Assembly (NCBI GenBank): GCA_029940535.1
Contig: JAPYUM010000025.1
Coordinates: forward strand, 1 to 51,431
Reading direction: 5' to 3'
DNA from: Vicinamibacterales bacterium
GTDB taxonomy: Bacteria > Acidobacteriota > Vicinamibacteria > Vicinamibacterales > UBA8438
DNA length: 51,431 nucleotides
Of this stretch, positions 1 through 51,431 are shown piece by piece; position 1 is the first letter of the stretch; every line of letters starts with the position of its first letter. The notes below the pieces were generated by a model. It had not been told where the DNA came from. It made no database searches and was given only the letters and a program-made list of their open reading frames with translations. A program made the position numbers and the translations under genes.

Positions 1-2
1 CG

Positions 3-2069
3 TCGGGTGGCGGCCGGGTGGCGGCCGAGCGGGCCGAATTCAACATCGACGACAACACCGGCACGTTTTTCGAGGCGCGGGGCTCGACCGCCCTGGTGGA
101 GGATGTCGTGCCGAGCATGTTCGGCACCTCGGAGCCGGAAATGGTGTTCTGGGGCGAGATCATGGAGAAGACCGGCCCCCGAACCTACAAACTCACACGA
201 GGCGGTTTCACGTCGTGCGTGCAACCAACGCCTCGCTGGGAGGTCAAGGCGAGCTCGGTCACGATCAACCTCGACCAGTACGCCGTGCTGCGGAACGCCG
301 TGCTGCAAGTCAAAGGCGTGCCGCTGTTCTACCTCCCGGCGCTGTATTACCCGATTCAGTCGGATGACCGCGCCACCGGCATCCTGATGCCAACCTACGG
401 GGCCTCGACAATCCGGGGCCAGTCGATCAGCAACGCGGTTTTCTGGGCCATCAACCGGAGCCACGACGCCACGATCTTTCATGACCTGTTCACCTCGACC
501 GGACAAGGGTTCGGCGGCGAGTATCGCTATGTGGGGGGCCCAGGCTCCCAGGGAAGGGCCGAGACCTACTTCCTGAACGAACGCGAAATCAGCGTCACCG
601 ATCAGTTCGGTCCCGGCACCGGGGAATCGACATTCCCGGAACGACGCAGCTACAACCTGCGCGGCAACATGCAGCACCGCATCTCCGATTCCATCAGGGC
701 CCGGGGACAGATCGACTACTTTTCCGACATCACGGTGCAGCAGACGTATCAGACCAACGTGTTCGAAGCCTCGAACAGTTCGCGAAGCTACGGCGGCAAC
801 GTCACCGGGTCGTGGGGCGCCTACACCCTCAGCGGCACTGGAGACGTGGCTGAGACGTTTTTCGGAGCGGAGGATGCCAGCCTGTACGGCTCCGGACCAC
901 GCATCTCGTTCAACCAATCCGAGCGCTCGCTGCTGGGCTCACCGGTATATTTCGGCTTCGAGACCGAGTACGCGAACCTGTTGCGCCGGTCGCGCTTTGG
1001 CGAGCAGGAAGTGAATTCGGGATTGAATCGAATCGACGTCAGTCCGCTGGTACGGGTGCCATTTACGAAGTGGCCGTTCCTGACGGTGAACTCGTCGGTG
1101 GCTTGGCGACAGACCTACTGGACCGAAAGTATCGACGAGTCCACCGGAAGTCAGATCGACAGTGGGATCGGGCGCTCGTTCATCGACATGCAGGCGCTGT
1201 TCACCGGCCCGGTGTTCGTCAAGGTCTGGGACACGCCCGGCAGTGGCTACTCAGAACGGATGAAGCACGTCATTGAACCACAGCTCAGTATCCAGCGAGT
1301 CACCGCGATCGACAATTTCGATCAGATCGTCCAGCTCGAGGGTACGGATTCGATCGTCGGCAACGTCACCCAGATCCGCTACGCACTCAACAACCGCCTC
1401 TATGCCAGACGGGCCGAAGGCGGCGGACCCTCGGTTGCGCAGGAAATTCTCACCGTGACCCTCGATCAGAGCTACTACACGGATGAGAATGCGGCGCAGT
1501 TTGACCGGCAATTTCGAACCAGTTTCCAGGGTCAGAGCTCGGCCCCGACCAAGTTTTCCCCGGTGGCCATTACGGCGCGGGCCAACCCGACCAACCTGCT
1601 ATCCGGCACGTTTCGGGCCGAGTACGACACGCAGTTCTGGGCGTTTCGCACCATAGGCGCCGATGCCAATATCGAAATCGGCGGATGGCTGCAGCAGACC
1701 ACGGGCTGGAGCCAGCGACGCTTTGTCGACGGGCTGTCGGGGTTCGACGTCCGCGACAACCTCGACCACTATCTCAACTCGTTCACGAACCTGAAGACGG
1801 CGGACGACCGGATAGGCGGGGTCTATCAGTTCAACTACGACATTCTTGGCGGGCGGTATCTCCAACAGCGAATCGTCTGGTATTACAACGCACAGTGCTG
1901 CGGCGTCGCGTTCGAATACCAATCGTACAACCTGGAGGGGCTCGGGGCTCGGGTGCGGGTGCCCCAGGACCGCCGCTTCAATCTCTCGTTCACGCTGGCT
2001 GGGCTCGGCACGTTCTCCAACATGCTCGGGGCGTTCGGCGTGGGAACCGGAGCGGGTGAGCTGCGATGA
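3..2069 (+). CDS. lptD: LPS-assembly protein LptD, 3' part (5' end outside window)
   Basis: The reading frame is open from the first bases of the window, so the start lies upstream; about 688 residues are present. Known role of the family: outer-membrane beta-barrel that, with LptE, inserts lipopolysaccharide into the outer leaflet. The visible part begins at the end of the periplasmic OstA-like domain (VTINLDQYAVLRNAVLQVKG) and enters the barrel, with the family-typical stretch of PVFYLPxxYYPI type (here VPLFYLPALYYPIQ) and GxLMPTYG. Long runs of alternating hydrophobic and polar residues rich in Tyr, Phe and Gly follow, as expected for barrel strands. The last four bases (ATGA) overlap the start of rmlA, so the two are probably translated from one message. 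An in-frame ATG or GTG near base 18 is not the true start. Confidence 0.9.
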   Translation, partial: SGGGRVAAERAEFNIDDNTGTFFEARGSTALVEDVVPSMFGTSEPEMVFWGEIMEKTGPRTYKLTRGGFTSCVQPTPRWEVKASSVTINLDQYAVLRNAVLQVKGVPLFYLPALYYPIQSDDRATGILMPTYGASTIRGQSISNAVFWAINRSHDATIFHDLFTSTGQGFGGEYRYVGGPGSQGRAETYFLNEREISVTDQFGPGTGESTFPERRSYNLRGNMQHRISDSIRARGQIDYFSDITVQQTYQTNVFEASNSSRSYGGNVTGSWGAYTLSGTGDVAETFFGAEDASLYGSGPRISFNQSERSLLGSPVYFGFETEYANLLRRSRFGEQEVNSGLNRIDVSPLVRVPFTKWPFLTVNSSVAWRQTYWTESIDESTGSQIDSGIGRSFIDMQALFTGPVFVKVWDTPGSGYSERMKHVIEPQLSIQRVTAIDNFDQIVQLEGTDSIVGNVTQIRYALNNRLYARRAEGGGPSVAQEILTVTLDQSYYTDENAAQFDRQFRTSFQGQSSAPTKFSPVAITARANPTNLLSGTFRAEYDTQFWAFRTIGADANIEIGGWLQQTTGWSQRRFVDGLSGFDVRDNLDHYLNSFTNLKTADDRIGGVYQFNYDILGGRYLQQRIVWYYNAQCCGVAFEYQSYNLEGLGARVRVPQDRRFNLSFTLAGLGTFSNMLGAFGVGTGAGELR

Positions 2070-3133
2070 AGGGTCTCGTCTTGAGCGGGGGCAAGGGGAG
2101 TCGGCTCCGTCCGCTCACCTACACCCGTGCGAAGCAGTTGGTACCGGTCGCCAACAAGCCGGTGTTGTTTTACGGCATCGAGGCGTTGGCCGCCGCGGAC
2201 GTCAGGGACATCGGCATCGTCGTCGGCGATACCCACGAAGAGATTCGCGCCGCGGTCGGTGATGGGTCGCGGTGGAACGTCACAGTGACGTATATCGAGC
2301 AGGACGCCCCTCGGGGGTTGGCGCACGCCGTGCTGATCAGCGAGTCGTTCATCGGTGACGAGCCGTTTGTCATGTATCTGGGCGACAACCTGCTGAACAA
2401 GGGAATCACACCGTTCGTCGAGGAATTCGTCCGGACCCGACCGGCGGCCCAGATCCTGCTCACGCGGGTGCCGGACCCCCAGATGTTCGGGGTCGCGGAG
2501 CTCGCCGACGGGAGCGTGATCCGACTCGTCGAGAAGCCGAAGGAGCCGAAGAGCGATCTGGCTCTGGTCGGCGTCTACATGTTCGGTCCCGAGATCTTCG
2601 AGTCGGCCAGGGCGATCCAGCCCAGTGGACGGAACGAACTCGAGATCACCGACGCGATTCAGAACTTGATCGACCGCGGCTGCGTTGTCAGACCGCATCT
2701 GGTCGAGGGCTGGTGGAAGGACACCGGCAAGCTCGATGACATGCTCGAAGCGAACCGGCTTATTCTTGACACGCTCGATCGGCGGGTCGACGGCTCCGTC
2801 GACGCCGACTCGCGGGTGGAAGGTAAGGTGGTGATTGAAACCGGCGCGGAGATCATCGACTCGGTCGTCCGGGGACCGGTCATCATTGGGGCGAACGCCA
2901 GAATCGAACGCGCGTATGTCGGTCCGTTCACGTCAATCATGAACAATGTCGTCGTGCGAGCCTCGGAGATTGAACACAGCATCGTGCTGGAAGACAGCGT
3001 CCTGAGCGACCTGTCGAACCGCGTGATCGACAGCCTCATTGGTCGCAACGTGCGGATCATGCGGGAACCGGTCAAGCCGTCCGCGTACCGCTTCATGCTT
3101 GGTGACAACTCCGAGGTCGGTATCCGATGGTAA
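2066..3133 (+). CDS. rmlA: Glucose-1-phosphate thymidylyltransferase (long RmlA form)
   Basis: Makes dTDP-glucose from glucose-1-phosphate and dTTP, the first step to dTDP-rhamnose and other deoxysugars. The N-terminal nucleotidyltransferase signature GGKGSRLRPLTYTRAKQLVP (residues 8-27) is intact, followed by a YLGDN metal and nucleotide-binding motif near residue 108, EKPKEPKS and a WWKDTGK motif. After residue 230 there is a left-handed beta-helix-like tail with I/V-rich hexapeptide repeats. The 355-residue length matches the long archaeal/actinobacterial (StrD-like) form rather than the roughly 290-residue enterobacterial RmlA. It overlaps lptD by 4 bp and rmlB by 7 bp, so it lies within an operon. 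No rmlC or rmlD is present in the window. Confidence 0.9.
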   Translation: MKGLVLSGGKGSRLRPLTYTRAKQLVPVANKPVLFYGIEALAAADVRDIGIVVGDTHEEIRAAVGDGSRWNVTVTYIEQDAPRGLAHAVLISESFIGDEPFVMYLGDNLLNKGITPFVEEFVRTRPAAQILLTRVPDPQMFGVAELADGSVIRLVEKPKEPKSDLALVGVYMFGPEIFESARAIQPSGRNELEITDAIQNLIDRGCVVRPHLVEGWWKDTGKLDDMLEANRLILDTLDRRVDGSVDADSRVEGKVVIETGAEIIDSVVRGPVIIGANARIERAYVGPFTSIMNNVVVRASEIEHSIVLEDSVLSDLSNRVIDSLIGRNVRIMREPVKPSAYRFMLGDNSEVGIRW

Positions 3134-4164
3134 AACCCACCGTGGAGGTACTCGTCACCGGTGGGGCCGGCTTCATCGGAAGCAACTTCGTACTGCAGGC
3201 GTTGGCCGCCCACCCCGAGTGGCGGGTCACGACCCTGGACAAACTGACCTACGCCGGTCGTCTGGAAAACCTCCGTGACGTCGTCGACAACCCGCGCCAT
3301 CGGTTCGTCCAGGGCGACGTGACCGACCCGGCGCTGGCCGGCCCATTGGTGCAGGAATCGGACATTGTCGTGCACTTCGCGGCCGAGACCCACGTCGACC
3401 GTTCGCTGCAGGATGCGGGCGCGTTCATCAACACCGACGTGTATGGCAGCTTCGTGCTGCTCGATGCCGCTCGCAAGGCGTCCAGACTCCGCCGATTCGT
3501 CCAGATCTCCACCGACGAGGTGTATGGCAGCGTCGAGAGCGGCTCCAGCACCGAGGTCGACGAAATCAAGCCACGCAATCCATACGCGGCGAGCAAGGCG
3601 GGCGCGGACCGGTTGGCCTACAGCTACTGGGCCACGCATGGCGTCCCGGTCATCATTACCCGGGCGTCGAACAACTATGGACCTCGACAGTTTCCTGAGA
3701 AGGTCATTCCGTTGTTCGTAACCAATGCCATCGACCATCTCCCGGTGCCGCTGTATGGTGACGGGCGGAACGTCCGGGACTGGCTTCACGTCGAAGACCA
3801 CTGTCGTGCGGTCGACCTGTTGATCGAAAAGGGCGGCAATGGCGAGGTCTACAACATCGGGGGCGGGAACGAGGTCGAGAACATCGACTTGACCCACCGG
3901 ATTCTGGCCGAGCTCGAGCGGCCGACCTCCCTCATCACACCGGTGGAGGACCGCCTGGGTCACGACCGCCGGTACTCGCTGAACACGAAGAAGCTACAGG
4001 CCCTGGGCTGGCGACCACGTCACGTCTTCGAGGAAGGACTGCGATCCACGGTGGCCTGGTACCAAGACAACGAGTGGTGGTGGCGCCCAATCAAGGAGGC
4101 CGACCCCGCCTACCGCGAGTACTACAAGAGTCAATACGGCGACCGGAAGACCCAGACGAGCTAG
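3127..4164 (+). CDS. rmlB: dTDP-glucose 4,6-dehydratase RmlB
   Basis: Extended short-chain dehydrogenase that converts dTDP-glucose to dTDP-4-keto-6-deoxyglucose. The NAD-binding TGGAGFIGSN loop is at residues 11-20. The catalytic STDEVYG motif (Asp130, Glu131) and the YAASK motif (Tyr153, Lys157) are both intact, as is the SNNYGPRQFPEKVIP substrate loop typical of RmlB. At 345 residues it has normal length. The ATG at 3127 overlaps the end of rmlA by 7 bp, which indicates translational coupling. It works directly on the product of RmlA. Where the later steps (RmlC, RmlD) are encoded is not visible; the next gene is a reductase of a related but different type. Confidence 0.92.
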   Translation: MVKPTVEVLVTGGAGFIGSNFVLQALAAHPEWRVTTLDKLTYAGRLENLRDVVDNPRHRFVQGDVTDPALAGPLVQESDIVVHFAAETHVDRSLQDAGAFINTDVYGSFVLLDAARKASRLRRFVQISTDEVYGSVESGSSTEVDEIKPRNPYAASKAGADRLAYSYWATHGVPVIITRASNNYGPRQFPEKVIPLFVTNAIDHLPVPLYGDGRNVRDWLHVEDHCRAVDLLIEKGGNGEVYNIGGGNEVENIDLTHRILAELERPTSLITPVEDRLGHDRRYSLNTKKLQALGWRPRHVFEEGLRSTVAWYQDNEWWWRPIKEADPAYREYYKSQYGDRKTQTS

Positions 4165-4253
4165 CTGCTACGATGCCCCTGCCGAGTTACGTCGCGAATC
4201 ACCGGTATGGGACTGCACGAGAGTGCAGAGAAACGCCAGGGCGCAAAACAATA

Positions 4254-4333
4254 CGCGCCCCGCTGCCACGGAGTGGAGCTGTCGGGGCCCCCGCGCAGTG
4301 GCCGCGTGGGGTTCGGGGCGCAGCCCCGTCTGA
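4254..4333 (+). repeat. Repeat family 1, copy 1 (GC-rich, palindromic)
   Basis: A degenerate copy of a dispersed repeat, also present at 16527-16620, 46599-46686, 47464-47557 and 50499-50523. All full copies end in GGTTCGGGGCGCAGCCCCGT followed by CTGA, whose GGGGC/GCCCC arms can form a hairpin. Here the 5' palindrome found in other copies is mostly lost. The repeat fills much of the 175-bp gap between rmlB and the next gene and stops 6 bp before that gene's TTG start codon. Confidence 0.75.
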
Positions 4334-4339
4334 ATAAAA

Positions 4340-5338
4340 TTGTCAGAGACGATCCTTGTCACTGGGGCCGCCGGCTTCGTCGGTAGCCATCTACTCACAC
4401 TGCTGGACCGCACTCGGGGCTCGTCGACGCTCATCGCGTGGCGGCGGCCCGCCCATGCCGGCGACTCACCGAGTTCCCCGCCCCGCTTGGCCCCTGGGGA
4501 CAACCGGGTCCACTGGAGCGAGGTGGATCTGCTGGATGCGGCGGCGGTCGCCCGGGTGATCACCCGCACCCAGCCCACCCAGGTGTATCACTGTGCCGGC
4601 GCGGCCAGCGTCGGCGATTCCTGGCCCAACAGCTACGCGACACTACGCACGAACGTGTTGGGCACGCAGCATCTGCTGGCGGCGCTCAGTGACCACGCGC
4701 CTGAGGCCCGCACGCTCATACCGGGATCGGCGCTTGTGTACAAACCCTCGGGCACGGCGCTCGATGAAGCTGACCCACTTGGCCCGGTGAGTCCCTACGG
4801 TCTCAGCAAGCTGGCCCAGGAGCTCGTCGGGCTCGCCGCCGCCCAGCAGGATGGAATGACGGTACTGGTCAGCCGCTCGTTCACGCATGTTGGCCCGGGC
4901 CAGGCGCTCTCTTTCGCGGCGTCGAGTTTTGCCCACCAGATCGCCCGAATCGAGGCAGGACAGATCCCTCCAATTTTGTCGGTCGGCAACCTCGACTCCA
5001 GACGGGATCTGACCGACGTGCGGGACACGGTGCACGCCTACCAGCGCTTGATGGCCGGCGGCGCCTCCGCGACGCCCTACAACGTCTGCACCGGCACCGC
5101 GTACCGGACCGGAGAGGTACTGGACGAGCTGCTCTCGTGCGCGTCGGTGGCCGTGACGGTTCGACAGGACTCCAGCCGGATGCGGCCGAGCGACTGTCCG
5201 CTGCTGCTCGGCAACCCCACCCGAATCAAGCGGGACGTCGGCTGGCAGCCGAACATTCCGCTCTCAGACACGCTCTCGAATCTGCTCGACTACTGGCGCG
5301 CGTCCATCAAAGGCGAAGATTATGGTCACCGGTCATGA
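4340..5338 (+). CDS. Extended SDR reductase, GDP-4-keto-6-deoxymannose reductase (Rmd)-like
   Basis: NAD(P)-dependent epimerase/dehydratase family protein of 332 residues. Visible: the TGAAGFVGS nucleotide-binding loop at residues 8-16, Ser130 in PGSALVY, and the catalytic YGLSK (Tyr153, Lys157). The later stretch SRSFTHVGPGQ, then VGNLDSRRDLTDVRD and YNVCTGTAY resembles Rmd proteins, which reduce GDP-4-keto-6-deoxymannose to GDP-rhamnose. A dTDP-4-keto sugar reductase role next to rmlAB cannot be excluded. The start is a TTG at 4340 (reading SETILVTG) with no clear Shine-Dalgarno; an intergenic repeat ends 6 bp upstream. No better ATG exists before the nucleotide-binding loop. Confidence 0.78.
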   Translation: MSETILVTGAAGFVGSHLLTLLDRTRGSSTLIAWRRPAHAGDSPSSPPRLAPGDNRVHWSEVDLLDAAAVARVITRTQPTQVYHCAGAASVGDSWPNSYATLRTNVLGTQHLLAALSDHAPEARTLIPGSALVYKPSGTALDEADPLGPVSPYGLSKLAQELVGLAAAQQDGMTVLVSRSFTHVGPGQALSFAASSFAHQIARIEAGQIPPILSVGNLDSRRDLTDVRDTVHAYQRLMAGGASATPYNVCTGTAYRTGEVLDELLSCASVAVTVRQDSSRMRPSDCPLLLGNPTRIKRDVGWQPNIPLSDTLSNLLDYWRASIKGEDYGHRS

Positions 5339-5374
5339 CTTGCGTGGGTGTGATCGGGCCAGCATAATGGCCAT

Positions 5375-7802
<2,428 letters not shown>

Positions 7803-7804
7803 TC

Positions 7805-9091
7805 ATGCCCCCGATCACCGATAGTCCGGTGAGCATCCGCCAGCGGACCCTCAGCGAATCAGACGCCGCCATCGCCGGCGTGCTCCGTGACGAGACGACC
7901 CGACAGAACTCCGGCCTCGAGTTGATCGCCTCGGAGAACTTCGTGAGTCAGGCCGTCCTGGAAGCCGCCGGCTCGGTGCTGACCAACAAGTACGCGGAGG
8001 GGTATCCAGGACGGCGGTACTACGGTGGCTGTGAGTTCGTCGACATCGCCGAGTCACTAGCGATTCAACGAGCCCTCGCCCTGTTCGGCGCCGACCATGC
8101 GAACGTGCAGCCGCATTCCGGCGCACAAGCGAACATGGCCGCCTACTTCGCGCTCATTGGCGCCGGCGACACGGTACTCGGGATGGACCTCGCGCACGGT
8201 GGTCACCTCACGCACGGCCACCCGCTCAATTTCTCAGGCCAGCTCTACACCATCGTGCCGTATGGCGTGCGCCGCGATGACCAGCGCATCGACTACGACG
8301 AACTGGAACGACTGGCGAGGGAACACTCGCCGAAGATGATCATGGTCGGTGCCAGCGCCTATCCACGAATCATCGACTTCGCCCGCATCCGCCGTGTGGC
8401 GGACGAAGTGGGCGCCGTGATGGTGACAGACATGGCGCACATCGCCGGTCTCGTGGCAACCGGGGTCCATCCGAGTCCGGTCCCGCACTCCGATATCGTG
8501 ACGACCACGACGCACAAGACCTTGCGCGGCCCACGCGGAGGTCTCGTGCTCTGCCGCGAGGCGCACGCCAAGGCGGTCAATCGAGCGTTGTTTCCCGGAG
8601 TCCAGGGGGGGCCACTCATGCACGTGATCGCGGCCAAAGCGGTCTGTTTCAAAGAGGCGGCGGAACCGGCGTTTGGCGACTATCAGCGGCAGACGGTGGC
8701 AAACGCCGCGCGGCTCGGGACGGCGCTCGCCGACGCCGGCTTCCGACTGGTCAGTGGCGGCACGGACAATCACCTGCTGCTCGTCGATGTGTTCTCGAAA
8801 GGCATCACGGGCAAGGTGGCGGAGGCGGCACTCGGTACGGCCGGTATCACCGTCAACAAGAACGCCATCCCATTCGACGAGAACCCGCCGATGGTGGCCA
8901 GTGGGATCCGGATCGGCACCCCGGCCATCACGACGCGCGGGATGGCGGAACCGGAGATGGACCTGATCGCCGACTTCATCGCCCGGGTCCTGGCCGACCC
9001 GGAAGACGACGCCGTGAGAACCATGGTCCGGTCCGAAGTCCAGGCCATGTGCGACCGGTTTCCACTGTATCCAGACGTCGCCGGGCACTAG
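7805..9091 (+). CDS. glyA: Serine hydroxymethyltransferase
   Basis: PLP enzyme that interconverts serine and glycine while charging tetrahydrofolate with one-carbon units. The N-terminal stretch [11 protein letters not shown] followed by [15 protein letters not shown] is diagnostic. The PLP-binding lysine lies in [14 protein letters not shown] (Lys238), and the C-terminal [13 protein letters not shown] is present. At 428 residues it has normal length. The ATG at 7805 is preceded by GAAAGGA at 7794-7800 with good spacing. A TTG 15 bp upstream is in frame but lies in the Shine-Dalgarno region and was rejected. The gene is divergent from thiC, with 140 bp between them, and ends 44 bp before the helicase start. 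Confidence 0.95.
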
Positions 9092-9135
9092 CAGCCTCTC
9101 CACCGACCACACCGGCGGCCGAACTTCACACCGAC

Positions 9136-11121
9136 ATGGACAGCGCGGAGCACAACGACGAGTCCAGAGAAGCGGCCGTGTCACTCGCGGAGCGGGTCGA
9201 CGCGGCGTTCGCGGCCGACGGCGCACTAGCTGATGCGCTGCCGGCGTTCGAAACGCGCGACTCTCAACGCGAGATGGCGGTCGGCGTGGCCGAGGTGTTC
9301 GAAAGCGGGGGCGTCCTGCTGGCCGAGGCCGGAACCGGAATCGGCAAGACGCTGGCCTATCTGGTGCCGGCCATCCTCAGCGGGCACCGGGTCCTTCTCT
9401 CCACCGGGACCAAACAGCTCCAGGATCAGATCTTCTACAAGGATCTGCCGGCCCTCCGTGGGGCACTGGAGGTGGACTTCACCGCCACCTACATGAAGGG
9501 ACGTGGCAACTACCTGTGCCTCCATCGGTTCGACGCCTATCGCGCCGGTGACGAGCTGCGCACCGCGACGGACGAAGGGTATGTCGAGGACATCGCCGAA
9601 TGGGCGCGGCAGACCGACACGGGCGACCGCACGGAGGTCGAAGACCTCCCGGACGACCTCCCGTTCTGGAGTGAGATCTCAGCCACGTCCGAAAACTGTG
9701 TCGGGACGGATTGCCCGCAGTACGACGAGTGCTTCGTGACGCGCATGCGCCGAACCGCGGCAGAGTCCGACCTGGTGATCGTGAACCACCACCTGCTGTG
9801 CGCCGACGCTGCGGTGCGACAGTCCGCCTACGGCGAGGTCATTCCAGCCTGCCACTACGCGGTCATCGATGAAGCACATCAGCTGGAGGACGTCGCGACG
9901 CAGTATTTCGGCGTGTCGGTCAGCACCTACCGGCTCGAACGGCTGGTCGGAGACGCCAGGCGGTATCTCGACCGAGACGTGTCGGACACCCCCGATGTCG
10001 CGGACCATGCCCGGGCCGGACTCGACCGGATCGAACGACTCAGCGGACAGTTTTTCGCCGCCGTCCTGACCCATCTCCCCTCGGCCGAGCGCACGCGCCT
10101 CGACGCCGACGTGCTGGCTCCGGTGATGGAGTCGGGCCGAGGCCTGGCCAGCGCCGTTCGAGCCCTCGATGACACGCTCGGTCCGCTCGCGGACCTCTCG
10201 GAAGACCTCCGCTCTCTGAGACGGCGCGTGCGAGAACTGAGCGACCAGATTGACTTCGTGCTCGATACGTCCGACATCGGTTTTGTGTATTTCCTCGAGC
10301 GGCGAGGACGCGGCCTGTTCCTGCGGGCGTCGCCGGTCGACGTCTCGTCAATCGTTCGGGAGCTGCTGCTCGATCGGATGCAGGCGACCGTCCTGACCTC
10401 GGCCACGCTCGCGGTGGACGGGTCGTTTGAGTATCAGCGGTCGCGGCTCGGCGTACTCGACGCGGCCGAGCTCCAGCTCGCCTCGGAGTTCGACTACGCG
10501 AATCAGACCGTTCTGTATCTGCCCGTAGGGATGCCGGAGCCGCGCGCCGCCGACTTCACTCGGGCCGCCGCCGAGCGCATCACCGCCCTCCTGGAAGCCA
10601 CCCGTGGCCGCGCCTTCGTCCTGTTCACGAGTTACGCCAATCTGCACGACGTCCACCGGCTGATCGCGACGAACAGCCCGTTCCCCTTGCTGGTGCAAGG
10701 CACGGCCCCGCGGTCGGTGCTCTTGCGGAATTTCCGCGCGACCCCGCACGCGGTACTCCTGGCCACATCGAGCTTTTGGCAGGGCGTCGACGTGGCCGGC
10801 GACACGCTGAGCTGCGTGATCATCGACAAGCTGCCGTTCACACCGCCCAGCGACCCGATCACCGCGGCCCGCATGGACGCCATTGCTCGGGACGGCGGCA
10901 GCCCCTTCTCCGACTACCAGGTGCCGTTGGCCATCCTCACTCTGCTTCAAGGCATTGGTCGCCTGATTCGGCACCGGCAAGACCGTGGTGTCTTGTCGAT
11001 CCTCGATTCTCGGATGCTCACCAAAGGCTACGGCCGGCGCTTTCTGGCATCGCTCCCACCGTCCCCAATCGTCCGCGAGATTGACGATGTGGAGCAATTT
11101 CTAACCAGAAAAGGCATGTAG
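9136..11121 (+). CDS. DinG/YoaA-type (XPD-like) Fe-S DNA helicase
   Basis: Superfamily 2 helicase of 661 residues, probably acting 5' to 3' in DNA repair. Visible motifs: the Q-motif-like TRDSQREM near residue 41, Walker A AEAGTGIGKT (63-72), motif Ia STGTKQLQDQ, four cysteines at about 128, 188, 193 and 199 that match the Fe-S cluster domain of XPD/DinG, and the DEAH box at 245-248. Late motifs are ATSSFWQGVDVAGD and LLQGIGRLIRHRQDRG. There is no N-terminal exonuclease domain, so it is closer to YoaA than to Gram-positive DinG. The ATG at 9136 was chosen. An earlier ATG at 9049 lies inside glyA and adds unconserved sequence. Confidence 0.88.
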   Translation: MDSAEHNDESREAAVSLAERVDAAFAADGALADALPAFETRDSQREMAVGVAEVFESGGVLLAEAGTGIGKTLAYLVPAILSGHRVLLSTGTKQLQDQIFYKDLPALRGALEVDFTATYMKGRGNYLCLHRFDAYRAGDELRTATDEGYVEDIAEWARQTDTGDRTEVEDLPDDLPFWSEISATSENCVGTDCPQYDECFVTRMRRTAAESDLVIVNHHLLCADAAVRQSAYGEVIPACHYAVIDEAHQLEDVATQYFGVSVSTYRLERLVGDARRYLDRDVSDTPDVADHARAGLDRIERLSGQFFAAVLTHLPSAERTRLDADVLAPVMESGRGLASAVRALDDTLGPLADLSEDLRSLRRRVRELSDQIDFVLDTSDIGFVYFLERRGRGLFLRASPVDVSSIVRELLLDRMQATVLTSATLAVDGSFEYQRSRLGVLDAAELQLASEFDYANQTVLYLPVGMPEPRAADFTRAAAERITALLEATRGRAFVLFTSYANLHDVHRLIATNSPFPLLVQGTAPRSVLLRNFRATPHAVLLATSSFWQGVDVAGDTLSCVIIDKLPFTPPSDPITAARMDAIARDGGSPFSDYQVPLAILTLLQGIGRLIRHRQDRGVLSILDSRMLTKGYGRRFLASLPPSPIVREIDDVEQFLTRKGM

Positions 11122-11130
11122 ACTGGCACT

Positions 11131-12102
11131 GTGCGACACGGTATCACCACGCCATGGGGTCTCCTGGGCGTGTGCGCGCTCATGGCCCTCTCGGCTCTGA
11201 GTGCCCACGCACAGGATAGCGGCACGGTCCGAGGCATCGTGACCACAGCCGCCGGTGAGCCGGTGCCCGAGGTCGCCGTGACCGTCGTCGAACTCGGTCT
11301 CACCACCCCTCGCCACGACGCGACGACGGACGAGTACGGCCGCTTCGAACGGACCGGGCTGCCGCCAGGTCACTACCGCGTGAGCGCTAGCACGGACGAC
11401 CTCGGTAGTCAGATTTTTCGGGTGCTGGTGCAGGCAGGGGGCGCCGCCGACGTCCACTTCGTTCTGGAAGCGGGACGCGCCGCTGCTCCCTGGTTGCGCG
11501 CGCCACGAGACGACCGCGCGGCGGCGGCCGCCGCGTTCGAGTCCGGAGTCCAGGCGAACCGCTCGGGCGACATCGAGCAAGCGATTGCCTATTTCGAATC
11601 AGCGCTCCAAGTGATGCCCTCCTGCGTTGATTGTCATTTCAACATCGGGGTGGCCCACAGCCGGCAGGGTCGATTTGCAGACGCGGTGGCCGCGTTTCGG
11701 AGCGCACTCGACATCCGAGACGACTACGCCGCCGCCTACTATGGGCTGGCGGACGTGTTTTACAAGCAGAATCTCCCGGACGACGCAGCCGCCGCGCGGG
11801 TTGAGGCCAACCGAATCACGGTCCGCTCGCTCGAGGCGACCCGGGCACGGGCGCAAGACGCCTTGGCCCGGGGCGAAGCGTTCCTGAATTCCGGCAATGT
11901 GGATGACGCGATGAGACAGTTCGACGCCGCGTTGGCAGCGGACGGCACGCTCGTCGACGCCCACTACTGGATCGGCCGGGCCCGGGATGTCGCCGGCGAT
12001 GGCGCGGCCGCCACGCGGTCGTTGACCCGCTATCTGGGAGCGGCGCCAAACGGCGAGTTCGTGGAAGACGCCCGCCGCCGCCTCGAAACCCTGCGACGGT
12101 GA
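11131..12102 (+). CDS. Secreted TPR protein with carboxypeptidase-regulatory-like domain
   Basis: 323 residues from a GTG start at 11131, only 9 bp after the helicase stop. Residues 1-28 are a signal peptide ending SALSAHAQ. Residues about 31-115 look like a carboxypeptidase-regulatory-like beta-sandwich (VRGIVTTAAGEPVPEVAVTV, then TTDEYGRFERTGLPPGHYRV). From about residue 130 there are tetratricopeptide repeats, for example FESGVQANRSGDIEQAIAYF, CHFNIGVAHSRQGRFADAV, and two further pairs to the C-terminus. Such proteins are usually periplasmic scaffolds. There is no lipobox. The stop overlaps an alternative GTG start of yggS, so the genes are probably cotranscribed. Specific function is not known. 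Confidence 0.8.
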   Translation: MRHGITTPWGLLGVCALMALSALSAHAQDSGTVRGIVTTAAGEPVPEVAVTVVELGLTTPRHDATTDEYGRFERTGLPPGHYRVSASTDDLGSQIFRVLVQAGGAADVHFVLEAGRAAAPWLRAPRDDRAAAAAAFESGVQANRSGDIEQAIAYFESALQVMPSCVDCHFNIGVAHSRQGRFADAVAAFRSALDIRDDYAAAYYGLADVFYKQNLPDDAAAARVEANRITVRSLEATRARAQDALARGEAFLNSGNVDDAMRQFDAALAADGTLVDAHYWIGRARDVAGDGAAATRSLTRYLGAAPNGEFVEDARRRLETLRR

Positions 12103-12119
12103 TCCGCCGCGCCACCGCC

Positions 12120-12860
12120 ATGGACCTGGCCCCACGCGTCGCCGCGAACCTCGCCACCGTCACCGCCCGGGTCGCCGCCGCCGCCGCACGCAGCGGTCGA
12201 ACGTCGTCCGATATCCGCCTAGTGGCGGTGTCGAAGACGTTCGGCGTCGACCATGTGGAAGCGGCCGTCTCAGCCGGTCTCCGCGAACTGGGAGAGAACA
12301 AGGTCCAGGAAGCCGCACGCAAGCGAGCCGCCACCGTCGGGCGTGGCATCGCTTGGCATTTCATCGGACATCTGCAATCGAACAAGGCCCGCGCGGCGGC
12401 CGAGACGTTCGACTGGATTCACTCAGTCGACAGCGTCGCCCTGCTGCGCCGGCTCGACCGGGTGGCCACCGACCTTCACCGCTCCCTCAACGTGCTCGTC
12501 CAGGTCGACCTCGCGGGCGAGTCCACGAAACATGGCGCCTCAGAAGCAGAGGTCCGCCGCGTCGTCGCCGCCGCCGTGTCCTGCGAATCGATCGCGCTCC
12601 GCGGCCTCATGGTCCTGCCTCCCTGGTCGAAGGATCCCGAACAGGCTCGCCCGTTCTTTCGCCGGCTCCGAGAGCTACGCGACGAGTTTGCGACCACCAC
12701 AGGGCAAGACCTGCGGCTCGACCACCTGTCGATGGGCATGAGCCACGACCTCGAGGTCGCCATCGAAGAAGGGGCGACCATCATCAGGGTCGGCACCGCC
12801 GTATTCGGACCCAGGCCCCGACCTGTGGCCTCGCCCGGGGGGAGGTCGCGAGTTTTCTGA
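12120..12860 (+). CDS. yggS: YggS/PLPBP family pyridoxal phosphate homeostasis protein
   Basis: Single-domain alanine-racemase-fold protein that binds PLP and helps control vitamin B6 and amino/keto acid levels. The PLP lysine is in LVAVSKTFG. Further family stretches are ELGENKVQEA, WHFIGHLQSNKARAA, SVDSVALLRRLDR, GLMVLPPW and LSMGMSHDLEVAIEEGAT, with IIRVGTAVFGPR closing the domain. From the ATG at 12120 it has 246 residues. A GTG at 12099 would overlap the preceding stop codon and add seven residues. The C-terminal tail after GTAVFGPR is short and not conserved. In many bacteria yggS sits near yggU and division genes. Here the DUF167 gene is immediately convergent. Confidence 0.92.
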   Translation: MDLAPRVAANLATVTARVAAAAARSGRTSSDIRLVAVSKTFGVDHVEAAVSAGLRELGENKVQEAARKRAATVGRGIAWHFIGHLQSNKARAAAETFDWIHSVDSVALLRRLDRVATDLHRSLNVLVQVDLAGESTKHGASEAEVRRVVAAAVSCESIALRGLMVLPPWSKDPEQARPFFRRLRELRDEFATTTGQDLRLDHLSMGMSHDLEVAIEEGATIIRVGTAVFGPRPRPVASPGGRSRVF

Positions 12861-12936
12861 GCGAAGCGGCCGACGAAGCGATGCCGAGCGTTCGCTCGAA
12901 GACTCGATCGCGACGCTGCGCAACGCGCTGGACGCG

Positions 12937-13251
12937 CTAGCCCGAGGACGTCGACTCGAGCAGCGTGCGTAGCTGACCCATGAGGGCCGTGGGCGACACG
13001 TCCTCGACCAGCACGCTCTTGTTCCGCTGTCGCGCCCCGGCGGCGATGCGGACCGTGCCGGCCGGCACCCCGAGCGCTTTCGTCAGCAATTTCACCAGTG
13101 CGAGATTGGCCGCGCCATCGACCGGCGCCGCCGAAAGACGCACGACCAATCTCCCCGCCCGTATCTCAGAAATCCGCGTACGGGGTGCACGTGGCATAAC
13201 CCGCACCGGAATCACGACCCCGTTGGCGATAGCACGGAGCGAGATGGTCAC
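12937..13251 (-). CDS. DUF167 (YggU family) protein
   Basis: Small alpha/beta protein of about 104 residues. The family signature is clear: VIPVRVMPRAPRTRISEI, then LVVRLSAAPVDGAANLALVK, LLTKALGVPAGTVRIAAGAR and the basic patch RQRNKSVLVED. Function of the family is not established. The start is uncertain. The GTG at 13251 (TISLRAIANG) fits the family's usual length, while an ATG at 13296 would add 15 residues that look unconserved. It is the last gene of a minus-strand run lepA-lepB-small gene-yggU, and it converges on yggS with 76 bp between them. Confidence 0.8.
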   Translation of the reverse strand: MTISLRAIANGVVIPVRVMPRAPRTRISEIRAGRLVVRLSAAPVDGAANLALVKLLTKALGVPAGTVRIAAGARQRNKSVLVEDVSPTALMGQLRTLLESTSSG

Positions 13252-13317
13252 TCGAATGACATCAGATGCGAGTCGAAACGTGTGTCTGCGCCGCACCGCT
13301 CGCGGAACGCTTCGGCC

Positions 13318-13674
13318 TCACGGCGAGTTCCCGAGCTGGGCCGAGATGGCCAGCCCCTGGGCGCTGATCGTGAATGTCCACGGGTAGATGAAGCCGGGCA
13401 ACAGATGGAGCTGCTCGGTGTAGGCGAGCCGGAGATACGTATACGTGGCGTCTTTGTACACCTGTATATCGTCGCCGTCGACCAGGGCTCCGGTCCGGTT
13501 CGTCAACGCGAGGACCGCCGTGACCAGTTCCTCCTCCGGGCCGCGACCATAGTCGCGGGTCGCCTGCGCCACGTCCGTCTTGAGTTATCGATGGGCCACG
13601 TAGACGGGACCGACGTTCCATGCCACATAAATGAGCAGCGCCGCGATCCCGAATTTCACTGCCGCGCGAATCAT
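13318..13674 (-). pseudogene. Small membrane-anchored protein interrupted by one in-frame stop
   Basis: Reading the minus strand from the ATG at 13674 gives MIRAAVKFGIAALLIYVAWN, a membrane anchor, then VGPVYVAHR and a TAA stop at 13585-13587 (codon 30). The same frame then continues without further stops: LKTDVAQATRDYGRGPEEEL, then IQVYKDATYTYLRLAYTEQL and FIYPWTFTISAQG, ending at 13318. The continuous protein-like composition on both sides in one frame suggests a single gene of about 118 residues with a nonsense codon. The alternatives are a sequencing error, or two separate small ORFs. It lies 76 bp after lepB and 21 bp before the DUF167 ORF. The fold resembles small single-pass proteins with a short periplasmic domain, of unknown function. 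Confidence 0.6.
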
Positions 13675-13750
13675 CGTGATCCCCTAGTAGACGCTAGTCG
13701 TGGCAAGAGTGCCCGCCGCGTTCGGCCGGCGCTGAAAACGCAACCCGCGG

Positions 13751-14428
13751 TCACGGGATCGCCATGAGGATCCGCTCCCAGCGCGTACGCGTGAAGAAAT
13801 GCGTAGCCCCCGCAGTCAGACGGCGCAGCGTCGCCCCCACCCCGACGTCGCGAAAGAACTCGCTCTCTGCTTCGTAGGACCAATACATCACGAAGGCCCG
13901 TCCCTTGACATAATCCATCGGGAGCGCACCCCAATAGCGACTGTCCTGTGAATCGCCACGGTTGTCGCCCATCATGAACAGGTGACCGGCAGGCACGCTC
14001 TGCGGACCGAACGTACCACGCATGTCGTAGGGCACCTGTCCGTCCGGCCGCATCAAATCGAGATAGGGTTCATCGACCGGCTCACCGTCGATGAACAGAC
14101 GAGACCGTCGCAGTTCGACGGTCTCCCCCGGCAAACCGATCACCCGCTTGATGAAATCGCGCTCCGGCTCCTCCGGATACTTGAACACGAGCACGTCTCC
14201 CCGCCGCACGTCCGTCACTGGCAGCAGCCACCGCTCGGCGGCGGAGCCGATCGGGGCGTGAACGAACTTGTTCACCAGCAGGTGATCACCGATCAGCAGG
14301 TTCTGCTCCATCGACCCGGTGGGGATCTTGAAGGCCTGAACCACCCACGTCCGCACGAATAACGCGAGGATCACCGCGATGACGATCGATTCGAAGTACT
14401 CCCGAGACGTCGACTTCTGAAAAGACAT
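13751..14428 (-). CDS. lepB: Signal peptidase I LepB
   Basis: Membrane serine protease that removes signal peptides from exported proteins. 225 residues with one N-terminal transmembrane segment (about 14-31). The catalytic serine is Ser39 in KIPTGSMEQNLL, and the general-base lysine is Lys94 in RDFIKRVIGLPGE. The GDNRGDSQDSRYWG box is intact. At 225 residues it is shorter than the E. coli enzyme, which has two membrane spans and an extra domain, and it matches the single-span form common outside gamma-proteobacteria. The start lies 9 bp after lepA, so the two form an operon, a common arrangement. Confidence 0.95.
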   Translation of the reverse strand: MSFQKSTSREYFESIVIAVILALFVRTWVVQAFKIPTGSMEQNLLIGDHLLVNKFVHAPIGSAAERWLLPVTDVRRGDVLVFKYPEEPERDFIKRVIGLPGETVELRRSRLFIDGEPVDEPYLDLMRPDGQVPYDMRGTFGPQSVPAGHLFMMGDNRGDSQDSRYWGALPMDYVKGRAFVMYWSYEAESEFFRDVGVGATLRRLTAGATHFFTRTRWERILMAIP

Positions 14429-14437
14429 GGGACGGGC

Positions 14438-16240
14438 TCAGTCGTCATCCACGGTCAAGACGGCGAGAAACGCCTCTTGGGGAATCTCCACGCGGCCGAC
14501 TCGCTTCATGCGGCGTTTTCCTTCTTTTTGTTTTTCCAGGAGTTTCCTTTTTCGGCTGATATCGCCACCGTAGCACTTGGCCAGGACATTCTTGCGCATC
14601 GCCTTGACCGACTCGCGCGCGATGATGCGGCCCCCGACCGTCGCCTGAATCGCCACATCGAACATCTGCCGCGGAATCAGCTTCCGCAGCTTGACCGCCA
14701 GCGACCGGCCACGCAGATACGCCGACTCCTTGTGCACGATGATCGACAGCGCATCGACCGGCTCCTCGTTCACCAGCAGATCGAGCTTGACCAACGGCGA
14801 CGTCCAGTAACCGGTGACATGGTAATCGAGCGACGCGTAGCCGCGCGACAGTGTCTTCAGCTTGTCGTAGAAATCAAGCACCACTTCGTTGAACGGCAGC
14901 TCGTAGGTGATCATCACGCGATTCGAGGCGAGATACTCGAGTCCCTTCTGCGCCCCCCGCTTGTCCTGGCACAGTTGCAAGATCGCGCCGACATGGTCCG
15001 CCGGGGTCAAGATCATCGCCGTGATCACCGGCTCCTCGAGCGTCGCGATCCGTCCCACGTCAGGAAGCTTCGCGGGGCTGTCGACCTCGAACGTGTCCCC
15101 GTCAGTGGTCGTCACGCGATACAGCACACCGGGCGCCGTGGTCACGAGGTCCATGTTGTACTCACGCTCGAGTCGCTCCTGGATGATCTCCATGTGGAGC
15201 AACCCAAGAAACCCGCAGCGGAAGCCGAACCCGAGCGCGGCCGACGTCTCCGGCTCGAAGAAGAACGACGCGTCGTTCAATCGCAACTTCTCGAGCGCGT
15301 CTCGGAGCTCGGCGTACTGGTGTCCCTCGACGGGATAGAGCCCGGCGAACACCATCGGCTTCATCTCGGTAAAGCCGTCGCACGGAGTGGCGGTCCGGCG
15401 CGCCGTCTCGGTGAGCGTGTCACCGATCTTGGCGTCGCTTACCGTCTTGATGCCGGCGATCACGAAGCCGACTTCGCCGACACCCAACTCCGGCATGATC
15501 ACCGGCTTGGGTGAGAACACCCCGACCTGCTCGACTTCATGGTCCAGGCCCTGGGCCATCGACCGGATCTTCATCTTGGGCCGGATCGCGCCGTCCACCA
15601 CACGGACCAACATCGTGACACCGCGATACGAGTCATACCAGGAGTCGAAAATCAGCGCCTTCAGCGGCGCGTCCGGGTCGCCTTCAGGTGGGGGAACGCG
15701 ACTGATCACCGCATCGAGCACCTCGCGAGTGCCCCGCCCCTCCTTGGCACTGGCCAGGATGGCGTCGGCCGTGTCAAGGCCGACGATCTCCTCGATCTGA
15801 CGCATCGTCTCATCGGGCTGGGAACCCGGCAGATCGATCTTGTTGACGACCGGGATGATTTCGAGATTCTGATCAACGGCGAGATAGGCGTTCGCGACAG
15901 TCTGCGCCTCGACCCCCTGCGAGGCGTCCACCAGCAGCAGGGCGCCTTCACAGGCGGTCAGCGCCCGGGCCACTTCGTACGAAAAATCGACGTGCCCTGG
16001 CGTGTCGATCAGGTTCAACACGTGCGGCTCGCCGCCCTCCGGGGTGTAGGTCAGCCTGACGGAATGCGCCTTGATCGTGATGCCGCGCTCGCGCTCCAGA
16101 TCCATCGAGTCGAGCACCTGCGCCTCCATCTCGCGTGCCTGAAGGGCGCCGGTGACCTCAAGAAACCGGTCGGCGAGCGTCGACTTCCCGTGATCGATGT
16201 GCGCGATGATGGAAAAATTCCGAATGTACCGTTGGTCCAT
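14438..16240 (-). CDS. lepA: Elongation factor 4 (LepA), back-translocating GTPase
   Basis: Ribosome-associated translational GTPase. 600 residues, normal length. The G1 loop AHIDHGKST (residues 13-21), the switch [14 protein letters not shown], the NKIDLPGS G4 motif, EF-G-like domains II and III, and the LepA-specific C-terminal domain ([20 protein letters not shown], then [20 protein letters not shown]) are all visible. The ATG at 16240 gives the canonical [20 protein letters not shown]. It is the first gene of the lepA-lepB run. The 543 bp upstream carry repeats rather than genes. Confidence 0.97.
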
Positions 16241-16526
16241 GCAGGGTCATCATTATAGTCTGCCAACTCGACTGTGATTTAGTGGGGGCTGGACAAGCTC
16301 GCCAGTGCGCTCGTGCGGCGGGAGCGGGCATCTCGATCCGCGAACCGGTCGACGAGCCAGCTCTGCTTCACCTTGGCTCCCAGAGCGCTTCGCGCGGGCT
16401 AACGGAGTGCCTGGTCCCAACACCGAGGGAAAAGCGAGCGCATAGCTGGTCCCCGACCCGGCGCTAACACTCCGCGATCCCCACCGGCGGCGGCACGGCC
16501 CCCGGCTCGTCTCCGACGGGACCTCT

Positions 16527-16620
16527 TCAGACGGGGCTGCGCCCCGAACCCCACGCGAACGCTGCGCGGGGACCCCGAGAGCCCCACTCCGCGTCCGCGA
16601 GGCGCACATGTGCGCGCCTA
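16527..16620 (-). repeat. Repeat family 1, copy 2
   Basis: Inverted copy of the GC-rich repeat (read on the minus strand: imperfect palindrome GGCGCGCACATGTGCGCC, then TGGGGCTCTCGGGGTCCCCG, then GGGGCGCAGCCCCGTCTGA). It sits in the 543-bp gene-free gap between lepA and gltA, 50 bp from a copy of repeat family 2. The rest of that gap (16241-16526) shows no coding potential I would support. Confidence 0.8.
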
Positions 16621-16669
16621 GGCGGGACGGGAGCGCCATGGCGGCCAGGCCACACGCATCGCTGAGGGG

Positions 16670-16770
16670 TTTCCTGGCGACGCGTTCGCCTGGCAAGGCG
16701 CAACGAGGGAGCGGCCAGGCAGGCCGTGACCGACGCAGTAACGCGGCCAGGCGGACGCCTCGCCAGGAAA
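16670..16770 (-). repeat. Repeat family 2, copy 1 (101-bp element with long inverted arms)
   Basis: The outer 25 bp at each end are inverted copies of each other with two mismatches (arm begins TTTCCTGGCGAGGCGTCCGC), and complementarity continues a few bases into the flanks (GAGG/CCTC). The interior contains, on the minus strand, CTGCGTCGGTCAC, shared with the other copies. Read in the direction of gltA, the element begins 13 bp after the gltA stop codon. The whole can fold into one long hairpin. Confidence 0.85.
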
Positions 16771-16783
16771 ACCTCAGGAAAAC

Positions 16784-17919
<1,136 letters not shown>

Positions 17920-17923
<4 letters not shown>

Positions 17924-18189
17924 CGTCTGTTCTCGCTTGTGGCGACCGCCGCAGCGACCGGACCGTCTCCGCGGCCCCAGCGGGTGTGACTGGTGAATAC
18001 CGCGAAGGTCATCCGCGCCGCGATGCAATCTACAATGTAGTCAATACCCAGACCGCAGCCAATCCAGCGAACATCGGAACACACGGCCGGACCGCCAGCC
18101 TGTGTAAGATAGATCAGATACCCGGCGCCGATGAAACCGACGGAACGAACCGTCGTGTCCTCAGGTCCCAACGCCACGCATCGCGGCAT
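17920..18189 (-). CDS. Possible small membrane protein coupled to gltA
   Basis: 89 codons from ATG 18189 to a TGA that overlaps the gltA ATG as ATGA. Visible: a hydrophobic stretch VGFIGAGYLIYLTQAGG, then WIGCGLGIDYIVDCIAARMT and FAVFTSHTRW, which looks like a short two-segment membrane protein, and a polar tail. In favour: the exact ATGA junction and membrane-like composition. Against: its start is back to back with the larB ATG (CATG shared), there is no Shine-Dalgarno, and I recognise no family. If real, its own start may be internal, for example the GTG before CSDVRW. Confidence 0.35.
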
Positions 18190-18955
18190 GAAACCGGAAC
18201 GAATCAAGGCGCTCCTCGAAGACGTGCGAACCGGTGCGTTGACGGTAGACACCGCCCAGACCAGACTGGCCGACGCCATGCGGGCGGCGCCGTTCGAGGA
18301 CGTGGGCTTCGCACGCGTTGACCACCACCGAGCGATCAGACAGGGGTTCCCGGAGGTGGTGTTCGGTCAGGGCAAGACGCCGGACCAGATCGCTCGAATC
18401 GCGGAGACGATCGTCGCCGCCGGGCACCGCTTGTTGGTCACGAGGACCGACGCCGAGGCCTACGCGGTCGTCCGCGATCGCGTGCCTGGAGCGCAGTTTC
18501 ATGAGAGCGCGCACATCATTAGCCACATCAGCCACACCACCGAGTCAGAACCGACCGGGCATGGCACCATCCTCATTGCGTCGGCCGGCACCGCCGACCA
18601 CCCAGTTGCCGACGAGGCGGCGGTGACCGCCGACGTCATGGGCAACCGGGTTGAGCGGGTGGACGATGTCGGTGTGGCTGGTCTGCACCGTCTGCTGGCC
18701 GAGCGGGCGCAATTTGAACAGGCCCGGGTCGTCATCGTCGTAGCGGGCATGGACGGGGCGCTTGCGAGCGTGGTCGGCGGACTCATTTCGACACCGGTCA
18801 TCGCCGTCCCGACCAGCGTCGGCTACGGCGCGAGCTTCGGTGGCGTCGCCGCGTTGCTGTCCATGCTGAACAGCTGCGCGACCGGGGTCGCGGTCGTCAA
18901 CATCGACAACGGATTCGGGGCGGCAGCGCTAGCGAGCCGGATCAACCACGCCTAG
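18188..18955 (+). CDS. larB: LarB, pyridinium-3,5-biscarboxylic acid mononucleotide synthase
   Basis: Carboxylates and hydrolyses nicotinic acid adenine dinucleotide in the first step of nickel-pincer (NPN) cofactor synthesis, the cofactor of lactate racemase LarA and relatives. 255 residues from the ATG at 18188, which gives the usual MKPERIKALLEDVRTG. The stretches RVDHHRAIRQGFPEVVFGQG and KTPDQIARIAETI are diagnostic. The C-terminal PurE-like AIR carboxylase domain is present (ILIASAGTADHPVADEAAVT, VVAGMDGALASVVGGLI, VIAVPTSVGYGASFGGVAAL, then NIDNGFGAA). An earlier ATG at 18131 is less likely. larC, larE and larA are not in the window. A family 2 repeat half-copy starts 1 bp after the stop. 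Confidence 0.92.
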   Translation: MKPERIKALLEDVRTGALTVDTAQTRLADAMRAAPFEDVGFARVDHHRAIRQGFPEVVFGQGKTPDQIARIAETIVAAGHRLLVTRTDAEAYAVVRDRVPGAQFHESAHIISHISHTTESEPTGHGTILIASAGTADHPVADEAAVTADVMGNRVERVDDVGVAGLHRLLAERAQFEQARVVIVVAGMDGALASVVGGLISTPVIAVPTSVGYGASFGGVAALLSMLNSCATGVAVVNIDNGFGAAALASRINHA

Positions 18956-18956
18956 A

Positions 18957-19003
18957 TTTCCTGGCGATCCGTCCGCCTGACGGCGTTGCTTCGTCGGTCA
19001 CAG
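18957..19003 (+). repeat. Repeat family 2, copy 2 (5' half only)
   Basis: Left arm and conserved interior of the 101-bp element (begins TTTCCTGGCGATCCGTCCGC, ends GCTTCGTCGGTCAC), starting 1 bp after the larB stop. The right arm is missing. The remainder of the larB-mutS2 gap (19004-19408) holds no gene I can support. The only other thing noted is ATTTGTGAA occurring twice, about 135 bp apart. Confidence 0.75.
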
Positions 19004-19408
19004 CAAGTTGGGGATTTGTGAACACGGAGCAACGCATTCAGCCGTGAACAACGCCGATCGGCCGGAATCAGGACTGATCGAACGCAGCGGGGCTCCCACT
19101 ACGGGCTGCGAACCGATGGGGCACTTGAGCGGCATGGCAGGCCCGTGGTAATTTGTGAAGTTCGACTCCTCGCATGGCGCTCATCAGAGATCGACCCGCT
19201 GGCGATCCGTGAGAAGAGACTGCATGCGTGAGGTCGCTCGAATTTCAACTCAGCATCCGCGCCAGTCCGGCTCTGATGGACGGATCGGCGGACTCATTCG
19301 ACCAGTTTGGGCCGGCGCCGTGCCCGTGCCGGCCACGCACCGGTTGCGCGTCGCCAAGCCGGGCGGTGCCGCCGCCTGATGGCCGTTGCCCGGCATTCGC
19401 CGAGTTCG

Positions 19409-21862
19409 ATGCACACAACAGGAACCTTCACCACCCTTGAGTTCGACCGAATCGTGGAGGCAGTGGTGAGTTGCGCCTTGACGCCGCTCGGAGCGGAGGC
19501 GCTACAGCGGCTGCGCCCGCTGACTGACCCGCGCGCAGTACGGACCGCGCTGGCGCACACCACAGAGGCAGCGCGGTTCGCGGCCGCGAACGGCGCGATT
19601 CCCCTCGAAGCCCCACAGAATCTGCCAAAGACTCTTGATGCGCTGGCGATCGAGGCACAGCCGCTGGAACCGGCGCAACTCGTCAGCCTCGTCACCTTCC
19701 TGTGGTCGGTCGAACGGGTCTGCCGGGCGGTGACCACCGCCACTAGTGGACCGTACCCCGCCCTGTCGGCGATTGTCGGCGGCTCCGCGAACTGGAATCG
19801 TGAGTGCGCGGAGGTGCGCAAGAAAATCGACGCATCCGGCGACCTGACGGACGACGCGAGTCCGGAGCTGAAGACGATTCGGGGTCGCCTCCGTAAACAG
19901 CGCAATCGCCTGCGAGGCAACCTGGAAGCGTATCTGCGTGGCCGCGAGACGTCGCGGTATCTGCAGGAGCAGGTAGTGAGCGAACGCAATGGGCGTTTCG
20001 TGCTCGTGGTGCGATCCGAACACCGCACCGCCATCCCGGGCATCGTGCATGGCACCTCGTCGAGCGGCGCCAGCCTTTTTCTGGAACCGTTGAGTACGGT
20101 CGACATCAACAACGAGATCGTCGCGCTGGATGAGCAGGAGCGCGATGAAGTCCGGCGCGTGTTGCTGGCGCTCTCGACGATGTTTCGACGACGGGCCTCT
20201 GACTTGCGTCGCACACTCACGGTCGCGACGGACGTCGACGTGCTGCAGGCACGGGCGTCGTTTGCGGAAATCGTCGGCGGCGTGGAGCCGGCCATCGCCG
20301 ACGACCACACCCTGGAACTCCTCGAGGCGAGGCATCCGCTGCTGATGGCCGCAGTCACGAGCCGGCTCGGGAGCGCGACCGGAACCGACGACCACATCGA
20401 GCCGGTGCCGGTTGACGTTGTCATGACGCCGCCCACCCGGGCGCTCGTCATTACCGGACCAAACACGGGAGGAAAGACGGTAGCGCTGAAGACGGCCGGG
20501 CTGTTGTCGCTGATGGCGCAAAGCGGCCTACACATACCGGCCGCCGCCGGTTCTCGAGTGCCCGTGTTCCGGTCCGTGTTCGCTGACATCGGCGATGAAC
20601 AATCGATCGCCGCCAACCTCAGCACTTTCTCAGGGCACGTCACGAACATCGTGGAGATGGACCGGCGACTCTCCATCCCCGGACTGATCCTGCTGGACGA
20701 AGTCGGAGCCGGCACCGACCCGGTCGAGGGTGGCGCGCTGGGGCGTGCGGTGGTGGAGCATTTTCGACACCGTGGTGCCCATGTGATCGTGACGACCCAC
20801 GACGACGCGCTCAAGTCGTATGCCGCCACCACCGAGGGCGTCGGCTGTGCGGCGTTCGGGTTCGATCCCGAGACATTCGCGCCGACCTATCGGCTGGCCT
20901 ACGGTTCGGCCGGACGCAGCTTGGCCCTGGAAATCGCCGGCCGGCTGGGCCTGGCCCCGGACATCATCGGCGCCGCCGGCGCGTTGCGAAGCGCCCGTGA
21001 GTCGCAGCTGGCCGACCACCTCGCCCAGCTCGACGACGACCGCCGTCGCCTCGACGAGCTGACGCACGACCTCGATCGACGCCAGGACGAGTTGGCGCAA
21101 CAGATGACCCGCTTGAAGGCCCGAGAGGCCGACATCGATCGGCGCGAGCGAAGCAGCCGTGCCCATCGCCACGACTCGGTCGACGGGCGGGTGCGCAACG
21201 CCCGAGACGAAATCGACCAGATCGTGGTGTCGTTGCGGGAACGGGCCGCGGCCCTCGAACGGGTCGCGGCGAACAAGGCCGCCAGGCGGGAGACACCTTT
21301 GTCCACCGGCGACAGCGGTGAGCTGAGATCGTCCGCACAGGCGGCGCTTGACAACGTGGCTCGGCGCTTCCGGACGCCGGACCCAGCTGCGGCCGCGACC
21401 GATCGAACCGACCGCCCACCCGTGTCGCTGGGAGCTCGAGTCCTCGTGGCCACGCTCGGGGTTGAAGGCGAGGTCCGCTCCATACACGGGTCGGAGGCGG
21501 AGGTGGAAGTGCGCGGGAAACGGCTGCGCGTCCCGATCCGGTCGCTGGCGGTCAGCGTCACACGCCCGGCCAAGGTTCAATCCCGAGTCAAGGTTCAGGT
21601 CAACGACCCGGGCGGCCCGTTGGAAGAGATCAATCTGATTGGTTGTCGCGTGGACGACGCGCTGGTTCGCGCCGGGAAACATCTTGACCAGGTCCTGATG
21701 GGTGACTTACGCGTCGTGCGTTTCATCCATGGACACGGTACCGGACAGCTGCGGCGAGCGATCGCGGAGTTTCTCAGCGCGCATCCGCTCGTCCGACGGT
21801 TCGCACCGGCGGCGCCAGAGGATGGCGGCAACGGCGTGACCCTCGCGGAATTGAAGGACTGA
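19409..21862 (+). CDS. mutS2: MutS2 family ATPase/ribosome-rescue or recombination-suppressing protein
   Basis: 817 residues from the ATG at 19409 (HTTGTFTTLEFDRIVEAV, the usual MutS2 opening). Order: helical clamp and core, then the MutS ATPase with Walker A ITGPNTGGKTVALKT near residue 347, Walker B LILLDEVGAGTDPVEGGA, and THDDALK. A charged coiled coil (about 530-640) follows, then a C-terminal Smr domain from about residue 735 with FIHGHGTGQLRRAI. The Smr LDLR/LDLRG motif linked to nuclease activity reads INLIG here, so cleavage may be altered. Roles reported for the family are suppression of homologous recombination and splitting of collided ribosomes. A start at 19379 is also possible. 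dnaG follows after 11 bp. Confidence 0.93.
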   Translation: MHTTGTFTTLEFDRIVEAVVSCALTPLGAEALQRLRPLTDPRAVRTALAHTTEAARFAAANGAIPLEAPQNLPKTLDALAIEAQPLEPAQLVSLVTFLWSVERVCRAVTTATSGPYPALSAIVGGSANWNRECAEVRKKIDASGDLTDDASPELKTIRGRLRKQRNRLRGNLEAYLRGRETSRYLQEQVVSERNGRFVLVVRSEHRTAIPGIVHGTSSSGASLFLEPLSTVDINNEIVALDEQERDEVRRVLLALSTMFRRRASDLRRTLTVATDVDVLQARASFAEIVGGVEPAIADDHTLELLEARHPLLMAAVTSRLGSATGTDDHIEPVPVDVVMTPPTRALVITGPNTGGKTVALKTAGLLSLMAQSGLHIPAAAGSRVPVFRSVFADIGDEQSIAANLSTFSGHVTNIVEMDRRLSIPGLILLDEVGAGTDPVEGGALGRAVVEHFRHRGAHVIVTTHDDALKSYAATTEGVGCAAFGFDPETFAPTYRLAYGSAGRSLALEIAGRLGLAPDIIGAAGALRSARESQLADHLAQLDDDRRRLDELTHDLDRRQDELAQQMTRLKAREADIDRRERSSRAHRHDSVDGRVRNARDEIDQIVVSLRERAAALERVAANKAARRETPLSTGDSGELRSSAQAALDNVARRFRTPDPAAAATDRTDRPPVSLGARVLVATLGVEGEVRSIHGSEAEVEVRGKRLRVPIRSLAVSVTRPAKVQSRVKVQVNDPGGPLEEINLIGCRVDDALVRAGKHLDQVLMGDLRVVRFIHGHGTGQLRRAIAEFLSAHPLVRRFAPAAPEDGGNGVTLAELKD

Positions 21863-21873
21863 TCGAGCCTGGC

Positions 21874-23637
21874 ATGGGTCTGTTTCCACAATCGTTCATT
21901 GATGACCTGAAGGCGCAGGTCGACATCGTGCAGGTGGTGCAGGACTACGTCCCCCTGAAGAGGTCCGGCTCGAGTTTCAAGGGGCTGTGTCCGTTCCACT
22001 CGGAGAAGACACCGTCGTTCCACGTCCATGGGGACAAGGGTTTCTTCCACTGTTTCGGCTGCGACGTCGGCGGTGACGTTCTCAAATTCGTGGAGCTCCA
22101 GGAGAAGCTCGGATTCCAAGACGCGGTCCGTCAACTGGCCCAACGTTTTGGCGTCCCGGTCCCGGAACCTGAAACGGAGCAGGACGCGGCGGCCGACGCC
22201 GAGCGAGAGGCGCTGCTCACCGTGCACGAAGCCGCGGCCGAGTTCTTCAAGGAGCGTTTGGCAGACAGCAGTGGCCGCCAAGCCCGGGAGCATCTCGATG
22301 CGCGCGGGGTCATGGAGGAGACCGCCGTTCGACTCGGGTTGGGATTCGCGCCGCCGAACGGCGACAGCCTCATCACCCATTTGCGGGGACGCAGCTACTC
22401 GGACGCGGTGCTCGTCCGTAGTGGTCTGGCTGCCGCGCGCGAGGGCCGACCGCTGGTCGACCGTTTCCGCAACCGTCTCATGATCCCGATCCCGCGTGAC
22501 ACCGGCTCGGTGGTCGCCTTCGGGGCGCGAGCGCTGCAGCAGGGCCAACAGCCGAAGTACTTGAATTCACCGGAAACCGCGATCTATTCAAAGTCTCGGA
22601 CCCTGTATGGCCTGCACCTGTCCAAGGCCGCCATCCGCAAGGCAGGCTACGCCGTTCTCGTCGAGGGCTACTTCGATCTGGCGCAGGCACTGCAGGCGGG
22701 GGTCACCACGGCGGTCGCGTCCTGTGGCACGGCTGTCAACGAACAGCAGCTGCGTTTGCTCAAGCGATTCGCATCAAAGGTGATTGTAAGCTTCGATCCG
22801 GACCCGGCTGGCGCCGCCGCCGCCGCGCGCTCAGGCGAGCTGCTGCTCGCGGGGGGCATGCAAGTCAACGTGGCGGTGCTGGACGAGGGCGAAGATCCCG
22901 ACACGTGTATCCGGACACACGGCGGAGCCTATTATGTGGAAAAACTACGCACTTCCCAGCCATATCTGGAATACTTGTTGGATCGGGAGGCGGCCGAGCG
23001 TGATCTGACCCGAGGCGACCACCGCCGGGAGTTCCTGAATCGCATGCTCCAGGTGGCGGCGCGGATCCCGGATGCGCCGTCCCGGGATCTCTTCGCCGAC
23101 CGGCTAGCGCACCAGGCCGGGGTGCTGGAAGACGTCGTCCGTACCGAGATTCGCAAAGCGGCAGTGGAACGCCGCACCACGTTCGACGACCCGCGGGTGG
23201 CGACCAGTCGGACGGTGAAAACGGCCGAAAAGGGGCTGGTCTGGGCGCTTGTGCGAGACACGCAGGCCGCCTTGGAGGCGATCGGGGCGCTCAGCGATGA
23301 GGACCTCGCGGGTTTGACGACGGCGCCGATCTTGAGCACGGCGCGCTCTCTGGTGGAGTGGCCGGCCGAAACCGTCCTCGACACGCTGCGCGAACGTCTC
23401 AGTAAAGAGGAGGCGGGTTGGATGGCGCGCGTCGGAGCGGCTGATCGCGCCGTCGCCACGGCCTCTGACTGTGGGAAGGCGCTGAGGCAGCTCGGTTGCG
23501 AGCGGCAACGCGCGATGTTGCAACACGAGATTGACCGGTGCCAGCATCTGGGCACACCGTCGGCGCTAGCCGAAATAGACCTGCTCTTGCAAAAGAAACA
23601 AGCACTGTTGACGAAGCTCGAATCACTGCGATCGTGA
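21874..23637 (+). CDS. dnaG: DNA primase DnaG
   Basis: Synthesises RNA primers at the replication fork. 587 residues. N-terminal zinc finger with Cys39, His42, Cys60 and Cys63 (LCPFHSEKTPSFHV, then FFHCFGCDVGGDVL). The catalytic core follows, with IPIPRDTGSVVAFGARAL and PKYLNSPETAIYSKS, then the Toprim domain with VLVEGYFDLAQAL (Glu near 262) and SFDPDPAG (Asp near 306 and 308). A C-terminal helicase-binding region is present but divergent. The gene sits 11 bp after mutS2 and about 70 bp before the rpoD start, as in the classic macromolecular synthesis arrangement dnaG-rpoD. Confidence 0.96.
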   Translation: MGLFPQSFIDDLKAQVDIVQVVQDYVPLKRSGSSFKGLCPFHSEKTPSFHVHGDKGFFHCFGCDVGGDVLKFVELQEKLGFQDAVRQLAQRFGVPVPEPETEQDAAADAEREALLTVHEAAAEFFKERLADSSGRQAREHLDARGVMEETAVRLGLGFAPPNGDSLITHLRGRSYSDAVLVRSGLAAAREGRPLVDRFRNRLMIPIPRDTGSVVAFGARALQQGQQPKYLNSPETAIYSKSRTLYGLHLSKAAIRKAGYAVLVEGYFDLAQALQAGVTTAVASCGTAVNEQQLRLLKRFASKVIVSFDPDPAGAAAAARSGELLLAGGMQVNVAVLDEGEDPDTCIRTHGGAYYVEKLRTSQPYLEYLLDREAAERDLTRGDHRREFLNRMLQVAARIPDAPSRDLFADRLAHQAGVLEDVVRTEIRKAAVERRTTFDDPRVATSRTVKTAEKGLVWALVRDTQAALEAIGALSDEDLAGLTTAPILSTARSLVEWPAETVLDTLRERLSKEEAGWMARVGAADRAVATASDCGKALRQLGCERQRAMLQHEIDRCQHLGTPSALAEIDLLLQKKQALLTKLESLRS

Positions 23638-23706
23638 CCACACGATGTGTCCGGCGCCGTCGGCCCACCACGGGTCCGGCGGGCGGTCCGCCGAGGAGGA
23701 ACGCTC

Positions 23707-25398
<1,692 letters not shown>

Positions 25399-25414
25399 AC
25401 TGACGAGGAGGGAG

Positions 25415-25431
25415 CATACCGGGGGGGTATG
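25415..25431 (+). other. Hairpin after rpoD
   Basis: CATACC and GGTATG separated by five G. It lies 17 bp after the rpoD stop and 67 bp before the tRNA, with no T-run, so it is not a standard intrinsic terminator. It could be a processing or mRNA-stability structure between rpoD and the tRNA. Confidence 0.35.
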
Positions 25432-25497
25432 GGACCGACGAGCAACGCCGCCAGCCGGGGCGGATCGGCGGTCAGAGACGTGAAATTGTGCTTAACC

Positions 25498-25570
25498 GGG
25501 CCCATAGCTCAGCGGTCAGAGCCGCCGGCTCATAACCGGTCGGTCCCAGGTTCGAATCCTGGTGGGCCCA
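25498..25570 (+). tRNA. tRNA with CAU anticodon (Met elongator or Ile2)
   Basis: Folds as a standard 73-nt cloverleaf. Acceptor stem GGGCCCA/TGGGCCC (7 bp), D arm GCTC-AGCGGTCA-GAGC, anticodon stem GCCGG/CCGGT with loop CTCATAA (anticodon CAT at 25531-25533), five-base variable loop, T arm CCAGG-TTCGAAT-CCTGG, discriminator A. CCA is not encoded (next bases CTACA). The anticodon fits elongator tRNA-Met or the tRNA-Ile whose C34 is changed to lysidine by TilS. The GC-rich acceptor resembles bacterial Ile2 forms, but I cannot decide from sequence alone. It is not an initiator, which normally has a mismatch at 1-72. Confidence 0.93.
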
Positions 25571-25736
25571 CTACATGATACGAGTCGAGATGGACATCGC
25601 ATACGCAGAGCGAATCGCGTTCCGGCCCCGCCAGCTACGCGGGCGCAAAGGAGCGCAACCAGCCGGCAGGTCGGCTTGCCGAATGGCTGACCTGCGTTCC
25701 CGGCCGGCGCGGTCGACAGTCGCCGGCTTACTCATA
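25571..25736 (+). other. Structured gene-free interval between tRNA and terminator
   Basis: 166 bp with no credible ORF. It contains a stem GCAGGTCGGC paired with GGCTGACCTGC (25675-25695, including one G-T pair) and a CCCGC/GCGGG hairpin (25627-25642) followed by GCGCAAAG. It ends at a strong terminator. It may simply be the 3' trailer of the tRNA transcript or a small RNA. I recognised no RNA family: it is not RNase P, SRP RNA or a complete c-di-GMP-I aptamer. Confidence 0.3.
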
Positions 25737-25762
25737 CCCCGCCAACCGGCGGGGTTTTTTTT
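25737..25762 (+). terminator. Strong Rho-independent terminator
   Basis: Seven-bp perfect stem CCCCGCC/GGCGGGG with AACC loop, followed by eight T. It ends transcription of the tRNA unit (and possibly rpoD) 47 bp before the zinc-ribbon gene. Confidence 0.92.
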
Positions 25763-25809
25763 GTTCGCGTCCCACCTCTGGGCCTGAACCTGTGGAGACC
25801 TGACTCACG

Positions 25810-26553
25810 ATGTTCCCAGACCTCGAACGGCTCATCCGACTGCAACAGCTCGACGCCGCGGCGTCCGAGGCGACGCGCGTCGTCGAAGCGATCCCCTCGC
25901 GCATCGAAGCCCTCGACGCTCAACTGACCGCCGGTGCGGCGGCGGTCGACGACGCCAATACCCGTCTGAGCGAGAAGAAAAGCGAGCGTGCAGCGGTCGA
26001 AAAGACACTGGCGGCGGTGCAAACACGACTGTCCAGATTCAGAGAGCAGCTCATGGCGGTCAAAACCAACAAGGAGTACACGGCGATGCAACATGAGATC
26101 GCCACCGCTGAAGCCGACGTGCAGGAGCGCGAAAACACCATCCTCGAACACATGTTGGAACTCGACGACCTCGCCGCCGCGGTGACAGCCGCCGACGTAG
26201 CGCTCGCGGGAAGTCGCGCGGACATCGAACGGACGAAAGCGGCCCTCCAGACCGAACGCGGCGAGCTGGAACGGGCGCTCGCCAGTACCGCCCGCAAACG
26301 GACCACACTGACCGAGACGATCGGCGCCCCGGCCCAGGCGCTCTTCGAGCGCATTTCCAAGCAGCGGCAGGGTATTGCAGTGGTAGAAGCGCGCGACGGA
26401 CTGTGCACGCTCTGCAACGTGCGTCTGCGTCCTCAGATTTTCAACCAGGTCCTCCTGAACACCGAGCTGATTCAGTGTGACAGTTGCAATCGAATCCTGT
26501 ACCACGGTCCCAACGCGAAGTCAGCGGCCGCCACGACGGTTGACGCACCCTAG
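25810..26553 (+). CDS. Coiled-coil protein with C-terminal C4 zinc ribbon (CdsZ/CT398 type)
   Basis: 247 residues. Residues about 1-180 form a long antiparallel coiled coil with heptad-like pattern, including the family stretch LMAVKTNKEYTAMQHEI. The C-terminus carries a four-cysteine zinc ribbon, Cys199 and Cys202 (CTLC) with Cys223 and Cys226 (CDSC), in the order CTLCNVRLRPQIFNQVL then ELIQCDSCNRILY. Proteins of this type are widespread in bacteria; proposed roles include chaperone-like or nucleic-acid-associated functions, but none is settled for this lineage. The ATG at 25810 is preceded by GGAGA. It is the first gene after a terminator, so it probably has its own promoter. An inverted repeat starts at the last base of its stop codon. 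Confidence 0.85.
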   Translation: MFPDLERLIRLQQLDAAASEATRVVEAIPSRIEALDAQLTAGAAAVDDANTRLSEKKSERAAVEKTLAAVQTRLSRFREQLMAVKTNKEYTAMQHEIATAEADVQERENTILEHMLELDDLAAAVTAADVALAGSRADIERTKAALQTERGELERALASTARKRTTLTETIGAPAQALFERISKQRQGIAVVEARDGLCTLCNVRLRPQIFNQVLLNTELIQCDSCNRILYHGPNAKSAAATTVDAP

Positions 26554-26584
26554 GACAGTGACCAGGTTATTCTGGTCAGTGTCC
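26553..26584. other. Hairpin at the stop codon of the zinc-ribbon gene
   Basis: Two 13-nt arms, GGACAGTGACCAG and CTGGTCAGTGTCC, with one mismatch and a 6-nt loop. The first G is the last base of the TAG stop. There is no T-run. The remainder of the gap to the next gene (26585-26836) shows nothing I can name. Confidence 0.6.
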
Positions 26585-26836
26585 TAAGCGGCCGTTATGC
26601 GGCATCGAACGGATGGAAACGGTGGTTCCCCCCCGGAACCGACGGTTGTCGGTCTCGATTCTTCCCACCGAAGCCCACCTACCGCTAGAACGCACGTAAC
26701 GAGTGTGTTTAGAACACGTTGACTGGTGTCCAGGTCGCGTTCTCGCGTCTGGCCACAGGATTGCACACCCGAGTGGTGCGGCCATCGACTTGGTTCAACA
26801 TGGGCCGCTCAACAGCACGATCACGAGGGCGCACAG

Positions 26837-27148
26837 ATGACTCAATTGGACGAACTGGTTGCGGTGAGAATCTTGCCGGCCGACCGCGGCGCACCCGCAG
26901 GGAAACTAGCTGACATCGAATTGCACTTCACGTCGGGAGCATTGGAGGGTCTCAAGCTGCTGGGATTCACGGTCTGGGAGGGGCGAGGCGAGCAGCGGCC
27001 CAGCGTGAGTCTGCCGGCCAAGCAGTACGTGGTCAACGGCGAGCGCCGAACCTTCACACTGCTCAGACCGATCGGCGAGACACAGACACCAGACGCCCTG
27101 CGCGCCGCGCTGCTGACCGCGTTCGCCAGCCAGCACCGCTCCGGGTGA
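26837..27148 (+). CDS. Small conserved-looking protein, possibly SpoVG-like
   Basis: 104 residues from the ATG at 26837 (MTQLDELVAVRILPADRG). The pattern of short beta strands, the central RPSVSLPAKQYVVNGERRTF and a C-terminal helix TPDALRAALLTAFA resembles the layout of SpoVG (strand-rich domain with FVAMPSK, then a helix IxxAVLxxY), an RNA/DNA-binding regulator. The similarity is weak and seen by eye only. An upstream GTG at 26726 adds unconserved Arg/His-rich sequence and was rejected. It stands alone between a hairpin-containing gap and convergent ftsZ, 30 bp away. Identity beyond this is unknown. Confidence 0.55.
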   Translation: MTQLDELVAVRILPADRGAPAGKLADIELHFTSGALEGLKLLGFTVWEGRGEQRPSVSLPAKQYVVNGERRTFTLLRPIGETQTPDALRAALLTAFASQHRSG

Positions 27149-27178
27149 CCGGTGTCCTGAATGTCCCGCCGGAGGCGT

Positions 27179-28471
27179 CTACTCCGCGCGCTGTCGCAGA
27201 AACGCGGGCACATCGAATTCTGACGTCTCGCCGCCGTCGAGGTCGAGTAGCGTATCACCGGCATGGTCAGCCCCAACCGGCTCGGGTATCGGCAACTCGA
27301 TCAGCGGACGACGGGACACCGTGAACCGGCCGCCGCCTCCCGGGGCCTGCTCCTGAGGCTCTTCCTGTTGCCAGGACGCATATCGCTGGAGGTCGACCGG
27401 TGTTTTCGCCGTAGCACGCTCCGCCCCCGGCTCGGCCCCTTCACGGTCGAACCCGGTCGCGATGACCGTAATCTTGACCTGGCCGTCCATGGCCGGGTCG
27501 ACGACGGCACCGAAGATGATGTTGGCGTCCTCGTGGGCCGCGGCGTGGATGATAGTGGTCGCCTCGCTGACTTCGATCAGCGAGAGGTCGGAGCCACCGG
27601 TGACATTGATGATGACACCGCGGGCGCCATCGACGGAGGCATCCTCAAGTAGCGGGCTCGAGATGGCCTGCGTCGCCGCGTCGACGGCCTTGGTGCCTCC
27701 GAACCCGACCCCCGTGCCCATGATGGCCAGCCCCATGCCAGACATGATGGTTCTGACGTCGGCGAAATCGAGATTGATCAGTCCGGGAACCAGTATGAGG
27801 TCCGAGATACCCTGAATAGCCTGCCGCAGGACATCGTCGGCCAACTCAAATGCGTCCGATAGCGTGGTTGACCGGTCCGTCATGGCCAATAGCCGTTCGT
27901 TCGGGATCGTGATGACCGTATCGACCGCCTCACGCAACTCCTCGAGCCCGCGCTCGGCCTGTTTGGTGCGGCGCCGTCCCTCGAACACAAACGGCTTGGT
28001 CACAACCGCCACCGTGAGCGCGCCAAGCTCGCTGGCGAGGTTGGCGATGACCGGCGCCGCGCCAGTGCCAGTCCCCCCACCCAGACCGGTGGTGACGAAC
28101 ACCATGTCGGCGCCGTCAAGCGCAGAGATGATCTGGTCGGTATCTTCGAGCGCCGCCTCCCGACCGATGCTCGGGTCGGCGCCGGCTCCGAGTCCCTTGG
28201 TGAGCTTTCCACCAAGTTGAAGACACAACGGCGCCGCACAGTGACTCAGGGCCTGGGCGTCGGTATTCGCGACGATGTACTCGACCCCATCGAGGCCGGA
28301 GCGCACCATCCGATTGACGGCGTTGCTGCCACCGCCCCCGACGCCCACGACCTTGATGCGAGCACCCATATGCCCAGCGTCCTCGATCGTCAATCTGGGA
28401 TTAGGGTGAGGTTCAGTGGCGAGACGCACTCGCGGGTCATCGGCTCGGTCAGTCAACGCTGAAGGCTCCAT
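27179..28471 (-). CDS. ftsZ: Cell division protein FtsZ
   Basis: Tubulin-like GTPase that forms the Z ring. 430 residues. The N-terminal extension of about 35 residues is followed by [18 protein letters not shown], the tubulin signature [13 protein letters not shown] (GGGTGTG at 131-137), the T7 loop [12 protein letters not shown] and the helical C-terminal domain. A proline/glutamine-rich linker leads to the conserved C-terminal peptide DVPAFLRQ, which binds FtsA and ZipA-like partners. The ATG at 28471 has an excellent Shine-Dalgarno (AAGGAGG, 6 bp upstream). Last gene of the dcw cluster, 60 bp after ftsA. Confidence 0.98.
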
Positions 28472-28531
28472 CTACCCTCCTTGTTCGATCCATGGCACAG
28501 TGCGCTAGCTCCCGGTCACATGGGAACCGAC

Positions 28532-29770
28532 TCAGAAGAAATCCTTAAACAACCCACGAAACCGTCCGGCCAGACTGCCCAGGGCGCCCGCCCCAACCAG
28601 CCGCCGGTCAGGCTCCTGTAACTGCTTGCGGTTGGCGTACTTCACCAGCCCCACCCCCGTCGCGAACGACGGACTGTTCACATGGTCGGTGAGCCCGCCG
28701 ACATCGACCGGGCACCCACGTCGTATTGGCAAGTCGAAGATCTGCTCGGCGATCTCCGCCATCCCGTCCAGCAGCGCGCCGCCGCCGCACAGCACGATGC
28801 CCGAGTGCAGTGAGCGCTCGTAGCCCGAGCGTCGGATTTCATCCCAGAGCGCGTGGAAAATCTCTTCGGCCCGTGGCTGGAGGATCTCAGACAGAATGCG
28901 GCGTGACATGACTCGAGGCTGGCGGCCGCCGACGCTGGCCACCTCGATCGTTTCGTCCTCACCTACCAGAGAGGACAACGCGCATCCGCTGCGTCGCTTG
29001 GTCTTTTCCGCGTCGGGAATCGGGGTGCGCAGCCCGACTGCGATGTCGTTGGTAAAGTGGTCACCGCCCATGGTGACGACCCCGGTGTGCCAGAGGCTGC
29101 CCCGTTCGAAAATCGCCAAGTCCGTCGTACCGCCGCCGATATCGACCAGCGCAACCCCCAACTCCCGTTCGTCGGCGGTCAGTACCGACTCGCTGGCCGC
29201 CAGTTGCTCAATGACCGTGTCGACGACAGCAACCCCAGCGCGGTTCACACACGCCACGATGTTCTGGGTGGACGACGTACTGCCGGTCACGACGTGCACG
29301 TTGACCTCGAGACGCGTCCCGGTCATGCCGACCGGCGCGCCGATGCCGTCCTGGTCGTCGACGACGAAGTCCTGGGGCAGGACATGCAGAATCTCGCGGC
29401 CGGTGGGCAATGCCACACCTTTGGCCGCGTCAATGGCCCGTCGGACGTCTTCTCGCGTGATCTCCCGGTTATTCCCAGCCACGGCCACCACGCCTCGACT
29501 GTTGAACGCCTTCAGATGCGCCCCCGACAAGCCCAGGTGAACGGAGTCGATCTCGACTCCGGCCGTCAGTTCCGCCTCCGCGATCGCCTTCTTGATCGAT
29601 TCCACGGCGGCCTCCAGGTTCACCACGACGCCGCGACGGATTCCTTGGGCCTCGGCGACCCCGATACCAATGATGTCTAGCCCCCCGTCCTCAGTGGCTT
29701 CGGCCACAATGGCCGCCATTTTGGAGGTGCCCACATCAAGACTGACGAGATAGTGTTCCTTACGTCCCAC
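28532..29770 (-). CDS. ftsA: Cell division protein FtsA
   Basis: Actin-like ATPase that tethers FtsZ to the membrane. 412 residues from a GTG at 29770. GTG is preceded by CGGAGGA and gives GRKEHYLVSLDVGTSKMAAI. An ATG at 29812 would add 14 residues. Visible: phosphate-1 loop SLDVGTSK, the 1C domain (HLGLSGAHLKAFNSRGVV), phosphate-2 VALVDIGGGTTDLA, and GIVLCGGGALLDGM. The C-terminal amphipathic membrane-targeting helix is probably AGRFRGLFKDFF. A 218-bp non-coding gap separates it from ftsQ, large for this cluster, and may hold a promoter for ftsA-ftsZ; I saw no clear consensus there. Confidence 0.95.
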   Translation of the reverse strand: MGRKEHYLVSLDVGTSKMAAIVAEATEDGGLDIIGIGVAEAQGIRRGVVVNLEAAVESIKKAIAEAELTAGVEIDSVHLGLSGAHLKAFNSRGVVAVAGNNREITREDVRRAIDAAKGVALPTGREILHVLPQDFVVDDQDGIGAPVGMTGTRLEVNVHVVTGSTSSTQNIVACVNRAGVAVVDTVIEQLAASESVLTADERELGVALVDIGGGTTDLAIFERGSLWHTGVVTMGGDHFTNDIAVGLRTPIPDAEKTKRRSGCALSSLVGEDETIEVASVGGRQPRVMSRRILSEILQPRAEEIFHALWDEIRRSGYERSLHSGIVLCGGGALLDGMAEIAEQIFDLPIRRGCPVDVGGLTDHVNSPSFATGVGLVKYANRKQLQEPDRRLVGAGALGSLAGRFRGLFKDFF

Positions 29771-29988
29771 GCGTCCTCCGTCCGCGGCGATGCGCCGCCA
29801 CGTCCCGCTCAATCCGATGCCAGGTCCGAGTCATGAAGACACGGCTCCGGTGTGCCGTGTCCGACGTTCGATACACACCACGGCCTCTCACCTGCGTGCC
29901 TCGGACGGGACGACCGATGTGCTCTCTCGTCGCGTCTGGCCGGCCGGGCGTCTGGCCCGGGACTTGGTCTGCGAATTGCGAATACATG

Positions 29989-30846
29989 TCACTCGTTGAC
30001 GTCCGGTGCCCGAACCGCGTGCTCGAATCGCTCTGGGTCCGCCCCTCGGGACTCACCGGCTGGTCCCACGTATACGCGCTGGCCGAAACGCAGATCGACG
30101 TAGTCGATATTCGGCACCCGCTCCCGTAGCGTCGGTCCGAGTTCGGCGTACGACCGCAACCGCTCGAGAAATTGGTCGCCCCCCAGATGCAGCAAGGCCG
30201 GGTCGTCGTTCAGCAGCACCACGGCGTCGTAGGGATCGGATACGTCAATTTCCGAGATCGAATCGAGTATGTCCGGCCGCGCGGAGAGCTGACGCAGCAA
30301 ACGAGCCGCGAGCGCCATGCGACTCGTATCGACCGTGCGTCCATCGGGTCCACGTAGCGCCAATCCCTCGACGATGGGTAGGTCAAATCTGGCAAAACGC
30401 GGCCCATACTCGTCGATGACCGTCCCGTTGTCCTCGACGAGATAGAGCCGCTCGCCCAGACGCGCGAGCGCCACCGGGGCGCGCTCCGTCACCTGCACTT
30501 CGATCGTCGACGGCAGAATGCGCCGGAGAGTCCCGTCGCGTAGCCAGGGCGACGCCACCAGCCGCCCGCGGTGTAGTTCGAGGTCGACCGTCAAGATGTT
30601 CTCGTCGCGAAGGCCGGCCACGAGCGCCAGCACTTCACCCTCGGACAACTGGTCGATCCCACGAACCACGATGGCATCGATCGACAGGAACGATGCAACC
30701 GTGGCCTGATAACCCCCGAAGGCCACCCCGGCCGCGACGCTCATACCCCGCGCGATGCGCCACCACCGCCGGACGGCGCGCCTGGGCCGTCGGGTCGGAT
30801 GCTGTGACCGCCGGAAGCGTTTGTCCGTCTGGGTATGGACGGTCAT
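29989..30846 (-). CDS. ftsQ: Cell division protein FtsQ (DivIB)
   Basis: Bitopic divisome protein of 285 residues. Basic cytoplasmic N-terminus (residues 1-33, rich in Arg), one transmembrane segment at about 34-52, then a POTRA domain (FLSIDAIVVRGIDQLSEGEV, then ILTVDLELHRGRLVASPWLR and LPSTIEVQVTERAPVALARL) and the FtsQ beta domain. It recruits FtsL/FtsB and FtsW/FtsI. It overlaps the 3' end of murC by 4 bp (ATGA). In many bacteria murB and ddl lie between murC and ftsQ; here they are absent. Confidence 0.92.
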   Translation of the reverse strand: MTVHTQTDKRFRRSQHPTRRPRRAVRRWWRIARGMSVAAGVAFGGYQATVASFLSIDAIVVRGIDQLSEGEVLALVAGLRDENILTVDLELHRGRLVASPWLRDGTLRRILPSTIEVQVTERAPVALARLGERLYLVEDNGTVIDEYGPRFARFDLPIVEGLALRGPDGRTVDTSRMALAARLLRQLSARPDILDSISEIDVSDPYDAVVLLNDDPALLHLGGDQFLERLRSYAELGPTLRERVPNIDYVDLRFGQRVYVGPAGESRGADPERFEHAVRAPDVNE

Positions 30847-32336
30847 GCGGTCTCCGGGCTCCCAACCTCGGCCAGCGGTGGTGGGGCCTGACGAAGGGCT
30901 GACACCAGCCGGTCCCCCAGGCCACCGATCGACCCCGCCCCCAGTGTCAGCACGAGATCCCCGGCCCGGACGAGCCGGGTCAGTAGCGGCACCGCTTCGG
31001 CCAGGGTTGCTACGCAGTGAACAGGATCCGCGCTGATCTCGCGCAGAACCTCGGCCAGGCGCTCAGCCGTGACCCCTGGGACAGGTTCCTCTCCGGCCGG
31101 AAAGATCGCTGTGATCACCACGATATCGGCGACCGCGAGCGCCCGTGCGAAGTCCCGAAGCAGCCGAGACGTCCGCGAATACCGGTGGGGCTGGAACACC
31201 GCGATGAGACGGCGCGGACCTTGCGCACGAGCGGTCGCTATTACCGCCGCAATCTCGGTCGGGTGGTGCCCGTAGTCGTCGACCACGCGAACCCCACCGG
31301 TCTCCCCCTTCAGTTGGAACCGACGGTCGATGCCGGTAAACGCGGCTAACGCGGTCGCCACCTGATGCGGTTCGAGCCCCACCTCCAGGCCGACGGCGAA
31401 CGCGGCCAGCGCGTTGAGGAGGTTGTGCCGACCGGCCACCGCGACCGTCAGTGGCGTGACCCGGACGTTCCCGTCACGAGTGTCGCGCACCTGACAACGA
31501 GAGCCGGTCGCGGCGCAGACAACATCGTCGCCCATGATGTCGGCGTCGACCTCCAGACCGTAGGTCACCACGCGCCGGTCGACCCGGGCACGCAATCCGG
31601 CCAGCGCGGGGTCGTCGGCGCAGAGCACAACCGCCCCGGTCGGAATGACGCGGTTGACAAAGTCGACGATGGTGTTCGAAAGCTCGTCAAAGGTGCCGTA
31701 GTGGTCGAGGTGCTCCTCTTCGAGATTTGTGACGACGGCAACATGGGGCGTCAACTCCAGCAATGAACGCTCGCTCTCGTCCGCCTCTACGACGAAGTGG
31801 CGTCCCTGCCCGACGCGAGCGTTGCTGCCGAATGCCCCAACCCGCGCCCCAATCAGAGCGGACGGGTCACGTCCACACTCGGCGAGCATCACGGCCACCA
31901 TCGAGGATGTGGTGCTCTTGCCGTGGGTCCCGGTGACGGCGATGGTGGACCGGGACCGGGTGAGGCCAGCCAGCATCGCGCCGCGGCACAGCACTGGCAG
32001 CCGGCGACGACGCGCCTCACGAAGCTCCGGGTTCTCGTGAGGAATGGCGGCCGAGACCACGACCGCGTCCGCGTGACCGACCCAACGCGCGTCATGCCCG
32101 GTGTGCACTTCGACTCCACGCTCAGACAGACTCATCGTCGCCTCTGACGCCGCCAGGTCGGAACCAGTGACCTCGTATCCGAGCGCGCTCATCATCACGG
32201 CGATACCACTCATTCCGACGCCACCCACACCCACGAAGTGCACCCGGCGCACGTTCGGAGGCAGGCCGTGTTCTTCCGGTCGCGCCATCGACTGACCAGG
32301 GTCCATACCAGCTCTGGTCGTCCTGTCGATCACCAC
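30843..32336 (-). CDS. murC: UDP-N-acetylmuramate--L-alanine ligase MurC
   Basis: Adds L-Ala to UDP-MurNAc in peptidoglycan synthesis. Rossmann N-domain VHFVGVGGVGMSGIA, ATP loop AVTGTHGKSTTSSM, then ADESERSLL, NLEEEHLDHYG, the C-terminal DDYGHHPTEI and FQPHRYSRT. All catalytic stretches are intact. The start is uncertain. A GTG at 32336 overlaps murG by 7 bp, while ATGs at 32306 (MDPGQS) and 32288 (MARPEEHG) give lengths closer to the family; none has a strong Shine-Dalgarno. The full frame is listed (497 residues). Confidence 0.96.
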   Translation of the reverse strand: MVIDRTTRAGMDPGQSMARPEEHGLPPNVRRVHFVGVGGVGMSGIAVMMSALGYEVTGSDLAASEATMSLSERGVEVHTGHDARWVGHADAVVVSAAIPHENPELREARRRRLPVLCRGAMLAGLTRSRSTIAVTGTHGKSTTSSMVAVMLAECGRDPSALIGARVGAFGSNARVGQGRHFVVEADESERSLLELTPHVAVVTNLEEEHLDHYGTFDELSNTIVDFVNRVIPTGAVVLCADDPALAGLRARVDRRVVTYGLEVDADIMGDDVVCAATGSRCQVRDTRDGNVRVTPLTVAVAGRHNLLNALAAFAVGLEVGLEPHQVATALAAFTGIDRRFQLKGETGGVRVVDDYGHHPTEIAAVIATARAQGPRRLIAVFQPHRYSRTSRLLRDFARALAVADIVVITAIFPAGEEPVPGVTAERLAEVLREISADPVHCVATLAEAVPLLTRLVRAGDLVLTLGAGSIGGLGDRLVSALRQAPPPLAEVGSPETA

Positions 32337-33418
32337 TGTGCGAGCTGTTCAACGCGGTCGACAACGAGGCTGGCCGCGTCCGGCCGCGCCAGCGACCGAG
32401 CCGCGGCAGCCATACGGTGACGACGCGCGTCGTCTCGCACGAGCGCGAACACTCGCTCCACCAAGGTCTCACCGGTCAGCTCCTGCTGCAGCAACAGTTC
32501 TGCCGCCCCATCGCGCACCGCCACTTCGGCGTTCACACGCTGGTGACCATCGGCCGCACCGGGCAGCGGCACCAGCACCGCCGGACGCCCGACGGCGGCA
32601 AGCTCGGCCAGCGTGGTCGCGCCCGCCCGGCAGACGACGATGTCGGCATCACCCATCAGTTCGACCATCTCCGGAAAGAACGGCTCGACTCGCGCCACCA
32701 ACCCAGCTTCGTCGTAGGTTCGCCGAACGTCCGCGCAATCCCGTTCGCCGGTCTGATGTGTCACGACGATCCTGTCGGCCTCTGCCGCGAACGCTCGCGC
32801 GGCGCCCAGCATGGCCACATTGATGGCGTGGGCGCCCTGCGAACCTCCGATCACCAGCAGATGCATGCGGGCCCGGGCACTCGGTCTTGGCGTCGCCACG
32901 GCGAAGCCGACTCGCACCGGATTGCCGCTGACAAAGGCCTTCCCGCGGAAATACGCCAGCGCCACATCGTGCGAAACCGCCGCCGCGGTCACGACTCGAG
33001 CCAACAGCCGATTCGTCAGGCCAGGCAACGCGTTCTGCTCGAGTACCAGCGTCGGTGTCCGACGACACGCGGCCATCAGCACGACCGCCCCCGCTGAGTA
33101 CCCGCCCAGGCCGATGACCAAATCCGGCCTCACCCGCGACAGTACGCGCCACGCATCCCAGACGCTCACCGGTAGCACCGCGAGACCGCGAATCAGAGCG
33201 CCGGCCGACTTCCCCTTGAGCCCAGCGCTGCGCACCCGTTCGTGGTCGAAGCCCTCGCGTCCCACCGCCCTCGTTTCCAGGGCCCGTCCGGTACCGGCAA
33301 ACACGACGCGCGCGGTCGGGTGTCGCCGACGAAGTTCCTGCGCCACGGCGATACCAGGGTAGAGATGTCCCCCGGTACCGGCGCCGCACAGGAGGACGGT
33401 GGGTGGTCGATCGGTCAT
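32330..33418 (-). CDS. murG: Lipid II synthase MurG
   Basis: Membrane-associated GT-B glycosyltransferase that transfers GlcNAc to lipid I. 362 residues. N-terminal GAGTGGHLYPGIAVAQEL, then GLGGYSAGAVVLMAA, LEQNALPGLTNRLL, the VIGGSQGAHAINVAM donor-site loop, VVCRAGATTLAELAAVGRPA and the C-terminal LPGAADGHQRVNAE. These are the MurG signatures. It starts 33 bp after ftsW and overlaps the longest murC frame by 7 bp. Confidence 0.97.
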   Translation of the reverse strand: MTDRPPTVLLCGAGTGGHLYPGIAVAQELRRRHPTARVVFAGTGRALETRAVGREGFDHERVRSAGLKGKSAGALIRGLAVLPVSVWDAWRVLSRVRPDLVIGLGGYSAGAVVLMAACRRTPTLVLEQNALPGLTNRLLARVVTAAAVSHDVALAYFRGKAFVSGNPVRVGFAVATPRPSARARMHLLVIGGSQGAHAINVAMLGAARAFAAEADRIVVTHQTGERDCADVRRTYDEAGLVARVEPFFPEMVELMGDADIVVCRAGATTLAELAAVGRPAVLVPLPGAADGHQRVNAEVAVRDGAAELLLQQELTGETLVERVFALVRDDARRHRMAAAARSLARPDAASLVVDRVEQLAQW

Positions 33419-33451
33419 GTGGCTCGCCGACGTGATTGCATCGGTTCACAT

Positions 33452-34555
33452 TCATACGTCCGCCGACGCGTGCTCTGACACGTTTAGGAGAATGCCCATC
33501 CCGAGCAGACTGATCAGCAGTGAGGACCCTCCGTTACTGACAAGCGGCAGTGGAATCCCTTTGGTTGGCATCATCCCCAGCACGACGCTGATGTTTACGA
33601 ATGCCTGAAAGGCCACCATCATGGTGAAACCCAACGCTAGGAAAGACCCGAACCGATCGGGTGCCGCCGCGGTCACCCGCAAGCCACGCCACACGATGAC
33701 CCCGAAGCACGCGAGGACGGCGGACGCACCGAGCAGTCCCGTCTCCTCGGCGATGACGGCGTAGATAAAATCGGTGTGTGGAGCCGGCAAGTAGAACAAC
33801 TTCTGCACACCGGCCATCAACCCTTGACCGAACAAGCCGCCGGTACCAACGGCAATCTGTGACTGAATGAGCTGAAAACCGTCCCCCAGCGGGTCCGCGT
33901 AGGGGTCGAGAAACGCAAAGAGTCGCCGACGCCGGTACTCCTCGCTGGCCAGAATCACGAACAAGAGCGGCGCCATTACCAGCGCCGACACAATCAGATA
34001 GCGATAGTGGAGGCCGGCGGCGAACACCATGACACCGACGATGGTGAGGACCGTGAACGCCGTCCCAAAGTCCGGCTCCAATACGATGAGGCCGCAGATC
34101 ACGCCAGTGACCAGGACGATCGGCCCCAGCGCGTAGGTCACGCGACCGATGGAGTCCATTCGACGCTCGAGCAGTGACGCGGTAAAGATAATCACGGCGA
34201 CCTTGGCCAGCTCTGAGGGCTGCACACCAATACCTCCAAGCGAGAACCACCGTCGGCTGCCGTTGACGACTGGAAAAAAGAAGACCAGCACGAGGGCGAC
34301 CGTGCAAACACCCAGCGCCGTCCCGATCACCATCGGCTGTTTCCAGATGCGGTAGTCGATCCGCATGGCTACGCTCAGCACGCAGAGTCCGATCGCGACC
34401 CACGTGACCTGTTTGAACAAGAAGAAGTACGGCGGCTGCTGATACCTGTCCACGGCCAAGAATGCCGAGGCGCTATACACCATCACGACGCTGATACACA
34501 CCAGGAGGAGTGTGGCCAGAAACAAGAGCCTGTCTGACTTCAGCGTTCTGGCCAT
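33452..34555 (-). CDS. ftsW: SEDS peptidoglycan glycosyltransferase FtsW
   Basis: Polytopic septal glycan polymerase that works with FtsI. 367 residues from the ATG at 34555 (MARTLKSDRLLFLATLLLVC). About ten hydrophobic segments are visible, along with the SEDS stretches MVYSASA, GSRRWFSLGGIGVQPSELAK, LEPDFGTAF, the LDPYADPLGDGFQLIQSQIA loop, GTGGLFGQGLMAG, LPAPHTDFIYAVIAEETGLL and the C-terminal GIPLPLVSNGGSSLL. An upstream in-frame start at 34672 was rejected as it adds polar Arg-rich sequence. The 352-bp gap upstream to murD is the largest in the cluster and contains an inverted-repeat element. Confidence 0.96.
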   Translation of the reverse strand: MARTLKSDRLLFLATLLLVCISVVMVYSASAFLAVDRYQQPPYFFLFKQVTWVAIGLCVLSVAMRIDYRIWKQPMVIGTALGVCTVALVLVFFFPVVNGSRRWFSLGGIGVQPSELAKVAVIIFTASLLERRMDSIGRVTYALGPIVLVTGVICGLIVLEPDFGTAFTVLTIVGVMVFAAGLHYRYLIVSALVMAPLLFVILASEEYRRRRLFAFLDPYADPLGDGFQLIQSQIAVGTGGLFGQGLMAGVQKLFYLPAPHTDFIYAVIAEETGLLGASAVLACFGVIVWRGLRVTAAAPDRFGSFLALGFTMMVAFQAFVNISVVLGMMPTKGIPLPLVSNGGSSLLISLLGMGILLNVSEHASADV

Positions 34556-34698
34556 ACTCGAAAACCTGCGGCACCCACACGTGCGGTCGCGCTCGCGCGC
34601 GACCTGGAAACCCGACGTCGACCGACCGGGCCGACGCGACACTAAAGGTCGGGCCGCGTCGACCCGACACACTGGTTGCGACCCGATTCGGACCAGGC

Positions 34699-34828
34699 GC
34701 GTGAGCAGTCAGCAGTCATCAGCCAGGCGCGGGGTGAAGACATCAACCTCGCAGACCAGTCAGCCTGCGTTCCCAGCGGCCGACTCTTCACCGCCGCCAC
34801 CCAACTGATGACTGCTCACTGCTCACGC
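34699..34828. mobile_element. 130-bp MITE-like element with 24-bp terminal inverted repeats
   Basis: Left end GCGTGAGCAGTCAGCAGTCA followed by TCAG (34699-34722); right end is its inverted copy with one mismatch (34805-34828). The 82-bp interior has no ORF. It lies between murD and ftsW in an otherwise tightly packed cluster, which looks like an insertion. No second copy and no obvious target duplication were seen in the window. The rest of the gap (34556-34698, 34829-34907) shows only a short palindrome GTCCTGCAGGAC at 34831. Confidence 0.7.
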
Positions 34829-34907
34829 GTGTCCTGCAGGACCCGTGCGACGCACCATGGCCATTCCGGGTGTCCGGGCCCTCCCCGCCTCTGACGCCCA
34901 GAAGTGG

Positions 34908-36290
34908 TCAGCTCGTTCGCGCGCGCTTCCTCACGTCCTCCCGCAGACGACCAACCGCCTGCTTGAACAACCTGCCGCGTTCGGCATAATCCTCGAACAT
35001 ATCCAGGCTGGCGCACGCGGGCGCCAGCAAGACCGTGCCGCCGTGGGACGCAAGCCCGTAGGCCACAGACACCGCATCTCCGAGCGACTCAACCTCGACG
35101 ACCCGCACCACGGCGCCGTAGGCATCCAGAATTCGGTCACGCGCTTCGCCGAGCACGACCACAGCATCGGCCCGCGACGCGAGCAGCGGCGCCAACGCGC
35201 CCAGGTCTCCCCCCTTGAATCGCCCACCCATGATGACGACGAGCTGGCGCCCGCAGCTTTCCAACGCTCGTCTGGCCGCCTCGACGTTGGTGGCCTTGGA
35301 GTCGTTGATAAAGCGCACGCCGGCCACCTCGCCTACGGGCTCGAGCGCATGTTCGAGCCCGGGAAAACGGTCCACGGCCGCGGTCATCGCTCCGGCCGAG
35401 ACGCCGATCCGGTGAGCGACGGCGGTCGCCGCGACGACGTCGCTGAGCAGATGGTCCCCGAACAGGTGCACCGCCGAGAGCGGCACCAGCGGCTCGGCGC
35501 CGGTCGGGGTCCGGCGTACGATGACGTCGCCGTCCACGACGACCCCATCCTCGAGCGGGGCCGTGACCGCGTACGCCACACGCGCCGCACGGCTCCGGCG
35601 AGTCAGACTCAACACTGCCGGGTCGTCGGCGTTCACCACCAGCGTGTCCGACGGTCCCTGATTGGCGAAAATTCGAGCCTTGGCCGCCGCATATGCTTCC
35701 GGCCGGTCGTGGCGATCGAGATGGTCGGCGTGCAGATTCAAGAACACCGAAATCCAGGGTCGGAATGTCGTGGTGAGCTCGAGCTGAAAACTGGAGACCT
35801 CGACCACATGAATCGCTTCCGGTGTCGAGTGTTCGACCTGCGTGCTCAGCGCCGTGCCGACATTGCCGCCGACCAACGCCGACAGCCCCCCTGCCTCCAG
35901 CATCCGCCCAAGCAGCACCGTCGTTGTCGACTTGCCCTTCGTGCCGGTGACCGCCACGACCCGGCCGCGCAGCCATCGCGACGCCAGCTCGATCTCACTG
36001 ATGACGGGCGCGCCGTGATTCCGAGCCACATCCAGCACCGCCAGCGTCGGGGGGACGCCGGGACTGAGCACGACGAGGTCAGCGCGCGACATCGTTTCCG
36101 GGTCGTGGCGACCCAGTTCCAGTTCGATGCCGTCGTCCGTGAGGCGCCGGACCTCGGCGGCAACTTCGCGGCGTTGTTCTGTCAGCGTGACGTGCGCCCC
36201 GCGGCCGGCCAGCAGCCGCGCAGCGCCGACGCCACTGCGAGCGGCACCCACCACTACGACATTCGCCCCACGCACGGAAAATTCGATCAT
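34908..36290 (-). CDS. murD: UDP-MurNAc-L-alanine--D-glutamate ligase MurD
   Basis: Adds D-Glu to UDP-MurNAc-Ala. 460 residues from the ATG at 36290, which overlaps the mraY stop as ATGA and gives MIEFSVRGANVVVVGAARSG. ATP loop VVAVTGTKGKSTTTVLLG, then VGGNVGTAL, EVSSFQLE, LHADHLDRH, VNADDP, FINDSKATN and GGRFKGGD. All are typical. The longer frame to 36374 lies inside mraY and was rejected. Followed by a gap with a MITE-like element before ftsW. Confidence 0.96.
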   Translation of the reverse strand: MIEFSVRGANVVVVGAARSGVGAARLLAGRGAHVTLTEQRREVAAEVRRLTDDGIELELGRHDPETMSRADLVVLSPGVPPTLAVLDVARNHGAPVISEIELASRWLRGRVVAVTGTKGKSTTTVLLGRMLEAGGLSALVGGNVGTALSTQVEHSTPEAIHVVEVSSFQLELTTTFRPWISVFLNLHADHLDRHDRPEAYAAAKARIFANQGPSDTLVVNADDPAVLSLTRRSRAARVAYAVTAPLEDGVVVDGDVIVRRTPTGAEPLVPLSAVHLFGDHLLSDVVAATAVAHRIGVSAGAMTAAVDRFPGLEHALEPVGEVAGVRFINDSKATNVEAARRALESCGRQLVVIMGGRFKGGDLGALAPLLASRADAVVVLGEARDRILDAYGAVVRVVEVESLGDAVSVAYGLASHGGTVLLAPACASLDMFEDYAERGRLFKQAVGRLREDVRKRARTS

Positions 36291-37363
36291 CGCAGCTTCA
36301 AGGTCGCGAGACTGAAACAGGCAAACACCACCGCCAGGATGACAAACCGACTGATGATCTTGGGCTCGCTCCACCCGATCAGCTCACAGTGGTGATGGAG
36401 TGGCGCCATCCGAAACACACGTTGTCCGGTGAGCTTGAACGATGCGACCTGGATGACCACGGAGAGGAGCTCGATGGCGAACACGGCGCCGACGATCGGC
36501 AACAGGAGCTCCTGCTTGATCAGGAGCGCCACCGTGCCGAGTGCGCCGCCCAACGCCAACGACCCGACATCCCCCATGAACAGCTCGGCGGGATACGAGT
36601 TGTACCAGAGGAAGCCGAGCCCGGCGCCGACAAGGGCGCCGCAGAAGATGGTCAACTCGGCCGCCGGCGCTACATGGGCCAGCAGCAGGTAGTCCGCGAA
36701 GATCGCGTGTCCGGTGACGTAGGCCAGCGCCGTGAGGGCGCCAGCGGCGACCGTGAAGATGCTGATCGCGAGCCCGTCGAGCCCATCGGTGAGATTGACC
36801 GCGTTCGAGGACGCAGCCAGCAGGAGCACCGCGAAGGGGACATACAGCCACCCCAGATTCGGGGTGAGCCACTTCAAGATGGGGAAGAACAGCTCCGTGC
36901 TGTACAGCCCTTGTCCGTTCAACCACAACAGCGCGAGACCAACCGACACGCCGACGACACCCTGCCCGACCAGCTTGTAACGCGGCCGCAACCCGTGGTG
37001 GTTCTTGCGCCCGATCTTCAGGTAGTCATCCAGAAACCCCACGAACCCGAACGCGGCGGTCGACAACATGGCCACCCAGACGTAGGTGTTGGTCAGGTCG
37101 CCCCACAAGAGCGTCGGCACGAGCGCCGCGGCCAGGATGAGCAGCCCGCCCATCGTCGGCGTACCCGCCTTCAACTGGTGGGTCTCAGAGAGCTCGTCTC
37201 GCACCACTTGTCCGATCTGAAACTCGCGCAGTGTGCGGATCATCCAGGGTCCCATCAGCAGGCTGATCAGGAACGCGGTCGACCCCGCGGCTGCTGTCCT
37301 GAACGTGATGTACTGAACGACGTTGATCGGCGGGTACAACAGGTGGAAGAGCATCAGGTCCAC
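36287..37363 (-). CDS. mraY: Phospho-MurNAc-pentapeptide transferase MraY
   Basis: Polytopic enzyme that forms lipid I from UDP-MurNAc-pentapeptide and undecaprenyl phosphate. 358 residues with about ten membrane segments. Diagnostic stretches: HQLKAGTPTMGGLLI, GFLDDYLKIGRKNHHGL (catalytic Asp pair), AVNLTDGLDGLAI, AELFMGDVGSLALGGALG and FRMAPLHHHCELIGWSEPKI. The start overlaps the murF stop by 10 bp and its stop overlaps the murD start. Confidence 0.97.
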   Translation of the reverse strand: MDLMLFHLLYPPINVVQYITFRTAAAGSTAFLISLLMGPWMIRTLREFQIGQVVRDELSETHQLKAGTPTMGGLLILAAALVPTLLWGDLTNTYVWVAMLSTAAFGFVGFLDDYLKIGRKNHHGLRPRYKLVGQGVVGVSVGLALLWLNGQGLYSTELFFPILKWLTPNLGWLYVPFAVLLLAASSNAVNLTDGLDGLAISIFTVAAGALTALAYVTGHAIFADYLLLAHVAPAAELTIFCGALVGAGLGFLWYNSYPAELFMGDVGSLALGGALGTVALLIKQELLLPIVGAVFAIELLSVVIQVASFKLTGQRVFRMAPLHHHCELIGWSEPKIISRFVILAVVFACFSLATLKLR

Positions 37364-38754
37364 TCCTCCACGAGTCTGGCCACGACCGTTTCGGTCCGTA
37401 CGCCGCGTGACCCCTTGACCAGCACCAGATCCCCTTCCCGCACCAAGGGGCCTAACCGAGTCGCCGCGCTCTCGCTATCCTCACAGTGCAGCACGTCCGC
37501 CGAGCCGAGGCCCGCCTCGATGGCGGCCTGTCCGAGCGCGCGCGCCGGCTCGCCGCCGACCGTCACGAGCAGCCCCACACCCGCGGACGCGACCGCGCGT
37601 CCGGTCTCCACATGCAACGGGGTGGCTCGACGGCCCAACTCCAACATCTCTCCCAACACCGCAACCCGACGTCCCTCCCGCCGGTCGCGCGCGAGTGTCA
37701 GCACCGCGGCGTTCACCGCCGTCGGATTGGCGTTGTACGAGTCGTCGACGACGACCACGCCGTTCGATAACCGATGAATCTGCCCTCGCCCGGGTGGCGC
37801 CGCAACCATGGCCACTCGCTCAGCCGCCACCGCCACCGGGACCTGCAACTGAATGGCCACGGTCATCGCGGCCAACACGTTGGCCAGGTTGCCTCGTCCG
37901 AGGAGCGGTGTCGTGACCCGCGCCGGGCCGACCGGTGTCTGCACCAACGCCCGGGTGCCATCGAGTCCGCGCTCCTCGACTTCGGTTGCGGTGACGTCCG
38001 CGTCCCCGCCAACCCCGAACGTGGCCACACGCGCCGGCACACCGGCGAGGCGAGCCATCACCCGCGCGTCATCGGCGTTCGCCACCACGACCGTCTCGGC
38101 CGTGGCTCCGTCGAGGATCTCCGCCTTGGCGTCCGCGATGGCTTCGATCGAGGGGAAGAACGCCGAATGCACCTCCGCCACATTCGTCCAGACCCGCAAC
38201 TCCGGCTCGGCCAGCGTTATCAGGCGACTGATTTCTCCGGGCGCGTTCATCCCGAGTTCCACGACCGCAATCTCTGGCCGGTCCCGCAACTCAAGCAGTG
38301 AGAGCGGAAGACCGATCTGGTTGTTCAAATTGCCACGACTCCGAAACACTTTGTAGCTCGACGTCAGGGCGGCCGCCGTCAGTTCTTTGGTCGTCGTCTT
38401 CCCCGCACTGCCGGTGATGGCGACGACCGTGGCACCCGACGCCCGACGGACATAGCGGCTCGCCATCTGAAGCGCGCGTAGCGTGTCCTCCACCACCAGC
38501 CCCACGGCAGGAGACGGTCCCAGCGCAGTCTCGTCGCTCACGAGCGCGCCCAGCGCTCCACGCGCGAGGGCGTCGGCGACGAAGGTGTGCCCATCGAACC
38601 GATCGCCCCGAATGGCGACGAACAAGTCGCCCGCGTTGAGCGACCGCGAATCGATCGACAGCCCCCGGACCACGATCGAGGGCTCACCCGCGCACAGCCG
38701 GCCGTCGACCGCACGTGCGAGGTTGCCAAGCGTGAGGGGGAGTCGTTCGTCCAT
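37354..38754 (-). CDS. murF: UDP-MurNAc-tripeptide--D-Ala-D-Ala ligase MurF
   Basis: Adds D-Ala-D-Ala to the UDP-MurNAc tripeptide. 466 residues from the ATG at 38754 (MDERLPLTLGNLARAVDGRL). An in-frame ATG at 38883 lies inside murE and was rejected. N-terminal RGLSIDSRSLNAGDLFVAIR, ATP loop VVAITGSAGKTTTKEL, SRGNLNNQIGLPLSLL, ELGMNAPGEI, DDSYNANPTAV and VAVLGEMLELG are all present. 46 bp lie between murE and this start. The supply of D-Ala-D-Ala must come from a ddl gene elsewhere. Confidence 0.95.
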   Translation of the reverse strand: MDERLPLTLGNLARAVDGRLCAGEPSIVVRGLSIDSRSLNAGDLFVAIRGDRFDGHTFVADALARGALGALVSDETALGPSPAVGLVVEDTLRALQMASRYVRRASGATVVAITGSAGKTTTKELTAAALTSSYKVFRSRGNLNNQIGLPLSLLELRDRPEIAVVELGMNAPGEISRLITLAEPELRVWTNVAEVHSAFFPSIEAIADAKAEILDGATAETVVVANADDARVMARLAGVPARVATFGVGGDADVTATEVEERGLDGTRALVQTPVGPARVTTPLLGRGNLANVLAAMTVAIQLQVPVAVAAERVAMVAAPPGRGQIHRLSNGVVVVDDSYNANPTAVNAAVLTLARDRREGRRVAVLGEMLELGRRATPLHVETGRAVASAGVGLLVTVGGEPARALGQAAIEAGLGSADVLHCEDSESAATRLGPLVREGDLVLVKGSRGVRTETVVARLVEEWT

Positions 38755-38800
38755 GTCCCAATGCCCGTGCCAGTCTCCTCCGTCGGCTCCACCGTCCGGA

Positions 38801-40312
38801 TCAGGCCCACCCGATACCGGCTCGTCTTCGACCAAGCGCCTCACGCACCACTCGCCGGTCGTCGAACGGCCGACGCTCGTCACCGATCAGCTGGTGGCTC
38901 TCGTGCCCCTTGCCCGCGATGACGACGGCGTCACCCGGCTCGGCCTCCCGCACCGCGAATTCGATCGCCGCGGCTCGGTCCGCGATGCCCCGGTGACGGA
39001 GCTGGCCAGCGTCCGCGGGGGACTCCATTCCGAGTCGAATCTCCGCGATGATGTCGTCCGGGTCCTCGGACCGCGGGTTGTCCGAAGTCACCACCACCAG
39101 GTCGCTGAGTCTGGCCGCGACGGCACCCATCAGTGGTCGCTTGGCGGCGTCCCGATCGCCGCCGCATCCGAAGACGCTGATGACGCGGTGAGGACTCAGG
39201 GCGCGAACGGCCGTCAGCACCGCTCGGAGCGCATCGTCGGTGTGGGCAAAATCGACGATGGCGATCACGTCGTCATCCGGGGTGGAGACAACCTCGAATC
39301 GTCCAGGCACCCCGTCCAACCCGGCGACCCCCTGCTCGATCGCCGGGAACGGTACGTCCAGAGCCACCGCCGCCGCCACCGCCGCGAGGATGTTGTAGAC
39401 GTTGAGTCTCCCCGGCAGACCGGACCGAATCCGGAGACGACCGCGAGGCGTGCCCACGTCCATGGACGACCCGGACAGCGTCATCTCGAGGTGCTCGGGC
39501 GTCACGTCCGCGGCCGCGTCAATCGCATAGGTCATCAGGTGATCGACCGTGCCCGCCAGCTCGACACCATAGGGATCATCGAGGTTCACGATGGCCGGCG
39601 CACCCGGCCGCCGCATGTCGAACAGCCGCCGTTTTGTGGCGAAGTAGTCCTGCATGTCAGGGTGGTAGTCGAGATGGTCCCGCGTCAGATTCGAGAACAC
39701 CGCGGCGGCGAATTGGACCTGGTCCACACGTCGCATGGAAAGCGCGTGCGACGACACCTCGATGGCACACGTGGTTCGCCCGTTGTCGACCATCTCGCGC
39801 AACAGTGCCTGTATCGCCGGCGCCTCCGGCGTCGTGTGCTCGGCCACTTCCTCTCGGCGTCCGGTGTGGTACCCAACCGACCCAATCCGGCCGCACGGCC
39901 ACCCAGCCGCATCGAAGATGGCCGAGAGCAAGTAGGTCGTGGTCGTCTTCCCGTTGGTCCCGGTGACCCCCACCACGGTGAGGTCCCCGCTCGGGTCGCC
40001 GTAGAACGCGGAGGCCAGCTCGGCCAGCGCCACCCGGGCATCTAGCACCCTCAGCCACGGTACGCGCGCGTCATCCGGACGCATCGACGCGGCGACGACG
40101 AGTACCGCTCCCCGGGTGGCGGCATCCGGGGCAAAACGGGCACCATCGAACCGCTGTCCCCTCACCGCCACGAAAATTGTCCCGCGGGCGACATCTCTCG
40201 AGTCATGCGCGATGGCGGTCACCAGCTGGTCCCGCACGGCAGGGACCGTCACCGGCGTCTCTGGCGCTGGCGCGACGCCGGACAGACGCGGCAACAGGTC
40301 GCCGACGGTCAT
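38801..40312 (-). CDS. murE: UDP-MurNAc-L-Ala-D-Glu--diaminopimelate ligase MurE
   Basis: Adds the third stem amino acid. 503 residues. The N-domain contains IAHDSRDVARGTIFVAVRG, the ATP loop VVGVTGTNGKTTTTYLL, and EVSSHALSMRRV. The specificity loop reads DNPRSEDPDDIIAEI; the DNPR motif is the known marker of meso-diaminopimelate specificity. FGCGGDRDAAKRP and VIAGKGHESHQ are also present. The ATG at 40312 overlaps the ftsI stop as ATGA. Confidence 0.96.
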   Translation of the reverse strand: MTVGDLLPRLSGVAPAPETPVTVPAVRDQLVTAIAHDSRDVARGTIFVAVRGQRFDGARFAPDAATRGAVLVVAASMRPDDARVPWLRVLDARVALAELASAFYGDPSGDLTVVGVTGTNGKTTTTYLLSAIFDAAGWPCGRIGSVGYHTGRREEVAEHTTPEAPAIQALLREMVDNGRTTCAIEVSSHALSMRRVDQVQFAAAVFSNLTRDHLDYHPDMQDYFATKRRLFDMRRPGAPAIVNLDDPYGVELAGTVDHLMTYAIDAAADVTPEHLEMTLSGSSMDVGTPRGRLRIRSGLPGRLNVYNILAAVAAAVALDVPFPAIEQGVAGLDGVPGRFEVVSTPDDDVIAIVDFAHTDDALRAVLTAVRALSPHRVISVFGCGGDRDAAKRPLMGAVAARLSDLVVVTSDNPRSEDPDDIIAEIRLGMESPADAGQLRHRGIADRAAAIEFAVREAEPGDAVVIAGKGHESHQLIGDERRPFDDRRVVREALGRRRAGIGWA

Positions 40313-42324
40313 GGGCGTACCCGTATCGCGGCACCGAGAACGCGGTCGAATTGCAGCATGACCCGCTGCCCTCTGGCGACGACGGCGCCAGACGGGGGCG
40401 ACTGCGCCGTGACGAAGCCCCGACCGTGCGCTTCTGTGGTCAGACCGATCCGGGCAACCACCCCAAACGCCGACCGAGCGCTAAAACCCTGCAGATCCGG
40501 CATCCGACCAGCGGCCCCCGGCGGTTGGTCGCTACCGGCCGGGGTCGGCAGACGTAGCGACGCGGAACGCACACGCGTACCGGACACCTCATCCGCAGCC
40601 ACCAGAACTGGCGACGGGGCATCGACGTTCGGCGGCACGCCTAGATGACGTAGCGACGCCTCGGCGATGCGCTGAAACACTGGTCCGGCCACCGCTCCGC
40701 CGAATCGCACCACGTCATCGATCACGACGAGAACGGTCAGGGCGGGGCGCGTGGACGGCACAAACCCCACAAACGACGCGACGTTGTGGCCCCTTTCGGC
40801 GTACCGACCATCGATGATCTTCTCTGACGTTCCGGTCTTGCCAGCCACCGTGTAGCCCTCGAGCTGTGCGCTCCGGGCCGTCCCTCTCGACACGACGTCT
40901 TCGAGGATGCGGGTGAGGGTCGACGCGGTCTCACGGCTGATCACTCGTCGAACCACATGCGGAGCCACCTCGAGTCGCTGATCTCCGCTGATTTGCGCAC
41001 GGACCAAGCGGGGTTCGACGAGTTCACCGCCATTGGCGACGGCGCTCATCGCCGCGGCCATCTGCAACGGCGTGACGGAAATGTTGTAGCCCATCGCGAT
41101 GCTGGCGAGGACACCGTCACGTAGGCGCGACCAGTCGCGGCGCACGATTCCACGGCTCTGGCCGGCGAAGTCGGGAGACGCGATCTGGCCGAAACCGAAT
41201 CGCGTCACGTAGCGTCCGAGCCGCTCCGGTCCAAGCGCGATGCCAATCTTGCTCGCCCCGACATTGCTTGACTTGACGATGACGTCCGCGAACGAGAGCG
41301 CCCCGTAGTTGCGGCCCATGTCGTCGATTCGATGCGACCCGAACCGAATGACGCCGGGACTGGTATCGATGATCTGCTCCGGTTCGAAGAACCGCTCCTC
41401 AAGGGCGGCGGACGCCGTCACGATCTTGAGTGTCGACCCCGGTTCATACACGCCCTGGGTGGCACGGTTCCGGCGGGCGTCAGGCGTTGAGGCCGAGAAG
41501 CTGTTGGGGTTGAACGTGGGTTCGTTGGCAAGAGCAAGAATCTCGCCGGTCGACGGATCCATCACGATGACCGTGCCAGCCGCGGCGTCATGCTCGAGTA
41601 CGGCGGCACGCAGCTCGCGCTCGGCGATGTGCTGAATAAGCTTGTCGATGGTGAGCTCGAGCGAGACACCGGCGGTCGGCGGACTCTCGACCCGACTGAA
41701 CGCGCGATTATGAGCGTCCGTCTGCACCAGCACACGTCCCGGGCGCCCACGCACCTCTTTGTCGTACCTCGCCTCGATCCCGTGCAGACCGTTGTTGTCG
41801 ATCCCGACGTAGCCGAGCAAGTGCGCGGCCAGCTCCTTGTTGGGATAGAAGCGGCGACTCTCCTTGACGAGCCCGATGCCTTCGAGGTCCAGTTCTCGGA
41901 TTCTGCGGGCGGCGTCGACAGACACGCGACGCTCTACGTAGGCGAACAACCGGTCTTCACCCAGCCGACTCTGAAGCCGACCGCGTTGCGCTTCGTCGCA
42001 CTCGAGCACGTTGCACAGCTGCCGCGTGGTCTCGACGGGATCGTCCACCTGCACCGGCACCGAGACCACGGTGTCGGCATCGACGCTGTAGGCGAGCACG
42101 CGGCCCTCCCGGTCGAGAATCTCTCCTCGCTTTGGATGGGTTTCGATGGAACGTGAACGTTGCCGCTCAGCGCGCTCCACGAGATCGGCGTGACGCAACA
42201 CCTGCAGATGTACGAGCCTCCCCTCGATCGCCAGACCCCACAGCAGCATCAGGCTCGCCGTGACGAGCACGCGCCGCCGGATGACTTCGCGCCAGCGGTC
42301 GGTGGAAGCAGGAGGCGGCACCAT
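40309..42324 (-). CDS. ftsI: Septal peptidoglycan transpeptidase FtsI (PBP3) with C-terminal PASTA domain
   Basis: 671 residues. One N-terminal membrane anchor (about 18-36), a pedestal domain (RGEILDREGRVLAYSVDADT), then the transpeptidase domain with SxxK at Ser297-Lys300 (GVYEPGSTLKIV), SxN in KSSNVGASKIG and KTG at 496-498 (VAGKTGTSEKI). The last 60 residues (RMPDLQGFSARSAFGVVARI onward) form a single PASTA-like domain after a proline-rich linker. PASTA domains are more usual in SpoVD/Pbp2x-like proteins and in Gram-positive PBPs. 16 bp follow ftsL. Confidence 0.95.
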   Translation of the reverse strand: MVPPPASTDRWREVIRRRVLVTASLMLLWGLAIEGRLVHLQVLRHADLVERAERQRSRSIETHPKRGEILDREGRVLAYSVDADTVVSVPVQVDDPVETTRQLCNVLECDEAQRGRLQSRLGEDRLFAYVERRVSVDAARRIRELDLEGIGLVKESRRFYPNKELAAHLLGYVGIDNNGLHGIEARYDKEVRGRPGRVLVQTDAHNRAFSRVESPPTAGVSLELTIDKLIQHIAERELRAAVLEHDAAAGTVIVMDPSTGEILALANEPTFNPNSFSASTPDARRNRATQGVYEPGSTLKIVTASAALEERFFEPEQIIDTSPGVIRFGSHRIDDMGRNYGALSFADVIVKSSNVGASKIGIALGPERLGRYVTRFGFGQIASPDFAGQSRGIVRRDWSRLRDGVLASIAMGYNISVTPLQMAAAMSAVANGGELVEPRLVRAQISGDQRLEVAPHVVRRVISRETASTLTRILEDVVSRGTARSAQLEGYTVAGKTGTSEKIIDGRYAERGHNVASFVGFVPSTRPALTVLVVIDDVVRFGGAVAGPVFQRIAEASLRHLGVPPNVDAPSPVLVAADEVSGTRVRSASLRLPTPAGSDQPPGAAGRMPDLQGFSARSAFGVVARIGLTTEAHGRGFVTAQSPPSGAVVARGQRVMLQFDRVLGAAIRVRP

Positions 42325-42340
42325 AGTTCGTCTCGCTCAG

Positions 42341-42763
42341 CTACGGACGGGCCCCGACCACCGCGCTCGCGGCACGCGATGCCAGCACGGAACGGTCGGG
42401 CGGCGGGGTCGGTGTGATTCGCTCGATGACATGCGAGTCGGCGGGAGTCGGGGCCACGAGGTTGAGATCCCCGGTCGCGATCCGCTCGATCCGCCGAGGC
42501 GACCGCAGCGTTTCTATTTCCAGGCGCAAGTGCCGATTCGTTTCGAGCTCATCGTTCCGTTCGCGCTCCATCTGCTCGATGGCATACCCGTGACGGAGCA
42601 GTTCGAAGTGCTGCCAGGCCGAGAACAACAACACGACCACAAGGCCGACGCCGATAGCCAGCGAGCGCCACTGCTGGCGTCGTCGGGTCTTGTCGACCTC
42701 CCGCACGATGGGACTGTTCCGGATGTGGCGCTTGATGTCGTATTCGAGATGGAGCCTGCTCAT
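42341..42763 (-). CDS. ftsL: Cell division protein FtsL-like
   Basis: 140 residues with cytoplasmic basic N-terminus, one transmembrane segment (about 34-52, SLAIGVGLVVVLLFSAW), a coiled coil (ELLRHGYAIEQMERERNDEL, then ETNRHLRLEIETLRSPRRIE) and a Pro/Ala-rich tail. Position between rsmH and ftsI plus this layout identify FtsL, which bridges FtsQ/FtsB to FtsW/FtsI. The ATG overlaps the rsmH stop as ATGA. The sequence itself is poorly conserved, as is usual for FtsL. Confidence 0.85.
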   Translation of the reverse strand: MSRLHLEYDIKRHIRNSPIVREVDKTRRRQQWRSLAIGVGLVVVLLFSAWQHFELLRHGYAIEQMERERNDELETNRHLRLEIETLRSPRRIERIATGDLNLVAPTPADSHVIERITPTPPPDRSVLASRAASAVVGARP

Positions 42764-43647
42764 GCCAGCCTCTCAGCCGCTCGCAAGCGCGCGGACCTCG
42801 CACGTGGGTTGCGCGATACCTCATCCGGATGTGGCCGGACCGGCCTCCGGGTCAGAACGCGCAGGGCGACCCCTCCGCCCTGTTCCAGCTCCCGCAGGGT
42901 GTGCTTCACGATCCGATCTTCCAGCGAGTGAAAACTGATGATCACCATGCGGGCACCCGCGGCAAGGCGACTCGCCAACGACCGCAGGAAGACATCAAGG
43001 CCGTCCAGCTCCCGGTTGACCCAAATCCGCAAGGCCTGGAAGGTCCGGGTAGCGGGATCGATACGGGTACGCCCTCGATACCGGATCGACCGGCGCACCA
43101 CATTCGCGAGCTGGGTCGTTGTCGTCAGCTCGCCGGCGTCGCGCGCCCAGATGATGCGACGCGCGATACGCCGAGAATGACGCTCCTCCCCGTACTCGTA
43201 AATCACGTCAGCCAGCGCCTCAGGAGTGACCTCGTCGAGCATCTCCGACAGGGTCTGTCCCTGACTGCGATCCATGCGCATATCAAGGGGGGCGTCGAGA
43301 CGGAAGCTGAAGCCGCGTCCGTCCGTCTCGAGTTGGACGGTCGAGTGGCCCAGATCGGCCAGCGCCCCGTCGATGCGGTCTATCCCGCGTTCATCCAGTG
43401 CCTGACCAAATTCTCGGTAGTCGGCGTGCACCAACTCCAGCCGACCGAGCCACGGCGACAGCCGCTCTCGCGCCAGAGACAACGCCTCCGCGTCTCGGTC
43501 GAAGCCGAGGACCCGCGTGGCGCCGGCGTGGAAGAGCGCCTCCGTGTGACCTCCGGTGCCGACGGTGCAATCAACCATGAGCTCGCGTCCGGCCGGCGCC
43601 AACTGCTCGATGGTCTCCACTGGCAGCACCGGCTCGTGTAGAATCAT
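42760..43647 (-). CDS. rsmH: 16S rRNA (cytosine1402-N4)-methyltransferase RsmH (MraW)
   Basis: SAM-dependent enzyme that methylates C1402 of 16S rRNA. 295 residues from the ATG at 43647 (MILHEPVLPVETIEQLAPAG). SAM motif VDCTVGTGGHTEALF, then GFDRDAEAL, GALADLGHSTVQLE, GFSFRLDAPLDMRMD, RTFQALRIWVNRELDGLDVF and VIISFHSLEDRIVKH. Normal length. The longer frame to 43740 lies inside mraZ. The motif usually DLGVSS reads DLGHST here, a minor variant. It starts 5 bp after mraZ. Confidence 0.96.
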   Translation of the reverse strand: MILHEPVLPVETIEQLAPAGRELMVDCTVGTGGHTEALFHAGATRVLGFDRDAEALSLARERLSPWLGRLELVHADYREFGQALDERGIDRIDGALADLGHSTVQLETDGRGFSFRLDAPLDMRMDRSQGQTLSEMLDEVTPEALADVIYEYGEERHSRRIARRIIWARDAGELTTTTQLANVVRRSIRYRGRTRIDPATRTFQALRIWVNRELDGLDVFLRSLASRLAAGARMVIISFHSLEDRIVKHTLRELEQGGGVALRVLTRRPVRPHPDEVSRNPRARSARLRAAERLA

Positions 43648-43652
43648 CGCGG

Positions 43653-44093
43653 TCAGATACCGAACTCGGCGAGTGCCCGAGCGTCGTCGTCGGTGAACGG
43701 ATCCCCGTCGAGACGGTTCACAAAGCGGTCGTGGTTCCACACGTCGAGATAGTCGTATTGACCGAACACGTCTACGTCGCCGGACATGGCCGACGACTCG
43801 CGAAGCCGTCCGTGAATCGACACGCGACCCTGCTTGTCGAACTCGCCTGGCTGTCCGAAATAGTTGACGCGGTCAAGAAACTTGCCGCGAGCGGGGAGAG
43901 TGGTCGGGACCTTCGCGAGCTTCTCTTCGATCCCGGTCCAGACCTGGAGTGGATAGATACTCACGAGTTCGCCGGTCAAACTCGTAATGAAAAGCTGGGT
44001 GCCGTATCGGTCTTCAATCGTGGAGCGAAACAAGGTTGGGATCTTCAGACGTCCCTTCTCGTCGATCTTGGCTGAGAAATTTCCGCGTAGCAC
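43653..44093 (-). CDS. mraZ: Transcriptional regulator/division protein MraZ
   Basis: AbrB-fold DNA-binding protein, first gene of the dcw cluster and, in characterised bacteria, a repressor of it. 146 residues from the GTG at 44093 (LRGNFSAKIDEKGRLKIPTL), with GGAG 7 bp upstream. An ATG at 44153 was rejected because the probable promoter lies there. Two tandem SpoVT/AbrB-like halves are visible: KIDEKGRLKIPTLFRSTIED and FDKQGRVSIHGRLRE. Three TGGAN repeats lie directly upstream and are its probable operator. Confidence 0.94.
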   Translation of the reverse strand: MLRGNFSAKIDEKGRLKIPTLFRSTIEDRYGTQLFITSLTGELVSIYPLQVWTGIEEKLAKVPTTLPARGKFLDRVNYFGQPGEFDKQGRVSIHGRLRESSAMSGDVDVFGQYDYLDVWNHDRFVNRLDGDPFTDDDARALAEFGI

Positions 44094-44101
44094 CCTATTT
44101 A

Positions 44102-44126
44102 CTCCACTTGTGTCCAATAAAATCCA
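44102..44126 (-). promoter_or_regulatory. Probable MraZ operator: three TGGAN repeats at 10-bp spacing
   Basis: On the minus strand: TGGAT-TTTAT-TGGAC-ACAAG-TGGAG. The three pentamers are each separated by exactly 5 bp, the same geometry as the TGGGN-N5 repeats bound by E. coli MraZ, but with A at the fourth position. They lie between the -10 box and the mraZ GTG; the last one doubles as the Shine-Dalgarno (GGAG). Confidence 0.72.
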
Positions 44127-44131
44127 CTGCG

Positions 44132-44160
44132 ATAGTAGAAGGCGGCCAGTCAAGTGTCAA
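44132..44160 (-). promoter_or_regulatory. Near-consensus sigma-70 promoter of the dcw cluster
   Basis: Minus strand: TTGACA (44155-44160), 17-bp spacer, TACTAT (44132-44137). Perfect -35, one mismatch in the -10. Expected start near 44125, giving a leader of about 30 nt. Confidence 0.85.
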
Positions 44161-44286
44161 CAGCCAAATTCAGCTGGATCAACGACCTCCGTTTAACTTT
44201 CGCTCCGTCTACACGCGTCCGCGCGTCACTGCACGCCCAACGGCCATGCTGGGGGCGTTTGTGAACGTCGCCACGAACCGCACACG

Positions 44287-45369
44287 ATGCTTCGAGCAGG
44301 GCTGATCGGTCTGCCATCGACCGGGAAGACCACGTTGCTACGGCTGCTGAGCCAGTCCGGAGAGCACGGCGGCCAGCCCGGCGGGCGCTTGGAATCGCAG
44401 GTCGGCGTGGCCCGAGTGCCAGATCCTCGCCTTGACGTGTTGACCACACTGTTCAAGCCAAAGCGACACGTTCCGGCCACTGTGGAACTGACCGAGCTCG
44501 CCGGCCACGGGGGAGCGAAGGCCCTGCTCGACGTGTCTGGTTTTCGCAACGCCGACGCGCTGCTGCATGTGCTCCGACTGTTCCAAGACGAGCGTGTGCC
44601 ACACGCCGCCGGCGATGTCGACCCGGCTCGTGATCTGCGTCGCATGGAAGATGAGCTGATTCTGGCCGACCTCGCGGTCGCGGAACGCCGGCTGGAGCGG
44701 ATCCGGCAGGACCTCAAGAAGGGTAAGAGTCGTGAACTGGACGAGGAGGCTCGGATCATCGAGCGATGCCGGGCTACCCTGGAAGACGGGCAGCCGCTGC
44801 GAGCACTGTCCCTGGATCCCGAGGACACCAAGCGGCTGAGAGGATTCAGCTTTCTATCGGCGAAACCGCTGCTCGTCGTCCTGAACCTGGACGAATCTGA
44901 CGTCGCGGACCCGGCGGGCGCGATCGAACGGGCCGAACTGACCGAGGCGCTGTCCGGTGCCGCCACCGAGACGGTGCCGGTATGCGCGAAGATCGAGCTG
45001 GAGATCGCCCAGCTGCCACCGGAAGACTGCGCGGCGTTTCTGGAGGACCTCGGATTGGCTGACTCCGGTCTCGACCGGGTGATCCGCGCGAGCTATCGTC
45101 TGCTCGGCTACATCTCTTTCTTCACCGTCGGCGAGGACGAGTGCCGCGCGTGGTCCATCCCTCGAGAAACGTCGGCTCAAGACGCGGCCGGCGAAATTCA
45201 CAGCGATATCGCTCGGGGGTTCATACGTGCCGAAGTCGTGTCCTACGAGGCGCTGACCGATCGTGACGGCTCCTACCCCGCGTGCCGCGAGCACGGGGAG
45301 GTCCGGCTCGAAGGCAAGGACTATAAAGTTCGAGACGGCGACATCATCAACTTCCGGTTCGCCACGTGA
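44287..45369 (+). CDS. YchF/Obg-family P-loop ATPase with TGS domain, divergent
   Basis: 360 residues, normal length for YchF, a ribosome-associated ATPase. P-loop GLPSTGKTTLL (8-18) replaces the usual GLPNVGKSTLF. The G4-like LNLDESD fits the ATP-selective NxxE motif of YchF. A coiled-coil arm (MEDELILADLAVAERRLERI) and a full TGS domain (EVRLEGKDYKVRDGDIINFR) are present. The G3 region, normally DIAGLVKGAS, reads TELAGHGG and is shortened, so nucleotide cycling may differ. Divergent from mraZ. It is followed after 22 bp by a sugar-nucleotide epimerase. Confidence 0.8.
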   Translation: MLRAGLIGLPSTGKTTLLRLLSQSGEHGGQPGGRLESQVGVARVPDPRLDVLTTLFKPKRHVPATVELTELAGHGGAKALLDVSGFRNADALLHVLRLFQDERVPHAAGDVDPARDLRRMEDELILADLAVAERRLERIRQDLKKGKSRELDEEARIIERCRATLEDGQPLRALSLDPEDTKRLRGFSFLSAKPLLVVLNLDESDVADPAGAIERAELTEALSGAATETVPVCAKIELEIAQLPPEDCAAFLEDLGLADSGLDRVIRASYRLLGYISFFTVGEDECRAWSIPRETSAQDAAGEIHSDIARGFIRAEVVSYEALTDRDGSYPACREHGEVRLEGKDYKVRDGDIINFRFAT

Positions 45370-45391
45370 GTTACCACACGAACACCACACC

Positions 45392-46369
45392 ATGAGAACA
45401 CTGATCACCGGCGGAGCCGGCTTCATCGGCTCGCATCTGGCCCGCGCCCTACTCGATGTCGGTCACGAGGTGTTCGTTCTGGACAACCTCTCCACCGGGT
45501 CGATCGACAACATCGAACCGCTCAAGACTCACCCGCGGTTCGACTATGCGATCGACACCATCACCAACGAGCCGATGCTCTCCGAGCAGATCGACCGTTG
45601 TGACGTGGTCTTTCATCTGGCGGCCGCGGTCGGCGTACAGTTGATTGTCGAAGCGCCGGTACACACCATTGAAACCAACGTCGCCGGCACGGAGGTGGTG
45701 CTCAAGCATGCCGCCAAGAAGCGCAAACTGGTGGTGATCGCGTCGACGTCGGAGGTGTATGGCAAGAGCACCGCGATTCCGTTCCGCGAAGATGCGGACC
45801 TGGTGCTGGGTGCGCCTCACCAGCACCGATGGGCGTATGCGTGCAGCAAGGCGATTGACGAATTTCTCGCCCTCGCCTACTGGAAAGAACGGCGGCTTCC
45901 GGTCATCATTCTCCGCCTGTTCAACACCGTCGGCCCAGGGCAAACGGGCCGCTACGGCATGGTGATTCCCAACTTCGTTCGGCAGGCCGTGGCGGGCGAA
46001 CCGATCACGGTCTTTGGCCCCGGGACACAGTCCCGAAGCTTTGGCTTCGTGGGCGACGTCACTCGCGGAATCATCGCCCTGGCCGCAGAGCCAAAAGCCG
46101 TGGGCGAGGTCTTCAACCTAGGCAACAACCACGAAACGACGATTCGGGAACTGGCGACCCTCGTCAAAACGCTGGCCGGAAGCGATTCGGAGATCGTGAC
46201 CATCCCCTACGACGAGGCATATGAGAGCGGCTTCGAGGACATGCCCCGGCGCGTCCCGGACCTGACCAAGGTGCAGAACCTGGTCGGTTACGAGCCCCGA
46301 GTACAGCTTCCGGACATCCTCACCTTGGTGATCGAACACCACCGAGCCCAACGCCCAGAGTACGTCTAG
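45392..46369 (+). CDS. NAD-dependent epimerase/dehydratase (sugar-nucleotide SDR)
   Basis: 325 residues from the ATG at 45392 (MRTLITGGAGFIGSHLARAL). Extended SDR: TGGAGFIGS loop at 6-14, LDNLSTG, the FHLAAAVGVQLIVEAP stretch, STSEVYG and catalytic YACSK. The later ILRLFNTVGPGQTGRYGMVI, SFGFVGDVTRGI and RVPDLTKVQNLVGYEP resemble UDP-glucuronate decarboxylase and GDP-mannose dehydratase-like proteins. The exact substrate cannot be told from sequence alone. A longer frame to 45263 lies inside the YchF-like gene. A family 2 palindromic element begins 1 bp after the stop. Confidence 0.85.
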   Translation: MRTLITGGAGFIGSHLARALLDVGHEVFVLDNLSTGSIDNIEPLKTHPRFDYAIDTITNEPMLSEQIDRCDVVFHLAAAVGVQLIVEAPVHTIETNVAGTEVVLKHAAKKRKLVVIASTSEVYGKSTAIPFREDADLVLGAPHQHRWAYACSKAIDEFLALAYWKERRLPVIILRLFNTVGPGQTGRYGMVIPNFVRQAVAGEPITVFGPGTQSRSFGFVGDVTRGIIALAAEPKAVGEVFNLGNNHETTIRELATLVKTLAGSDSEIVTIPYDEAYESGFEDMPRRVPDLTKVQNLVGYEPRVQLPDILTLVIEHHRAQRPEYV

Positions 46370-46370
46370 G

Positions 46371-46471
46371 TTTCCTGTCGAGGCGTCCGCCTGGCGGCGT
46401 TGCTGCGTCGGTCACATGCCGCCTGCATGCTCCCTCCTTGCGCCTTGCCACGCGAACGCCTCGCCAGGAAA
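46371..46471 (+). repeat. Repeat family 2, copy 3 (complete, 101 bp)
   Basis: Complete copy. Left arm begins TTTCCTGTCGAGGCGTCCGC, right arm ends CGCCTCGCCAGGAAA; the two 25-bp arms are inverted copies with three mismatches. The interior carries GGCGTTGCTGCGTCGGTCAC. It starts 1 bp after the epimerase stop, in the gene's orientation. Confidence 0.88.
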
Positions 46472-46514
46472 CCGGCTCTGCGGGAGGCGTGGGTTTGGGG
46501 GGGAGCGTCGCGTC

Positions 46515-46548
46515 GCCTAGCCAGACAGACGCCTCGTCAGAAAACCTC
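46515..46548 (+). repeat. Repeat family 2, right-arm fragment
   Basis: CTAGCCAGACAGACGCCTCG followed by TCAGAAAACCTC matches the right arm of the 101-bp element with several changes. It lies 44 bp after the complete copy, so a second, decayed copy probably stood here. Confidence 0.5.
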
Positions 46549-46598
46549 CGGGGCGTGCGACGTCCGCCTTTGGCGTCGCTTTCTCCTCTGTGAGCCTC

Positions 46599-46686
46599 GG
46601 CGCGCACGTGCGCACCTCGCGGCCGCGGAGTGGGGCTCTCGGGGTCCCCGCGGGTCGGGGGGGGTTCGGGGAGCAGCCCCGTCTGA
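46599..46686 (+). repeat. Repeat family 1, copy 3
   Basis: Begins GGCGCGCACGTGCGCACC, middle TGGGGCTCTCGGGGTCCCCG, end GGGGAGCAGCCCCGTCTGA. Its last bases run into GAGGAGG, which can serve as Shine-Dalgarno for a GTG at 46696. Together with the family 2 copies it fills the 350-bp gap before the STN-domain gene. Confidence 0.8.
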
Positions 46687-46719
46687 GGAGGTTGCGTGTG
46701 TTCCGGTGTCGAGAGTCGT

Positions 46720-47466
46720 ATGCTTGACCTGATGCCCAAGGTGTCCTTCACGGAGTTCGTGATTCGGCTCGCTACGATCTGCGTCATGTTGACCTTGGCG
46801 GGGCCGACCGACGCCGCTGACAACCTCGAGCTGTCCCTCCAGGACGGCCGGGTCACGATCCGGGCGCAGCAGGTGTCGATCAAGACAATCCTCTCGGAGT
46901 GGGGCCGTGTCGGCAATACCACCATCATTGACGCGGACGGACTGGCTGACCAGGTCGTAACCCTGGAACTCGTCGACGTGCCGGAAGCGCGCGCCCTGCG
47001 CACACTGCTGCGCGACGCAGCCGGCTACCTCGCCGCGCCACGCGCGGAGCTTTCGGACGGGGACTCGCGGTTCGACCGCATCCTGGTGATGGCGGTGAGC
47101 AAGCCAGCGGCGACGCGGCAAGTGGCCGGCGTCCGAGGGTCCAGGCCGGCTCCGCCGCGGGTGAGTCCAACCAGTGGCCGTAGTCCAAACAACGGTAGAC
47201 GCGGTCGTACACCGTTCACAGCGACCGCCGCGCAGCAGGAACAGTCGGAACAGCTCCAACAGTTGCTGCGGCAATCCGATGACGGGGATGACGAGGAAGA
47301 ACCGGAGACGGTGGACTTGCCGACCTTCGGCAACGTGCCGGCCTCTCGACCTGGGCTGCCGATGGGCAGTTCCGACCCGAGTCGGAGGACCATCGGTATC
47401 GAAACCGGAGCGTTCGGCAGCACGACGACAGCCCCGGCACCAACCTCCACCATACGTCGACGCTAG
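46720..47466 (+). CDS. Secreted protein with STN/secretin-N-like domain
   Basis: 248 residues from the ATG at 46720; GTG at 46696 (with GAGGAGG upstream) and ATG at 46732 are alternatives. A signal peptide ends near GPTDAA. Residues about 33-110 (LELSLQDGRVTIRAQQVSIK, TILSEWGRVGNTTIIDADGL, then VVTLELVDVPEARALRTLLR) resemble the short STN domain found in secretins, FecA-type receptors and FecR-like partners. The rest is low-complexity, Gln/Glu/Pro/Ser/Thr-rich. No secretin pore or TonB barrel follows. The stop codon overlaps the start of a family 1 repeat, and the gene converges on the sigma/Ogt ORF. Confidence 0.65.
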   Translation: MLDLMPKVSFTEFVIRLATICVMLTLAGPTDAADNLELSLQDGRVTIRAQQVSIKTILSEWGRVGNTTIIDADGLADQVVTLELVDVPEARALRTLLRDAAGYLAAPRAELSDGDSRFDRILVMAVSKPAATRQVAGVRGSRPAPPRVSPTSGRSPNNGRRGRTPFTATAAQQEQSEQLQQLLRQSDDGDDEEEPETVDLPTFGNVPASRPGLPMGSSDPSRRTIGIETGAFGSTTTAPAPTSTIRRR

Positions 47467-47557
47467 GCGCGCACGTGCGCGCCTCGCGGACGCAGAGTGG
47501 GGCTTTCGGGGTCCCCGCGCAGCGGTCGCCGGGGGTTCGGGGCGCAGCCCCGTCTGA
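47464..47557 (+). repeat. Repeat family 1, copy 4 (best preserved)
   Basis: Contains the perfect 18-bp palindrome GGCGCGCACGTGCGCGCC, then TGGGGCTTTCGGGGTCCCCG and GGGGCGCAGCCCCGTCTGA. It fills the space between two convergent stop codons: it begins at the STN-gene TAG and ends 3 bp before the TAG of the sigma/Ogt ORF. Confidence 0.85.
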
Positions 47558-47560
47558 GTA

Positions 47561-48693
47561 CTAGAACAGCGTCGGCGGGGGCTCAGAGAACTGGTGCCCC
47601 TCGACTCGCTGCAGGAGTCGCTTGGTCGGGAGGCCGCCGGTAAGCCCGCCCTGCGCGAGGACTCGATGACAGGGCACGATGATCGGGATCGGATTGCGCC
47701 CCAACGCCCGCCGACGGCCCGACTGGCGCCCGGAGGTCCGAGACGGTCGGCCAGCGCCCCATAGCTGGTCAGGCGGCCGAAGCGAACCTTTCGGGTTTCA
47801 CGCAGCACACGGGCGGTAAACGACGTCACCTGTCGCAGATCCAGCGGCACCGCAAACCGGGTCAACGTCCCCGCGAAGTAGGTAGCGATCTGCTCGGCCA
47901 CCGGCACCACAAGAACGTCGTCCCGCCATGCCTCGGGCGCGCGGCGCAATAGCGCGGCTCGGTAGTCCCGCTCCGATGCCTGCCCGAAGGTCAAGTCGCA
48001 GACCTCGTGCTCAGTCAGACCGATGAACACCGAACCCACTGGTGTCGTCACTTTTCCGAACCGAATCGGCGGATGCCCCGCCCGGTCGAGCGCGGTGCGT
48101 AGCCGCTCTCGCGCCCTACGCACATCCGTAGCGCCGGGCTCGTCGGCGGTGCCGGCGCGCGACAGCGCCCGCCGAATCAGGTCGACTCGCTGCCACTCTT
48201 TCTTGCACCCGCAACAGCTGTCGGCGTGTCGGCCCAGCGCCGCCGTCTGCGTACAGCCGAGCACCGCACTCACTTCTTTGTAGCTGAACCCGTGCAACTG
48301 TCGCTGAATGAACGCGGCACGCTGACGCTTCGGCAGCCGCGCGATCGCCTGGCGCAGGGTGGCCGCGACCGTCGCATGCTCGTGAATCGCCGCGGGCGAA
48401 GGTGTGCGACTCCGAATGTCCGCGGCGAGGGGAACCTCGACTCCGTGGCGCCGGCGGCGGCGATGATTGAGGAACCGATTCGTGGCAATGCGATACAGCC
48501 AGGCTCGGTGGTTCGGATTCGCCCGCAATCGGGAGAACGCCTTGAACGCGCGTAAGAACGTATCCTGAAACAGATCGTCGGCGGTCGCGGCATCACCCGT
48601 CAGACGCCGCAGATACCGCGGGATCTCGGTCTGATAAGTATCCAGCAGCAGACCGAAGTCGTTCTGAGGGTCCGTCTGGCGTGTGGTCGTCAT
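47561..48693 (-). CDS. ECF sigma factor - zinc-finger remnant - Ogt methyltransferase fusion ORF, frameshifted
   Basis: From the ATG at 48693: sigma region 2 ([52 protein letters not shown]) and region 4 ([35 protein letters not shown]). The frame passes straight into [20 protein letters not shown], an Hx3CxxC zinc-finger anti-sigma-like piece, then an O6-alkylguanine-DNA methyltransferase domain ([40 protein letters not shown]). Near 47707 one G appears to be missing: the active site [12 protein letters not shown] and the end [10 protein letters not shown] are in the next frame, stopping at 47561. Repaired length would be 377 residues. The original frame stays open to 46537 only as antisense to the STN gene. 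Fusion, decay or sequence error are all possible. Confidence 0.7.
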
Positions 48694-48854
48694 GTGATGC
48701 AGGGGTCGTCGACCGCGCCCTACCGATCGCCGACGACGCCGTTCGACAACTGCACGCATTACAACCCCGCGAGCGGCACGATGTGAAAGGGGCGACACCG
48801 GGAATCGCAGAGGTCTTCTTGACGTGAGTCCTATGGTACGCTGCTCCCCCGCGA

Positions 48855-50495
48855 ATGAGTCCCCCCGTGCCGAGCGCACCCGCGGCGCCCCCGCCACCTG
48901 ACCCATCGGCATCCGAGGCGCCCTCAAGTGGGCTTGCCCGCTCGGCCGCCGTCGTCGGCGTTGCGACCATGACCAGTCGGGTGCTGGGCCTGGTGCGAGA
49001 CCAGGTGCTGGCCTTCATGTTCGGCGCGGGCAACGCGACGGACGCGTTCTACGTCGCCCTTCGCATTCCGAACCTCGTACGTGACCTCTTCGCCGAGGGC
49101 ACGATGAGTGCCGCGTTCATCCCGACATTCACACGGCGTTTGACGGAAGAGGGTCGCGACGCCGCCTGGCAGCTCGGGCGCCACCTCATCACGGCGCTGA
49201 TCGTCATCACTGGGGCCCTGGTGATGGCGGGCATTCTCGTCGCGGCGCCGCTTACCCGGCTGCTCGCTCGAGATTTCGCCAACATTCCGGGCAAGCTCGA
49301 GCTGACCATCTCTCTGACCAGGGTCATGCTGCCGTTCCTGATGCTGGTAGCGGTGGCCGTTGCCTGCATGGGGATGCTGAACTCGCTACGTCGATTTTTT
49401 GTACCGGCCTTATCCCCCGCGATGTTCAACGTCAGCCTCATCGCGAGTGCGTTCCTCCTCGTCCCGGTCATGCCGCGTTTCAATCTCGAGCCGATCATGG
49501 CGATCGCGTTTGGCGTGGTCGTCGGCGGACTCGGCCAGATCGCGCTGCAGTACTGGGTGTTGCACCGAGAAGGCTTTCGATACCGACCGACGCTAGACCT
49601 GGCGGACCGCGGGCTCCGGACGATTCTGGGGCTGATGGGTCCCGGCACAGTGGCGGGCGCCGCCGTCCAGGTCAACGTGCTGGTCAACACGTTTCTGGCC
49701 ACGAGCCAAGGCACCGGCGCGGTCACCTGGCTGACCTTCGGCTTTCGACTGATGTATCTCCCGATCGGCGTGCTTGGGGTGTCTATCGCCACAGCCGCCC
49801 TGCCGGTGCTCTCGCGTCACGCAGCCCGCGCCGAGATTGCGGCGATGCGCCGGACCGTCTCACAGGGTCTGCGGCTGATGCTGGTCCTGACGATACCGGC
49901 GACGGTCGGCCTGATCGTCCTGGCGGAACCAATCGTCCGCCTGATCTTCGAGCGCGGCGAATTCACGGCGCTGGACACCCGCGCGACGGCGGTCGCTCTC
50001 GCATGCTACGCGCCCGGTATCGTCGGCTACTCGACGGTGCGTTTGGCCGTGCCCACCTTTTGCGCGCTGGGCACGAGCCTCATCCCCGCCTATGTCAGCG
50101 TCGGATCGATGGCCCTCAACATCGTGTTGAATCTCACCCTGGTCAGGATTCTGGGGTATCAGGGTCTGGCGCTTGGCACGTCCATCGCCGCTGTCGCGAA
50201 CGCCACCGTGCTGCTCGTCCTGCTCAGGCCGAGACTCGGCGGACTCGACGGCGCCGCACTCGCAACCTGCCTCGCGAAGATCGCGGTCGCCGCCGGAGTC
50301 ATGGGCCTTGCCCTGCGTGCCACGCACATCTGGCTCACGGCCCTCTGGCCCGATCCAGGATTCGCGAGACTCGCGGTGATGGTCGGCCTGGAGATTGCCC
50401 TGGGGGTCGCCGTGCTGGCCGGCATGGCCGGCCTGTTGCGACTCGCCGAGTTCAGGACGGCGGCAACCCAGATCGTCCGTCGCCTCCGAGAGTAG
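48855..50495 (+). CDS. murJ: Lipid II flippase MurJ
   Basis: MOP-superfamily membrane protein that moves lipid II across the inner membrane. 546 residues with about 14 membrane segments. A Pro/Ala/Ser-rich N-terminal tail of some 25 residues precedes the conserved VVGVATMTSRVLGLVRDQVL and RIPNLVRDLFAEGTMSAAFI. Also visible are LNSLRRFFVPALSPAMFNVS and FERGEFTALDT. The ATG at 48855 is the only plausible start. It is divergent from the sigma/Ogt ORF (161 bp between starts). Immediately after the TAG stop, a family 1 repeat fragment begins. Confidence 0.95.
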   Translation: MSPPVPSAPAAPPPPDPSASEAPSSGLARSAAVVGVATMTSRVLGLVRDQVLAFMFGAGNATDAFYVALRIPNLVRDLFAEGTMSAAFIPTFTRRLTEEGRDAAWQLGRHLITALIVITGALVMAGILVAAPLTRLLARDFANIPGKLELTISLTRVMLPFLMLVAVAVACMGMLNSLRRFFVPALSPAMFNVSLIASAFLLVPVMPRFNLEPIMAIAFGVVVGGLGQIALQYWVLHREGFRYRPTLDLADRGLRTILGLMGPGTVAGAAVQVNVLVNTFLATSQGTGAVTWLTFGFRLMYLPIGVLGVSIATAALPVLSRHAARAEIAAMRRTVSQGLRLMLVLTIPATVGLIVLAEPIVRLIFERGEFTALDTRATAVALACYAPGIVGYSTVRLAVPTFCALGTSLIPAYVSVGSMALNIVLNLTLVRILGYQGLALGTSIAAVANATVLLVLLRPRLGGLDGAALATCLAKIAVAAGVMGLALRATHIWLTALWPDPGFARLAVMVGLEIALGVAVLAGMAGLLRLAEFRTAATQIVRRLRE

Positions 50496-50498
50496 TAC

Positions 50499-50523
50499 TC
50501 AGACGGGGCTGCGCCCGGAACCC
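50499..50523 (-). repeat. Repeat family 1, copy 5 (fragment)
   Basis: TCAGACGGGGCTGCGCCCGG and following bases equal the end of the family 1 repeat, inverted. With the murJ stop it reads TAGTACTCAGACGGGGCTGC, identical to the bases at and after the sigma/Ogt stop on the other strand. Confidence 0.7.
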
Positions 50524-50567
50524 GCGCCGTCGTGGTACGATTGCAGTCCCTCCGGACGTCATACGCC

Positions 50568-51341
50568 ATGCCCAGATACGCACCCTCCTCGACGCTGTCT
50601 TCTTTCGGTCCTGGCGCTGTCACGCCGATCGTGAAGATGCTGATCTGGGCCAACGTCGGGACCTTCGTGGCGATGCAGATCGCGCCCGTGCTGGTTCAGT
50701 TCTTTGGGTTGACGCCGGCGGCGGTATTCGGCCGATGGTGGCTCTGGCAGCCGTTCACGTATCTGTTTCTACACGGCGGGTTCACGCACATCCTGTTCAA
50801 CATGCTGGCACTGTGGATGTTCGGCACGGAACTGGAACGTCTCTGGGGTTCGCAATTTTTCCTGCGGTACTACTTCGTCACTGGAACAGGGGCCGGCGTG
50901 GCGATGCTAGCGGCGTCGCTCATACCGTCGGTATTCGGTGAACGGATGTACGTGACGCCGACGATTGGCGCCTCCGGCGCGGTGTACGGGCTCCTGATGG
51001 CGTTCGCCATCTACTATCCGACCCGTCCGCTGTACATGTTCCCGTTTCCGATCCCAATCCCGGCCAAGTACTTCGTGCTGATTATCGGCGGTTTCGTCTT
51101 CTTTTCCTCGCTCAGCGACACGGCCGGTGGGGTGGCACACATGGCTCACCTCGGCGGCCTGATCGTGGGTTACCTCTACTTGCAACGTGGCGGACGGGGC
51201 GCCGGCCTTGGCCAGCTCGGTCGATTTGGCGTCATGGCGGAGATCAAGTACCGATACTTGCGGTGGAAGATGGGCCGTTTGCGAAAGAAGTTCAACGTGT
51301 ATCGCGGCGGAGGAGACGACTGGAACGGACCCGTGCATTGA
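50568..51341 (+). CDS. Rhomboid family intramembrane serine protease
   Basis: 257 residues from the ATG at 50568. Six or more hydrophobic segments. Catalytic serine Ser136 in PTIGASGAVYG; catalytic histidine most likely His194 in AHMAHLGG. The first-helix HGGFTHILFNMLALWMFG holds the His74/Asn78 oxyanion residues. A basic cytoplasmic tail (KYRYLRWKMGRLRKKFNVYR) follows the last helix. Substrate is unknown. An upstream GTG or ATG at 50532 would add 12 residues overlapping the spacer. A family 2 repeat starts 3 bp after the stop. Confidence 0.9.
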   Translation: MPRYAPSSTLSSFGPGAVTPIVKMLIWANVGTFVAMQIAPVLVQFFGLTPAAVFGRWWLWQPFTYLFLHGGFTHILFNMLALWMFGTELERLWGSQFFLRYYFVTGTGAGVAMLAASLIPSVFGERMYVTPTIGASGAVYGLLMAFAIYYPTRPLYMFPFPIPIPAKYFVLIIGGFVFFSSLSDTAGGVAHMAHLGGLIVGYLYLQRGGRGAGLGQLGRFGVMAEIKYRYLRWKMGRLRKKFNVYRGGGDDWNGPVH

Positions 51342-51344
51342 GGG

Positions 51345-51431
51345 TTTGCCGACGAGGCGCCCGTCTGGCGGTGTTGCTTCGTCGGTCACAGCCCGCCTGG
51401 CTGCTCCCTCCTCGCGCCTGGCCAGACGAAC
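51345..51431 (+). repeat. Repeat family 2, copy 4 (cut by window end)
   Basis: Begins TTTGCCGACGAGGCGCCCGT, interior GGTGTTGCTTCGTCGGTCAC, and the first part of the right arm GCCTGGCCAGACGAAC before the window ends. It starts 3 bp after the rhomboid stop, in the gene's orientation. Confidence 0.8.

Follow-up and report, generated by a model that had tools for sequence, protein, structure and literature searches.

The DNA analyzed here (the window) is the whole of contig C203, 51,431 nucleotides long, from a 4.83-Mb Vicinamibacterales genome (G000), whose closest named relatives in our contig collection are marine Acidobacteria and Vicinamibacterales assemblies. The window contains a palindromic repeat, called family 1 below, that stands just behind stop codons and points the same way as the gene. 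Does this repeat serve the 3' ends of genes, or is it placed there by a transposition mechanism? A sequence-only reading of the window had put forward both possibilities. We favor transposition over a conserved 3'-end function. Family 1 behaves like a MITE or a large REP and is most likely one.

All four copies recognized by the sequence-only reading were confirmed at their positions (Table 1), and so were their 25-bp arms and conserved interior, with the two complete copies being 87% identical (E 2e-31). A degenerate core copy and a lone arm, both absent from that reading, were also found. A second half-arm, GGTTTTCCTGAGG, sits between the first copy and the TAG of the gltA-like gene. The family-1 unit is a palindrome of 101-121 bp around a conserved hairpin core and starts one base past TAG. 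A tail of about 27 nt, with a consensus near CCNCTCGGACGTTTTTCAGCAACCTG followed by CTAG, is present in about half of the copies, and those that lack it have various other downstream modules. Even with this tail, the unit is too short for any transposase gene of its own. The gene strand had a fold z-score of -5.4, and its complement one of -7.9. Tandem copies spaced by about 104-114 bp were seen at L079, L047, and L170:3094-3299. At an orthologous locus (L177 and L082), the core hairpin was swapped for a longer one (CCCCCGCCCGATCGGGCGGGGG) while the outer arms and tail were retained. L082 belongs to a contig titled Chloroflexi (CAJWER010000188.1), but its downstream flank is 93% identical to G000 and, thus, it is probably an acidobacterial contig in a misassigned bin.

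Table 1. Positions of family-1 copies and fragments in the window.
Feature	Position	Strand	Context
Complete copy 1, 101 bp	16670..16770	-	13 nt past TAG 16784-16786 (minus) of citrate-synthase-like (gltA-like) gene
Left half of a copy	18957..19003	+	One base past TAG 18953-18955
Degenerate core copy	25404..25458	-	Between gene end (25398) and tRNA (25498-25570)
Complete copy 3	46371..46471	+	One base past TAG 46367-46369
Conserved core of copy 3	46408..46436	-	Antisense GAGGGAGC-hairpin-GTGACCGA; stem 46416-46419 with 46425-46428
Lone arm	46520..46544	+	49 bp past copy 3
Copy 4, cut by contig end	51345..51431	+	3 nt past TGA 51339-51341

The sequence-only reading had proposed a covariance-model scan and a table of stop distance and orientation as its check, and these upheld the observation and made it stronger across the genome. 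There were 43 blastn matches to the element in G000 among the candidates scored, and a covariance model built from 29 copies found 143. About 600 kb around copies was taken, containing 109 distinct matches: 106 true family-1 copies and three distant relatives. Genes were called in these draft genomes with a simple home-made 3-periodic Markov caller trained on long ORFs. The element started between -3 and +12 nt from a same-strand stop in 69 of the 106 copies, compared to about 4% expected from random intergenic placement in either orientation (binomial p 2e-66), and 45 of the 106 began exactly one base past TAG. The claim that the element always follows a stop in gene orientation, therefore, held for 69 copies and failed for the other 37, which were not directly behind a same-strand stop. 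The 69 copies were preceded by 58 TAG, 8 TGA, and 3 TAA stops, as opposed to 136 TAG (39%), 173 TGA, and 43 TAA among background stops (Fisher p 2e-12). The base preceding TAG was C more often at the element than in the background (p 6e-6), and CTAG was favored over GTAG. The sequence-only reading was right to reject random insertion: position, stop type, and orientation were all far from random. In an independent sample from the sister genome G003 (SAT150), 13 of 24 loci lay behind a called stop, all of them TAG; at most of the remaining loci the junction, read by eye, was YTAG/GTAG or TAAGG. By a hand count, the use of stop-adjacent CTAG exceeded that of intergenic CTAG placements about 12-fold, which is beyond what target choice explains.

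Next to these counts, sister species provided alleles from before and after insertion. Gene ends upstream of 52 elements were searched within the genus, and the orthologous junctions were read. Orthologous alleles often had no element and yet stopped at the same codon. Empty alleles at 22 alignable orthologous stops had 16 TAG, 2 TAA, and 4 TGA (a hand tally with some sites counted in two species). Since the TAG is usually kept in sister alleles without the element, insertion took place behind an already existing stop. The cleanest pair is L127 and L209, in which the empty allele reads CTAG/CAGCCGTGTAG and the filled allele reads CTAG/GTTTCT...TTTTTCAGCAAGCGG/CCGTGTAG. Turnover was observed between G000 and G003: 6 of 20 sites shared a full element, 3 had remnants in G003, and 11 had none. 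Different subtypes were found behind the same stop in the two genomes (L128/L204), which points to repeated use of one site. The element was more alike than its flank at two shared sites, L116/L108 and L129/L107.

Of 105 copies, 100 fold more stably on the antisense strand than on the gene strand (means of -67.7 vs -56.5 kcal/mol; shuffled letters differ by 2.4). Mismatches in the arms are mostly C-A on the gene strand, equal to G-T on the antisense strand (243 vs 66). The antisense core can pair throughout if two tandem G-A/A-G steps form. Exact-pattern and looser scans also found this core in Sphingomonas lacusdianchii (about 8 copies), a Myxococcales bin, a Saprospiraceae bin, and Verrucomicrobia/Chthoniobacterales bins. 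The exact pattern was present only in G000 among 297 genomes drawn evenly across the phylum, few of which are close relatives. The core hairpin stems vary across phyla and nearly always still pair. Covariation was examined in 14 hand-picked representatives after the loops had been taken out and the G044 register adjusted manually, so the statistics lean towards structure; two pattern matches that do not form the stem (L280 and L286) were left out of the table. The GA steps were invariant, compensatory changes were seen in seven of the eight standard pairs, and the signal was gone when the partners were slid. Between the GA steps, G044 has both pairs reversed (CC/GG in place of GG/CC), and G038 has one A-T pair. 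A literature search for the core motif found nothing relevant. One tentative reading, possible rather than probable, is that the core is an undescribed widespread motif. On one strand, it would form an extended helix in which two tandem GA/GA steps, both invariant, surround Watson-Crick pairs that covary and a hairpin that varies. Mobile repeats of several phyla, with termini unrelated to each other, would carry the motif, a common protein would recognize it as a folded single strand of DNA or RNA, and in this lineage it would have become tied to stop-codon insertion.

The core is enclosed by other termini in relatives, namely [YTRR]CAGCCCGTGGTGAAAG... in G044, G010, and G014, [TTA]GTACTGCGTTTCAC... 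in G038, and [YTAG]AGCGGTTTCCG... in Sphingomonas. A sister family (the CAGCCCGTGG family) has the same core, two terminal repeats, and 4-bp target duplications with a consensus near CTAG (18 of 60 identical, 5.3 expected). Its ends are the same as those of intact IS that lie between CTAGs in G001 and encode 466-aa proteins with DUF772 and DDE_Tnp_1 domains, for which the nearest NCBIfam models, IS1182 and IS5, scored below cut-off. A second G001 IS (L410; 358 aa) scored above cut-off with the IS5 model NF033581. One of its ends is TTTTTCAGCAGCCTG followed by CTAG, which the family-1 tail, TTTTTCAGCAACCTG followed by CTAG, matches; the other is an inverted CAGGCTGCGGAAAAAC. The left end of family 1 did not match the L410 terminal repeat, and no family-1 copy with both ends was seen. 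A 4-bp duplication in family 1 was not significant at any offset (10 identical, 6.8 expected). With the left end and target duplication unmatched, family 1 was not assigned to a named IS family. Neither G000 nor G003 showed an intact transposase of either IS type; there were two DDE_Tnp_1 fragments in G000 and none in G003. The sister family, found at CTAG-like sites, served as a control. It lay exactly at a stop in 17 of 61 cases, 10 on the left and 7 on the right, with no orientation bias. CTAG targeting alone, therefore, falls short of the stop and orientation bias of family 1.

Several other repeats were noted. A second repeat family, CCTAGGCGCGCACGTGCGCGCCTCGCGG...GGGGTTCGGGGCGCAGCCCCGTCTGA, is often beside the element and occurs in the window at 4239-4336, 16526-16621, 46594-46697, 47463-47560, and 50493-50529. 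In the G000 orthologue of a G003 element site (L215), this second family is behind the same CTAG. The gap between two called genes at 34698-34829 of the window holds two 25-bp arms that are 96% complementary and 82 bp apart. A third inverted repeat, TGCCCTGGAACC...GGTTCCAGGACA, lies between CTAGs at L173:2613-2774, and its ends resemble those of IS630-type IS (TCCCCTGGAACA) found between CTAGs in G001 (L294, L298, L300, and L301). IS630 (DDE_3) was itself considered as the mover of family 1 and rejected, being absent from G000 and G003, though the G001 copies share the CTAG setting.

Family 1 is, in our judgment, probably a non-autonomous mobile element, MITE- or REP-like, that inserts directly 3' of a pre-existing TAG and then drifts neutrally. 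The suggestion of transposition aimed at gene ends fits the high copy number, the variation between sister species, the pre-existing TAG in most empty alleles, and the two subtypes at one stop. In the proposed mechanism, the element would insert directly 3' of an existing TAG, preferably CTAG, a motif found in GC-rich G000 mainly at stop codons and between genes. A copy that inserts in sense past the stop would leave the gene intact and would survive. At the same CTAG, a copy inserted the other way round would come between the gene and its stop and should be lost; selection can thus explain why antisense copies are missing at stops. Once inserted, copies would drift neutrally. DDE transposases of the IS5/IS1182 type may move the element in trans; their terminal repeats match the family-1 tail and both sister-family ends. 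The antisense strand may act as a folded single strand during movement.

Another possible explanation is that family 1 is a 3'-UTR element (terminator, RNA stabilizer, or processing site) kept by selection and spread through its usefulness. Its sense orientation and stop adjacency go beyond CTAG targeting, the mRNA-strand hairpin is predicted at about -59 kcal/mol, and a convergent-gene setting is enriched at element-bearing stops (36:26) relative to background stops (88:248). We consider this explanation unlikely, since about half of the 20 compared sites have no element in the sister species, and most changes in the arms of shared copies disrupt pairing (36 breaking, 8 restoring, and 4 compensatory in 11 alignments, two of them poor). 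It is also the gene strand that folds worse in nearly every copy. A scan of two loci for an intrinsic terminator, a GC-rich hairpin directly followed by a T run, gave no match at the element; the T run, where present, is about 10 nt past the stem. Rfam 15 at gathering scores found only a tRNA in the window and, at a relaxed E-value, no match at the element in L001, L050, and L097. Shared family-1 copies decay like neutral DNA, and this decay, together with the variable presence between sister species, speaks for a mobile element rather than for a conserved task at the 3' end. The 3'-end function suggested from the window, therefore, was not supported.

The nature of the mover and of its guidance could also differ from the DDE-dependent mechanism above. 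A REP or IS200/IS605-type element that a Y1 (HUH) transposase mobilizes in single-stranded form, cutting 3' of CTAG, would agree with a palindrome beside a tetranucleotide, a one-sided junction without clear target duplication, and one strand that folds better. REPs, too, are known from positions behind genes, where the TAG stop is often provided by GTAG REPs (PMC3733652). This appears quite unlikely, however, because no PF01797 match was found in G003 and several other element-rich genomes (incomplete assemblies), the only Y1 gene of G000 is not flanked by the element, and the ends of IS200-like elements in G001, G009, and G022 are unrelated to family 1. A Y1/RAYT mover was rejected, as its occurrence does not track the element and no flanking copies were seen. 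A search for plasmid and phage carriage gave no match. Insertion might instead be guided to stops by transcription or translation, for example if the non-template strand is exposed at gene ends or if an RNA intermediate is used, and not by DNA sequence alone. Stop CTAGs do far outnumber intergenic CTAGs as sites, and the sister family uses CTAG-like sites without such a bias. However, the preference for CTAG over GTAG at stops points to DNA sequence, the rest of the stop bias could come from selection against other placements, and family-1 copies away from stops exist, which makes such guidance very unlikely in our view.

Among known systems, the GTAG/CGTC REP families, in which the REP terminus can supply TAG as the stop (Di Nocera 2013, PMC3733652), resemble family 1 in being palindromic, high-copy, intergenic, and close behind gene 3' ends. 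Those REPs are 20-40-bp palindromes with a tag belonging to the repeat, whereas family 1 is at least 101 bp long (101-135 bp), its TAG usually pre-exists in empty alleles, and CTAG is preferred. The interior of family 1 is also conserved, and it has no link to a tyrosine transposase; in place of a RAYT gene flanked by the repeat, there is one unflanked Y1 gene in G000 and none in G003. Family 1 is similar to MITEs of IS5/IS1182-type (DUF772 and DDE_Tnp_1) IS in that it is non-coding, has a CTAG-like target, and has a tail that matches an IS end. The sister family goes further, with both IS ends and 4-bp duplications. Unlike these MITEs, family 1 has only one recognizable terminal repeat and shows the stop-codon and orientation bias. 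IS1272, a Staphylococcus member of the IS1182 family, carries out stem-loop-replacing transposition, targeting DNA hairpins without target duplication (PMC5678879). It is of the same broad transposase family as the IS likened here to family 1, but in family 1 the hairpin itself makes up the repeat and does not undergo replacement. A hairpin beside a target tetranucleotide and one active strand are shared with IS200/IS605 and RAYT/REP systems, in contrast to the HUH transposase, which is not linked to family 1.

As a mobile repeat behind stops in one orientation, family 1 is unusually clear-cut, with both empty alleles and a sister-family control, and it allows one to ask whether targeting or selection gives bacterial repeats their gene-end bias. 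The covarying core, common to several phyla inside different ends, points to a structural module as a possible reason for the spread of such repeats.
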